Assembly: GCA_027066365.1 (NCBI GenBank)
Contig: JAMONV010000021.1
Location: forward strand, 1-47,984
DNA: 47,984 bases
Direction: 5' to 3'
Source of the DNA: Flavobacteriales bacterium
Lineage (GTDB): Bacteria > Bacteroidota > Bacteroidia > Flavobacteriales > Flavobacteriaceae
Shown here: piece by piece, positions 1 through 47,984 of the stretch
How the letters are laid out: the number at the start of each line of letters is the position of its first letter
Position numbering within the stretch: position 1 is the stretch's first letter
Notes under the pieces: model-generated
Told to the model about the DNA's origin: nothing
The model's database searches: none
What the model saw: only the letters and a program-made list of their open reading frames with translations
Program-made: the position numbers and the translations under genes

Positions 1-71
1 ACCTATGAAAATTCCCTGTTTTCGCCATAGGGGGGCTTGAAATTAAAAAAATGAAAAATGATTATTGATTT

Positions 72-194
72 TCAATCATTTATGAATAAAAAAGAACGGC
101 TAAAAAGTTTTATCGGACAACAGTGATCATAAATATTTTCGGGAAAAAGACTAAGCTGTTCACCGGGCAATTGTTTAAAACTTAATTTGGCCAT
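72..194 (-). pseudogene. IS1182-like transposase, 5' remnant
   Basis: A 40-codon minus-strand frame opens with MAKLSFKQLPGEQLSLFPEN and runs into TGA. The pattern QLSLFPENIYD followed by PIKLFSR resembles the N-terminus of IS1182-family transposases, where a QxxLxP stretch is followed by a conserved H-P-V/I-R segment. Here the conserved region is followed at once by unrelated residues and a stop. Together with the hairpin about 80 nt upstream, this looks like the decayed promoter-proximal end of an insertion sequence. No downstream transposase sequence is visible in the remaining 70 bases of the window. The family assignment rests on recall of a short motif and is tentative. Confidence 0.45.
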
Positions 195-275
195 CTCTGT
201 CTTTTATTTAAGCTAAGATAAAGAAAATCAACCAAATAAACAAGAAAATTTAATAAAATCCACCAAAATAAAAAG

Positions 276-301
276 GGCTGTCCAAAACTTAATGGACAGC
301 C
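276..301. repeat. 9-bp inverted repeat, probable IS-end hairpin
   Basis: GGCTGTCCA and TGGACAGCC form a perfect 9-bp stem around an 8-base loop. The stem is followed by T-rich sequence on both strands, so it could terminate transcription. GGCTGTCCAAAA-type ends are common in insertion sequences of this family. The hairpin lies upstream of the transposase remnant at 72-194, where a hairpin would block outside transcription from entering the element. It could equally be a plain terminator. Confidence 0.5.
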
Positions 302-398
302 TCAGGTTTTTCCTCTTCTTTGCCCATTTTCATTATTTACATAATTTTTTCTGCGTATTATTTAAGCTGAATTTAACTCTCCGAAAAAGAAATTTTAA

Positions 399-578
399 TA
401 CCTGTTTCGGCGGACTGTTTTCAATTGGTATCCGGATGACATAATCATTATTGAGTTTCCGAAAAAAGAGCGCAAAAATTTATCATTCGTAGTAAAATAT
501 AAAAGCAAGGTCACAATATACGGAACGGATAATAAGAGAGAATTACCGAGAATTGAAAGATTCGATTTTTTTAAATAA
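399..578 (+). pseudogene. Orphan 3' reading-frame fragment
   Basis: An open frame of 59 codons runs from just after a stop codon to TAA at 576-578. It has no ATG near its beginning. The translation includes VFNWYPDDIIIIEF and ends LPRIERFDFFK, which reads like real protein with mixed strand-forming and charged residues. Its last 8 bases overlap the 3' end of the convergent DJ-1/PfpI gene. It may be the 3' end of a gene cut when the neighbouring insertion sequence came or went. The product is not recognised and chance cannot be excluded. Confidence 0.25.
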
Positions 579-1323
579 GCATTTTTGAAAAAGCCATTGA
601 TTGCGCATAAATATCACCGGGCCAGCGTGCCGAGATATAATTTTTGTCTATGACATAAAATCCTCTTCCGGTTTTTGCCAAGCTATCCCTGAAAACAGGC
701 ATGGGTCCGTGAATAAATTGCGAGGGAGAGGCTAAATATTTCTTCACTTCGTCTTCAACGGTTGTTTCGGGATAGGTCAAATAGTAATCGCCAAGCCAAA
801 GCTTGGTCAAATAATAAGCCAAGCGTTCCTGTTTTTTGAGTAAAGCGGTGGTTTTGTATCCGTATAACACCGATTTTCCCGTCCGGTTGTCGACACTTCG
901 TGCCGCCAATAAAACGCCGTGACATACGGCGCTAACCTTTTTTCGCTGTTGAAAAAATTCAACGATTTTATTTTGTAAAATCTCCGATTCGAGATATTCC
1001 TTAACACCTTTGTCATGCCCTCCGGGCAAGTGAACACCGTCAAACATTGCTACGTCTATATCAACGTATTTTACGGGATGTTTAAAAGCAAAGCTCGCTT
1101 CCATTTCCCGGTATGCTTTAACGGCTTCTTTATCGGCTTTTAGCAAAGGCTTCCAAATACCCAAACCTTTTCCGCTAAGCATAATCGTGTCGGCTTGGGC
1201 TTGTTTACCGTTTGGTGTGGCAAATACGATTTCAATACCTTTGCCCGATAGGATTTTCCACGGGACTGCGGCTTCCGTAGGATCGAAGCCGTAAGACGGT
1301 AAGGGTATGAGGACTTTTTTCAT
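571..1323 (-). CDS. DJ-1/PfpI family protein (type 1 glutamine amidotransferase-like)
   Basis: The 250-residue protein belongs to the DJ-1/PfpI superfamily, whose members include glyoxalase III, deglycase-like and chaperone proteins (Hsp31 type). The nucleophile elbow is visible as A-V-C-H-G with Cys134 and His135. The family oxyanion-loop glycines are at LPGGHDKG near residue 100. The N-terminal KKVLIPLPSYGFDPTEA matches the first strand and the acidic-residue region of Hsp31-like enzymes. There is no signal peptide, so it should be cytosolic. It is transcribed alone and converges on the fragment at 399-578. The Cys-His pair and length fit a catalytically competent enzyme. The substrate cannot be told from sequence. 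Confidence 0.85.
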   Translation of the reverse strand: MKKVLIPLPSYGFDPTEAAVPWKILSGKGIEIVFATPNGKQAQADTIMLSGKGLGIWKPLLKADKEAVKAYREMEASFAFKHPVKYVDIDVAMFDGVHLPGGHDKGVKEYLESEILQNKIVEFFQQRKKVSAVCHGVLLAARSVDNRTGKSVLYGYKTTALLKKQERLAYYLTKLWLGDYYLTYPETTVEDEVKKYLASPSQFIHGPMPVFRDSLAKTGRGFYVIDKNYISARWPGDIYAQSMAFSKMLI

Positions 1324-1549
1324 GATAAAATAAATTACCGGTTCGTTTAATAAAATTTCAAGTCATATAATCGACATACGAATATACATCATAAAATTGT
1401 ATTGTTTTTTATAAACTTAAAAAATAAGCCGTTTTAAATAAAAAATCAAAAAATTTCCCACCCGATAAGCATCAGATTTTTTCCTTAAACGACATTTATT
1501 CGATGGAAAAAGAAGTTCGCAAATGCCAATAGAACCGCCCCGTTGCCAC

Positions 1550-2527
1550 CTAATGATGCTTAAAAAACGCCCATATTTCATCGGTCGTTTCAATGTCGTG
1601 GTTTTGCTTGTTGAAATATTGCTCAAACAATGCCGAATACCGTTCGCGGATGCTGGGCGCCGAATGTCCGGCTCCGTTCAGTTTATAAAAAACCACTTCT
1701 GCACCGTTTATTCCGTCGCCATAAACAAAACGTTCCACCCGTCCTCCGTCATTGGGGTCAAGGTCGGGATAAAGGTGATATACCGGAATCGTATCGGTGC
1801 GGTTGATGTGCACCCAATAGGCAATACATTCCTCCGCCGGCGTAACCGACCCGTGCTCCGGATTGGGCGGATTGCCCAAATAACCCCCGTCGTAGGGCAT
1901 ATGATTATCATCCGTGCCAAACATAAACAATACGGGCAATGCCAAGGGATCCGAACATTCCGATACCGCCGGCTTAGACGCCACCACCGAAGCCACAGCC
2001 GCTATTTTGTCGTGCAGTTCAATACCCAAACGCTGGGCCATAAAACCACCGTTGGATGTCCCCGAAACATATATTTTGTCGCGATTGATCCGATATTGCG
2101 ATGATATTTCTTCGATCAATAGATCGATAAAGCGCACATCGTCGGCCATGGAGCTTACACGACTGTCGGCGCGGCAATCGTTCCAAGTGGGTTTCCCGTA
2201 GGCTCCGTTCAATCCCTCGGGATACACCACAATGAATTTCTCCCTCTCGGCCAATTCCATCCACAATTTGTAAGGCGTTTTGTGGCCGCTCTCTCCGGTC
2301 ATATCCTCGATATAAACACCTCCGCCGTGCAACTCAAATACAAGCGGCACCGAAATGTTTTCGATATTTTCAGGAATATAAACGGCGTAACGACGCATAG
2401 TGCCGTCCACATCCAAATAGCGCCTAAATAAACCCGTGTCGTAGCCGCCCTGCGGCGACGGAGGCTTACATCCGTTCAAACCCGGAATCACAAACACCAA
2501 CAACCAAATTTTTTTTAATAAATTCAT
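1550..2527 (-). CDS. Lipoprotein esterase of the PHB-depolymerase / feruloyl-esterase type
   Basis: A secreted alpha/beta hydrolase anchored as a lipoprotein. The N-terminus is MNLLKKIWLLVFVIPGLNGC, with a lipobox ending at Cys20. The serine nucleophile is in G-T-S-N-G-G near residue 158. The oxyanion region FELHGGGVYIED comes before it. The acid is likely in FGTDDNHMPYDG and the histidine in GAGHSAPS near residue 290. This order matches the Esterase_PHB/LpqC group, which acts on polyester or feruloylated sugar substrates outside the cell. I chose the ATG at 2527 because the in-frame TTG two codons upstream adds nothing to the signal peptide. It is divergent from the next gene. Confidence 0.8.
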   Translation of the reverse strand: MNLLKKIWLLVFVIPGLNGCKPPSPQGGYDTGLFRRYLDVDGTMRRYAVYIPENIENISVPLVFELHGGGVYIEDMTGESGHKTPYKLWMELAEREKFIVVYPEGLNGAYGKPTWNDCRADSRVSSMADDVRFIDLLIEEISSQYRINRDKIYVSGTSNGGFMAQRLGIELHDKIAAVASVVASKPAVSECSDPLALPVLFMFGTDDNHMPYDGGYLGNPPNPEHGSVTPAEECIAYWVHINRTDTIPVYHLYPDLDPNDGGRVERFVYGDGINGAEVVFYKLNGAGHSAPSIRERYSALFEQYFNKQNHDIETTDEIWAFFKHH

Positions 2528-2596
2528 TACCAATCCGTTTCTTATAATTTTGCATTATCAAAAACCGTTCCTTCCCTCGATTCCGGAAATAATAAA

Positions 2597-2604
2597 TAAT
2601 TTTG
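2597..2604 (+). promoter_or_regulatory. Bacteroidota -7 promoter element
   Basis: TAATTTTG matches TAnnTTTG and ends only 4 nt before the ATG at 2609. Transcription from it would give a leaderless or nearly leaderless mRNA. No clear TTTG -33 element is seen at the usual spacing. Confidence 0.5.
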
Positions 2605-2608
2605 CCTC

Positions 2609-3157
2609 ATGAACAGGCGCACATTCATAAAAGGAATCCTCGCTTATACGTCTTTGTTTACATTATCTTTTCCGTTTTCTTGTTCCGCCGAACGTGACAA
2701 AGACGAAATGCTTTGGTATGCCTTGGGTGAAGCTTTGTTCCCTTGCGATGAACCCGGCGCACCATGCATAAAAAATATAGGTTTTTTACATCATTTGCAC
2801 TCTACACTCAAAGATAAAAATTACGATCCCGATATCCGTGCCTTTATTCGTCAAGGTTTTATTCAATTCAAGCGGTATTTGCAAGACCGTAAAATCGATT
2901 TTGTGTCGGCGAATGACAATGAAAAAGAACGAATTATTCGAAATTTTATACAATCCGAAGGCGACAATTGGATTTACAGATTGAATGTCTTGCTCATAGA
3001 GTCTACCTTTTTGGATCCCTACTACGGCGTAAACTTCAACAAAACCGGCTGGAAATGGACATATCATACTCCCGGAACACCTCGCCCGGTTGCAGGACAC
3101 GATTACAAAAGCCTGCTTCGGAAAAGAAAAATTTCAGAAATTATCACAAAGATTTGA
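2609..3157 (+). CDS. Gluconate 2-dehydrogenase subunit 3-like protein (orphan)
   Basis: The 182-residue protein begins MNRRTFIKG, a twin-arginine (Tat) type signal, followed by a hydrophobic stretch and a cysteine (SFPFSCSAE) that could be lipidated. The mature part has ALGEALFPCDEPGAP and the C-terminal block DPYYGVNFNKTGWKW followed by PGTPRP. This matches the Gluconate_2-dh3 family, the small subunit that escorts a flavin-dependent GMC oxidoreductase across the membrane. No GMC oxidoreductase or cytochrome subunit is nearby: upstream is a divergent esterase and downstream is comEC. The catalytic partner must be elsewhere or lost. The start is fixed by the adjacent -7 element. Confidence 0.7.
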   Translation: MNRRTFIKGILAYTSLFTLSFPFSCSAERDKDEMLWYALGEALFPCDEPGAPCIKNIGFLHHLHSTLKDKNYDPDIRAFIRQGFIQFKRYLQDRKIDFVSANDNEKERIIRNFIQSEGDNWIYRLNVLLIESTFLDPYYGVNFNKTGWKWTYHTPGTPRPVAGHDYKSLLRKRKISEIITKI

Positions 3158-3208
3158 TAAAATAAGGTTTTATTTTTAATTTAGCTGTTAGCACAACGTC
3201 GTTTTGCC

Positions 3209-5248
3209 ATGTCGCTTCCCAAAACGGGTTTTTTCGAACGTTATCCGCTTGCGGCCCCTGTCTTGGCGTGGTTAACGGGAATTGTGGCAGGAAAATATGT
3301 TCCCGGACCAATAATTTTTTGGCTCGCAACCTTGTCCGTTTTATGGATTATTTTGGCCGGTGTGTTTTATTTGAAAAAATTGCATACACGTATTGCGCTC
3401 TTCTACGGCGCCTTGCTATTTATGTTTTCGGCCGGAATTTGCACTCAAAAAATCAACAATCCCGAAACCAAAGCGGCACACTTGAATAAAGAATTACCCG
3501 AAACTCCCGTCCGGATTCGTTTTATCGTTCAAAAAACACTGAAACCCACCGCTTATTACCGGCGCTATCAAGCCCAAGCACTAGAAACCGATAATCTAAA
3601 AATTCCCTACGGCTTATTAATCAAAATTCCCCGAAAGCTCCCGTTGGAACTGATGCCCGGAACTATTTATTCCTATCTGCCGAATCCCGGTGAATGGAAA
3701 GATTTTCCACCGCCAAACCTTCCTTTTGCATTTAACTATCAACAGTATGCTCACAGTCAAGGAATTTTCCGCACCATTAATCTGAAAGATACGCTATCTT
3801 TAGCCGTAGAATCGAAGCGCATCAATTATTATTCCCTGGTCGCCACGCTGCATCATAAAATCAAAGCCTTTTGGCAAAACCACGGCTTGAACCCTCGATA
3901 CACCGCTGTGGCTTCCGCGCTTCTGCTTGGTGAACGACAACATCTCGACTCCGGCATCAAACAACAATTTATCGATGCAGGAATTATGCATGTTTTGGCC
4001 ATCTCGGGATTACATATCGGAATTTTACTACTCTTCTTTCGGTTTGTCCTTCAACCTTTGAAATCCATAAAGATACTATATGATATTTTGATCGTGACGG
4101 CACTCTGGACCTATGCCGCCTTTACCGGTTTTTCGCCTTCGGTATTGCGTGCCGTGATGATGTTCAGTTTCCTTCAAGTTTCTTACTCTCCGGAACGAAA
4201 ATTTTCAGGTTTCTATACATTATTATTAGCCACATTCTTCATGACAATTATAAAACCGCAATATATTTTTGAAGCCGGTTTCCAAATGAGTTTCCTTGCG
4301 GTGGCTTCCATTTTGTGGTTTTATCCCCTCTTGCGTCAATTGTATTATCCGAAACAAACCGTTGCACGCTACCTGTTGGACACGATTTATGTATCCTTGG
4401 CGGCACAAGCGGGTGTTTTACCGCCGGTTTTGTATTATTTCCATAGATTTTCACCGGTTTTTCTGTGGGCCAACCTTTTGGTCATTCCGCTTCTAACGCT
4501 GATTGTATTTACGGGCATAACAAGCATCATGGGAGCATTGTTCAACTTTTCCATACCTTTCCTTGTTCCCGCTCTGAATTTTTTATTGGATATTTTACTC
4601 AAAACGACAAACAAGCTGGCACAAAGCCAATCGATCGTATATAAACACATTCCGTTAACCACCTTACAATTTTGGGCGCTTATACTTTTCATTACCGGCT
4701 GGGCCTATTTTCTTTCCCGGCGCAACACCAAAGCTTTAATTCCCGCTTTAAGCCTCACCGCTTTGGCTATTTGGTTGGATAACCTGGATTTATATAATCG
4801 CCTGAAAACAAAGGCCGTCTATTTTACCCAAAACCAAAGAAAACCTGTATTCATCCTGCAAAACGGTTTAAATATCAATATTTATGCCGAATCCGAATCC
4901 ATAGCGCAATCCGTAGTCGAAAATTTCCTCGAAAAAACAAGAGCGAAATATGTTAAAATTCATCACCTTCCTTATGCTTTCACTTATGGAAACCACACCT
5001 TCCTGCTAGCCGATTCTTCATATAATCCCGCCATGCTTAACCTTCACCCCAACTCGCTCATTCTGCACGGGAAAGTCAAAACCCATTTGGCACTCCTGCT
5101 TAAAAAGCTCGAACCCGGCCAAGTCATTCTCTCCGGATCCCGCCCACTCTGGCTCGACAAAAAATGGAAAACCGATTTGGAAAAATCAAATATTTCTTAC
5201 TGGGACTTTCAAGATAGCGGTTTTGTAAAATTCCCTATCCGGCAATAA
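3209..5248 (+). CDS. comEC: ComEC/Rec2-type DNA uptake channel protein
   Basis: A 679-residue polytopic membrane protein of the competence family, predicted to carry single-stranded DNA through the inner membrane. Two N-terminal membrane segments are followed by a soluble DUF4131-like region (about residues 60-190). The Competence domain starts near residue 220 with ASALLLGERQHLD and the hallmark HVLAISGLHIGIL, and is followed by about eight hydrophobic segments. The C-terminal soluble tail (about residues 525-679) is short and lacks the HxHxDH metallo-beta-lactamase motif of full-length ComEC, a common form in Bacteroidota. It lies 50 nt after the Tat protein gene and ends 13 nt before a convergent esterase gene. 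Confidence 0.85.
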   Translation: MSLPKTGFFERYPLAAPVLAWLTGIVAGKYVPGPIIFWLATLSVLWIILAGVFYLKKLHTRIALFYGALLFMFSAGICTQKINNPETKAAHLNKELPETPVRIRFIVQKTLKPTAYYRRYQAQALETDNLKIPYGLLIKIPRKLPLELMPGTIYSYLPNPGEWKDFPPPNLPFAFNYQQYAHSQGIFRTINLKDTLSLAVESKRINYYSLVATLHHKIKAFWQNHGLNPRYTAVASALLLGERQHLDSGIKQQFIDAGIMHVLAISGLHIGILLLFFRFVLQPLKSIKILYDILIVTALWTYAAFTGFSPSVLRAVMMFSFLQVSYSPERKFSGFYTLLLATFFMTIIKPQYIFEAGFQMSFLAVASILWFYPLLRQLYYPKQTVARYLLDTIYVSLAAQAGVLPPVLYYFHRFSPVFLWANLLVIPLLTLIVFTGITSIMGALFNFSIPFLVPALNFLLDILLKTTNKLAQSQSIVYKHIPLTTLQFWALILFITGWAYFLSRRNTKALIPALSLTALAIWLDNLDLYNRLKTKAVYFTQNQRKPVFILQNGLNINIYAESESIAQSVVENFLEKTRAKYVKIHHLPYAFTYGNHTFLLADSSYNPAMLNLHPNSLILHGKVKTHLALLLKKLEPGQVILSGSRPLWLDKKWKTDLEKSNISYWDFQDSGFVKFPIRQ

Positions 5249-5261
5249 TTTTACGATTCAT

Positions 5262-5909
5262 TCAATCCGCATTTAAACGCCATCTTTTTTCCAAAAAAGA
5301 CATGGCATCCGCTATATTTTCATCCGTCAAATAATGACCTGCGTGATATTCTTTGTAAACATGCGTAATATTTCGTTCCGATAAATACGGCGATATTTTT
5401 CGTGCCCGTTCCACCGGTATAATATCATCGTAAACCCCGTGAGAAGCAAAAACCCGGATATGCCGAACGGAACCGGGCGAAAACGGCGCCATCAAAGATT
5501 CGTGAATATAACCGCTAAAAGCCACTATATTACTTACCTTTTCCGGGAAAAAAGTCAGGAATAAATAGGATAAAATACTTCCTTGGCTAAACCCCAGCAG
5601 ATTTACCGGCATTTTAAAACCGAAACGCGCATTGATTCGCCGTATCTCTTCTTCCAATTTAATTAACGATTGCTTCATTTGCCTGTTGTCAAAAACGAAT
5701 TGTCCTCTAGCATCCACCGATATGTCATACCAAGCATAACCGCCATAAGGAGACCTGTATGGCGCACGCAAGGAAACGGGAAAATACCCTTCCGGAATAC
5801 GATCATTGAGCATAAACAAATCGACTTCGTTGCTGCCGTAACCGTGCAACATATATAAAGGTTCCTTCGATTCCAAATTCAAATTGTCGGGAAATACGTA
5901 TTTCAACAC
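5262..5909 (-). CDS. Alpha/beta hydrolase of the phospholipase/carboxylesterase family
   Basis: A 215-residue cytosolic serine hydrolase resembling YpfH/carboxylesterase 2. LHGYGSNEVD gives the oxyanion loop. The nucleophile is Ser108 in G-F-S-Q-G. The likely acid is in HGVYDDIIPVERAR and the likely histidine in YHAGHYLTDE. There is no signal peptide. Its ATG lies 5 nt after the stop of the LTA-synthase-like gene upstream, so the two are probably cotranscribed. That pairing could mean it acts on lipid or glycerol esters made by that enzyme, but this is inference; the family acts on many short-chain esters. Confidence 0.8.
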   Translation of the reverse strand: MLKYVFPDNLNLESKEPLYMLHGYGSNEVDLFMLNDRIPEGYFPVSLRAPYRSPYGGYAWYDISVDARGQFVFDNRQMKQSLIKLEEEIRRINARFGFKMPVNLLGFSQGSILSYLFLTFFPEKVSNIVAFSGYIHESLMAPFSPGSVRHIRVFASHGVYDDIIPVERARKISPYLSERNITHVYKEYHAGHYLTDENIADAMSFLEKRWRLNAD

Positions 5910-5914
5910 GGCAT

Positions 5915-7975
5915 TTACTGATGTTTTCCGCTATCGGTAAGTTTGTTGACCGTCAGGATTTTTTTCAAATATACATACAAAATCGCCTCATACGCATTTG
6001 CGCGCCGGTTCAATTGGCTTAATTCGTCGGTCGAAGAAGCCGGTTCCAATAACCGAAACGCATCCTTCCAACGGAAAAATAGCGGCTTCGTCTTACGATA
6101 AACCGCCCCTTTCCGGTTAGCCGCCAAGCGAAAAGCATTCAGTCCGAAATACCTATGCGGAACCGTATCCAGCAAATGTTCCCCCGACAAAAAATAACGC
6201 GCATTCGACAAAGCCAAATGATAAACCGTAGGAAAAATATCCTTATGCGACCCGAAACGCAGAGTGTCCACTTTGATATGACGACGATATTTGCCGGGAA
6301 TGTAAAGAATCAACGGCACCGAACGCTTCAAAAATAACTCCTGAGGCGAATAACGGAAAATCCCTCTTTCGTTATGATCGCCCGTAGCAACGATAATCGT
6401 ATTTTCTCCCAACGGCGACCGGCGTATTCGGCGTATGAAATTACCCAATTGATCCGCCGTATAGCGATAAGCCGCAAAATTCTTCTTCGCCAAATCCGGC
6501 GAAATCTGTAACTTCTCAAGCACATCCGAAGGAATTTTCAAATCCGGCGGCAAATAACCCTCCGGCAAAGTATAGGGCGTATGGTTTGCCACCGTCAAAA
6601 CAAAAATAAACAGCGGCTTCTTCGACCGGATAAGGCGGTCGAAAACGGCTTCAAATAAATACTCGTCAAACGCTCCCCATTCATAAGTCCGTAAACCGGG
6701 AACGGTCTTTTCCAAGTAAGACAATCCCAAAACCTCATCGAAATACTGATGACGAATGAATGTGCCGCTATTGCGCCAACCCAATCGATCGCCGCTTAAA
6801 TAAAGCGTATGATAACCCGCACGCCTAAATGGCAACGCCACCGACGTAGGAAATGAAATCCGCGCAAATCGCGACTGCGAAAGCGGCGAAAGCGGCGCGG
6901 AAACCAATAAATTTTCCAAAGATTTTATGGTCAAATTACGGCCCGAAACAAAATTCCTAAACACAATCAAATAAGGAAATTCTTCTTTCAAACTTCCCGT
7001 CAAATCGAAACCCGGACGACTCAAATCCATATAATGCCGGCTAAAACTTTCAATCAAAACAAATACAACATGAGGCGGATGATTTTGCAAAAAAGTGTCT
7101 TGCGGCGTGAAGGCAAACATTTCCGCTTCCAAATTGCCGGTTGCATTCTCCGGTTTATTTTTATAAACAGCCAAAGCTTCGCGAACGGATCGAAAACCGA
7201 AATCCTGCGGCAAAGGAAATTTCTCCGGATCTATCTCCTTGGATTTTCCTTTGAAAGAAAGCGCAATCTTGTAAGCAAAAACGCCGTTCAATACCAAATC
7301 GTTCACAAACGTGTTAGTTGAAACGGTCGTGTGATTAATCCGCAAAGGAAACATACTCAATGTGCCTCGCAATCCCAGAAAATAAATCCCCGAAAAAACG
7401 ACTAACGACAAAACCGGATATCGAAACCGGAAGGGTTTTGTATCGCTTAATATAGTGATTTTCAATAATTTATAAGAAACCCACCAAAATAACCCCGTCA
7501 AGAAAAGTATTTTAAAAACCGGATAATCCGTCCAAAGCGAAACCAATATCGCCGAAGTTTTATCGTCCTTTAAACCGAAAATAACCGGGCTAATATGTGA
7601 TTGGAAATAACCGTAAAAATAATAATTGATTATTCCGAAAACCGTGTAAACTGCGGTAGCAATCCAAAAATAAACCACCAAAAAACGATTCCATTTTTTG
7701 CGGTTCGGATGGCGAAAAAACGACAAAAGCAAAAGCAATATAACCGGCAAAAGCATCCCGTAAAAAATAACCGACGTATCAAATTTGAATCCCCAATAAA
7801 AAGCTTTAAGCAAATCGATTTTATAGGATTTCAAATCCGACCATTCACCGTATGAAAACAACATCAATAAACGAAAAAAAACGAAAATCAACAGTTGGTA
7901 AAAATAAATTTTCAAAAACTTCTTGATGTAAATCCCAAAAAGTATAAAGTCGAATTTAAAATTAATTTTCGTCAT
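5915..7975 (-). CDS. LTA-synthase-type membrane phosphotransferase (sulfatase fold), copy 1
   Basis: The 686-residue protein has about five N-terminal membrane helices (to about residue 210) and an exported alkaline-phosphatase/sulfatase-fold domain. Family active-site positions are visible: the metal Glu in FVLIESFSRHY, a candidate Thr nucleophile in NLTIKSLENLLVS, a His in ANHTPY and the Asp-His pair in TGDHNER. LtaS-type enzymes transfer phosphoglycerol or phosphoethanolamine head groups from lipids. A Gram-negative member is more likely to modify glycans or lipids than to make lipoteichoic acid. It is followed by an esterase gene 5 nt away, and by a paralogous gene just upstream at 8034. 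The acceptor is unknown. Confidence 0.8.
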   Translation of the reverse strand: MTKINFKFDFILFGIYIKKFLKIYFYQLLIFVFFRLLMLFSYGEWSDLKSYKIDLLKAFYWGFKFDTSVIFYGMLLPVILLLLLSFFRHPNRKKWNRFLVVYFWIATAVYTVFGIINYYFYGYFQSHISPVIFGLKDDKTSAILVSLWTDYPVFKILFLTGLFWWVSYKLLKITILSDTKPFRFRYPVLSLVVFSGIYFLGLRGTLSMFPLRINHTTVSTNTFVNDLVLNGVFAYKIALSFKGKSKEIDPEKFPLPQDFGFRSVREALAVYKNKPENATGNLEAEMFAFTPQDTFLQNHPPHVVFVLIESFSRHYMDLSRPGFDLTGSLKEEFPYLIVFRNFVSGRNLTIKSLENLLVSAPLSPLSQSRFARISFPTSVALPFRRAGYHTLYLSGDRLGWRNSGTFIRHQYFDEVLGLSYLEKTVPGLRTYEWGAFDEYLFEAVFDRLIRSKKPLFIFVLTVANHTPYTLPEGYLPPDLKIPSDVLEKLQISPDLAKKNFAAYRYTADQLGNFIRRIRRSPLGENTIIVATGDHNERGIFRYSPQELFLKRSVPLILYIPGKYRRHIKVDTLRFGSHKDIFPTVYHLALSNARYFLSGEHLLDTVPHRYFGLNAFRLAANRKGAVYRKTKPLFFRWKDAFRLLEPASSTDELSQLNRRANAYEAILYVYLKKILTVNKLTDSGKHQ

Positions 7976-8033
7976 TCAATAAAGATTTTTATCTTTTTCC
8001 TATGGTAAAATTAAATATAATCGGCTTGAATAT

Positions 8034-10028
8034 TCAATCTGTCCGGCCCGAATTTCTTTGTTCCGGTCCCAAACGTTGCAAATCGTGTTTTAGCATATAA
8101 TGTGCCGTTTGGATGTAGGCCTTGGCATAACGTTCCATGCTATCGCGCAATTGTGGATAACGCTCCGAATAATCGGTTAAATCGTGATCGGGATAATGAT
8201 ATAAGCCCGATATTTTTTCCCGGTCGAAAATCAAGAGATATTCCTTATTGATTACCCCGTATCGACTATCGTGATTGAAAAAAGCAAAAGGCTGTTCATA
8301 GCGCAGCAAGTCTATTCCGAAAGTATTGTTCAAATAAGCGTAACCCAGCACGTGCATCAGCGTAGGAAACAAATCCGTTTGTTTGGACGGCTTGTCGATG
8401 ATTTGCGGTTTTACACCTTTATAATATATCAACGCCGGAATGTGATTATGGGTAAGAGGAACTTTATATACCATGCGGTGTGTTTTCCCATGATCGGCAA
8501 CAAACAGAAAAACCGTCCGGTCGAACCAAGGTTTGGTCCTGGCTTTACGCATAAATTCCGCCAATGACCAATCTGCAAAACGCGTAGCACGAATATCATC
8601 GCTGTCGCCTTGCACCCAATCCGGAATATAATAAGGTCTGTGATCAGAAACCGTTAAAATCGTCACAAAAAAGGGTTGACCTCCGGCAGCCAATTCATCC
8701 ATTTTTTCCAGCGCAAAATCCAATAAAAAATGATCGTCAACCCCCCAAACGTTGCGCACGGAATCACGCGGATAATCTTCTTCAAAATAAAGCCGGTCGA
8801 AACCATTGGATTTCAGCGCGTATCCCAAATTGTCAAATTCGGCATTGTGTGGAATGAAAAATACCGTTCTATAACCCAAATCATGAAAGACCCGGGGCAT
8901 GGAATAATATTGAAGCGGCTTGGAACGTATAAAAGGATGTTGTTCAAAAATCATCGGATAACCGAACAATGTGCCGTAAATGCCGGCAAAAGTATGAATC
9001 CCGTTGCTGTATAAACGGGAAAAAGAAATGCTTTGCAGAAACAAACTATCCAAAAACGGTGTTCTGTTCTCTTCATTACCGAAATACCGCATCTTCCAGG
9101 CGGCCATGCTTTCCATTAAAATCACCACTACGTTTTTTTTGACCGTCAAAGAATCGCCCTTTTCAAATCTCGATACGGGGCTGCGGTTATACGGCTTTTC
9201 GATTTGCAAATATTTTTGAACCTCGCCGATAGCCTCTTTATCTTCCATCCAATGGGGACAATTACTTTTTTCGCGAAACCAGTCCTCCAAACTTTTCTCA
9301 AAAGCAAAGGCAGGTGTTATTTTCAGATCGTTCAAGAAAACATTATGCATATCGAATGCATTAAACATCTCCAAAGGACGCCCCGTTAAACGCCCGCGCA
9401 TGGCCAATACCAGAAATAAAAAAGTTAAAATAAAAACCCCCATTTGTTTCTTTAAAGGCTTGAAACCGGAAACAAAATTCGTTACAATCACCCGAATCCT
9501 TCGATAAAAAAACCACATCAAAAATAAAAAAGGAACGACCACAAACCAATAATGCGGCTCGGTAATAATCATTTTAAACACCGTTGGAAAATTCTTAAAC
9601 CAATGCAAATCATGAACGGTAATAAATTGATAAAATTTGCCGTAATAAACCACATGTGCCGCCGAAAACAAAAAAGCAAACGTGTAGCCGGCCGACATCC
9701 AATAAAGCGCAATCTTTTTTAAAATTTCGGAACGTGTTTGGGCATATATCGCTAATAATAAAAGAGGAACCGCCAAAATATAGGCACTCACCACAGAATC
9801 GAATACGACCCCGGAAAACAAACTGTAAAAAATATCACGCCAACCGGATTGCTGTTCGACAAAAACATCACGCCAATGAAGTATCAATAACAAAATTTTA
9901 AAGAACAAAAAATATATCAACGATAACAAATAAATTTTAAAAATCGTTTTAATATACTGCACGGAATAATATTTAAACGCAAATATAAAAAATCGCCTCT
10001 TAAAGTACTTTAAGAGGCGATAATTCAT
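8034..10028 (-). CDS. LTA-synthase-type membrane phosphotransferase (sulfatase fold), copy 2
   Basis: A paralogue of the preceding gene product with N-terminal membrane helices and the same catalytic fold. Seen here are the metal Glu in VVILMESMAAW, the Thr nucleophile region NGIHTFAGIYGTLFGYP, the His in SDHRPYY and the Asp-His pair in VADHGKTH. The first ATG that does not overlap the upstream gene is at 10028, giving 664 residues. However, a 30-bp perfect palindrome plus T-run (9987-10021) occupies codons 3-14, and a TATATTTG element lies at 9980-9987. The true start may therefore be the GTG at 9962, giving 642 residues and a protein opening QYIKTIFKIYLL like copy 1. Confidence 0.8.
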   Translation of the reverse strand: MNYRLLKYFKRRFFIFAFKYYSVQYIKTIFKIYLLSLIYFLFFKILLLILHWRDVFVEQQSGWRDIFYSLFSGVVFDSVVSAYILAVPLLLLAIYAQTRSEILKKIALYWMSAGYTFAFLFSAAHVVYYGKFYQFITVHDLHWFKNFPTVFKMIITEPHYWFVVVPFLFLMWFFYRRIRVIVTNFVSGFKPLKKQMGVFILTFLFLVLAMRGRLTGRPLEMFNAFDMHNVFLNDLKITPAFAFEKSLEDWFREKSNCPHWMEDKEAIGEVQKYLQIEKPYNRSPVSRFEKGDSLTVKKNVVVILMESMAAWKMRYFGNEENRTPFLDSLFLQSISFSRLYSNGIHTFAGIYGTLFGYPMIFEQHPFIRSKPLQYYSMPRVFHDLGYRTVFFIPHNAEFDNLGYALKSNGFDRLYFEEDYPRDSVRNVWGVDDHFLLDFALEKMDELAAGGQPFFVTILTVSDHRPYYIPDWVQGDSDDIRATRFADWSLAEFMRKARTKPWFDRTVFLFVADHGKTHRMVYKVPLTHNHIPALIYYKGVKPQIIDKPSKQTDLFPTLMHVLGYAYLNNTFGIDLLRYEQPFAFFNHDSRYGVINKEYLLIFDREKISGLYHYPDHDLTDYSERYPQLRDSMERYAKAYIQTAHYMLKHDLQRLGPEQRNSGRTD
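9980..9987 (-). promoter_or_regulatory. -7 promoter element for the second LTA-synthase-like gene
   Basis: On the minus strand the sequence is TATATTTG, a full match to TAnnTTTG. It sits downstream of the ATG at 10028 and 17 nt upstream of an in-frame GTG at 9962. This supports the later start. It directly follows the T-run of the terminator at 9987-10021. Confidence 0.45.
9987..10021 (-). terminator. Rho-independent terminator, 30-bp perfect palindrome
   Basis: Bases 9992-10021 form a perfect palindrome with half-site ATCGCCTCTTAAAGT, followed on the minus strand by TTTTT. It lies about 30 nt after the stop codon of the small membrane protein gene at 10052-10474, where its terminator would be expected. 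Confidence 0.75.
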
Positions 10029-10051
10029 ATCAAATAACGAAGAGGGAAATC

Positions 10052-10474
10052 TCAATAATACGTTGTCGCGGCTGCAGCGAAGAATAAGAAATAGCAACCT
10101 ACCCATAATAACGTACTGGCAACACAACCCCACAGGGCTTTTTTGGTTTCTTCGTTATCTTCCGTTACCAAATAAACGATCAAAATTCCAACCCATCCTA
10201 AAACAAATCCCCAAATAAAACTGGGAATGCCCAAAGCCGGTTCGTCATCCATCATATTGGACGACTCGGCCCTAAAAGTGGCCATCACGGGATTTGCATA
10301 CGGATTCATTTGATCCAAGCTTACAACCGCTTTCGATACATAACGATCCAAAGCTTCCGCATTCACCAATGCCTTTGTCACTTTACCGGCATTGTAAGTA
10401 AACAAGTTTGCCGTTCCTGCAAACATGCTGTTCATCCCGAACAAAATCACTAAACTAAACAGAACCTTTTTCAT
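10052..10474 (-). CDS. Small secreted/membrane protein, paralogue A
   Basis: A 140-residue protein of no family I recognise. It has a signal peptide (MKKVLFSLVILFGMNSMFAG), a soluble stretch of about 65 residues (YNAGKVTKALVNAEALDRYVS), then two hydrophobic segments. The first contains LGIPSFIWGFVLGWVGILIVYLV and the second GCVASTLLWVGCYFLFFAA, joined by the charged linker TEDNEETKKAL. It shares LGIPxFxWGFxLGxVGIxxVYxx and ALxGCVAS with the next gene upstream, so the pair arose by tandem duplication. Its own terminator lies at 9987-10021. The topology suggests an inner-membrane protein with a periplasmic N-terminal region. No function is proposed. Confidence 0.75.
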   Translation of the reverse strand: MKKVLFSLVILFGMNSMFAGTANLFTYNAGKVTKALVNAEALDRYVSKAVVSLDQMNPYANPVMATFRAESSNMMDDEPALGIPSFIWGFVLGWVGILIVYLVTEDNEETKKALWGCVASTLLWVGCYFLFFAAAATTYY

Positions 10475-10611
10475 AATGATATAAATTTAAAATTAAGTCT
10501 CAATGTCAATATTATAGCACAATTGAACTTCTCTCCCAAATAACATTCATCGATTCTCACTAATCAGCTGCCAATTTACAAATTTACTTCAAAAAAACAA
10601 AAAAACATTGA

Positions 10612-10635
10612 AATTCATAAAAATTACGATGAATT
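10612..10635 (-). terminator. Possible weak terminator
   Basis: AATTCAT and ATGAATT form a 7-bp AT-rich stem with a 10-nt loop. It begins 2 nt after the stop codon of the minus-strand gene at 10638, and a T-rich run follows. The low GC content makes it a weak candidate. Confidence 0.3.
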
Positions 10636-10637
10636 GA

Positions 10638-11063
10638 TTACCAATACCAATGCCAACATCCACCCCATAAAAACCAAAATCCCGCATACAATAATCCCGA
10701 AGCCACACATCCAATCAAAGCATCTTTCACATATTCTTTATTTTGATCACTCAAAAAATAAACCAACAATATTCCCACTACTCCCAAAATAAATCCCCAC
10801 CAAAAAGCCGGAATTCCGAGCAATTCATCCGGACCTTTATCAAATAGATTTATAGACTCGCTCGAATAATTATACAGCAAAGGCGATGATTTTAAACCGC
10901 TCAAGTCGAACGACTCACGATGCATACTTACGTAATGATCCAACGCATCGGCATTGATAAAAGATTTGGCTACTCGCACAACATCATAACGAAACAAACC
11001 CGACGGTGAAGCTTCGGTTTGCATCCATAACAAGACAAAGAAAATAAAAATCATCCTTTTCAT
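10638..11063 (-). CDS. Small secreted/membrane protein, paralogue B
   Basis: A 141-residue paralogue of the 10052-10474 product. It has a signal peptide (MKRMIFIFFVLLWMQTEA), the shared soluble pattern FxYDxxRVAKSFINADALDHYVS, then LGIPAFWWGFILGVVGILLVYFL, the linker SDQNKEYVKDAL and a second hydrophobic segment starting IGCVASGLLYAG. It ends in an unusual aromatic tail, GGCWHWYW, where copy A ends AAATTYY. The 160-bp gap between the copies holds no third gene. The conserved Asp-Tyr-Val-Ser motif and the conserved membrane hairpin are the constrained parts. No characterised homologue is recalled. Confidence 0.75.
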   Translation of the reverse strand: MKRMIFIFFVLLWMQTEASPSGLFRYDVVRVAKSFINADALDHYVSMHRESFDLSGLKSSPLLYNYSSESINLFDKGPDELLGIPAFWWGFILGVVGILLVYFLSDQNKEYVKDALIGCVASGLLYAGFWFLWGGCWHWYW

Positions 11064-11169
11064 AATCGTCTATGAGTTTTAAGTTGTTTAAAGTTACCAT
11101 ATATTTTTCCTCGTTCAAATGATTTTTTTCAGTTTTTACCAAAAACCGATCAAAAGGTATGTTTTTTGT

Positions 11170-11177
11170 TATATTTG
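11170..11177 (+). promoter_or_regulatory. -7 promoter element for the Zn-metallopeptidase gene
   Basis: TATATTTG is a full TAnnTTTG match 30 nt upstream of the ATG at 11208. It overlaps the upstream in-frame extension of the gene, so the ATG at 11208 is the likely start. Confidence 0.5.
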
Positions 11178-11207
11178 CTTCTAAAACAAATTAACCGGAT
11201 CCGAAAT

Positions 11208-11882
11208 ATGAATACTTATCTTCTCATTATCATCATCGGGGTTGCCGGCATGATTGTGCAACAAACCTTGAAAGCCAAATTCAACCGTTATAGCAATATA
11301 CGCTTGCGCGCCGGCCTCACCGGCCGGGAAATAGCCGAACGAATGCTCGCCGACTACGGCATCCACGACGTGAAAGTTACTTCGGTACGCGGCACATTGA
11401 CCGACCATTACAATCCTCTCAAAAAAACCGTTAACCTCAGCGAACCCGTATATGCATCGGATTCCGTAGCAGCAGCTGCCGTTGCCGCTCACGAATGCGG
11501 ACACGCCGTGCAACATGCCGTCGGATACCGCTGGCTCAAAATGCGTTCGGCTATGGTTCCGGCACTCAATATCAGCAACAAATTGGTTTCCATCCTCTTA
11601 ATCGCCGGAATTTTAATGATTAAAAAATTCCCCAATCTTCTCCTCGCCGGCATCATTTTATTTGCTCTGACAGTGGCGTTTAGCTTCATTACTTTACCTG
11701 TGGAATACGACGCCAGCCGCCGCGCCAAAGAATGGCTCGAAAAAGCCGGATTGGTCACGCCAGAAGAAAAAAAAGGCGTAGCCGACGCATTGAAATGGGC
11801 GGCCCGAACCTATGTGGTAGCCGCACTTAGTTCGCTCGCAACACTGCTCTACTACCTTCAAATATACAACTCCAGACGATAA
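11208..11882 (+). CDS. Neutral zinc metallopeptidase (YugP/Zn_peptidase_2 family)
   Basis: A 224-residue membrane protein of the zinc metallopeptidase 2 family. A single N-terminal membrane anchor (MNTYLLIIIIGVAGMIVQ) is followed by the soluble N-domain with GLTGREIAERML. The zinc motif H-E-C-G-H has His95, Glu96 and His99. Two further hydrophobic segments lie at about 125-165, with VEYDASRRAKEWL after them, a region conserved in the family. The substrate is unknown; the fold suggests membrane-associated proteolysis. The start at 11208 rather than an upstream codon is supported by the promoter at 11170. A terminator follows at 11923. Confidence 0.85.
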   Translation: MNTYLLIIIIGVAGMIVQQTLKAKFNRYSNIRLRAGLTGREIAERMLADYGIHDVKVTSVRGTLTDHYNPLKKTVNLSEPVYASDSVAAAAVAAHECGHAVQHAVGYRWLKMRSAMVPALNISNKLVSILLIAGILMIKKFPNLLLAGIILFALTVAFSFITLPVEYDASRRAKEWLEKAGLVTPEEKKGVADALKWAARTYVVAALSSLATLLYYLQIYNSRR

Positions 11883-11922
11883 TGAAACCCGTGCCGACAT
11901 TCGGATTTTTTTCTCCGTCACC

Positions 11923-11958
11923 CCCGGTTACTTGGCTTTTCAACCGGGATTTTTTTTA
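11923..11958 (+). terminator. Rho-independent terminator
   Basis: CCCGGTT and AACCGGG form a 7-bp stem with a 12-nt loop, followed by A then eight T. It lies about 40 nt after the metallopeptidase stop codon and before upp. Confidence 0.75.
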
Positions 11959-11983
11959 ATCCGAAATCAATAAAACAAAAAAT

Positions 11984-12640
11984 ATGCAAATTCATCATCT
12001 AGCCGAAAAACCCAGTATCCTAAACAAATACTTGGCCGAAATCCGCAATCGTGAAATCCAAAAAGATAGCATGCGCTTCCGCCGAAATATCGAACGCATC
12101 GGCGAATTCATGGCCAACGAAGTAAGCAAGACCTTCGTTTATAAACCACACGATATTCAAACGCCGCTGGGAACCAAAACCGTTTCCCTGCCCGACGAAA
12201 AAATCGTTATTTGTTCGGTGTTGCGTGCAGGGCTTCCATTGCATCATGGATTGTTAAATATTTTTGACGACGCCGAAAGTGCTTTTATTTCCGCCTATCG
12301 TAAACACACCTCCGGAAACGATTTCGATATCATAGTGGAATATCTCGCCATGCCGCCACTGGACAAAAAAACTCTGCTTTTGGTGGACCCTATGCTGGCC
12401 ACGGGACGTTCGCTGGAAGCGGTTTACCATGTTCTGACCATGAATGAAAAACCCGGAAAAATCCACGTTATCGCCGTTATCGCCGCACCGGAAGGTATCC
12501 GTTATCTGCAAAACAAACTACCCGAAGATACCCACCTATGGATCGCCGACATCGACGACCGGTTGAATGACAAGGCCTATATCGTTCCCGGGCTCGGTGA
12601 TGCGGGCGATCTGGCCTTCGGACAAAAAATAGAACGCTAA
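11984..12640 (+). CDS. upp: Uracil phosphoribosyltransferase
   Basis: Converts uracil and PRPP to UMP in pyrimidine salvage, in the cytosol. The 218-residue length is close to the usual 205-215. The 5'-phosphate/PRPP-binding loop is LLLVDPMLATGRS. VICSVLRAGLPLHHG gives the flexible-loop region and YIVPGLGDAGDLAFG is the uracil-binding C-terminal signature. The gene stands alone between a terminator and the convergent nth gene; the two stop codons overlap by 2 bases. Such close convergence leaves no room for a separate terminator for either gene. Confidence 0.93.
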   Translation: MQIHHLAEKPSILNKYLAEIRNREIQKDSMRFRRNIERIGEFMANEVSKTFVYKPHDIQTPLGTKTVSLPDEKIVICSVLRAGLPLHHGLLNIFDDAESAFISAYRKHTSGNDFDIIVEYLAMPPLDKKTLLLVDPMLATGRSLEAVYHVLTMNEKPGKIHVIAVIAAPEGIRYLQNKLPEDTHLWIADIDDRLNDKAYIVPGLGDAGDLAFGQKIER

Positions 12641-13272
12641 AGCTTGCCCTCTTTCTCCCAAATGGTGCGCGTGATAATGTCCTTATTCAAATCAAAATGA
12701 CGCGCCGGTGAATATTCTCGCCCGTAATAAATCATTTGCAAATGCAACTTCGCCCATTTGTCCTTGGGAAAAATTCGCATCGCATCACGCTCGGTCCGCA
12801 TTACGCTTTTCCCGGTGGACAAACCCCACCGGTGCATAAGACGGTGAATATGTGTATCCACAGGAAATGCAGGTTTATGAAATCCTTGCGCCAAAATCAC
12901 ATTCGCAGTCTTACGCCCGACACCGGGCAGCCCGGTCAACTCCTCCAACGTATCCGGCACCTTACCGTCGTACTTTTCAATCAAAATTTTGGAAAGTTCC
13001 TTAATCGCTTTGGCTTTTTGAGGCGACAAACCCACCGGTTTAATGATTTCGCGAATTTGTTCCGTACTTAACCGGGCCATATCATACGGATTATCGGCCA
13101 AAGCGAAAAGCTCGGGCGTAACCTTATTGACCACCTTATCGGTGCTACGTGCCGAAAGCAAAACGGCTATCAAAAACGTAAACAAATTGGTATGATAAAG
13201 CGGAACGGGCGGGTCGGGATACAATTCGTCCAATTTCTTCATGATAAATTCCGCCTTTTCTTTCTCGGTCAT
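12637..13272 (-). CDS. nth: Endonuclease III-like DNA glycosylase/AP lyase lacking the Fe-S cluster
   Basis: Base-excision repair enzyme for oxidised pyrimidines. The 211-residue protein has the helix-hairpin-helix LPGVGRKTANV with catalytic Lys121, and catalytic Asp139 in PVDTHIHR. The C-terminal region where E. coli Nth carries the four cysteines of its 4Fe-4S cluster reads YYGREYSPARHFDLNKDIIT and contains no cysteine. I recall the same replacement in other Flavobacteriia, so it is probably a lineage trait and not decay. It converges on upp with overlapping stop codons. The bcp promoter element begins inside its start codon on the other strand. Confidence 0.9.
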   Translation of the reverse strand: MTEKEKAEFIMKKLDELYPDPPVPLYHTNLFTFLIAVLLSARSTDKVVNKVTPELFALADNPYDMARLSTEQIREIIKPVGLSPQKAKAIKELSKILIEKYDGKVPDTLEELTGLPGVGRKTANVILAQGFHKPAFPVDTHIHRLMHRWGLSTGKSVMRTERDAMRIFPKDKWAKLHLQMIYYGREYSPARHFDLNKDIITRTIWEKEGKL

Positions 13273-13279
13273 AATTTTG
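13272..13279 (+). promoter_or_regulatory. -7 promoter element for bcp
   Basis: TAATTTTG matches TAnnTTTG. It begins at the first base of the divergent nth coding region and would give a leader of about 50 nt before bcp. Confidence 0.4.
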
Positions 13280-13336
13280 TAATTTTACATAAAACTTTTC
13301 ATTGCAAATTAGGAAATTAAACCAAAACTCAAAATC

Positions 13337-13795
13337 ATGGAATTAAAAGAAGGCATGAAAGCTCCCCCTTTTACGGGTGTCAATCAGAACGGGAAAACCG
13401 TTTCACTAAAGAATCTTGCAGGAAAAAAAATCATTCTCTACTTCTACCCCAAAGCCCTGACGGCCGGTTGCACCAAAGAAACCGTCAATTTGAGCGAAAA
13501 CTACGAATTATTGAAAACCAAAGGTTTTGAAGTAATCGGCGTCAGTCCCGATCCGGTGGAAAAACAAAAAAAATTCCACGATAAATACAACGTCCCCTTC
13601 GATTTAATCGCCGACGAAAACAAAAAAATCATCAATGCCTACGGCGTATGGGGAAAGAAAAAAATGTACGGCCGGGAATATGAAGGCGTTCACCGAACGA
13701 CCTTTATCATCAACGAAAACGGAAAAATCGAACATATTATCCGGAAAGTGAAAACCGGAGATCATGCCACACAAATCTTGAAATTATACGAATAA
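13337..13795 (+). CDS. bcp: Thioredoxin-dependent peroxiredoxin, BCP/PrxQ type
   Basis: Reduces hydrogen peroxide and organic hydroperoxides using a peroxidatic cysteine. In this 152-residue protein the motif P-x3-T-x2-C is PKALTAGC, with Pro38, Thr42 and Cys45. The conserved Arg is in VHRTTFIINENG. Many BCP enzymes carry a resolving Cys five residues after the first; here that position is Val50, and Cys45 is the only cysteine in the protein. It must work as a 1-Cys enzyme with an outside thiol partner. It heads a probable three-gene unit with the DUF2007 gene (18-nt gap) and the GldA-type ATPase gene. Confidence 0.9.
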   Translation: MELKEGMKAPPFTGVNQNGKTVSLKNLAGKKIILYFYPKALTAGCTKETVNLSENYELLKTKGFEVIGVSPDPVEKQKKFHDKYNVPFDLIADENKKIINAYGVWGKKKMYGREYEGVHRTTFIINENGKIEHIIRKVKTGDHATQILKLYE

Positions 13796-13813
13796 TCCCT
13801 TAAAAAAAATGTC

Positions 13814-14059
13814 ATGAGCGAACGAATTCATTGGACCAAGATTTACGAAACCGTCAACAATGAACAAGCCGAAGTAATCCGGGCTTATCTCGAAAGCAAC
13901 GGCTTGGAAGTTTTTCTCAAAGGCGAAATGGCCGACGAACTTTTTCCCGGACTCGAGTTTACACCCGTGGAAATCATGGTTCCCGAAGAACAAAAGGAAC
14001 AAGCGGAAAAACTAATACAGCGTTATTTGGAAGCAGACACCGATCGGGAAGAAAATTAA
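13814..14059 (+). CDS. DUF2007-type putative signal-transducing protein
   Basis: An 81-residue acidic cytosolic protein. The opening WTKIYETVNNEQAEVIRAYLESNGLEVFL and the ending VEIMVPEEQKEQAEKLIQRY match the DUF2007 pattern, a small ferredoxin-like fold in which a short beta strand is followed by a helix that senses or binds a partner. Biochemical function is not established for the family. It lies between bcp and the ABC ATPase with gaps of 18 and 4 nt, so it is almost certainly cotranscribed with both. Confidence 0.75.
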   Translation: MSERIHWTKIYETVNNEQAEVIRAYLESNGLEVFLKGEMADELFPGLEFTPVEIMVPEEQKEQAEKLIQRYLEADTDREEN

Positions 14060-14063
14060 TACC

Positions 14064-14960
14064 ATGGCGATTAAAGCAATCGGATTGCATAAATATTACG
14101 GCAATCAACACGTTTTGAACGATATTTGGTTTGATATTCCCGAAGGTCAAATCGTCGGCTTGCTCGGCCCGAACGGCGCCGGCAAATCTACAATCATGAA
14201 AATCCTCACGGGATACATCCTTCCCGACCGGGGCGAAGCGGAAGTAGCCGGTATTTCCATTATTCACAACCCTCTTGATGCCAAACGAAAAATCGGCTAT
14301 TTACCCGAACACAATCCGCTATACACGGAAATGTACGTGCGGGAATATTTGAATTTTGTAAGAAAATTTTATCCCGGAACTCCCCGTTCACGCATCGAAG
14401 AAGTCATTGAAATGACCGGGTTAGCACCGGAAGCACACAAAAAAATCGGACAACTATCCAAGGGATACCGCCAACGTGTAGGGCTGGCAGCCGCAATCAT
14501 TCACAATCCGCCCGTACTTATTCTTGACGAACCGACCACCGGCCTCGACCCCAATCAGCTGGTGGAAATCCGTGAATTAATCAAGCAATTGGGAAAAAAC
14601 AAAAGCATCATCCTATCGACCCACATTATGCAAGAAGTGGAACAAATCGTCGAACGTGTTATACTGATTAACAAAGGAAAAATCGTATTGGACCAACCCG
14701 TCGAAAAGCTGGAAACCGATAAACAAATCATTACGGTGGAATTCGATACCAAAATCGAAAGCGAATGGTTTAAGCGATTAGACGGTTTATTACACTTCGA
14801 AAACCCGGGAAATAACGTTTGGGAACTACATTTCGACAATAAGCGGGATCACCGCTCCGCTTTGTTTGACTTCGCCGTGGATTTAGGGGTGAAAATTTTA
14901 CGCATCGAAATCGCACGCATCGATATGGAAAGCCTTTTCAGGCAAAAAACCGGTCGATAA
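14064..14960 (+). CDS. gldA: GldA-type gliding-motility ABC transporter ATP-binding protein
   Basis: A 298-residue ABC ATPase. Walker A is GPNGAGKST (about 35-43), the signature is LSKGYRQRVG, Walker B is VLILDEPTTGLDP and the switch His is in STHIMQEVEQI. The long C-terminal extension (about 220-298) and the YVREYLNFVRKFYPG segment resemble GldA, which with GldF and GldG is linked to gliding motility and type IX secretion in Flavobacteriia. The GldF/GldG membrane subunits are not in the window, so this could be a generic ABC exporter ATPase. It starts 4 nt after the DUF2007 gene. Confidence 0.7.
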   Translation: MAIKAIGLHKYYGNQHVLNDIWFDIPEGQIVGLLGPNGAGKSTIMKILTGYILPDRGEAEVAGISIIHNPLDAKRKIGYLPEHNPLYTEMYVREYLNFVRKFYPGTPRSRIEEVIEMTGLAPEAHKKIGQLSKGYRQRVGLAAAIIHNPPVLILDEPTTGLDPNQLVEIRELIKQLGKNKSIILSTHIMQEVEQIVERVILINKGKIVLDQPVEKLETDKQIITVEFDTKIESEWFKRLDGLLHFENPGNNVWELHFDNKRDHRSALFDFAVDLGVKILRIEIARIDMESLFRQKTGR

Positions 14961-15033
14961 AAAGATCAAGGATTTTGCTTATAACCTGTTGAACGACAAG
15001 CGAACAAGAAAATCAACAAAATTCCACTTGCGC

Positions 15034-15777
15034 TTAATAATCACTTTCCGCTTCGTCTCCTTCGGCAATTTGCTTGGCCGAAGAAGTGCCTATACGTTTC
15101 ACCCCCATACGAATCATCTTGACGGCATCTTCATTGGTTCGTACTCCCCCGGCGGCTTTCACAGGCAATGGTTTGGCATTTTCGAGCATAATTTTGATTC
15201 GCGGAATCGTTGCACCGGATGGACTTCCGTCAGGGGTTTTATAAAATCCGGTCGAAGACTTCACAAAAACTTTTTCCGCCGCTTTCATGCCAAGGGTTTG
15301 AAGCACCGTATCGCGAATCAACCGTGTGAGCGCCGCTATTTGTTCGTCGTTGAGTGCCGCAGCTTCAATAATCCATTTAACGATTTTACCGTTTTTCACA
15401 CCCAGCAAACTCCCCTCGAAAACTTCCTTCCTAACCAAATTCAAATCACCGTTTTTAAAAGCCCGGTAATTCACCACAAAATCCAATTCGTCGGCACCGT
15501 CGGCAATGGCTTTGCGTGCTTCGGCTATTTTCACCGGCCATGGACGAGTGCCTTCCGGAAAATCGATAACCGTACCCACCTTCACCTGCGCACCGGCCGC
15601 ATCAATCATCTCCCGCGCCATCTTTACATATTCGGGACGAATCATCACTAAATAAAATCCTTCGTCTATGGCTTCTTGAACGGTTTTACGAACAATTTCG
15701 CGGTTTTCTTCTTCCGAAATTCCCGCTTGTTCCGCCGTTTTCAAATAAGTGCTATCCAAGTATTTTTTAATGTTCAT
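15034..15777 (-). CDS. deoC: Deoxyribose-phosphate aldolase
   Basis: Cleaves 2-deoxyribose 5-phosphate to glyceraldehyde 3-phosphate and acetaldehyde in deoxynucleoside breakdown. The 247-residue TIM barrel shows the Schiff-base lysine in FVKSSTGF (Lys173) and the second catalytic lysine in KAAGGVRT (about 204). DELDFVVN carries the conserved Asp. It is the last gene of the ileS/dksA-like/lspA/deoC unit and starts 3 nt after lspA ends. No terminator hairpin is seen in the 73 bases between it and the convergent gldA. Confidence 0.92.
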   Translation of the reverse strand: MNIKKYLDSTYLKTAEQAGISEEENREIVRKTVQEAIDEGFYLVMIRPEYVKMAREMIDAAGAQVKVGTVIDFPEGTRPWPVKIAEARKAIADGADELDFVVNYRAFKNGDLNLVRKEVFEGSLLGVKNGKIVKWIIEAAALNDEQIAALTRLIRDTVLQTLGMKAAEKVFVKSSTGFYKTPDGSPSGATIPRIKIMLENAKPLPVKAAGGVRTNEDAVKMIRMGVKRIGTSSAKQIAEGDEAESDY

Positions 15778-15780
15778 ACA

Positions 15781-16374
15781 TTATTTTTTTCCGAAAATTT
15801 TCTTGTTGAATATAACCAAAATAAACACACCGATCGTTATGGCACTGTCGGCAATATTAAAAATCGCATCAAAAAAAGTATAGGTTTTTCCGCCGACATA
15901 AGGAACCCACTGCGGAAGTCTGAATTCAAACAAAGGAAAATAAAACATATCCACCACTTTCCCCTGAAAAAAAGGCGCATAACCTTTTTCGGGAAACAGT
16001 TGAGCCGGCTTGTGAAAACTGTCCGAAAAAATCTGTCCGTAGAAAACCGAATCGATAATATTACCCAAAGCACCGGCAAAAATCAGCGCTAAAGCAAAAG
16101 CCAACAAATGCCGCTTTTTTTTCAATGCTTGCCATAGCCACCAACCGATTCCGCCCAAGGCGATCAACCGAAAAGCCGTAAGCAAATACTTACCCTTGAC
16201 TCCTCCCCATTCGGCTCCGAAAGCCATGCCGTTATTCTCGACAAACAAGATTTTAAACCATGGCGTCACCGTGTATGCCTGTCCGATATAAAAATGCGTC
16301 TTGATATAAACTTTCAACGCTTGGTCAAGCAATAGAACAAACAAAATAAGCAATAAGGCCTTGGTTTTGGTCAT
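15781..16374 (-). CDS. lspA: Lipoprotein signal peptidase (signal peptidase II)
   Basis: Inner-membrane aspartyl protease that cleaves prolipoprotein signal peptides at the lipidated Cys. The 197 residues form four hydrophobic segments. LLDQALK opens the protein, FVENNGMAFG follows, and GNIIDS precedes the catalytic pair, with one Asp in KVVDMFYF and the other in FNIADSAI. An insert of about 25 residues around residues 115-140 (FSDSFHKPAQLFPEKGYAPF) is typical of Bacteroidota LspA. It lies 9 nt after the dksA-like gene and 3 nt before deoC. Lipoproteins such as the products at 1550 and 38454 would be its substrates. Confidence 0.93.
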   Translation of the reverse strand: MTKTKALLLILFVLLLDQALKVYIKTHFYIGQAYTVTPWFKILFVENNGMAFGAEWGGVKGKYLLTAFRLIALGGIGWWLWQALKKKRHLLAFALALIFAGALGNIIDSVFYGQIFSDSFHKPAQLFPEKGYAPFFQGKVVDMFYFPLFEFRLPQWVPYVGGKTYTFFDAIFNIADSAITIGVFILVIFNKKIFGKK

Positions 16375-16383
16375 ACCGTAAAT

Positions 16384-16761
16384 TTAGCGACCGCTACGTC
16401 GTTTCTTGGCTTCAATGCTCAAAGTGGTGTGCGGAACCGCTCTGAGACGTTCCTTGCTGATAAGTTTTCCCGTTTCACGACAAATACCGTAGGTTTTATT
16501 CTCAATTCGAATCAAAGCCCGCTCAAGGTCATTCTTGAATTTTTCCAAACGGGCAATCATGCGCATCGTATTATCATGCTGATAGGCATAGGCACTATCT
16601 TCAAACGATAAAATCTTGGTTTGATTAATATCGTTCGACTCCAATAATTGTCGTAAGATTTTCAAATCGTGCTCCGTTCGTTCGAGTTTTTTTAAAATAA
16701 TCTGACGAAATTCTTCCAATTCTTCGTCGGAATATCGTGTTTTTTTGCTTTCTTCTGCCAT
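16384..16761 (-). CDS. TraR/DksA-family protein with degenerate zinc finger
   Basis: A 125-residue protein with the DksA layout: an N-terminal coiled-coil pair (about 10-85) and a C-terminal finger-like module. RNA-polymerase-binding members carry C-x2-C...C-x2-C. Here only Cys94 remains in YGICRETGKLISKERLRAVP, and the later cysteine positions read HTTLSIEAK. Zinc binding by four cysteines is therefore not possible. This form is, as I recall, common in Bacteroidota. It may still reach into the RNA polymerase secondary channel through the coiled coil. It lies between ileS (4-nt gap) and lspA (9-nt gap). Confidence 0.85.
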   Translation of the reverse strand: MAEESKKTRYSDEELEEFRQIILKKLERTEHDLKILRQLLESNDINQTKILSFEDSAYAYQHDNTMRMIARLEKFKNDLERALIRIENKTYGICRETGKLISKERLRAVPHTTLSIEAKKRRSGR

Positions 16762-16765
16762 GGCT

Positions 16766-19700
16766 TTATATTTTTTGAATTTTAATTCTTACCGGAATAC
16801 CGTTAATATCGGTTTCCACTGCTTCTTGTATGTTTTCAAGGTCTTCAAACCGAATGTTTTCGGCTAGCGTTTCCTTGCGTATGTAATCACCGAGTGTTTG
16901 CACCGCTTCCTCGATTTGCTTTGCCGGCGAAAGGAAGATACGGATTTTATCGGTGACGTCCAAACCGCTTTGTTTTCGAATATTTTGGATGCGGTTTACC
17001 AATTCGCGAGCCAAGCCTTCGCGTATCAATCCGGGTGTCAGGGTAATATCCAATGCAACGGTGGTATTATCTTCGGAAACGATTTTCCAACCTTTGATAT
17101 CTTTGGCTGCAATAATCACTTCACCGGGTTGTAAGGTAATGCCGCTTCCGTCTTCCAAAACAATCGATACTTCTTCTCCTTTCTCCAAACGCTTGATTCG
17201 GTCTTTATCCAAGCGGGCTATGGCATTAGCCACGGCTTTCATTTGTTTGCCGTATTTAGGACCCAATTTTTTGAAATCCGGCTTGGCGGTTTTAACCAAC
17301 ACACCGGAATTTTCATCGATAATTTCCAATTCCTTTACGTTGATTTCGGATAGAATCAAATCCTTGACTTTTTTCAAATCTTCCCGTTCGGTTTGATTAA
17401 GTGCCGGCACCATAATTTTCTGCAAAGGCTGTCGCACTTTGATTTTTTCTTTTTTCCGGATGGATAAAGCCAACGACGACACCAATTGCGCTTTTCGCAT
17501 GCGGCGTTCCAGATTTTCGTCAATGCGACTTTCTTTGGCAACGGGAAATCCGGCCAAATGCACGGATTCCACACGGTCTTTACCTGTGACGGTATTCAAA
17601 TCCCGCCACAAGCGTTCGGCATAAAACGGTGCTATCGGGGCTATTAATTTGGCCAATGTGTCCAAGGCCGTATAAAGTGTTTGAAAAGCCGATATTTTAT
17701 CTTGTCCGTACTCTCCTTTCCAAAACCGGCGACGGCTCAATCGTACATACCAATTGCTCAAATCGTCTATGGTAAACCGTTGAATTTCCTTGGCGGCTTT
17801 AGACGGTTCGTAGTCTTCCAAATATTGCGTCACTTTTTTAATCAAAGAATTCAAGCCGGATAAAATCCAACGATCCAACTCGGGTCGTTCTTCATAAGGG
17901 ATGTCCGTTTCGGCATACGTGAATCCGTCCACATTGGCATAGAGCGCAAAGAATGCATAAGTGTTATACAAAGTGCCGAAAAACTTCCGAATAACTTCCT
18001 GAATGATAGCTTCGTTGAAGCGCAAATTATCCCACGGATTGGAATGCCAAACCATATACCACCGAACCGCATCGGGACCGTATTTGCGCAAAGTTTCAAA
18101 CGGATCGACACTGTTGCCCAATCGCTTGGACATTTTCTGTCCGTTTTTATCCAAAACCAAACCGTTCGACACCACGGTTTTATAGGCCACCGAATCAAAT
18201 ACCATCGTGGCTATGGCATGCAATGTATAGAACCAACCACGCGTCTGATCCACACCTTCGGCAATGAAATCGGCGGGAAAAAATTGCTTTTGATCGATCA
18301 ATTCGCGATTTTCAAACGGATAATGCCATTGGGCATAAGGCATGGATCCGGAATCGAACCAAACATCAATCAAATCACTTTCGCGTTTCATCGGTTTTCC
18401 TCTATCCGACACCAAAATAATCTTATCCACCACGTGCTTATGCAAATCGATTTTGGCATAATTTTCTTCGCTCATATCTCCGGGAACAAATCCTTCAAAC
18501 GGATTGCTTTCCATGAATCCCGCTTCAACGGATTTTTGGATTTCCCGCATCAATTCTTCCACCGATCCGATAATTTTTTCTTCTTTACCGTCTTCGGTAC
18601 GCCATATCGGCAAGGGTATTCCCCAATAACGCGAACGTGACAAATTCCAATCTTTTGCTTCCGCCAACCAATTACCGAAACGCCCTTCGCCGGTGGACGC
18701 CGGTTTCCACTTGATTTGCTTATTAAGCTCCACCATGCGTTCCCGCACTTCGGGAATGCGAATAAACCAAGCATCCAAAGGATAGTAAAGAATAGGCTTG
18801 TCGGTTCGCCAACAGTGCGGATAGTTATGCGTATATTTCCCCGATTTAAAAGCTTTGTTTTCTTTTTTCAGTTTGACAATAATTTCCACATTCACGGAAA
18901 CTTCCGGCTTGGTTTCTCCTTCGCCATAATACTCATCCCGAACATACCGGCCGGCAAATTCTCTCATTTCGGGACGGAAACGCCCTTGCAAATCCACCAA
19001 TGGAACCGGATTTCCGTTTTCGTCTTTCACCAGCATGGGCGGAACTCCGTATTTTTCGGCGGCTTTAGCATCGTCTTGCCCGAAAGTGGGTGCAATATGC
19101 ACAATACCCGTCCCGCTGTCGGTGGTAACAAAATCACCTGCAATCACCCGGAAAGCTTTATCGGCATTTTTGTAGGGTAATGCATAAGGCAACAACTGTT
19201 CGTAGCGAACGCCTACCAGTTCCTTTCCTTTTAATTTGCCTAAGACAAAATAGGGAATCTTTTTAGCACCGGGTTCATATTCCGAAAGTGCCTTTTCGTT
19301 TTCCACTTTGTAAAATTTTCGGGTATCGAAAATCTCGCCAAGCAAATCTTCGGCCAAAATAACGGCTTGGTGTTTGTGCGTATAAGGATTAAAAGTTTCC
19401 ACCAATAAATAATCGATATCTTCTCCTACGGCTAGCGCCGTGTTGGAGGGCAAAGTCCAAGGTGTGGTGGTCCAAGCAAGAAAATAAACGTCGCCTTCAA
19501 AATTTTTCCACACTGCAGGCAAAGTGTCCTTCAACGCCTTGAATTGTGCCACTACGGTATGATCGGCAATATCACGATAACATCCCGGCAAATTCAGCTC
19601 GTGAGAACTCAAACCCGTTCCCGCTTTGGGCGAATAAGGCTGGATGGTATAACCTTTATAAAGCAAACCTTTGTTATAAATTTGCTTCAATAACCACCAA

Positions 19701-20182
19701 ACACTTTCCATGTATTTGGGATCGTAAGTGATATAGGGATTTTCCAAATCAACCCAATAACCCATCAAGCGCGTCAGTTCGCTCCATTCACCCGTATAAC
19801 GCATAACGCTTTTCTTGCAGGCTTCATTGTATTCTTCTACGGAAATTTTCTTGCCGATATCCTCCTTGGTAATACCCAAAGCCTTTTCCACACCCAATTC
19901 CACCGGCAAACCGTGTGTGTCCCAACCGGCTTTGCGCGGCACACGATAACCCTGCATGGTCTTGAAACGGTTAAACAAATCTTTTACCGTCCTTCCCAAC
20001 ACATGATGAATGCCCGGTTTCCCGTTTGCCGATGGCGGCCCTTCAAAAAAAACAAAGGTCTTGGAAGCCGGACGCGACGATATACTTTTTTTGAAAATAT
20101 CTTTTTCCTCCCAAAATCGCGCAATCTCATTGGCAACTTCACTCAAATCCAATTGCTTATATGTGGAAAAACGCTTGCTCAT
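16766..20182 (-). CDS. ileS: Isoleucyl-tRNA synthetase
   Basis: Class I synthetase of 1138 residues that charges tRNA-Ile. KMSKR is seen intact in GQKMSKRLGNS. The HIGH signature aligns with GPPSANGKPGIHH, so it reads G-I-H-H (about 57-60), a variant I recall from Bacteroidota enzymes. The editing domain region includes AWTTTPWTLPSNTAL and IVHIAPTFGQDD. The size, and the absence of a C-terminal zinc-binding cysteine cluster, fit the long, eukaryote-like IleRS type. It is the first gene of a four-gene operon with dksA-like, lspA and deoC. A promoter element precedes it at 20208-20215. No T-box leader is visible. Confidence 0.95.
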   Translation of the reverse strand: MSKRFSTYKQLDLSEVANEIARFWEEKDIFKKSISSRPASKTFVFFEGPPSANGKPGIHHVLGRTVKDLFNRFKTMQGYRVPRKAGWDTHGLPVELGVEKALGITKEDIGKKISVEEYNEACKKSVMRYTGEWSELTRLMGYWVDLENPYITYDPKYMESVWWLLKQIYNKGLLYKGYTIQPYSPKAGTGLSSHELNLPGCYRDIADHTVVAQFKALKDTLPAVWKNFEGDVYFLAWTTTPWTLPSNTALAVGEDIDYLLVETFNPYTHKHQAVILAEDLLGEIFDTRKFYKVENEKALSEYEPGAKKIPYFVLGKLKGKELVGVRYEQLLPYALPYKNADKAFRVIAGDFVTTDSGTGIVHIAPTFGQDDAKAAEKYGVPPMLVKDENGNPVPLVDLQGRFRPEMREFAGRYVRDEYYGEGETKPEVSVNVEIIVKLKKENKAFKSGKYTHNYPHCWRTDKPILYYPLDAWFIRIPEVRERMVELNKQIKWKPASTGEGRFGNWLAEAKDWNLSRSRYWGIPLPIWRTEDGKEEKIIGSVEELMREIQKSVEAGFMESNPFEGFVPGDMSEENYAKIDLHKHVVDKIILVSDRGKPMKRESDLIDVWFDSGSMPYAQWHYPFENRELIDQKQFFPADFIAEGVDQTRGWFYTLHAIATMVFDSVAYKTVVSNGLVLDKNGQKMSKRLGNSVDPFETLRKYGPDAVRWYMVWHSNPWDNLRFNEAIIQEVIRKFFGTLYNTYAFFALYANVDGFTYAETDIPYEERPELDRWILSGLNSLIKKVTQYLEDYEPSKAAKEIQRFTIDDLSNWYVRLSRRRFWKGEYGQDKISAFQTLYTALDTLAKLIAPIAPFYAERLWRDLNTVTGKDRVESVHLAGFPVAKESRIDENLERRMRKAQLVSSLALSIRKKEKIKVRQPLQKIMVPALNQTEREDLKKVKDLILSEINVKELEIIDENSGVLVKTAKPDFKKLGPKYGKQMKAVANAIARLDKDRIKRLEKGEEVSIVLEDGSGITLQPGEVIIAAKDIKGWKIVSEDNTTVALDITLTPGLIREGLARELVNRIQNIRKQSGLDVTDKIRIFLSPAKQIEEAVQTLGDYIRKETLAENIRFEDLENIQEAVETDINGIPVRIKIQKI

Positions 20183-20207
20183 GTGCCGATACTGTCTTTA
20201 AATCAGG

Positions 20208-20215
20208 CAAAAATA
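20208..20215 (-). promoter_or_regulatory. -7 promoter element for ileS
   Basis: On the minus strand the sequence is TATTTTTG, a full TAnnTTTG match 25 nt upstream of the ileS ATG. No TTTG is seen at the standard spacing upstream. Confidence 0.45.
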
Positions 20216-20374
20216 CGAATATTTCACGATTTGATATGAATTTCGCCCTATACCGCTCGCTCTTGCCGTAGACAAAAAACTTTCGAAATATCAAATATCG
20301 AACCGGACTTAAAATTTCAAAATTTTTTAACCGAATATATCACACTAAAAAACCAAGCTATGCGTTTTTTATGT

Positions 20375-20382
20375 TAACTTTG
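20375..20382 (+). promoter_or_regulatory. -7 promoter element for recJ
   Basis: TAACTTTG ends 5 nt before the recJ ATG at 20388. The expected transcription start falls at or next to the start codon, implying a leaderless mRNA. Confidence 0.5.
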
Positions 20383-20387
20383 TAGCG

Positions 20388-22124
20388 ATGAAATGGAAAT
20401 TTGCCGAAGAACCCGATGAAAACATCGTGCGGAACATTCAATATACCTTGAATGTTCCGTACGTCATAGCCCGTCTATTGGTTCAACGCGGCATCACCGA
20501 CTATGAATCGGCAAGAAAATTTTTCTCTCCCGCTTGGCATGACATTTATAATCCGTATTTAATAAAAGACATGGACCGTAGCGTGGAACGCATCCTCCAA
20601 GCGATGAAAAACAACGAACGAATATTAATCTACGGCGATTACGACGTGGACGGAACCACAGCGGTATCCATTTTATACTCCTACTTGAAAGAATTTTATT
20701 CCAACCTGGATTACTACATTCCGGACCGAGACAAAGAAGGCTACGGCATTTCATTTCAAGGCGTGGATTACGCCGCTCAAACCGGCGCCGGCCTCATGAT
20801 TGCTCTGGATTGCGGCATCAAAGCCCACGAACAAATCGCCTACGCCAACAACAAAGGAATCGACGTGATTATAGGCGACCATCACACGCCGCCCGAAAAT
20901 TTGCCCGACGCCTATGCCATTCTCAATCCCAAACGCAAAGATTGTCCTTATCCCTATAAAGAACTCAGCGGCGCAGGAATCGCCTTTAAAATTATCCAAG
21001 CCATCAGCGAAAAACGAGGCCAAACCATCGATAAAATCATTCCTTACCTTGACTTGGTGGCCGTAAGCATCGCCGCCGATATCGTACCCGTTACCGACGA
21101 AAACCGAACCCTGCTCTACTTCGGATTGCAACAACTCAATCTTTCGCCGCGTCCCGGATTAAAAGTACTTATGCGATCCATGACCAAAAAAGAATGGACC
21201 GTCTCCGATCTGGTCTTTATTCTCGCACCACGAATCAACTCCGCCGGAAGAATGGACAACGGTAAAAAAGCGGTGGAACTCCTTATCGAACCGGACGAAA
21301 TCAAAGCCATCGAATTGGGAAACGCCCTGGAAGAAAACAACCGCCAACGACGCGAAACCGACCAAAACATCACCGACGAAGCCTTACAAATCATCACACG
21401 CCACCTCTCTCCCGACCAATATACCACGGTGGTCTACGACAAAAACTGGCACAAAGGCGTTGTGGGTATTGTGGCATCTCGCTTAATCGAAAAATATTAC
21501 CGCCCCACCATCGTCTTGACCTATTCGGAACAGGATAAATTGTGGGTGGGATCGGCGCGTTCGGTAAAAAATTTCGATTTATACAGCATACTGGAAGAAA
21601 TCAGTGAACATATTCATAAATTCGGCGGACATAAATTCGCTGCAGGCCTGTCCGTCAAACCCGAAAAATTAAAAGATTTTATCACGGCTTTTGAACAAAC
21701 GGTTCGCAAACACATGCCCGAACATTTGCGCGAACCCGAAATCGAAATCGATGCGGAACTGGATTTGATCGATATTACACCCAAATTTTATCGTATTCTC
21801 AAACGGTTTGCCCCCTTCGGACCGGGCAATATGAAACCCGTTTTCCTTACCCGGAACTTACGCGATAACGGTTTTGCACGCCGCGTTGGAAAAGACCAAA
21901 GCCATTTACGTATGTTCGTCATGGACGGCACCACACGATCCACTCTGGTAGCCATTGCCTTCAATCAAGGAAATAAACTCGAAGAAATAAAAAATCACGA
22001 ACATTTTGCAGCCGTTTATCATCTGGACGAAAACGAATGGAACGGAAAAATAAGTTTGCAATTGAAAATCAAAGATATCAAAACCCACCCCGACGAAATT
22101 CCGGAACGTCCTAAATTCATGTAA
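20388..22124 (+). CDS. recJ: Single-stranded-DNA-specific exonuclease RecJ
   Basis: 5'-3' ssDNA exonuclease used in recombination, mismatch and base-excision repair. The 578-residue protein shows the DHH phosphoesterase motifs IYGDYDVDGTTAV, the DCGIK segment and GDHHTPPENLPDAYAILNP, then the DHHA1 motif KFGGHKFAAGLS. The RecJ OB domain occupies about residues 445-570. There is no signal peptide. It is transcribed alone, divergent from ileS, and its start is supported by the TAACTTTG element 5 nt upstream. No convincing terminator follows; the next 280 bases up to the beta-barrel pseudogene hold only that gene's terminator. Confidence 0.95.
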   Translation: MKWKFAEEPDENIVRNIQYTLNVPYVIARLLVQRGITDYESARKFFSPAWHDIYNPYLIKDMDRSVERILQAMKNNERILIYGDYDVDGTTAVSILYSYLKEFYSNLDYYIPDRDKEGYGISFQGVDYAAQTGAGLMIALDCGIKAHEQIAYANNKGIDVIIGDHHTPPENLPDAYAILNPKRKDCPYPYKELSGAGIAFKIIQAISEKRGQTIDKIIPYLDLVAVSIAADIVPVTDENRTLLYFGLQQLNLSPRPGLKVLMRSMTKKEWTVSDLVFILAPRINSAGRMDNGKKAVELLIEPDEIKAIELGNALEENNRQRRETDQNITDEALQIITRHLSPDQYTTVVYDKNWHKGVVGIVASRLIEKYYRPTIVLTYSEQDKLWVGSARSVKNFDLYSILEEISEHIHKFGGHKFAAGLSVKPEKLKDFITAFEQTVRKHMPEHLREPEIEIDAELDLIDITPKFYRILKRFAPFGPGNMKPVFLTRNLRDNGFARRVGKDQSHLRMFVMDGTTRSTLVAIAFNQGNKLEEIKNHEHFAAVYHLDENEWNGKISLQLKIKDIKTHPDEIPERPKFM

Positions 22125-22352
22125 TTAGAATTTTCCACCCAAATACCTAACAAAATCCCGGTAATTTTTTTTCCAACCAGGATTAAACTTTGCTGCTTTA
22201 TGCCCGGCAAAATTTGGTTTTTCTTCACACTATAATGTCCTCTATAAACCTCTTTTCTTCCAAATTTAAATAATTATAGTTTATTATTCTAATTTTTACA
22301 CCAAAATCTACCATTTAATCGAGCGCTGGAAAACGACTGATTTGTAAACAAC

Positions 22353-22376
22353 AAAAAACTTCGCCCCGAGGCGAGG
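22353..22376 (-). terminator. Rho-independent terminator of the beta-barrel gene
   Basis: Read on the minus strand, CCTCGCC, a TCGG loop and GGCGAAG form a 7-bp stem with one G-T pair, followed by TTTTTTG. It lies about 30 nt downstream of the full-length reading frame end at 22405, not of the internal TAG at 22621. This supports the longer gene as the ancestral unit. Confidence 0.7.
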
Positions 22377-22404
22377 TTTCGAAATTATAAAGCCCGTTGA
22401 ATTA

Positions 22405-23028
22405 TTAATAGCCTAATTTATAAGAAATACCGAAGGAAATAACCGAGGCGCCATATCCCAAAATCATATGTGCCGACAACCTTTCGCTGAAAAAGTAACG
22501 TCCACCGATTTGAACGCCATATAAAGCGCCCGTACCACTTAATTCGGCTACGGGAATATCGGAGGAATTATCTCCGGAACTTTCGGAATCTCCACTGAAA
22601 TGATAAATGCCTACCTGGATCTAATCCGGCATATACATTATACTTATATTAAGCAAATAATAATTGGCTTTTGCCCCGCCGAAAATAAACCCGTATTTGT
22701 ATTTAATTTCAGTGTTGGAGGTTTCACCGGTGAAATAGTCTTGTGATTTCACGGTTGTAATGTGTTGAAATACGTAATAACCGGCAAAACCGCCAAGGGT
22801 TATTTTATCGGTTATGGCATATTCGTATTCGGCGGTAACGGGCGGAACCGAAACTTTAAATTTAGTTTCTATCGAGGATCCGCCGCCGGAAATACTAGCA
22901 TTACTGGATTGCAACAAAGGTATTAAACCGGCATGAAAATTAGTAAATGAATTTCCTTGGTTCATTTGAGCGTTTACATAATAAACACTCCAGACAAAAA
23001 CAATGAAAGCTAAAATTGTTCTTTTCAC
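22405..23028 (-). pseudogene. Outer-membrane beta-barrel protein interrupted by in-frame TAG
   Basis: Starting at GTG 23028 the frame encodes a signal peptide (MKRTILAFIVFVWSVYYVNA) and amphipathic beta strands such as TAEYEYAITDKITLGGFAGYY, and stops at TAG 22621-22623 after NISIMYMPD. The same frame continues without another stop for 71 codons. That part includes IQVGIYHFSGDSES and GVQIGGRYFFSERLSAHMIL, and closes with SVISFGISYKLGY and tandem TAA codons. The closing motif, with a C-terminal aromatic, is a typical outer-membrane barrel end. The ancestral product was about 207 residues. One base change in the TAG would restore it, so a recent nonsense mutation or a sequencing error are both possible. 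Confidence 0.8.
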
Positions 23029-23473
23029 AGGGGTAATGATTTAAATGTTATCGCTATAAAATTAAGTAAAGTTTTGATAATAAAAAATATTTTATGATAT
23101 AAATATTAAAATGTGAGTTTATCATTATCTTTTTTAACGTTTCAGGGATCGTGTTTTTCCTTAACTATAGACTTTACGATTTTTTCGTTTATACAATTCA
23201 TTCATTTTATCCGTTCCGGAAAAAGTAATGCATTCTCACCGGGTTGTAATATTTTAATTAAGTGTAAGCAACGCAAAACAACTTTCGCTTTTTGATGTTA
23301 AAAATTTATAATGCTACGATCTTTTAGCGGATTGCCTTATTACATAATCAAAAAAAGCTAGAAAAACGCCAGGGTTCCCGTTCAATTTATTAGCCTCAAA
23401 ATCTCACACTATCATGTTCGTTTCAACGAAATCATGCGCTCAAGAACAAACATAAAACATAAACAAAGCATAA
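23029..23473. other. Gene-free spacer with a small palindrome
   Basis: AT-rich stretch between the divergent beta-barrel gene and tonB. No convincing gene is seen. TTCGTT-TC-AACGAA at 23417-23430 is a 14-base palindrome, and GAACAAA at 23444-23450 pairs with TTTGTTC at 23474-23480, which overlaps the tonB -33 element. Either could be an operator, but this is only suggested by position. Confidence 0.3.
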
Positions 23474-23505
23474 TTTGTTCATATCAAAAATTGGTATTAT
23501 TTTTG
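23474..23505 (+). promoter_or_regulatory. Bacteroidota promoter for tonB
   Basis: TTTG at 23474-23477, a 20-nt spacer and TATTTTTG at 23498-23505 match the TTTG-N19/20-TAnnTTTG consensus. The predicted start leaves a leader of roughly 30 nt before the ATG at 23541. Confidence 0.75.
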
Positions 23506-23540
23506 TTGGGGATTAATTGAAGTATTAAACTTTTTTCGAT

Positions 23541-24269
23541 ATGGAAATCAAAAAAAATCCGCGAGCGAATTTGGTTAATTATACAAGCTTGTTTTTGATG
23601 ATGGGGCTTGTGCTGATTTTGTTTACATCGTGGCGCCTTATTGAATACAAAAAATACGATAAAGATTCGTTTAAAGACGAAAAATGGAACGTTCAAAGTG
23701 ACGATTTGGAAGAAACATTTCAGGTGGAAAAAGAACAACCCAAGCCCAAAGAACAAATCAAAAAACAAGTAATTCCAACGCCGCCCAAAGAAGTGGAAGA
23801 CGAAGAAGAAGTGGAAACACCCGAATATCAGGATACTTCAACCGACGAAGAAGAAGCTGTGGATGAACCCGAAGATATTGAAACCGCCGATGAAACGGAT
23901 GAAGACGTGCAAGTAGCTTTCCAATTCGTAGAACAACCGCCCATATATCCGGGGTGTGAAAAATATAAAAACAAAAAAGCCAAGCTAAAAGAATGCATGA
24001 CCAAAAAAATTCAGCGCTTTATTAACCGGAAATTCAATAAAGATATTGCTAGCGACTTGGGTATTGAAGGGGTGATAACGGTAAACGTTTTCTTCCTGGT
24101 AGGCAAAGACGGCAAAGTAACCCAAATCCAAGCCCGGTCATCCTATAAAGAATTGGCGGATGAAGCCAAACGCGTAATTTCACAATTGCCCAAAATGATT
24201 CCCGGCGAGCAACGCGGACGCCCCGTTAAAGTACAATATTTCTTGCCCATCAAATTTAGAGTAGAATAA
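23541..24269 (+). CDS. tonB: TonB-type energy transducer
   Basis: A 242-residue protein that couples the proton-motive force to outer-membrane TonB-dependent receptors. It has one N-terminal membrane anchor (about residues 14-32), a long Pro/Lys then Glu/Asp-rich periplasmic spacer (about 45-130), and the C-terminal TonB domain. That domain begins with QPPIYPGCE and contains GIEGVITVNVFFLVGKDGK and a closing strand VKVQYFLPIKFRVE, the usual Bacteroidota form. The PGCE...ECM pair of cysteines could form a disulfide. It has its own promoter at 23474 and a strong terminator at 24291. No TonB-dependent receptor, ExbB or ExbD gene is adjacent. Confidence 0.88.
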   Translation: MEIKKNPRANLVNYTSLFLMMGLVLILFTSWRLIEYKKYDKDSFKDEKWNVQSDDLEETFQVEKEQPKPKEQIKKQVIPTPPKEVEDEEEVETPEYQDTSTDEEEAVDEPEDIETADETDEDVQVAFQFVEQPPIYPGCEKYKNKKAKLKECMTKKIQRFINRKFNKDIASDLGIEGVITVNVFFLVGKDGKVTQIQARSSYKELADEAKRVISQLPKMIPGEQRGRPVKVQYFLPIKFRVE

Positions 24270-24290
24270 AATCCGACTTAAATCACTTAC

Positions 24291-24316
24291 AATCCCGGTC
24301 ATTGCCGGGATTTTTT
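24291..24316 (+). terminator. Rho-independent terminator of tonB
   Basis: AATCCCGG and CCGGGATT form an 8-bp stem with a 6-nt loop, followed by a run of T. It lies about 20 nt after the tonB stop codon. Confidence 0.85.
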
Positions 24317-24380
24317 TATAAACCTATGTTACATAAACTGCTATACGGATATAATTTTTTCAGAAAAAATAAAAATATTA

Positions 24381-24388
24381 TACCTTTG
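24381..24388 (+). promoter_or_regulatory. -7 promoter element for spt
   Basis: TACCTTTG is a full TAnnTTTG match 18 nt upstream of the ATG at 24407. AGGAGA lies between them, an unusually good Shine-Dalgarno match for this phylum. Together they fix the start at 24407 and not at any codon further upstream. Confidence 0.55.
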
Positions 24389-24406
24389 TCTCGAAAAGGA
24401 GATTTT

Positions 24407-25651
24407 ATGAACGATATTTTTGATAAAATAAGGGAGAAAGGACCGCTTACCCAATTTCGAGACATAGGAGAAGGTTATTTTATGTTTCCCAAGCTCCAAG
24501 GAGAATTAGGTCCTCGCATGAAATTCAACGGACAAGAAATGATCATGTGGAGTATCAACGATTACCTGGGCTTGGGCAACCACCCCGAAATCCGTAAAGC
24601 CGACGCCGAGGCAGCCGCCAAATGGGGATTGGCATATCCTATGGGATCACGTCCCATGTCTGGGCATACGGATTTACACGAACAACTCGAACGCGAATTG
24701 GCCGAATTTTCCGGGAAAGAAGCCGCCTATTTGTTGAATTTCGGCTATCAAGGAAACGTATCCATTATTGATGCTTTGGTCAACAAAAACGACGTCATCG
24801 TTTATGACATCGACTCCCATGCCAGCATTATCGACGGCGTTCGTTTGCATCAAGGAAAACGTTTTACCTTTATGCACAACGACGTAGAAAGCCTCGAAAA
24901 AAATCTCATACGCGCTCAACGCATTATCGAAAAAACCGGCGGCGGTATTTTGGTCATTTCCGAAGGCGTGTTCGGCATGAGAGGTGAACAAGGCATTTTG
25001 AAAGAAATCGTTGAATTAAAGAAAAAATACAACTTCCGCATATACATTGACGATGCACACGGATTCGGAACTTTGGGCGAAGGCGGCCGTGGCACTCATT
25101 TTGAACAGGACGTGGTAGACGAAATCGACGTTTATTTCGCCACTTTTGCCAAATCCATGGCCAGCATAGGCGCATTTGTGTCGGGCGATTATGAAGTCAT
25201 TAAATACCTGCAATACAATATGCGTTCGCAAGTTTATGCCAAATCCATGCCCATGCCATTGGTGGAAGGAGCCCTCAAGCGATTGGATATGATACGATCC
25301 CACCCCGAATTGAAAGATCAATTATGGGATGTTGCTTTGCGCCTGCAACACGGATTAACGGAAGCCGGATTCGATATTGGAAAAACCGACACCGCCATCA
25401 CACCCGTTTACTTACATGTGGATCCGCTCGAAGCGGGAATGCTTGTTCGAGACTTACGCGACAACCATAAAATCTTCACTTCCATCGTGATTTATCCCGT
25501 GATTCCCAAAGGCATGATTATCCTGCGATTGATTCCCACCACGCGACACACCCAAGCGGAAATCGACGAAACCATCGAAGCTTTTAAAGCTATCCGGGAA
25601 AAGCAAGAAGCCGGTATCTACCGCGAACTGGCCAAAGACATTAAATTATAA
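24407..25651 (+). CDS. spt: Serine palmitoyltransferase-type alpha-oxoamine synthase
   Basis: PLP enzyme of the alpha-oxoamine synthase group, 414 residues. The Schiff-base lysine is Lys249 in FATFAKSMASIG. The PLP-contacting residues include DAHGFG (about 216-221) and HAS (138-140). The N-terminal block MNDIFDKIREKGPLTQFRD with YFMFPKLQGELGPRM and MWSINDYLGLGNHPE matches the Bacteroidota Spt proteins that condense serine with palmitoyl-CoA to start sphingolipid synthesis. Close relatives make 2-amino-3-ketobutyrate or 8-amino-7-oxononanoate; no biotin or threonine genes are nearby. The start follows a promoter and an AGGAGA ribosome-binding site. Confidence 0.8.
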   Translation: MNDIFDKIREKGPLTQFRDIGEGYFMFPKLQGELGPRMKFNGQEMIMWSINDYLGLGNHPEIRKADAEAAAKWGLAYPMGSRPMSGHTDLHEQLERELAEFSGKEAAYLLNFGYQGNVSIIDALVNKNDVIVYDIDSHASIIDGVRLHQGKRFTFMHNDVESLEKNLIRAQRIIEKTGGGILVISEGVFGMRGEQGILKEIVELKKKYNFRIYIDDAHGFGTLGEGGRGTHFEQDVVDEIDVYFATFAKSMASIGAFVSGDYEVIKYLQYNMRSQVYAKSMPMPLVEGALKRLDMIRSHPELKDQLWDVALRLQHGLTEAGFDIGKTDTAITPVYLHVDPLEAGMLVRDLRDNHKIFTSIVIYPVIPKGMIILRLIPTTRHTQAEIDETIEAFKAIREKQEAGIYRELAKDIKL

Positions 25652-25666
25652 TTTTCCGGCCAATCG

Positions 25667-25697
25667 TTGACAAAAAAGGTTTCTTTTCTTAACTTTG
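25667..25697 (+). promoter_or_regulatory. Bacteroidota promoter for the SPOR-domain gene
   Basis: TTG at 25667-25669, 20 nt, then TAACTTTG at 25690-25697, a near-consensus pair. The -7 element ends 5 nt before ATG 25703, so the mRNA should be leaderless or nearly so. This rules out the in-frame TTG at 25667 as a start codon. Confidence 0.7.
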
Positions 25698-25702
25698 TCT
25701 TT

Positions 25703-26722
25703 ATGAAAAGAACCGTTGAAGAATACCTCAGTCGTTTATTGTTTCGTTTCGATGCCGTGTCCGTTCACGGATTCGGCGTTTTCGAAAGCGAACACTTTCC
25801 CGCCCGATATTTGGAAAAAACCGGTTCGTTTGAACCTCCGCATAAAGAAATTCGTTTCCGGTTTTTACCAGAAATCGAAGATAGCCTGTTAATCGAATTC
25901 ATTGCCACCGCGGAAAATATTTCTACGGAAAAAGCCCGAAACATACTGGACGAAACCGTTACCCGCTGGAAAAATACCCTACACGAAAAAAACTCTCTTG
26001 AATTGGAAGGAATAGGTCATTTCATGCTAATCAATGGCAAACTATTCTTCCATTCAACAAACCGTAATTTCCTGGCGGACGCCTTCGGATTAAAAAGTTT
26101 TACCAAACGAAAAATCAAACAAAACGAAATTCGCATCGCAAGCTTTTTGGCGCCGGAAAACGAAAAACAAAACCACAAACCCACCGGATCCGAACCAAAA
26201 AAAACCGTTCCGAAACCCACACCGGAAATTTCAAAACCCGTTTTTTCCGATTCGAAAAAAACCGTTTTAGCCAAACGTTCTCCGCTATGGCAATACGCCG
26301 CAGCCGCCGTTATCGGCGGTGCATTGTTCCTTTCTCTTTACTTAAACGGAAATACTCCGGTAAATCAGCCGGGCAAGATACCCGTTTATCAAGCTACCTA
26401 TGAACTTCCCGGAGATTTTCCCGTTATCCGGATCAATACAAACATTCAATCCGGAAATAACCAAACCGCTTCCATTGTTCAAAACAAACCGGACAAAGAA
26501 AACAGAATCGCCATCATTGCCGGTGCTTTCCGTTCGAAAACCAACGCCGAAAAAATGCTTCGCAGGCTACAATCGGCCGGATACCCCGCTTCCATTACCG
26601 GCCAAAACCGAAAAGGTTATTGGCTGGTGGCTTATCAAACATTCCTTTCGCGTAACGAAGCGGAAGCAAAACTCTCGGTAATCAAACGGAAAGTGAACCC
26701 CTATGCTTGGATAAAAGAATAA
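25703..26722 (+). CDS. SPOR-domain protein with HU/CCDC81-like N-terminal domains
   Basis: A 339-residue single-pass membrane protein. The N-terminal 130 residues form two HU-like (CCDC81-type) modules, opening MKRTVEEYLSRLLFRFDAVSVHGFGVFES and continuing with LELEGIGHFMLINGKLFF. A Lys/Pro-rich linker follows, then a membrane segment (about residues 195-215, YAAAAVIGGALFLSLYL). The C-terminal SPOR domain (about 262-338) contains IAIIAGAFRSKTNAEKMLRRL and binds glycan strands denuded of stem peptides, usually at division sites. The HU-like part faces the cytoplasm and could bind DNA or protein. It is probably a cell-division or envelope protein; its partner is not known. Confidence 0.82.
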   Translation: MKRTVEEYLSRLLFRFDAVSVHGFGVFESEHFPARYLEKTGSFEPPHKEIRFRFLPEIEDSLLIEFIATAENISTEKARNILDETVTRWKNTLHEKNSLELEGIGHFMLINGKLFFHSTNRNFLADAFGLKSFTKRKIKQNEIRIASFLAPENEKQNHKPTGSEPKKTVPKPTPEISKPVFSDSKKTVLAKRSPLWQYAAAAVIGGALFLSLYLNGNTPVNQPGKIPVYQATYELPGDFPVIRINTNIQSGNNQTASIVQNKPDKENRIAIIAGAFRSKTNAEKMLRRLQSAGYPASITGQNRKGYWLVAYQTFLSRNEAEAKLSVIKRKVNPYAWIKE

Positions 26723-26808
26723 AACTTTCATTCGCTTGTGAAACCTTTTTACAACCGGCTATACGAAAAGCTTAAAAAAATTCATATATTCACAACAAAT
26801 TTTCTCCT

Positions 26809-27399
26809 ATGAAAAAACTTTGGATTACATTAGGCATTTTGGCGCTATTGGCTTTGATGGCATTTCAATGGGTCAAATCTTTTCAAAACAACGCCGTAGG
26901 CTACGAAGAAGGGATCAACAAACAATGGGCTAACGTGGAAAGCGCCTATCAACGCCGTGCCGACCTTATTCCCAATTTGGTCAATACGGTCAAAGGTTAC
27001 GCCAAGCACGAAAAAGAAACCCTTGAAGCGGTAATCAAAGCCCGTGCCCAAGCCACGCAAATAAAAATCGACCCTGCCAATCTTACACCGGAAAAATTGG
27101 CTCAATTTCAAAAAGCACAACAAGGACTTTCGGGAGCATTAAACCGGTTGCTACTGGTAGTGGAACGTTACCCCGAATTAAAAGCCGATAAACATTTTCT
27201 CGAATTACAAAGCCAATTGGAAGGAACCGAAAACCGAATTAACGTGGAACGCAACAAATACAATCAAGCCGTTCAGGTTTACAATACTTATATCAGACGT
27301 TTTCCCAACAACATTTTGGCTTCCATGTTCGGATTTAAACCCAAAGCCTATTTCCAAGCGGAAAAAGGAGCCGAAAAAGCGCCCAAGGTTCAATTCTGA
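26809..27399 (+). CDS. lemA: LemA family protein
   Basis: A 196-residue membrane-anchored protein with one N-terminal hydrophobic segment (about 4-22) and a long helical domain. NVESAYQRRADLIPNLVNTVKGYAKHE is the LemA signature, followed by ALNRLLLVVERYPELKAD and ENRINVERNKYN. LemA proteins often accompany TPM-domain proteins, as here: the next two genes encode TPM proteins 3 nt downstream and beyond. The molecular role is unsettled; association with envelope stress or protease partners has been proposed for the family. It probably heads a three-gene operon. Confidence 0.92.
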   Translation: MKKLWITLGILALLALMAFQWVKSFQNNAVGYEEGINKQWANVESAYQRRADLIPNLVNTVKGYAKHEKETLEAVIKARAQATQIKIDPANLTPEKLAQFQKAQQGLSGALNRLLLVVERYPELKADKHFLELQSQLEGTENRINVERNKYNQAVQVYNTYIRRFPNNILASMFGFKPKAYFQAEKGAEKAPKVQF

Positions 27400-27402
27400 T
27401 AC

Positions 27403-27843
27403 ATGAAAAAAGAATTTCTTTGGTTTCTGACCGATCTTGACGAACAGGAAATACTACAAGCCATCCGCGAAGCGGAAACACAAACCTCCGGCGAAATCAG
27501 AGTGCACTTGCATGCCGGCGGTTCCGGAAATGTCTACGAAGAAGCGGTCAAAACCTTTCATCGATTGGGAATGCATAAAACGGCTTTGCGCAACGGAATC
27601 CTGTTTTATATCGATACGGAAAGAAAAAAATTCGCTGTCATCGGCGATGAAGGCATCCACCGTCATGTAAAAGATAATTTTTGGAAAGAAACCGCCGAAA
27701 TTTTAGAACAACATTTCGCAAAAAAAAACTTCAAGGAAGGTTTAATCGAAGCAATATTATACACCGGCCGGGCTTTGAAGAATTACTTCCCGTGGCTGGA
27801 AAACGATGTGAACGAATTACCCGATGAAATTTCATACGATTAA
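27403..27843 (+). CDS. TPM-domain protein, cytosolic type
   Basis: A 146-residue protein with a TPM (TLP18.3/Psb32/MOLO-1) domain. The opening ILQAIREAETQTSGEIRVHLHAGG, the middle NGILFYIDTERKKFAVIGDEGIHRHV and IEAILYTGRALKNYFP fit the family. It lacks a signal peptide and a membrane segment, so the domain faces the cytoplasm, unlike that of its neighbour. The ATG is 3 nt after lemA, and its last 20 bases overlap the next TPM gene in another frame. Overlap and spacing indicate translational coupling of the three genes. The function of TPM domains in bacteria is poorly defined. Confidence 0.8.
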   Translation: MKKEFLWFLTDLDEQEILQAIREAETQTSGEIRVHLHAGGSGNVYEEAVKTFHRLGMHKTALRNGILFYIDTERKKFAVIGDEGIHRHVKDNFWKETAEILEQHFAKKNFKEGLIEAILYTGRALKNYFPWLENDVNELPDEISYD

Positions 27844-28630
27844 AACTTACGGCTTTATTCTTTTTTGGTTTTTCAATATCGGCGTTTACGGTCAAAAAAC
27901 CGAATTCCCCTTGGAAAAAGACGGCTTACCACCCGTTCCCGAAATACAAACTTCCGTATATGATTATGCGCAAATTCTCCCGGATCAACAGGAAAAACAG
28001 CTGAAACAAAAACTCATTCGCTACGCCGACACTACTTCCACACAAATCGTTATTGTCACGGTTCCGAAACTACCCGGCGTCAATCTTAATTTTTGGGCGG
28101 CTCAATGGGCCGAAAAATGGGGCATCGGAATAAAGGGAAAAGACAACGGAATCCTCATTGTCGTCGCTCCGAATGACCGTAAAGTAGTCATTCAAACCGG
28201 TTATGGGGTGGAAGACCGTCTGACCGATGCTTTGGCAAGAAGAATTATCGAAAATATTTTCATACCTCATTTTAAAAAAGGAGATTACTACGGCGGTTTA
28301 GACCGTGGAACCGATGTTATTATAGACCTTTTGTCCGGCAAGTTTCAAGCAAAAACCACCGGTATTGACGATTCGCCCGATTGGCTTGCCCTGCTACTGA
28401 TTTTTATTGTATTGGTCTTATTCATTTATTGGTTGTCCCGTCACAGCGGAAAGGGCGGAGGCGGCTATACGATCGATCGGGAAGGACCGGTGATTTGGGG
28501 TTCGCCATTCGGCGGATCATCCGGCGGAAATTGGGGAGGAAGCCCGGGCGGAAGCGGTTGGGGCGGCGGTTTTTCGGGCGGCTTTGGCGGCGGAAGTTTC
28601 GGCGGAGGAGGAGCCAGCGGAAGTTGGTAA
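27824..28630 (+). CDS. TPM-domain protein with Gly-rich C-terminus (YgcG-like)
   Basis: A 268-residue secreted and membrane-anchored protein. The N-terminal signal peptide region is GFILFWFFNIGVYG. The TPM domain (about residues 40-165) includes VYDYAQILPDQQEKQL, IVTVPKLPGVNLNFWAAQWAEKWGIG and GILIVVAPNDRKVVIQTGYGVE. One membrane helix at about 186-206 is followed by a low-complexity Gly/Ser tail of about 55 residues with GGSFGGGGASGSW at the end. This architecture is common next to LemA. The start overlaps the previous gene by 20 nt. No adjacent protease gene is present. Confidence 0.85.
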   Translation: MKFHTIKTYGFILFWFFNIGVYGQKTEFPLEKDGLPPVPEIQTSVYDYAQILPDQQEKQLKQKLIRYADTTSTQIVIVTVPKLPGVNLNFWAAQWAEKWGIGIKGKDNGILIVVAPNDRKVVIQTGYGVEDRLTDALARRIIENIFIPHFKKGDYYGGLDRGTDVIIDLLSGKFQAKTTGIDDSPDWLALLLIFIVLVLFIYWLSRHSGKGGGGYTIDREGPVIWGSPFGGSSGGNWGGSPGGSGWGGGFSGGFGGGSFGGGGASGSW

Positions 28631-28708
28631 TGAAAATCATAAAATTTTCACCGGTCATTATATGCGTTTTAGGTAGAAAAATGTAAGCTTAAGCATAAGT
28701 TTTCATAT

Positions 28709-28739
28709 TTTGCTACAAGAAAAATATTCCGTATATTTG
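28709..28739 (+). promoter_or_regulatory. Bacteroidota promoter for the tRNA cluster
   Basis: TTTG at 28709-28712, a 19-nt spacer and TATATTTG at 28732-28739 are a consensus match. It ends 24 nt before the first tRNA-Lys. Confidence 0.75.
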
Positions 28740-28763
28740 CAACCGCTTTAACGGTGGATTATT

Positions 28764-28836
28764 GACCCGGTAGCTCAGTAGGTAGAGCATCTCCCTTTTA
28801 AGGAGAGGGTCCTGAGTTCGAGCCTCAGCCGGGTCA
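28764..28836 (+). tRNA. tRNA-Lys (anticodon TTT), copy 1
   Basis: Acceptor GACCCGG pairs with CCGGGTC. The D arm contains GCTCAGTAGGTAGAGC. The anticodon loop CTTTTAA reads TTT in a TCTCC/GGAGA stem. The T arm contains TTCGAGC. It is 73 nt long. After the discriminator A the sequence is CTT, so CCA is not encoded. Confidence 0.97.
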
Positions 28837-28871
28837 CTTTTAGTGTGAAGAAGATCTTTTTATTTTTTTAC

Positions 28872-28944
28872 GACCCGGTAGCTCAGTAGGTAGAGCATCT
28901 CCCTTTTAAGGAGAGGGTCCTGAGTTCGAACCTCAGCCGGGTCA
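28872..28944 (+). tRNA. tRNA-Lys (anticodon TTT), copy 2
   Basis: Identical to copy 1 except for one base in the T loop (TTCGAAC instead of TTCGAGC). It is 73 nt long. The discriminator A is followed by CCA, so the 3' end is encoded here. It lies 35 nt after copy 1 and is probably cotranscribed. Confidence 0.97.
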
Positions 28945-28950
28945 CCAAAA

Positions 28951-29035
28951 GCGCACGTGGCGGAATTGGTAGACGCGCTAGGTTGAGGGCCTAGTGGCCG
29001 TTTAGGCCGTGCAGGTTCAACTCCTGTCGTGCGCA
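28951..29035 (+). tRNA. tRNA-Leu (anticodon GAG)
   Basis: Acceptor GCGCACG pairs with CGTGCGC. The anticodon stem CTAGG/CCTAG holds loop TTGAGGG with anticodon GAG. The long variable arm TGGCCGTTTAGGCCGT identifies a class II tRNA. It is 85 nt long. CCA is not encoded. It lies 6 nt after the second tRNA-Lys. Confidence 0.96.
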
Positions 29036-29151
29036 CTTTGTTCTTCTCTTTTCACACCATCGTTTTTTCATAAAAAATTTTTCAGTTTACAATCAAATCC
29101 GTTTCGTTGGTTACAAGAATAGCAGTATAACCGAAGAACAAACATATCTTG

Positions 29152-31134
29152 CTAGATTCCTCTGTATTTTCTGTAGAACCATTCCATACTCAAGAAGAGA
29201 ACTGCTATCAACAGCCAAATATATTGATCGGTCAAGTGCTTTTTTTGCTTAATCAAACGGATTTTACCTTTCAAATCAGGTGAATTTTTCAAATACTCCG
29301 CCAAAGTTTTCGCTTGACCCTGATAAAATACCTTCCCTCCCGTATAGTCGGCTAATTGCGTGAGTTTTTCCGTTTGTGCAATATCCGGTTGCTCGCGTTT
29401 AGGCGGCAAAACGATGAACATACCTTGCTTGGCGATTTGATAATCGTCATAAACGGCCGTAAAAGTATAACGTCCCGGCGTCAATCCCGAGACCTGCGTT
29501 TCAAAATAAGGATTGTTATAGTAAAGTTTCAAATTTTGACGTTTTCCCGTGCTGTCGGTTAAAATCAAACGTAAACGCGCTTGACGGTTTTCTTCCCAAA
29601 GGGTATTATAGGCCTGCAAACGAATTTTCACCGGTTTCCCGGAAGGATATCGTTCACGGTAATCCAATATCAACAAATTTTTTCCCGGTTTTCGCAGCAG
29701 ATAAGTAACTGTTTTTTCTATCCATTGTTCCGTGAAATTTCCGGATTTGTTTCGTTTTTTTTCCAACAACAACCAACGCCAAAGTCCGCTTCCGAAAGTA
29801 GCCGCCACATAGCGTTCGGGAAAATAAACCGTTAGCGGTTGACCGGTTTTTATATTTTTGATTTTCGCATAAAATAAAATTTTTCCCGGTTCCTTCAAGT
29901 ATATTTCACCGTATACATCCTTCAAAGCCGGATGTTGTTCCGCCTCGAATGACGGCAATTGAAACAAATCGAAAGCAGGATTATAGATCGCCAAATATTG
30001 TTCTTTCAAACCGTTATATGAAAGTTTTTTCCCGAATAAACCGTTCCAACGATTCAATGCCATCCAATCGGTGAAGTGACCGGTGATATACCAAATCGCT
30101 TCTTTTCGTTCGGTCAAAGCTTCGCATTGGCGGCGTCCCGGCTGAATAGCAATAATCAAATCGTATTTTTTTCCCTGACGAATCACGCTGTCCAATTCAA
30201 CTTTATAAGTTTTTATGCGGGATAAAACCCTTCTCAACGCTCCTACATCGGGATGAATTTTTCCGGTCAAAATAAGAATGTGTGCCGACTGTTCTTCCAC
30301 TTTGATATGTATGGTCCGGCGATTATTCGATTTGATTTTTTCCATCGCAAACGGAACCGCTTCCACCGTCAAGGTTTGCCAACCCGGTTTTTCGGCCTTC
30401 AAACGAATTTGTAACGAACGATAAGCATGTTCCTTATCAAATTCCATGTATTTTTCGAAAAGCTTATATTTACCGTTTTTAACAATGATTTTAGTTTTTA
30501 TTTTTCCCTCGGGACGGTCATAAGCCACATAAGGACGGATAATAAAATCGTTTCCCAATCCCACGCGCCTGTTATAATCCACACGATCAATGCGTAAATC
30601 GGGAAACTGTGCCGTGTCGCCCGTCACCACCGGGAAAACCTGCATCCGGTCGGCAGGACTCAAAATATAGCGATAATCATTGCCTACGGTTGATTGCCCG
30701 TCGGTTAGTAAAACCACGGCCGCTTTTTCGTTTTCTTTTTCTTCTTTCAAACGTTTCAGAGCCGCCGCAATATCTGTTTCTCCCGCGTAAGTTCCGGATT
30801 GCTTATGCAAAATCGTATCGAAATAATAAACTGAAATATTAAACTTGGAAAGTAAATCCCGGTTTCGGAACAAACTGTCAACCGTTTTTTTAATTAAATC
30901 GCCGTAATTTTTTACCGAAACGGTATTATCGGCCAAAATAAATAATTGGGGTTTTATCGTTTCTCTCCGCTTCAACAAATAAATGGGATTAAACAAAAAC
31001 AAAAGCATGAAAAACAAAGAAACCGTCCGTAAAGCAAACAACAATTTTTCCTTGCGCGGCGAATAGAAAAAAGCACTTACTCCTGCTGCCACCGGCAAGA
31101 GTAATAAGAATATAACTATTTGATTTATAGTCAT
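29152..31134 (-). CDS. VWA-like membrane protein
   Basis: A 660-residue protein with two N-terminal membrane helices (about 4-22 and 35-55), a von Willebrand A-like domain (about 63-185) and one C-terminal helix (about 636-655). The metal-site motif reads DNTVS where the canonical form is DxSxS, and LLTDGQSTVGND supplies the third loop. The rest (about 190-580) looks like stacked beta-sandwich segments. This layout resembles conserved Bacteroidota membrane proteins related to the Bat aerotolerance group. Its ATG begins directly after the fabG stop codon, so the two are transcribed together. A ligand or partner cannot be named. Confidence 0.75.
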   Translation of the reverse strand: MTINQIVIFLLLLPVAAGVSAFFYSPRKEKLLFALRTVSLFFMLLFLFNPIYLLKRRETIKPQLFILADNTVSVKNYGDLIKKTVDSLFRNRDLLSKFNISVYYFDTILHKQSGTYAGETDIAAALKRLKEEKENEKAAVVLLTDGQSTVGNDYRYILSPADRMQVFPVVTGDTAQFPDLRIDRVDYNRRVGLGNDFIIRPYVAYDRPEGKIKTKIIVKNGKYKLFEKYMEFDKEHAYRSLQIRLKAEKPGWQTLTVEAVPFAMEKIKSNNRRTIHIKVEEQSAHILILTGKIHPDVGALRRVLSRIKTYKVELDSVIRQGKKYDLIIAIQPGRRQCEALTERKEAIWYITGHFTDWMALNRWNGLFGKKLSYNGLKEQYLAIYNPAFDLFQLPSFEAEQHPALKDVYGEIYLKEPGKILFYAKIKNIKTGQPLTVYFPERYVAATFGSGLWRWLLLEKKRNKSGNFTEQWIEKTVTYLLRKPGKNLLILDYRERYPSGKPVKIRLQAYNTLWEENRQARLRLILTDSTGKRQNLKLYYNNPYFETQVSGLTPGRYTFTAVYDDYQIAKQGMFIVLPPKREQPDIAQTEKLTQLADYTGGKVFYQGQAKTLAEYLKNSPDLKGKIRLIKQKKHLTDQYIWLLIAVLFLSMEWFYRKYRGI

Positions 31135-31884
31135 TTACATTAACATTCCGCCATCTACCACCAAAACTTGACCGGTGATATAATCGCTCATGTCCGAAGC
31201 TAAAAATACACATGCACCGGCCACATCTTCAGGTTTTCCCGTGCGACGCAAGGGAATGCGATTTTTCCAATCTTCCAACACCTTTTCGTCCAAAGCCGCC
31301 GTCATTTCCGTTTCGATAAATCCCGGCGCAACCACATTGCACCGAATATTACGGCTTCCCAATTCCTGTGCGACCGATTTACTAAATCCGATAATTCCCG
31401 CCTTGGATGCAGCATAATTCGCCTGCCCAGCATTTCCGCTTATTCCCACTACACTTCCTATATTGATAATGCTTCCTTTTCTTTGCTTCATCATGGAACG
31501 TATAACCGCCTTGGTCATATTAAAAACCGATTTTAAATTGGTATTTATCACCCGGTCGAAATCTTCTTCGCTCATGCGTAGCAACAAAGTGTCCTTGGTG
31601 ATGCCGGCATTATTGATCAGCACATCGATTTTTCCGAAATCCACCAACACTTGCTCCACCGTTTTCTGTGCCTGAACAAAATCGGCGGCATCGGATTGAT
31701 ACGCTTTCGCTTTTATACCCATGGATTTAAGTTCGTTTTCCAAAATTTTGGCCTTTTCGACGGACGACCTATAGGTGAATGCCACATCGGCTCCTTGCTC
31801 GGCCGATTTCAACGCAATTCCTCGTCCGATCCCGCGCGAAGCACCTGTTATCAATACTGTTTTTCCTGCTAATAATCCGTTCAT
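31135..31884 (-). CDS. fabG: 3-oxoacyl-[acyl-carrier-protein] reductase
   Basis: NADPH-dependent reduction of 3-oxoacyl-ACP in fatty-acid elongation, cytosolic. The 249-residue classical SDR has the cofactor motif TGASRGIGRG (about 13-22), NNAG (about 90), the catalytic Ser in NIGSVVGISG, Tyr and Lys in YAASKAG, and VAPGFIETEMT. The C-terminal VVDGGMLM is typical of FabG. It is the first gene of a two-gene unit with the VWA-like protein and is divergent from rpiB across a 513-bp spacer. A TATCTTTG element lies about 25 nt upstream. Confidence 0.93.
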   Translation of the reverse strand: MNGLLAGKTVLITGASRGIGRGIALKSAEQGADVAFTYRSSVEKAKILENELKSMGIKAKAYQSDAADFVQAQKTVEQVLVDFGKIDVLINNAGITKDTLLLRMSEEDFDRVINTNLKSVFNMTKAVIRSMMKQRKGSIINIGSVVGISGNAGQANYAASKAGIIGFSKSVAQELGSRNIRCNVVAPGFIETEMTAALDEKVLEDWKNRIPLRRTGKPEDVAGACVFLASDMSDYITGQVLVVDGGMLM

Positions 31885-31908
31885 ATTCGTTTTGATTTAT
31901 AATTGATT

Positions 31909-31916
31909 CAAAGATA
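31909..31916 (-). promoter_or_regulatory. -7 promoter element for fabG
   Basis: On the minus strand the sequence is TATCTTTG, a full TAnnTTTG match 24 nt upstream of the fabG ATG. No TTTG lies at the standard spacing. Confidence 0.45.
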
Positions 31917-32270
31917 AACGAATTTTCAAAAATCGAATTTTTAAATCCGAACAACAATATTTATATCTTTTTTTTCTTTTGTAAATAAATGAATAAACAA
32001 TATTGATAATATTTCACTGTTGAAACCCCTCAAAATTATATAACAAATTGATTATAAACATTTTATGATGGATAATTTGGTTTAATAGACGTTGGTAGCA
32101 TGTTGAAAACTTCTAAAAATTTTACTTGTATTTTTCCCGTTTTCGATTAATGCAAAATTCCGTTGTAAAATCCAAATTTTTTATTCACGAAATTTCTGTT
32201 TTTTTTTCACAAATCCGGTTATTGAAAATCAATGAGAAAAAAAAATTTTTTTTCGGTTTTCAACAATGTT

Positions 32271-32301
32271 TTTGACATCCTTTTTTGGGGTTGTATTTTT
32301 G
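32271..32301 (+). promoter_or_regulatory. Bacteroidota promoter upstream of rpiB
   Basis: TTTG at 32271-32274, a 19-nt spacer and TATTTTTG at 32294-32301 are a consensus match. It would give a leader of about 90 nt before rpiB, which contains ATCATG...CATGAT, a short possible hairpin. Confidence 0.7.
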
Positions 32302-32374
32302 TGTTAGCCAAATGATCATGTTGTTTTTATCGGCATGATATAATGTTTGTCTTCAACCTAAAATCAAAATTCAT

Positions 32375-32382
32375 TAACTTTG
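32375..32382 (+). promoter_or_regulatory. Second -7 element immediately before rpiB
   Basis: TAACTTTG lies 15 nt upstream of ATG 32398. The in-frame TTG at 32380 is part of this element, so it is unlikely to be a start codon. The -33 element is not at standard spacing. Confidence 0.4.
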
Positions 32383-32397
32383 AAAAAAATAATTTCC

Positions 32398-32844
32398 ATG
32401 GAAAAAACCAAGATAATTGCTTTGGGCAATGATCATGCGGGATATGAATATAACGCCGCCATTGAAGAAATGCTGAAGGAAAAAGGTTATGAAGTATTAA
32501 ATTTCGGAACCCGGACAGGCGAATCGGTGGATTATCCGGATTATATTCATCCCGTTGCCGAAGCCGTGGAAACCGGACGCGCCGCTATGGGAATTATTTT
32601 ATGCGGTAGCGGTAACGGAGCCGTCATCACCGCCAATAAACATCAAGGTATTCGTGCCGCGCTCTGTTGGTCGCGCGAATTAACGGAATTGGCTCGAAAA
32701 CATAATGATGCCAACATATTAAGTCTGCCCGCCCGGTTTATTTCGAAATATCAGGCACTTGAATATGTACGTGTTTTTCTCGAAACCCCTTTTGAAGGTG
32801 GCAGACATGAACGCCGCATAAAAAAAATTCCTTGGATTCATTGA
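32398..32844 (+). CDS. rpiB: Ribose-5-phosphate isomerase B
   Basis: Interconverts ribose 5-phosphate and ribulose 5-phosphate in the pentose phosphate pathway. The 148-residue RpiB/LacA/LacB fold shows IALGNDHAGYEYNAAI at the N-terminus, SVDYPDY, the catalytic cysteine in GIILCGSGNGAVITANK, and LCWSRELTELARKHNDANIL. The ATG at 32398 is chosen because an in-frame TTG six codons upstream lies inside a promoter element. The next gene starts 3 nt after its TGA, in the same frame, so translation is likely coupled. Confidence 0.93.
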   Translation: MEKTKIIALGNDHAGYEYNAAIEEMLKEKGYEVLNFGTRTGESVDYPDYIHPVAEAVETGRAAMGIILCGSGNGAVITANKHQGIRAALCWSRELTELARKHNDANILSLPARFISKYQALEYVRVFLETPFEGGRHERRIKKIPWIH

Positions 32845-32847
32845 ACC

Positions 32848-35800
32848 TTGAGACGAGTATCTCCAATACGTCAGCGTTTAAATCGCTATATCAGGCTTTA
32901 TTATAGGCGCGAATGGGTTAAACATTTTTTCGTTTTCGTGCTAGGAGTGTCCTTGCTTTTGATTTTTTCGGGTTTGCTGGAAATGGCTTTTTGGTTAAAA
33001 CCCAAATATAAAGTTATCTTGTTGATAATCAATACATTGTTATTTATTTATTTCACCGGATGTCACTTGCTTTATCCTTTATTGCAGTATTTAGGCTTTT
33101 TCCGGGATTTAACTGCAGAACAAGTGGCACGGCATTTGGGAAAACAAATATCCGCCATCTCCGACCGTTTAATCAATTATTTGGAACTCGAAAATCTCGA
33201 AGGATATGATTTAAGCCTCCTTCAAGCCGAATTACAAAGACGTGAAAATCAATTGTTAAGCTACAATTGGAAAAACTGGTTTCCGCGTGTTCATTTGGCT
33301 CGATATCTCTATTGGCTTTTTATTCCTTTGTTCATTATTGCCCTATTGAAAATTTCGGGACATTACAAAGCCTTTACTTCGTCGTTTGAACGATTGCAGG
33401 CCGTTCATCAAACTTTTCAACCCCCCCCGCCTTTCGATTTGCAACTTTTATCCCCGCTTACCGCTTCGGCCGACAGCGTTTATACACTTAAAGTGTCGGT
33501 ACTCGGAGAAAATGTGCCCGAGCAAATTTATTTTTTCACTTCCGAAAATTCACTACCACTGGCCAAAATCAACGATACTTTATTCTTTCTTCAATTGTCA
33601 GACGTATCAAAAGATATTGATTTTCAACTCATTGCATCGGGCTACCATTTTGGACCTTTTCATTTGAATGTGGTCCATGCCCCGTCTGTTGCCCATTATA
33701 CAATTCGATTGCAATATCCGGATTATACCCGTTTTCAAGGCGATACGGTCACCGGAAGTGCATATTTGAAGGTTCCCGAAGGAACCCGTGTGGATTTAAC
33801 CGCTTTTACACAATATACCGATTACGTTAAAATTTCAAAACCAATTGATTATCAATTTGATAAATCCATCCTCCATCTCAGTTTCGTCGCACGAAAATCA
33901 GGGAGATTGGAAATCCGGTTATTTAATAGCCAAACCGTTTCATCCGTATCATTTACTTTGGAAATGGAAGTTATTCCCGATCGTAAGCCACTTCTTAACG
34001 TCATCCAAAAACGCGATTCATCCGTGGTAAACCGGAGACATTTCCTGTTGGTCAGTGCCACAGACGATTATTTGCTATCACGTTTTGAATTGCATTATAA
34101 AACCGGTAAACAAAACGATTACCAGAAAACGATTATTCTTTACGGAATCAACTTGCCGTATTTGAAATCCGTGTTGATTTTTCCTGTGGATTTTCATTTG
34201 CCCGATACACTCTCGTATGACTATTTTTTACGCATTTACGACAATAAATCACCCGTTCCCCAATACACCGATTCACCTGTATTTCGTTTTGAACCAGCCA
34301 TTTCCAACCCCATTCAATCCGAAAGGGTTCAACGAAACTTTTTATCGCATTTGCAAGGGAATTTGAATAAATTTCAAAAACAAAACAAAGCTGTCAATCA
34401 AACTTTGCAACGCTTGCAAACCACTCGAAAACCGGATTGGGAAATCAAACGGGAAATCAATAGTCTTATTCAAAACAATCAACGGGAAAAACAACGTCTT
34501 CAAAGACTTTTGGACGATATGCAACGTATGATGCAAAAATACAAGCGAAAGGCTTCCGATAAACCGAAAGCCGAAACGATAGCCAAGCGAATGGAAGAAT
34601 TGCGCAAAAGCGTTCAAAACGACAGTTTGAGTCGTGAACTTCAAAAATTGCTCGATCAAATGCGCAAAATGAAAATGCTCGATAAACTTAAGGAAATGGA
34701 AATGCAACAACAGATGCAACAGAAATCTTTGGAACGCTTGCTCGAGCTAACCAAACGCTTTTTTATCGAAGAAAAAATGAAAATGTTGGCTGACAGCATC
34801 AATCGATTAGCCGAACGACAAAAGGAATTGGCAAAGGAAAATAATCCCGAAGAACTTCAACAACAAAAACAACTCAATCAACGCACGGATAGCTTATCCA
34901 AATCCTTTAAGCAACTCATGAACTTAAACAAGGAATTAAAAAATCCCATGTCTTTACCCGATATACAAACGGAAATGAAAACTGCCCGAATGTTTCAAAA
35001 AAATGCATTGAACCTTTTGCAAAATTCCCGGCAATCCAATAAAATGCAAAATAAAGCAGCCGAACAATTGACTAAAGCGGCCATGATATTGCAAAGCATG
35101 ATGAACCAAAGTGCACAGTCCGTTGAAAAAGAAGATTTGAATAAAATTAAAATATTGATATTCAATTTATTGCAAATTTCTTTCAATGAAGAGAAACTAG
35201 CATCAATAACTTTGGAAAACAATTATGCTTTTTCACGTGTATTGGTGGAGCATAATACAATGATTAATGTATTGCAGAACGTATCCGATACTTTATATGC
35301 CATTGCCTCGCGTCAACCTGCCGTCAGTCAGGATATGTTCAATGCTTTGCATGCGGCTGAATTTCATGCAACGCAATCCGTGAAATATTTACAAGACCGC
35401 CATACCGGTATGTTTAAGCTTCACGAACAGTCTCTTTTTGAGCAAATAAACCGTTTGATTTATCTTTTGAATTTATTTTTGGACACACAACAAAGTGCTT
35501 CTCTTTCCAAATCCCAAGGAGGCGGACAAGGTAACGAACCACAACTATCGGATAGAATAAAAAAACAAGCCGGAAAAATATCCCGTTCCATGCAAGAGAT
35601 GCTCAAGCAAATGCAACAAGGTCAAAAACCCGGTCAAAATAACCGCAACGGTCAAAATAATCCCAAGGGTGTATTTTCCATTTATAAAGAACAGCAACGC
35701 TTGAAAGATTTATTGCGTCAATATGAAAGTCAAAATTTTTCGCCGCACATTCGACAATTGAACGAACGCTTGGATAAATTATCGAATCGATTGTTGCGTG

Positions 35801-36063
35801 AAGGAATAAACCCTTCCGTATACAAGGAATTTTTGTCGCTACAATATGAATTACTGCAATTGACAAAGGCGGCTTATCGTCAAAAAAATTCAAAGCAACG
35901 TCAATCAAGAACTTTCGAGGAACAATTCACCATTCCCGATAGCATTCGCTTGAACCTTATCATGCGTTATTTTCCGCATTTGGAAGAAATCAAATATTAT
36001 TCCTTACCACTGACACCGTATTACAAGGAAAAATATCAAAATTATAAGCATCAAATGCCATGA
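32848..36063 (+). CDS. DUF4175-type membrane protein with long coiled coil
   Basis: A 1071-residue protein. Two N-terminal membrane helices (about 27-48 and 55-75) and a third at about 152-172 precede a beta-rich region (about 200-490). After that comes a very long Gln/Lys/Met-rich helical region (about 505-1000) with many heptad-like stretches such as KLLDQMRKMKMLDKL. This matches the Bacteroidota DUF4175 family, whose function is unknown. The start codon is TTG, 3 nt after the rpiB stop and in the same frame; a stop lies directly upstream and no ATG occurs for 40 codons. Its end overlaps the ybeY start by 4 bases. Confidence 0.8.
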   Translation: MRRVSPIRQRLNRYIRLYYRREWVKHFFVFVLGVSLLLIFSGLLEMAFWLKPKYKVILLIINTLLFIYFTGCHLLYPLLQYLGFFRDLTAEQVARHLGKQISAISDRLINYLELENLEGYDLSLLQAELQRRENQLLSYNWKNWFPRVHLARYLYWLFIPLFIIALLKISGHYKAFTSSFERLQAVHQTFQPPPPFDLQLLSPLTASADSVYTLKVSVLGENVPEQIYFFTSENSLPLAKINDTLFFLQLSDVSKDIDFQLIASGYHFGPFHLNVVHAPSVAHYTIRLQYPDYTRFQGDTVTGSAYLKVPEGTRVDLTAFTQYTDYVKISKPIDYQFDKSILHLSFVARKSGRLEIRLFNSQTVSSVSFTLEMEVIPDRKPLLNVIQKRDSSVVNRRHFLLVSATDDYLLSRFELHYKTGKQNDYQKTIILYGINLPYLKSVLIFPVDFHLPDTLSYDYFLRIYDNKSPVPQYTDSPVFRFEPAISNPIQSERVQRNFLSHLQGNLNKFQKQNKAVNQTLQRLQTTRKPDWEIKREINSLIQNNQREKQRLQRLLDDMQRMMQKYKRKASDKPKAETIAKRMEELRKSVQNDSLSRELQKLLDQMRKMKMLDKLKEMEMQQQMQQKSLERLLELTKRFFIEEKMKMLADSINRLAERQKELAKENNPEELQQQKQLNQRTDSLSKSFKQLMNLNKELKNPMSLPDIQTEMKTARMFQKNALNLLQNSRQSNKMQNKAAEQLTKAAMILQSMMNQSAQSVEKEDLNKIKILIFNLLQISFNEEKLASITLENNYAFSRVLVEHNTMINVLQNVSDTLYAIASRQPAVSQDMFNALHAAEFHATQSVKYLQDRHTGMFKLHEQSLFEQINRLIYLLNLFLDTQQSASLSKSQGGGQGNEPQLSDRIKKQAGKISRSMQEMLKQMQQGQKPGQNNRNGQNNPKGVFSIYKEQQRLKDLLRQYESQNFSPHIRQLNERLDKLSNRLLREGINPSVYKEFLSLQYELLQLTKAAYRQKNSKQRQSRTFEEQFTIPDSIRLNLIMRYFPHLEEIKYYSLPLTPYYKEKYQNYKHQMP

Positions 36064-36482
36064 TTTTATTTGAATTCTCCGAATCCATACAACCGGAATT
36101 GCCAGTTGATTTAAAGTTACTCGAAGCATGGTTAATGCGATGTGCGCGTCGCCACCGGTATGAAATATCCTTTGTCCGCTATTATTTCACCGATAACCGC
36201 GAAATCGTACAAATCAACCGGGAAGTTTTTAATAGGACCTACCCTACGGATGTGATAAGTTTATACATACCCATTTTTTCACAAAAATTAAACGGCGAGA
36301 TTTTCATATCAATCGAACAAGTAGTGGAAAATTCACGTGAATATCAAGTCGAATACGGGATGGAATTTTTACGGGTTGCTGTTCACGGATTATTACACTT
36401 GTGCGGATACGACGATCAAACCGAAGAACAACGTTTGTTGATGCGCCGGTATGAAGACGAATGTTTATCGCTTTTTTCGTAA
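36060..36482 (+). CDS. ybeY: Endoribonuclease YbeY (rRNA maturation factor)
   Basis: Single-strand endoribonuclease for 16S rRNA 3' maturation and ribosome quality control. The 140-residue protein contains the metal motif normally written H-x3-H-x5-H. Here it is HGLLHLCGYDD with His109, His113 and Asp119, so the third ligand is Asp. TDVISLYIPIF corresponds to the conserved T-D-V-L/I-S/T-F block. The first four bases overlap the DUF4175 gene (ATGA type), and the stop codon TAA is also the start of the mnmG promoter element. It is the third gene of the rpiB unit. Confidence 0.9.
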   Translation: MILFEFSESIQPELPVDLKLLEAWLMRCARRHRYEISFVRYYFTDNREIVQINREVFNRTYPTDVISLYIPIFSQKLNGEIFISIEQVVENSREYQVEYGMEFLRVAVHGLLHLCGYDDQTEEQRLLMRRYEDECLSLFS

Positions 36483-36487
36483 CTTTG
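36480..36487 (+). promoter_or_regulatory. -7 promoter element for mnmG
   Basis: TAACTTTG overlaps the ybeY stop codon and lies 36 nt upstream of the mnmG ATG. The parS-type site at 36509-36524 falls within the resulting leader. Confidence 0.5.
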
Positions 36488-36508
36488 CAAACCTTTAAAT
36501 ATTCCAAA

Positions 36509-36524
36509 TGTTCCACGTGAAACA
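36509..36524 (+). promoter_or_regulatory. parS: parS-type ParB-binding site, upstream copy
   Basis: TGTTCCACGTGAAACA differs at one position from the general parS consensus TGTTTCACGTGAAACA, at a site known to vary. Its last base is the A of the mnmG start codon. An exact inverted copy lies just after the mnmG stop at 38403-38418. Bound ParB here would also overlap the mnmG translation start region on the DNA. Confidence 0.75.
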
Positions 36525-38401
36525 TGTATCGTTATCCGACAAAATATGATATTGTCATAGTAGGTGCGGGGCATGCAGGATCCGAGGCCGCGGCGGCAGC
36601 GTCGCGTATGGGAATGAAAACCTTGCTCATAACTTTGGATTTGACCAAAATCGCACAAATGAGTTGCAATCCCGCTATGGGTGGTATAGCCAAAGGGCAG
36701 ATCATTCGTGAAATCGATGCTTTGGGCGGTTTATCCGGAATCGTATCCGATAAAAGTGCCTTGCAGTTTCGTATGTTAAATCGCAGTAAAGGACCCGCCA
36801 TGTGGAGCCCGCGAACCCAAAACGACCGCTTGTTGTTTTCCAAAATTTGGCGCGAAGCTTTGGAAAAAATACCCCGTCTTGACCTTATGGCGGATATGGT
36901 AACGGGTATAAGAGTGGAAGGAGAAAGCGTGACCGCCGTGAAGACGTCGTTGGGGCTTTTGATTGAAGCCAGAGCTGTTATTTTGACAGCCGGCACTTTT
37001 CTGAACGGAAAAATTTTTATAGGTAAACATAGCGTAAAAGCCGGGCGAATCGGTGAACCAGCGGCATACGGCATCACCGAAAATTTGATTGATTTGGGAT
37101 TTGAAGCAGGACGCATGAAAACCGGCACACCGCCTCGAGTGGATGCACGAACCATAGATTTTTCCAAAATGGAAGAGCAGAAAGGCGATGAAAATCCCGG
37201 AAAATTTTCTTTTTTACCCGGTGTAAAACCCTTATCCAAGCAGTTATCTTGTTATATTACCTATACTAATCCGGTTGTTCACGACACGTTGCGTATAGGT
37301 TTTCGCGAAAGTCCTTTGTTTCAAGGAGAAATTCAAGGTGTGGGTCCGCGTTATTGCCCTTCCATTGAAGATAAAATCGTTCGGTTTTCGGATAAAGAGC
37401 GTCATCAATTATTTCTCGAACCTGAAGGTTGGAACACGTATGAAATGTATGTTAACGGTTTTTCCACTTCATTACCTATTGACGTTCAGACTCAATCGCT
37501 ACGTCGTATTCCCGGCATGGAAAACGTCAAAATCATACGCTACGGCTATGCCATAGAATACGATTATTTCCCGCCCACCCAATTGTATAATACTTTGGAA
37601 ACCAAGCGGATTCGCAATTTGTATTTCGCCGGTCAAATCAACGGCACCACGGGATACGAAGAAGCAGCAGCGCAAGGAATTATGGCCGGAATCAACGCCG
37701 CACTACGTTTACAGGATCGAGAACCTTTTATTTTGAATCGTGATCAGGCTTATATCGGGGTTTTAATTGACGATTTGGTCACTAAAGGCACGGACGAACC
37801 TTACCGGATGTTTACTTCACGCGCTGAATTCAGAACCCTTTTGCGACAAGATAACGCCGATTTGCGACTCACACCGTTATCACACCGTTTGGGTTTGGCA
37901 TGTGACGAACGCATGCGAGTTGTGGAAGAAAAACAACGTCAAATTTCCAGATTAATCGATTTTATTCAACGCCAAAGCGCCTCGCCCGAAGAAGTAAATC
38001 CCGTTTTGGAATCGGTTTCCACACCGGCAATCAAGCAGTCTTTCAAATTAAAAAAAATATTATCGCGTCCGCAATTAAACAAACGGGATTATTTAAAAAT
38101 ACCCGTTTTTAAAAAATTTGTAGAAGACAATCGAATAAGCGAAGAAGCTTTAATGCAACTGGAAATACATTTGAAGTATGAAAAATACATAGAAAAAGAA
38201 AAAGCCAATGCGCAAAAGATGAGAAATTTGGAAGATATAACCATTCCCGAGAATTTTGATTTTGATAAAATACCTTCTTTATCCTTCGAAGGAAGGGAGA
38301 AACTGAAGAAAATCCGCCCGCGTAATATCGGTCAGGCTTCCCGAATCAGCGGGGTTTCCGTTTCGGATATTCAAATTTTGTTGGTTTACATGGGTAGATA
38401 A
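36524..38401 (+). CDS. mnmG: tRNA uridine 5-carboxymethylaminomethyl modification enzyme MnmG (GidA)
   Basis: FAD-dependent subunit of MnmE-MnmG, which makes cmnm5U/nm5U at the wobble base of certain tRNAs. The 625 residues show the dinucleotide-binding motif IVGAGHAGSEAAAAASRMG, MSCNPAMGGIAKGQI and GTPPRV. GQINGTTGYEEAAAQGIMAG contains the second GidA signature. The C-terminal helical domain binds MnmE. Start ATG 36524 abuts one parS-type site and the stop codon abuts an inverted copy. gidA is classically origin-linked and often near parAB, which fits. It has its own -7 element and a terminator at 38432. Confidence 0.95.
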   Translation: MYRYPTKYDIVIVGAGHAGSEAAAAASRMGMKTLLITLDLTKIAQMSCNPAMGGIAKGQIIREIDALGGLSGIVSDKSALQFRMLNRSKGPAMWSPRTQNDRLLFSKIWREALEKIPRLDLMADMVTGIRVEGESVTAVKTSLGLLIEARAVILTAGTFLNGKIFIGKHSVKAGRIGEPAAYGITENLIDLGFEAGRMKTGTPPRVDARTIDFSKMEEQKGDENPGKFSFLPGVKPLSKQLSCYITYTNPVVHDTLRIGFRESPLFQGEIQGVGPRYCPSIEDKIVRFSDKERHQLFLEPEGWNTYEMYVNGFSTSLPIDVQTQSLRRIPGMENVKIIRYGYAIEYDYFPPTQLYNTLETKRIRNLYFAGQINGTTGYEEAAAQGIMAGINAALRLQDREPFILNRDQAYIGVLIDDLVTKGTDEPYRMFTSRAEFRTLLRQDNADLRLTPLSHRLGLACDERMRVVEEKQRQISRLIDFIQRQSASPEEVNPVLESVSTPAIKQSFKLKKILSRPQLNKRDYLKIPVFKKFVEDNRISEEALMQLEIHLKYEKYIEKEKANAQKMRNLEDITIPENFDFDKIPSLSFEGREKLKKIRPRNIGQASRISGVSVSDIQILLVYMGR

Positions 38402-38402
38402 A

Positions 38403-38418
38403 TGTTTCACGTGGAACA
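38403..38418 (-). promoter_or_regulatory. parS: parS-type ParB-binding site, downstream inverted copy
   Basis: TGTTTCACGTGGAACA is the exact reverse complement of the site at 36509-36524. The identity extends to 19 bases when flanks are included. It begins one base after the mnmG stop codon. Confidence 0.75.
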
Positions 38419-38431
38419 TTAGATTTGCTTG

Positions 38432-38452
38432 ACGAAAGTATTTTCGTGGTTT
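38432..38452 (+). terminator. Probable terminator of mnmG
   Basis: ACGAAA and TTTCGT form a 6-bp stem around GTAT, followed by GG and six T. It lies 30 nt after the mnmG stop codon, between two convergent genes. Confidence 0.6.
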
Positions 38453-38453
38453 T

Positions 38454-38990
38454 TTATATTTTCACTTCGTATCGACCGTTGATGGTTTCGGTGTGTTTTT
38501 CCGCCAAGTCGATTGTTATCAGGATTCGATGGTGTTTTAAATCGGGTTCGATTTTAATTTTTCCTTTTTTTGCCGGATGATATCCGGAATCCGGGTGAAA
38601 AGCCATAAAACCCGAAAAGGTGTCGATTTTTTTCAATTCCCGATCGATAAATTCTTTTTTGTCTATGGTTTTAGGCAAGTTGAATAGAACGACGTAATCC
38701 ATTCCGCTGTCCGGTAACGGGTGAACCAAATCGATTCGTTTGGTGATGCTTACGGCAAACCCGTCGGCCGGCGCCAAAACGGGATAAAATTTTCCCGCGC
38801 CGTCTTTTTTCCAAACAAAATGTTTTCCCGGAATGATTCGGATTTCGGTTTTTATGATTTTATCCGCCAACGTATCGGTTTTTTGCGAGATGACAGGTGA
38901 AGAAATTTTTTGCGTGTCAAAAGCTTTGTTTCCCGCGCATCGAAAAAATAATACAATGAATAATCCGCTCAGCCAAAATAAGTTTTTCAT
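38454..38990 (-). CDS. Putative lipoprotein of unknown function
   Basis: A 178-residue protein beginning MKNLFWLSGLFIVLFFRC, a lipoprotein signal with the likely lipidated Cys18 followed by Ala-Gly-Asn. The mature part appears mostly beta (ADGFAVSITKRIDLVHPLPDSGMDYVVLFNLP, FSGFMAFHP). No family motif is recognised. It is the only minus-strand gene between 32.4 and 47.7 kb, and converges on mnmG. It is divergent from the Usp gene with a spacer of 109 nt. It is probably attached to a membrane after LspA processing. Confidence 0.7.
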   Translation of the reverse strand: MKNLFWLSGLFIVLFFRCAGNKAFDTQKISSPVISQKTDTLADKIIKTEIRIIPGKHFVWKKDGAGKFYPVLAPADGFAVSITKRIDLVHPLPDSGMDYVVLFNLPKTIDKKEFIDRELKKIDTFSGFMAFHPDSGYHPAKKGKIKIEPDLKHHRILITIDLAEKHTETINGRYEVKI

Positions 38991-39099
38991 GCTATTGAAA
39001 TTTTATAACGGCAATTTAATCAAAGCAAACAAAATGCCAAAAACATTTTTTGAAAATTTCAATTTTTTTTGTAATTTTATTACGATAAAATTTGCGACC

Positions 39100-39957
39100 A
39101 TGAAAATACAAAAAATTCTTGTTCCGGTGGATTTTTCGCAACGTTCCGAAGAAGCGTTAAAAATCGCCGCTCAAATCGCCCGGAAAACCGGAGCGGAAAT
39201 TATTTTACTTCATTTGATTGATTTGCCGTCCAATGAAGTGGGTATGTTCCATAACGGAGTTCCCACCGGTCCCGCCGCTATCATTCTCATGGAGACGGCC
39301 CGGGATAATTTTGAAAAACTATTGGAAAAAGATTATCTTGAAGGTCTTCGGGTGGAAGATTTTGTGGATTTCAATAAACCCTTTGAAGGTATTTCGGAAT
39401 ACGCCGAAGAAAAAAATGTCGATTTAATCGTAATGGGTTCGCATGGTGTTACGGGATTGGACAGCTTCTTTGTAGGTTCCAATACCGAAAAAGTGGTGAG
39501 AACTTCGCGCATTCCCGTGCTGGTGATTAAAAAGCCCGTGGAAAATTTCGATTTGAAGAAAGTGATCTTCGCATCGTCATTTAAAGAAGAGTGCCACCGG
39601 TGTTTTGCTCAATTGATTCGATTCATCGAAATTTATCAACCTGATGTTAAGCTATTACGTGTCAATACGATAACGAATTTCTTAGCCACGCATGAAAGTG
39701 AGAATATCATTGAAGATTTCTTGCAAAAGCATAAAGATACCGGATTTGATTTGAATTTTGAGAAGGTCGTTTATGACGATTACTCGGTTCAGCAAGGTAT
39801 TTTTAATTATGCCGACAAAATCGATGCGGATTTGATAGCTTTAGCTACGCACGGACGCCAAGGTTTAATGCACTTTTTGCAAGACAGCATCGCCGAAGAT
39901 GTGGTTAATAAAGCCGAACGCAATATTTTGACTTTTAGGATCGAGAAGAAAAAATAA
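39100..39957 (+). CDS. Universal stress protein, tandem UspA domains
   Basis: A 285-residue cytosolic protein with two Usp domains. The first (about 1-145) opens with MKIQKILVPVDFSQRSEEAL and has the ATP-binding signature MGSHGVTGLDSFFVGSNTEKV. The second (about 150-280) has the related LATHGRQGLMHFLQDSIAEDV, which lacks the G-S/N phosphate contacts, so only the first is likely to bind ATP. The ATG at 39100 is chosen because a TAAAATTTG sequence, close to the -7 consensus, lies just upstream and the Usp fold begins exactly there. Upstream in-frame sequence overlaps the divergent lipoprotein gene. Confidence 0.88.
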   Translation: MKIQKILVPVDFSQRSEEALKIAAQIARKTGAEIILLHLIDLPSNEVGMFHNGVPTGPAAIILMETARDNFEKLLEKDYLEGLRVEDFVDFNKPFEGISEYAEEKNVDLIVMGSHGVTGLDSFFVGSNTEKVVRTSRIPVLVIKKPVENFDLKKVIFASSFKEECHRCFAQLIRFIEIYQPDVKLLRVNTITNFLATHESENIIEDFLQKHKDTGFDLNFEKVVYDDYSVQQGIFNYADKIDADLIALATHGRQGLMHFLQDSIAEDVVNKAERNILTFRIEKKK

Positions 39958-40087
39958 TGCAATTTCTTGGTTATCAATAATTTGATAGAATTGTGCTTTT
40001 GGGAGCGGTCAATTGTTTTTTCGGCAAGGTTTTTTTCCGGCTTTTAAAATGATTTTTGGTACCTTTATGCCGGTATAGAAACAAGGA

Positions 40088-41332
40088 ATGAAAATATTCC
40101 ATTCGCGTTGGTTTTTTTTGGCGCTCAGATTTTTCACACTAAGCGTGCGTTTTTTGTTTGTCGCTTTATTTTTCCGTTATTCCGAAGCCGAATACGGTGC
40201 TTTTGCATTGGTGGCAACGGCCGTAACCCTCGGGGTATATGTGCTCGGGTTGGATTTTTTTCATTATGCCAACCGTGAATTATTGAAGGAAGAGAGCCGT
40301 ATGGCCCATGTACTTCTGCATCAATTTCTGTTTTATTTGCCTGTTTATGTGCTTTTTTTACCCCTTTTTTATTTGTTTTTTCGTTTCGGTTTTTTGGATA
40401 AACACTATCTTTTCCGGTTTTATGCCGTATTGATAGCCGAACATTTGTCTTTTGAAGTGCACCGGATTTTGTTTGTGCTTAAACGACCTTTGGCGGCCAA
40501 TGTCAATTTGTTTTTTCGAAACGGTGCTTGGATGCTTTTGGCCATGGTTCATTTTCTTTGGAAGCATGAAATCGACGTGCGTTCTTTGTTGATTTATTGG
40601 TTGATAGGCGATATATTATCATTTTCGGTTCTAGGAAAGCAATGGAAGTCTTTCGGGCGTTTTTCCAAGGCGGAAGCAATAAGGATTAACCGGGCATGGA
40701 TTAGGAAAGGTTTCCGGGTGAGTTTACCTTTCTTTTTGGCTACGTTGAGTTACAAGATCATCGAATTCTCCGATCGTTATATGATTGACTGGTATTGGGA
40801 TAAGAAGCAAGTGGGTATTTACGCTTTTTTTTCGGGAATGTCCGTTTTGGTTAATACGGTGGTTTATACGGCGGTAATTTCGCTTATGTTTCCTACCCTG
40901 CTTCAATTATTAATGAAAAGAAATCCCGATTTTTTCGCGTATTTTAAACAATTCAAGCGAAAGGTTTTTTGGTGGACCGTGATTTCGGCTACGGCCGTAT
41001 TGGTAATGATGCCTTTTGTTTTGATTTTGCTGGGCAAGCGGGAGCATTTGCACTATTATTCCGTTTTTGTGATTTTGACTTTGGCCAATGTTTTTCTGAA
41101 TTTATCATTGATCGGACATTATGTTTTATACGGTTATCACGGAGAGCGTTGGATTTTCGGCATTACGTTTTCGGCGGCAATACTTAATGTGGTGATGAAT
41201 TTTTTCTTGATTCCGGGTTACGGGATAAAAGGAGCCGCAATATCCACTTTTATGGCTTTTTTGGCTATTTGGTTATTTAAACGCTTGAAAGCCAAGCAAT
41301 ATTTAGTTCGTTTCAAAAGCCAAGCGAAATGA
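40088..41332 (+). CDS. Polysaccharide flippase (Wzx/MVF-type, oligosaccharide transporter)
   Basis: A 414-residue polytopic membrane protein with about 12 hydrophobic segments. FFRYSEAEYGAFALVATAVTLGVYVLGLDFFHYANREL near the N-terminus and IIEFSDRYMIDWYWDKKQVGIYAFFSGMS in the middle fit the polysaccharide biosynthesis/flippase family, where the E-F/Y-G and YMI...VGIY motifs recur. It should move undecaprenyl-linked sugar repeats across the inner membrane. Downstream genes make UDP-glucuronate, UDP-xylose and the initiating lipid-sugar, so it fits an exopolysaccharide or O-antigen-like pathway. AAGGA precedes the ATG. No polymerase gene is nearby. Confidence 0.8.
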   Translation: MKIFHSRWFFLALRFFTLSVRFLFVALFFRYSEAEYGAFALVATAVTLGVYVLGLDFFHYANRELLKEESRMAHVLLHQFLFYLPVYVLFLPLFYLFFRFGFLDKHYLFRFYAVLIAEHLSFEVHRILFVLKRPLAANVNLFFRNGAWMLLAMVHFLWKHEIDVRSLLIYWLIGDILSFSVLGKQWKSFGRFSKAEAIRINRAWIRKGFRVSLPFFLATLSYKIIEFSDRYMIDWYWDKKQVGIYAFFSGMSVLVNTVVYTAVISLMFPTLLQLLMKRNPDFFAYFKQFKRKVFWWTVISATAVLVMMPFVLILLGKREHLHYYSVFVILTLANVFLNLSLIGHYVLYGYHGERWIFGITFSAAILNVVMNFFLIPGYGIKGAAISTFMAFLAIWLFKRLKAKQYLVRFKSQAK

Positions 41333-41342
41333 TGTAAATTTG
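41311..41342 (+). promoter_or_regulatory. Promoter for ugd inside the flippase gene end
   Basis: TTTC at 41311-41314, a 20-nt spacer and TAAATTTG at 41335-41342 are a near-consensus match (TTTC for TTTG). The -33 part lies within the last codons of the flippase gene, so ugd can be transcribed separately. Confidence 0.5.
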
Positions 41343-41370
41343 CTTTCGGTTAGCAATTTAAAAAACTTAT

Positions 41371-42726
41371 ATGAAAATAAGCGTTATCGGAACCGGGTAT
41401 GTAGGCTTGGTAACCGGCACATGTTTGGCCGAATCGGGGAACGAGGTGGTTTGTGTGGATATCAACGAAGCCAAGATAAAAAAGATGCAATCGGGCGAAG
41501 TTCCCATTTACGAACCCGGGTTGGAAGTATTATTTAAGCGGAATATCAAAGCCGGAAGATTACATTTCACGACGGATTTGTCCGAAGGCGTCGAGCATGG
41601 CGAGATAATTTTTCTGGCTTTGCCTACGCCCGAGGATGAAGACGGAAGCGCCGATTTATCTTATGTGATGCAAGTGGCTGGCGATATCGGAAAATTACTG
41701 AAGGAAAAACGGCTAAGCGAATATAAAATCATTGTAAACAAAAGTACCGTTCCTGTGGGCACTGCGGACAAAGTGAAGGAAGTCGTTCGTTTGCATGCGC
41801 CGGAAGCGGATTTTGATGTAGTTTCCAACCCCGAATTTTTGCGTGAAGGTTTTGCCGTGGATGATTTTATGAAACCCGAGCGAGTGGTAATCGGGACAAC
41901 GTCGGAACGGGCGGCGGAAAAAATGAAAAGATTATACAAGCCGTTTGTTCGTTCGGGGAATCCCATTTTGATTATGGACGAAAGGTCGGCGGAAGTTACC
42001 AAATACGCCGCCAATGCTTTTTTGGCCATGAAAATCAGTTTTATGAACGAAATTGCCAATTTTTGTGAACTGACCGGTGCCGACGTGGACAAGGTGCGAA
42101 TAGGTTTGGGCACCGATTCGCGCATCGGGAAGCGTTTTCTTTTTCCGGGTATCGGATACGGCGGTTCATGCTTTCCAAAGGATGTCAAGGCATTATATAA
42201 AACCGGCCGGGATTTCGGCTATGAATTTAAAATTTTAAAATCCGTTATAGAAGTAAACGAACGTCAACGTAAATCACTCATTCCCAAGATTTTAGATTAT
42301 TTCGAAGGAGATTTGAAAGCCAAGAAACTGGCCGTTTGGGGATTGTCATTCAAACCCGAAACCGATGATATTCGCGAAGCGCCTTCATTGGTGCTGATAG
42401 AGGAATTATTGAAACACGGGGCGCAAATTACCGCTTATGACCCCGAGGCTATGGAAAATACAGGCCGGCGTTTGGGAAATCGTATCGATTATGCCGAAAA
42501 TCCTTATGATGCTTTGCGTGATGCCGATGCATTGGTGATCAGCACCGAATGGAATGCTTTTCGCAATCCCGATTTCGATAAAATGCAACAATTGATGAAG
42601 TATCCCGTTATATTCGACGGAAGGAATATTTACGATCCGGATAATATGCGCGATAAGGATTTTATTTACTTTTCGGTAGGCCGTAAACCCGTAAATCAAG
42701 TCAGGAAGCTATGGAAAGAGTTTTGA
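41371..42726 (+). CDS. ugd: UDP-glucose 6-dehydrogenase
   Basis: Oxidises UDP-glucose to UDP-glucuronate with two NAD+. The 451 residues contain the Rossmann motif [15 protein letters not shown] (about 7-21), [27 protein letters not shown], the [18 protein letters not shown] helix and the catalytic cysteine in [14 protein letters not shown]. The third domain has [16 protein letters not shown]. Its end overlaps the next gene by 16 bases, so UDP-glucuronate production is coupled with its use by the downstream decarboxylase. It is preceded by its own promoter. Confidence 0.95.
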
Positions 42727-43700
42727 TTACGGGTGTTGCCGGTTTTATAGGTTCTCACTTGGCCGACCGGTTTTTGGCCGAAGGGTTTGAAGTTGTCGGT
42801 TTGGATAATTTTATTACGGGAAATCCCAAAAATATCGAACACTTATCGGGAAGGGATGATTTCCGTTTTGTTAAACACGATGTTTCCGTTCCTTTTTACA
42901 TTGATGAAAAAATCGATTATGTATTGCATTTCGCATCGCCCGCCAGCCCTGTTGACTATTTAAAGATTCCCATTCAAACGATGAAAGTGGGGTCGTTGGG
43001 GACGCACAATATGTTGGGTTTGGCCAAGAAACACAAGGCACGAATTTTGGTTGCTTCCACGTCGGAAGTTTACGGCGACCCGCTGGTGCATCCGCAGAAG
43101 GAAGATTATTGGGGAAATGTGAATCCGGTAGGTCCTCGCAGTGTTTATGACGAAGCCAAGCGTTTTCAGGAGGCTTTGACGATGGCTTATTACCGTTTTC
43201 ATTCGGTGGATGTGCGCATTGTTAGGATTTTTAATACTTACGGGCCGCGTATGCGCTTGAATGACGGGCGTGTAATACCGGCGTTTATCGGGCAAATTTT
43301 GCGGGGCGAGAATCTGACTGTTTTCGGCGACGGAAGTCAAACCCGTTCGTTTTGTTATATTGACGATCAAGTGGAAGGTATCTACCGCTTGCTTATGAGT
43401 GATTATGTAGGTCCGGTCAATATTGGCAATCCCGAGGAAATCAGCATTTTGGATTTTGCAAAAGAATTATTGAATTTAACAAATAATTCCGAATTACAAA
43501 TTGATTTCAAGCCGTTGCCGCAGGATGATCCCAAACGTCGTTGTCCGGATATTAGCTTGGCACGGGATCTTTTGGACTGGGAACCACGCATAGGCCGGAA
43601 GGAAGGTATGAAGCGAACCTTGGATTATTTTCATTCGCTAACGCCCGAAGAAATCAAACAAGCCGAACATAAGGATTTTTCCCGGTATATCAAACCTTGA
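42711..43700 (+). CDS. uxs: UDP-glucuronate decarboxylase (UDP-xylose synthase)
   Basis: Extended SDR enzyme that converts UDP-glucuronate to UDP-xylose. The 329 residues contain [43 protein letters not shown] with the catalytic Thr/Ser region, and the Y-x3-K pair in [24 protein letters not shown] and [14 protein letters not shown] are characteristic of UXS as opposed to epimerases. The overlap with ugd gives the direct two-step route UDP-Glc to UDP-GlcA to UDP-Xyl. The xylose-derived product is presumably used in the polysaccharide exported by the neighbouring flippase. Confidence 0.9.
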
Positions 43701-43742
43701 AACCTTTAAGCTCTTTAGAATTGTAAAAAATATGTTTAAGCT

Positions 43743-45101
43743 ATGAAAAAAGGAAAGCACCGTTATTCTTTTTTGATAATGCCGGGCATTTTCGTGCTCG
43801 ACATTTTGATTTTATCCTGTTTCGGGTTCAAGACTTTCCGGACGGGCCTTGCTTTATCTTTATTTTTGATTGTTTATTGGTTTGCATTGGCATTTTTTAC
43901 GGGTTATTACAGGCTTTATCGGTATTCGGTTTATAATGACTTATTGTCCAAATATTTCAGGCATATTTTTCTGTATAACATCAGTTTATTGGCTTTGATG
44001 AAATTTTTTCCCGTTGCATTGTCCGGTAAAGAATTGATTTACGCCTTGCTTTTGATGGATTTGCTGTTTTTTTTGGAGAAAACTTTTATCTTCGTTATTT
44101 TGAAAAAATACCGTTCCCGGGGATATAACATCAGGCATTATGTGATATTCGGCTATAATGAAGAAATAGAGACTTTTCAGAAATTTTTGGATAAGCGTTC
44201 CGATTACGGGTACCGTTTTTCGGGATATTTTGCCGACAATAACAAAGCGCATCCCTTGCGAAAAGGAGGATTCGAAGAGGGCATTCGGTTGATTAAAGAA
44301 AATCCCAAGGATATCGATGTAATTTTTGTTTCGCTTCGGGAGTTTGACGACGGTCGTTTGGAGCAGCTCAATAAATTGGCGGCGGAACATTTTATTAAAA
44401 TCAAATACATTCCCGACAATACGAATCTTTTCAAGAAAAAATTAATTGTCGAGTATTTTGAGTATTATCCGGTATTATCGCCGCAAAAATCGCCACTGGA
44501 CGAGCCGTTCAATGCTTTTGTGAAAAGGCTGTTTGATATTGTTTTTTCGTTGTTTGTGATTGTTGTTTTTCTTTCTTGGATTACTCCGATATTGGCTTTG
44601 TTAATCAAGCTCGAATCCAAAGGACCGGTTTTTTTCAAGCAAAAACGTAACGGTAGGAATTTCGAGGAATTTACGTGTTTAAAATTTCGATCTATGGTTC
44701 CCAACCGTTATGCCGACATCAAGCAAGTGAGTAAAAACGATAAGCGAGTTACCAAAATCGGAAAATTTTTGCGCAAGACCAGTATTGACGAATTGCCGCA
44801 ATTTTTTAATGTATTAAAGGGTGATATGTCCGTGGTTGGTCCGCGACCGCATATGGTCAAAGAAAATCATCGCTTCAAGGAGATGGTGGAGAATTTTCAG
44901 GAAAGGCATTATGTGCTGCCCGGCATTACCGGTTTGTCTCAGGTGAAGGGTTATCGTGGAGAGGTTTTGTCGCCCGAAGATATTATCAACCGGGTGAAAT
45001 ACGATGTTTATTATATTGAAAACTGGTCTTTATGGTTGGACCTGAAGATTATTTTGCAAACCGTTTTGAATATTTTCAAGGGAGATCAAAAAGCCTATTG
45101 A
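43743..45101 (+). CDS. Polyprenyl-phosphate sugar-1-phosphate transferase (WcaJ/PglC-type)
   Basis: A 452-residue membrane enzyme that starts lipid-linked oligosaccharide synthesis by transferring a sugar-phosphate to undecaprenyl phosphate. Four N-terminal membrane helices (to about residue 125) precede a CoA-binding-like Rossmann region (about 130-240). A re-entrant membrane helix (about 268-292) leads into the bacterial sugar transferase core with FFKQKRNGRNFEEFTCLKFRSM, KTSIDELPQFFNVLKGDMSVVGPRP and LPGITGLSQVKGYRGE. The transferred sugar (glucose or galactose type) is not evident. It lies 42 nt after uxs and 3 nt before tadA. Confidence 0.9.
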   Translation: MKKGKHRYSFLIMPGIFVLDILILSCFGFKTFRTGLALSLFLIVYWFALAFFTGYYRLYRYSVYNDLLSKYFRHIFLYNISLLALMKFFPVALSGKELIYALLLMDLLFFLEKTFIFVILKKYRSRGYNIRHYVIFGYNEEIETFQKFLDKRSDYGYRFSGYFADNNKAHPLRKGGFEEGIRLIKENPKDIDVIFVSLREFDDGRLEQLNKLAAEHFIKIKYIPDNTNLFKKKLIVEYFEYYPVLSPQKSPLDEPFNAFVKRLFDIVFSLFVIVVFLSWITPILALLIKLESKGPVFFKQKRNGRNFEEFTCLKFRSMVPNRYADIKQVSKNDKRVTKIGKFLRKTSIDELPQFFNVLKGDMSVVGPRPHMVKENHRFKEMVENFQERHYVLPGITGLSQVKGYRGEVLSPEDIINRVKYDVYYIENWSLWLDLKIILQTVLNIFKGDQKAY

Positions 45102-45104
45102 TTG

Positions 45105-45539
45105 ATGTTTGATGATGCTTATTATATGAATGAAGCTTTAAAGGAAGCACAAAAGGCTTTGGAGCTGGGAGAGATGCCGGTGGGAGCCGTGGTGGTTTGT
45201 GGAGGGCGAATTGTTTCCAGAGCACATAATCAAGTGGAACAATTGCGTGATGCCACCGCGCATGCGGAAATGTTGGCCGTAACGGCGGCAATGAATGCGA
45301 TGGGAGCTAAATATTTGAGGGATTGCACTTTGTATGTTACGCTCGAGCCTTGTCCGATGTGTGCCGGTGCATTATATTGGGCCAAAATAAAACGTGTGGT
45401 TTACGGCGCTCCGGATACCCGGTTGGGATTTCGTCATTGGGGTTGTCCGCTACATTCCAAAACCGAAATTCGGGGGGAAGTGGAAAAAGAAAAAGCCCGG
45501 AAGCTTATTCAAGATTTTTTTTCAAAGACACGAAATTAA
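45105..45539 (+). CDS. tadA: tRNA-specific adenosine deaminase / nucleoside deaminase
   Basis: Zinc deaminase that converts the wobble adenosine of tRNA-Arg to inosine. The 144-residue protein has the catalytic H-A-E in DATAHAEM (His53, Glu55) and the zinc cysteines in EPCPMCAGAL (Cys83, Cys86). LGEMPVGAVVVCGGRIV and the C-terminal helix KARKLIQDFF fit TadA. The ATG at 45105 is chosen over the TTG immediately before it. It is placed 3 nt after the sugar transferase, probably by operon read-through and not by functional relation. Other nucleoside deaminases share this fold. Confidence 0.85.
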   Translation: MFDDAYYMNEALKEAQKALELGEMPVGAVVVCGGRIVSRAHNQVEQLRDATAHAEMLAVTAAMNAMGAKYLRDCTLYVTLEPCPMCAGALYWAKIKRVVYGAPDTRLGFRHWGCPLHSKTEIRGEVEKEKARKLIQDFFSKTRN

Positions 45540-45630
45540 GATGTTTAATAAAAATAAAAAGAAAAAGGCATATTATATGCATTTTATATGTTAAATACCT
45601 GCTTGGATTTTTTTGATTACAAAAAATTAT

Positions 45631-45638
45631 TATCTTTG
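45631..45638 (+). promoter_or_regulatory. -7 promoter element for hup
   Basis: TATCTTTG is a full TAnnTTTG match 23 nt upstream of the hup ATG. TTTG occurs only 15 nt before it, shorter than the standard 19-20 nt spacing. Confidence 0.5.
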
Positions 45639-45661
45639 CACATAAAAAAACCGATAAGAAG

Positions 45662-45949
45662 ATGACAAAGGCCGATTTAGTTCAAAACATTGCGGATAAA
45701 ACCGGATTAGACAAAAAAGACGTTCAAAGCGTATTGGATTATTTTATGGACGAAGTGAAAACATCCCTCAAAAGCGGGGAAAATGTTTACTTGCGTGGAT
45801 TTGGTAGTTTTGTTGTTAAATATCGCGCTGAAAAAACGGCACGAAATATCAAAAAAAATATATCCATAAAAGTTCCCGCACACTATGTGCCTTCGTTTAA
45901 GCCTTCAAAGTCATTTACCGAATTAATTAAAACCAATTTAAAACCTTAA
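45662..45949 (+). CDS. hup: HU/IHF-family DNA-binding protein
   Basis: A 95-residue nucleoid protein. MTKADLVQNIADKTGLDKKDVQSVLDYFMDEV forms the dimerising helices, NVYLRGFGSFVVKYRAEKTARN carries the G-F-G-x-F signature and leads into the beta arm, and VPAHYVPSFKPSKSF ends the arm, with Pro in the position used to intercalate DNA. The Arg-poor arm and N-terminus are HU-like, but IHF-type bending cannot be ruled out. It is followed 3 nt later by the 30-codon basic protein gene and shares its terminator at 46041. Confidence 0.92.
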   Translation: MTKADLVQNIADKTGLDKKDVQSVLDYFMDEVKTSLKSGENVYLRGFGSFVVKYRAEKTARNIKKNISIKVPAHYVPSFKPSKSFTELIKTNLKP

Positions 45950-45952
45950 TAT

Positions 45953-46045
45953 ATGCCTAGTGGAAAAAAGCGTAAGAGAAAAAAGATAGCTACGCACAAA
46001 CGTAAAAAAAGAAGCCGGCTTAACCGGCATAAAAAGAAAAAGTAG
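45953..46045 (+). CDS. 30-residue AURKAIP1/COX24-type basic protein (bS22/mS38-like)
   Basis: A tiny frame encodes 30 residues starting MPSGKKRKRKKIATHKRKKR and ending LNRHKKKK. More than half of the residues are Lys or Arg. It matches the short Bacteroidota proteins annotated with the AURKAIP1/COX24 domain, related to mitochondrial mS38 and actinobacterial bS22, which sit on the small ribosomal subunit. Its ATG lies 3 nt after the hup stop codon. The stop codon TAG is inside the first arm of the terminator hairpin that follows. It is easily missed by gene finders because of its length. Confidence 0.85.
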   Translation: MPSGKKRKRKKIATHKRKKRSRLNRHKKKK

Positions 46046-46065
46046 CTTACGGGAGCTACTTTTTT
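46041..46065 (+). terminator. Rho-independent terminator of the hup unit
   Basis: AGTAGCT and AGCTACT form a 7-bp stem with a 6-nt loop, followed by a run of T. The stop codon of the 30-residue protein lies within the upstream arm. Confidence 0.8.
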
Positions 46066-46131
46066 CGTTTCGTATTCGTTCTTTGACATACACCGGAAAT
46101 GAATCGATATTAACTGTAAAATATATATACA

Positions 46132-47682
46132 ATGGCCATTGATTTAATCATTCGATCAAATCCGGCCGCTATTGACTTTGCATTGCTCAAAGACGGAATT
46201 CTCACCGAATTACATCGCGAAAAAACCGAAACCAAGTTCAATGTGGGTGATATTTTCATGGGGAAAGTTTCCAAAATCATGCCCGGATTGAATGCTACGT
46301 TTGTTCATCTCCGAACCAAAAAAGACGGTTTTTTGCATTATCACGATTTGGGCCCCAATGTTCGTTCGCTGCTCAAATACGTCAAGCAATTGCGCAGTAA
46401 TCATAAAAAAAACGATTATTTACTCAAGCATTTTAAATTCGAAGCACCCATCAAAAAAGACGGGAGCATTACGCAAGTTTTACATCAAGGCCGAATTATT
46501 CCCGTTCAGATTGTCAAAGAACCGATTTCTACCAAAGGACCGCGTCTTACGTCTGAACTTTCCTTGGCCGGTAGATACTTGGTCTTGGTGCCTTTTACCG
46601 ATAATGTTTTCGTTTCCACCAAAATTGATGACAAACAAGAGCGTCAGCGATTGCTGCGCTTAGCCGAGAGTATCCGGCCCAAGCATTTCGGTTTGATTGT
46701 ACGCACTGCCGCCGAAGGTATTAAAGTAGCGGAATTGCATAAAGATTTGCAAAATCTTATTGAACGGTGGAAACATATTTCCGCACAATTCAAAACCGTT
46801 AAACCCGGCTACAGGGTTTATGGCGAAGCGGGAAAAGCCGTTTTGTTGCTTCGCGATTTGCTAAACGACCAGTTCCGGTCTATCGTTGTCGATGAAAAGG
46901 AACTTTATTTGCAAGTTAAGGAAATCGTTCGGGATTTGGACCCCGACAAGGAAAAAATCGTTAAATTTTATTCGGGGAGTTTGCCTGTATTTGAGCATTA
47001 CGGTATCGAAAAACAAATCAAAACCGGCTTCGGTAAAACCGTAGGCATGAAAAACGGCGCTTATTTGATTATAGAACATACCGAAGCCATGCATGTGATT
47101 GATGTCAATAGCGGAAACATTTCATCCGATGCGGGAAACCAAGAAGAAACCGCTTTGAAGGTAAACCTAGAAGCCGCTAAAGAAATTGCCCGGCAATTAC
47201 GCCTGCGTGATATGGGAGGACTTATTATCGTGGATTTTATCGATATGCGCAAGCAAGAAAATAAGCGAAAACTTTATGAGTTTCTCAAAGATCAAATGAA
47301 AGACGACCGGGCAAAGCATAAAATTTTGCCGCCTTCCAAATTCGGGCTGATTCAGATTACCAGGCAACGGGTGCGTCCCGAAAATAAAATCGACACTACC
47401 GAAGCCGATCCCGGGAAAGTATTCGAAGGAAAAGTGGAGGCGCCTATCACATTGATTAGCCATTTGGAAAACAGGCTCAATGAAATAATGAAAAATACCA
47501 AAGGAAGAATTATTCTTGCCGTTCATCCTTTTGTTGCGGCTTATCTTAAAAAAGGCTTACCTTCGTGGCAATGGCGAAAAATATGGCAATATAAACGTTG
47601 GTTGACCGTTCAACCGCGTCATGGATTTCGCTATTTGGAATATAAATTCTTTGACCGCGACGGAAATGAAGTGGAATTGTAA
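46132..47682 (+). CDS. rng: Ribonuclease E/G family endoribonuclease
   Basis: Endoribonuclease for rRNA processing and mRNA decay, 516 residues. An S1-like domain (about 35-125, VGDIFMGKVSKIMPGLNATFVHL) is followed by the 5'-sensor and RNase-H-like catalytic regions. The metal-binding aspartates are in HVIDVNSGN and LIIVDFIDM. After ITRQRVRPENKIDTTEADP the zinc-link CPxC of E. coli RNase E/G is replaced by non-cysteine sequence. I recall the same in other Flavobacteriia. Without the link, tetramerisation by shared zinc is not possible in the usual way. A strong terminator follows. Confidence 0.9.
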   Translation: MAIDLIIRSNPAAIDFALLKDGILTELHREKTETKFNVGDIFMGKVSKIMPGLNATFVHLRTKKDGFLHYHDLGPNVRSLLKYVKQLRSNHKKNDYLLKHFKFEAPIKKDGSITQVLHQGRIIPVQIVKEPISTKGPRLTSELSLAGRYLVLVPFTDNVFVSTKIDDKQERQRLLRLAESIRPKHFGLIVRTAAEGIKVAELHKDLQNLIERWKHISAQFKTVKPGYRVYGEAGKAVLLLRDLLNDQFRSIVVDEKELYLQVKEIVRDLDPDKEKIVKFYSGSLPVFEHYGIEKQIKTGFGKTVGMKNGAYLIIEHTEAMHVIDVNSGNISSDAGNQEETALKVNLEAAKEIARQLRLRDMGGLIIVDFIDMRKQENKRKLYEFLKDQMKDDRAKHKILPPSKFGLIQITRQRVRPENKIDTTEADPGKVFEGKVEAPITLISHLENRLNEIMKNTKGRIILAVHPFVAAYLKKGLPSWQWRKIWQYKRWLTVQPRHGFRYLEYKFFDRDGNEVEL

Positions 47683-47696
47683 ACCGGATTATGAAT

Positions 47697-47730
47697 AGCC
47701 GTCCCGACGAAAGTCGGGATGGCTTTTTTT
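47697..47730 (+). terminator. Rho-independent terminator of rng
   Basis: AGCCGTCCCGAC, a GAAA tetraloop and GTCGGGATGGCT form a 12-bp stem with one G-T pair, followed by a run of T. It lies 14 nt after the rng stop codon. Confidence 0.9.
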
Positions 47731-47778
47731 GTATGTCTCTTGAAAACTCATTAAAATTTCTAACGAATATTTTATCGG

Positions 47779-47862
47779 TTAATAGTTGCTGAAAAAATTA
47801 TATATAGCCCATTGTGCTTTGGTAATATCCCCAAAAGTGTGTATGGAAGTTTGTTGTTCCAT
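47779..47862 (-). CDS. Possible 27-residue protein or truncated gene start
   Basis: A 27-codon frame opens MEQQTSIHTFGDITKAQW and stops at TAA. It is preceded 2 nt upstream by TATCTTTG, a full -7 promoter element, an arrangement like the leaderless starts of recJ and the SPOR gene. The product is not recognised. It may be a real small protein, or the 5' end of a gene cut short. Codons do not look degenerate, but the frame is too short to judge by composition. Confidence 0.3.
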   Translation of the reverse strand: MEQQTSIHTFGDITKAQWAIYNFFSNY

Positions 47863-47864
47863 TT

Positions 47865-47872
47865 CAAAGATA
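47865..47872 (-). promoter_or_regulatory. -7 promoter element before the 27-codon frame
   Basis: On the minus strand the sequence is TATCTTTG, two bases before the ATG at 47862. No -33 element is seen at standard spacing. Confidence 0.35.
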
Positions 47873-47898
47873 AAAAAATTTTTACAAAGTTTAATACC

Positions 47899-47947
47899 CG
47901 GCCGAACGGAGCGTAGCCGGCGTAGGAGGCGAAGCGAAGTTCGGCCG
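47899..47947. repeat. GC-rich inverted repeat
   Basis: CGGCCGAAC and GTTCGGCCG form a perfect 9-bp stem around a 31-nt GC-rich loop. The composition stands out sharply from the AT-rich surroundings. It resembles a REP-type or intergenic repeat unit. Only one copy is seen in this window. Confidence 0.55.
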
Positions 47948-47984
47948 TATTTCTTCTTAAAACGCCCGTTTTTTATTCTTCCCA

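Follow-up and report, generated by a model that had tools for sequence, protein, structure and literature searches.

Genomic context of the SDR/rpiB spacer

The window analyzed here, a stretch of 47,984 nucleotides, is an entire contig (C21) of a draft genome (G000) that consists of 64 contigs, has a size of 2.03 Mb, and is 98.99% complete. The best named matches of the mnmG gene on this contig are approximately 65% identical and stem mostly from Flavobacteriales genera. The spacer under study (positions 31885–32397) is located between two divergent genes and extends from the start of a short-chain dehydrogenase (SDR) gene on the minus strand (31135–31884) to the ATG of rpiB on the plus strand (32398–32844; the rpiB queries took the in-frame position 32395). 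Its A + T content of 76.5% (31885–32394) compares with a window mean of 58.6% and exceeds that of every other 500-bp segment of the window (steps of 10). An earlier sequence-only reading, which had proposed this spacer as a replication origin, had described it as an AT-rich divergent gap, and this description was borne out.

The C-rich gene that, with ybeY and mnmG after it, follows rpiB had been called DUF4175 in the earlier reading, and this label is kept here, although no Pfam family was found for it at an E-value of 0.001. The spacer has genes of a single direction on this side. To its right, the gene caller reported 11 ORFs, all of them on the plus strand, in agreement with the earlier remark that almost all genes there run rightwards. 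A minus-strand ORF at 38454–38990, which has relatives in two other genomes of the same genus (G004 and G002), was dropped by the gene caller; it overlaps a plus-strand ORF whose true start lies nearer 39100. An Rfam scan of the window revealed nothing beyond three tRNAs.

The spacer contains an A9T8 tract (32237–32253) and three TGTTGAAA motifs, at 32018 and 32101 on the plus strand and at 32258 on the minus strand, exactly as had been noticed from the letters. The two near-DnaA boxes that had also been listed are valid under a looser consensus alone, because no site in the spacer lies within one mismatch of TTATCCACA.

Conservation of an inverted pair within the genus

The 9-mer TGTTGAAAA, which reads TTTTCAACA on the other strand, was alone among all 9-mers in having two or more copies in every one of four spacers of the genus. 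This k-mer test comprised four of the eight genus rows, namely the AT-rich ones (G000, G002, G004, and G005). A first shuffle test without G/C requirement yielded 5 false positives in 400 runs and was therefore repeated with the requirement of at least two G/C per 9-mer. None of 1,500 dinucleotide shuffles then contained any such 9-mer at two or more copies in even three of the four spacers, as compared to four of four for TGTTGAAAA. In all four AT-rich spacers, TGTTGAAAA and TTTTCAACA are arranged as an inverted pair.

Counts of single TGTTGAAAA sites, of which G000 has 95 copies, and the closest pair within one genome were considered as evidence and rejected as insufficiently rare. For this reason the occurrence of the pair as a single copy across genomes was used. 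Nine drafts of the genus were searched over their whole genomes for TGTTGAAAA-N125..155-TTTTCAACA plus the shorter spacing N94..124, and the pair, with 94 to 155 nucleotides between its arms, was found at one place per genome in eight of them; the search of the whole G008 draft did not retrieve it. The expectation by chance is 0.066 pairs per genome (from the counts in G000), and a control with the reversed pattern matched one place across the nine drafts, in G005. Four of the five genomes that had not been used for defining the pattern contain the pair, which corresponds to P = 8e-5 if genomes are independent, as related genomes are not.

In seven of these eight genomes the pair is adjoined by rpiB and/or the SDR gene. 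The rpiB gene adjoins it in five (G000, G002, G004, G005, and G007, where the contig ends inside rpiB) and the SDR gene in four (G000, G001, G004, and G006), whereas in G003 neither is found within 1.5 kb. The conserved entity is thus the element rather than one neighboring gene. Upstream of rpiB, G003, G006, and G008 have GC-rich DNA instead of an AT-rich spacer; this DNA (L130, positions 2250–3800; L131; L138) has a G + C content of 53–69% and looks repetitive by eye.

An alignment of the eight elements showed a mean column identity of 50% and comprised a T-run/A-run block, TGTTGAAAA, for which the elements had been selected, and another region with boxes. In a gap-free part of the latter, G002 has TTTTCCACA at the place occupied by TTTTCAACA in G003 and G006, followed by TTATTCACA (TATTTCACA in G002). 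Because TTTTCAACA is exchanged with the known DnaA-box word TTTTCCACA at an aligned place, its sequence identifies it as a predicted DnaA-type box. The spacer, whose comparison across relatives had been suggested as a check, is kept across the genus as a box-bearing element, and the TGTTGAAAA(C) motif singled out before is the conserved part of it. Absent from the earlier reading were the assignment of TGTTGAAAA itself as DnaA-type box and the change in DnaA described below.

Predicted DnaA-type boxes in the spacer

Four predicted sites of diverged consensus form a putative DnaA-box cluster in the spacer. Box 1 (GTTTCAACA, 32018–32026, minus strand) recurs as an identical 9-mer in the spacer of G002. 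The putative boxes 2 and 4, both TTTTCAACA, represent the left arm (32101–32109, minus strand) and the right arm (32257–32265, plus strand, retrieved by the pair search) of the inverted pair; box 2 is present in all eight elements of the alignment, its presence having been the basis of their selection. Box 3 (TTTTTCACA, 32203–32211, plus strand) was set by MAFFT against TTATTCACA in G003 and G006, TTTTCCACA in G005, TTTTCAACA in G001, G004, and G007, and TATTTCACA in G002, and its placement is alignment-dependent. A weak DnaA-like site (TTATTCACG, 32181–32189, plus strand) was assigned by sequence likeness. At 31963–32015, a T-run followed by an A-rich stretch falls into the T-run/A-run block of the genus alignment and is a candidate unwinding element.

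GC skew in the window and in related genomes

The G and C counts that the sequence-only reading had given for four stretches (124/208, 104/89, 60/91, and 75/44) proved to be exact. Its placement of the skew switch at the spacer agrees with the GC3 skew of plus-strand genes, which steps up there, but not with the raw cumulative GC skew computed over the window, which is lowest at 36,293, within ybeY. Measured rightwards from the start of rpiB, this minimum is 3.9 kb away and the 8-kb skew change point of the window 5.2 kb away. As the raw minimum in ybeY follows the C-rich DUF4175 gene, raw cumulative skew was set aside as sole locator. The DUF4175 gene has a skew of −0.10 over all codon positions but of −0.01 at third positions, and this C-rich gene largely accounts for the doubt, raised earlier, that the switch sits nearer 36 kb. 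Raw skew in the window is confounded by gene strand and protein content.

Since the gene caller reported no minus-strand gene on the right side, the comparison in the window was limited to plus-strand genes. Their GC3 skew amounts to −0.327 on the left side of the spacer (13 genes) and to +0.053 on the right side (11 genes; Mann-Whitney P = 1e-4, calculated from rounded per-gene values). Cumulated gene by gene, GC3 skew drops steeply up to approximately 31.9 kb, is nearly flat to approximately 38 kb, and rises thereafter.

The check on the skew minimum that had been proposed with the original call was carried out in relatives. A 659-kb contig of G004, a member of the same genus, repeats the gene order SDR, rpiB, DUF4175, ybeY, mnmG, and its skew minimum over 240 kb (81–321 kb) falls at position 195,520. 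This position is located in the orthologous spacer, with the SDR start on one side and the rpiB start on the other, and is 5.5 kb from mnmG. Over these 240 kb, the GC3 skew changes across the spacer from −0.224 to −0.020 in plus-strand genes and from −0.011 to +0.147 in minus-strand genes; within 40 kb on each side, it shifts by +0.18 and +0.08, respectively.

Across 60 genomes, our own included, mnmG and rpiB were located with matches in 57 and 56 genomes, respectively, and four single-contig genomes were sampled for skew. G038, a relative at the order level, has a sharp switch with its minimum 578 bp upstream of rpiB, and mnmG lies 21.7 kb off. The sampled skew of G031 changes sign between the 916–936 and 936–956 kb samples, with some contrary samples later; rpiB is found at 954 kb, mnmG at 1,277 kb, and dnaA at 2,324 kb, so that the switch is within approximately 20 kb of rpiB, which is 323 kb away from mnmG. 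In G022, a gene-controlled sign change occurs between the samples at 900–920 kb, which has rpiB, and at 920–940 kb, which has mnmG. The sampled skew of G047 is noisy and changes somewhere in 1–101 kb, where dnaA at the contig start fits as well as rpiB (122 kb). Among the 26 genomes with 27–60 kb of DNA around rpiB, a set including the window's genome and G004, seven have a local skew minimum at rpiB (−1000 to +300 of its start) and 11 have an 8-kb change point there (−1500 to +1000).

Spacers upstream of rpiB outside the genus

Of 48 collected rpiB-upstream sequences, eight genus rows were removed (G001 had no upstream DNA), which left a set of 40 spacers. Some of these come from related species, with 85% as the best long match (two Tenacibaculum), but no two of them are nearly identical. 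The 40 spacers are strongly enriched in putative TTAT(T/C)(A/C)ACA boxes, and their top over-represented 9-mers relative to 30 dinucleotide shuffles are overlapping DnaA-type words: TTATTAACA has 32 copies compared to 2.4 expected, TTATCAACA 23 compared to 1.2, TTATTCACA 11 compared to 1.0, and TTATCCACA 7 compared to 0.6. Because TTTTCAACA occurs in seven of these 40 spacers as well, the predicted box shift in the genus appears to be one of degree, gradual rather than absolute.

In the 26 genomes, the 700 bp upstream of rpiB contain 42 box-type sites as compared to 2.8 expected from the remaining DNA (34 as compared to 1.7 for TTAT[CT][CA]ACA alone). At least two such sites are present in this stretch in 16 genomes and fewer than two in 10, and it is strictly the densest box stretch in 12 genomes (16 when ties are counted). 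In view of this excess and of the seven and 11 genomes with skew signals at rpiB, the family-wide box evidence is strong whereas the local skew evidence is mixed.

A 40-bp core (AAATGATGATTATGATAGTGTGTTAATATGTGGAATAACT) was found in 22 of the 40 spacers, always on the rpiB strand and 266–547 bp upstream, and beat every shuffled control (100 single-base shuffles per spacer). By eye it resembles a box followed by trio-like triplets, with a loose likeness to the DnaA-trio module, and it is weak in the genus. The window contained no significant match to this core, the best score being −5.0 in the spacer and −3.7 elsewhere in the window.

parS sites, ParB, and the mnmG locus

Both parS-type centromere sites that had been reported 4–6 kb from the spacer were recovered as 16-mer matches (TGTTCCACGTGAAACA at 36509–36524 and TGTTTCACGTGGAACA at 38403–38418). 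They are the only perfect parS sites in the 2.03-Mb genome, and also its only TGTTYCACGTGRAACA matches with fewer than two mismatches. The two sites directly flank mnmG (gidA; 36524–38401, plus strand), an origin-region landmark, and a ParB gene is present in the same genome (C1:20931).

A parS-type 16-mer with at most one mismatch was found within 500 bp of mnmG at 71 of 80 loci (L006–L085), and on both sides of the gene at 50 of them. Such sites often lie 10–40 bp from the mnmG start or stop codon, and 24 others occur in the 1.33 Mb of flanking DNA. Upstream of mnmG, three Flavobacterium loci (L036, L041, and L043) carry arrays of 6, 6, and 10 parS-type sites with no more than one mismatch each. 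In G002, contigs C48 and C134 carry two different full-length mnmG genes, 79 and 77% identical to that of the window, which points to contamination or duplication. At L074, L078, and L080 (Fibrivirga, Lunatimonas, and Dyadobacter, all Cytophagales), clusters of two, two, and five TTATCCACA boxes per 600 bp, perhaps origins, are located approximately 4.4–4.6 kb right of the mnmG start. As an origin in its own right, mnmG was judged the less likely candidate: parS sites are common near it, but the skew switch lies nearer rpiB when the two genes are apart.

DnaA

The only dnaA gene found is located at C54:18359–19759, and thus on a contig other than the window's. The region upstream of it was tried as a source for the box consensus and discarded, as it contained one TTATCAACA and otherwise weak near matches. 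Outside the genus, the helix-5 sequence of DnaA domain IV is RDHATVLHACKTV in every one of the 22 family genomes examined (those with the best scores among 50 matching). Within the genus, it reads [KR][DN]HATV[IV]Y[SA] in all eight genomes with a match (G001 gave none), which amounts to a change from RDHATVLH to [KR][DN]HATV[IV]Y. In the numbering of the E. coli equivalents, assigned by motif, His439 is replaced by Tyr and Leu438 by Ile or Val in eight of eight genomes, and Asp433 by Asn in four. Passages of PMC5043019 give the E. coli equivalents 399, 423, 432–435, and 438–439 as base-contacting positions.

The SDR/rpiB spacer as probable chromosomal origin

Taken together, these results make it very probable that the spacer at 31885–32397 is the chromosomal oriC, a DnaA-type origin with diverged boxes that is located beside rpiB rather than beside dnaA. 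The origin call of the sequence-only reading is supported by the skew minimum in G004, the GC3 step in plus-strand genes, the conserved pair, and the parS sites. The location of the element, its conservation and single copy, the box-type likeness of its sites, the skew, and the nearby parS sites are direct observations.

The evidence also bears on where else replication might start. An origin in the parS-mnmG region (approximately 36–38.5 kb), with the spacer as no more than its AT-rich flank, is unlikely, even though the raw skew minimum falls there, both perfect parS sites flank mnmG, and two flavobacterial genome papers (on Mariniflexile and Algorimicrobium) contain passages that name mnmG as oriC marker and put oriC at or next to it; in the Mariniflexile paper, figure legend and text contradict each other on oriC. 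The region from 36 to 38.5 kb contains neither TGTTGAAAA nor a site within one mismatch of TTATCCACA, and the AT-rich gap nearest to it is a short one at 38.9 kb (200 bp with 72.5% AT). Moreover, in G004 the skew minimum falls into the SDR/rpiB spacer and not at mnmG, and the switch tracks rpiB where mnmG is distant, as in G038 and G031.

Sites that titrate or reactivate DnaA are named datA and DARS, respectively. That the box pair is such a side site, or a regulatory site of rpiB or the SDR gene, with the true origin elsewhere, appears highly improbable: it is the sole pair of its kind in eight of nine genomes, coincides with the skew break and parS, and is also found without rpiB or without the SDR gene as neighbor. 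Its position between two divergent genes would nevertheless suit a regulatory role, and DnaA-box clusters outside origins do exist according to passages of PMC5043019. Hardly any credence can be given to the explanation that the skew step reflects gene orientation and chance in the absence of an origin. With each of the 11 ORFs on the right side running rightwards, the window itself offers no comparison of minus-strand genes there; however, the step is seen in plus-strand genes alone, both gene strands shift across the G004 spacer, and the element is conserved as a single copy.

If replication initiates at the spacer, as we infer, DnaA would bind the diverged boxes (TTTTCAACA and close variants), whose inverted pair is 156 bp apart, and further box-type sites between and beside the pair would take part. 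The DnaA complex would melt the neighboring T-run/A-rich stretch, most likely at 31963–32015. Upon loading of the helicase two forks would depart in opposite directions, and the two parS sites 4–6 kb to the right would let ParB/ParA segregate the new origins. The main box would have moved in the genus from TTAT(T/C)(A/C)ACA to TTTTCAACA alongside the changes in helix 5 of DnaA. We tentatively suggest, as a possibility of somewhat less than even likelihood, that DnaA and box co-diverged in the genus and that the origin is a self-contained cassette whose flanking rpiB and SDR genes are swappable. Judged from the sequences, box and initiator may have changed because of each other. The joint shift of box and DnaA helix at the genus level would be a natural test of how initiator and site change together while replication persists, and a rule placing the origin upstream of rpiB in many genomes of Flavobacteriales type, with a recognizable box set, would help to orient draft genomes and to read growth rates from metagenomes.

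Comparison with known origins

For Bacteroidota, most replication origins are software predictions. One paper reports an Ori-Finder oriC of Elizabethkingia that lies far from dnaA, and according to passages of PMC11278836 the default choice of dnaA did not fit the skew in one report. For Melioribacter, a deeper relative, passages of PMC3534657 give a predicted origin between dnaA and dnaN. Judged on titles and abstracts, the open-access literature contained no report of an rpiB-linked origin in Bacteroidota, and on a DnaA-trio in this group it yielded one unrelated paper. The probable origin belongs to a known kind, and no description of the box variant, of the DnaA change, or of the rpiB rule was encountered in open-access literature.

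Like oriC of E. coli, B. subtilis, and H. pylori, the spacer is an AT-rich intergenic region with a predicted box cluster beside a T/A-rich stretch, a skew minimum, and parS nearby. Unlike these origins, it is located away from dnaA (C54), its main box is TTTTCAACA, and it lacks boxes that match TTATCCACA with at most one mismatch. It resembles the other rpiB-upstream spacers of Flavobacteriales type in its place, its AT-richness, its putative box clusters, and a skew minimum, which the latter show in part of the genomes. They differ from it in carrying mostly TTAT(T/C)(A/C)ACA boxes and, in 22 of 40 cases, the core AAATGATGATTATGATAGTGTGTTAATATGTGGAATAACT, which is unrecognizable by score here. 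On its complementary strand, the core of these other spacers appears by eye as a box plus in-phase A-T-x triplets, similar to imperfect trios of the DnaA-trio module that passages of PMC8235120 describe for B. subtilis and H. pylori. Among epsilonproteobacterial origins, the consulted passages of PMC5043019 place the origin typically at ruvC-dnaA-dnaN with a TTCAC-cored box, as opposed to rpiB and TTTTCAACA here. The same passages likewise report a shifted box together with variation in helix 5 at the equivalents of E. coli 435 and 438–439, with Tyr at position 439 in 7% of the epsilon/delta sequences.
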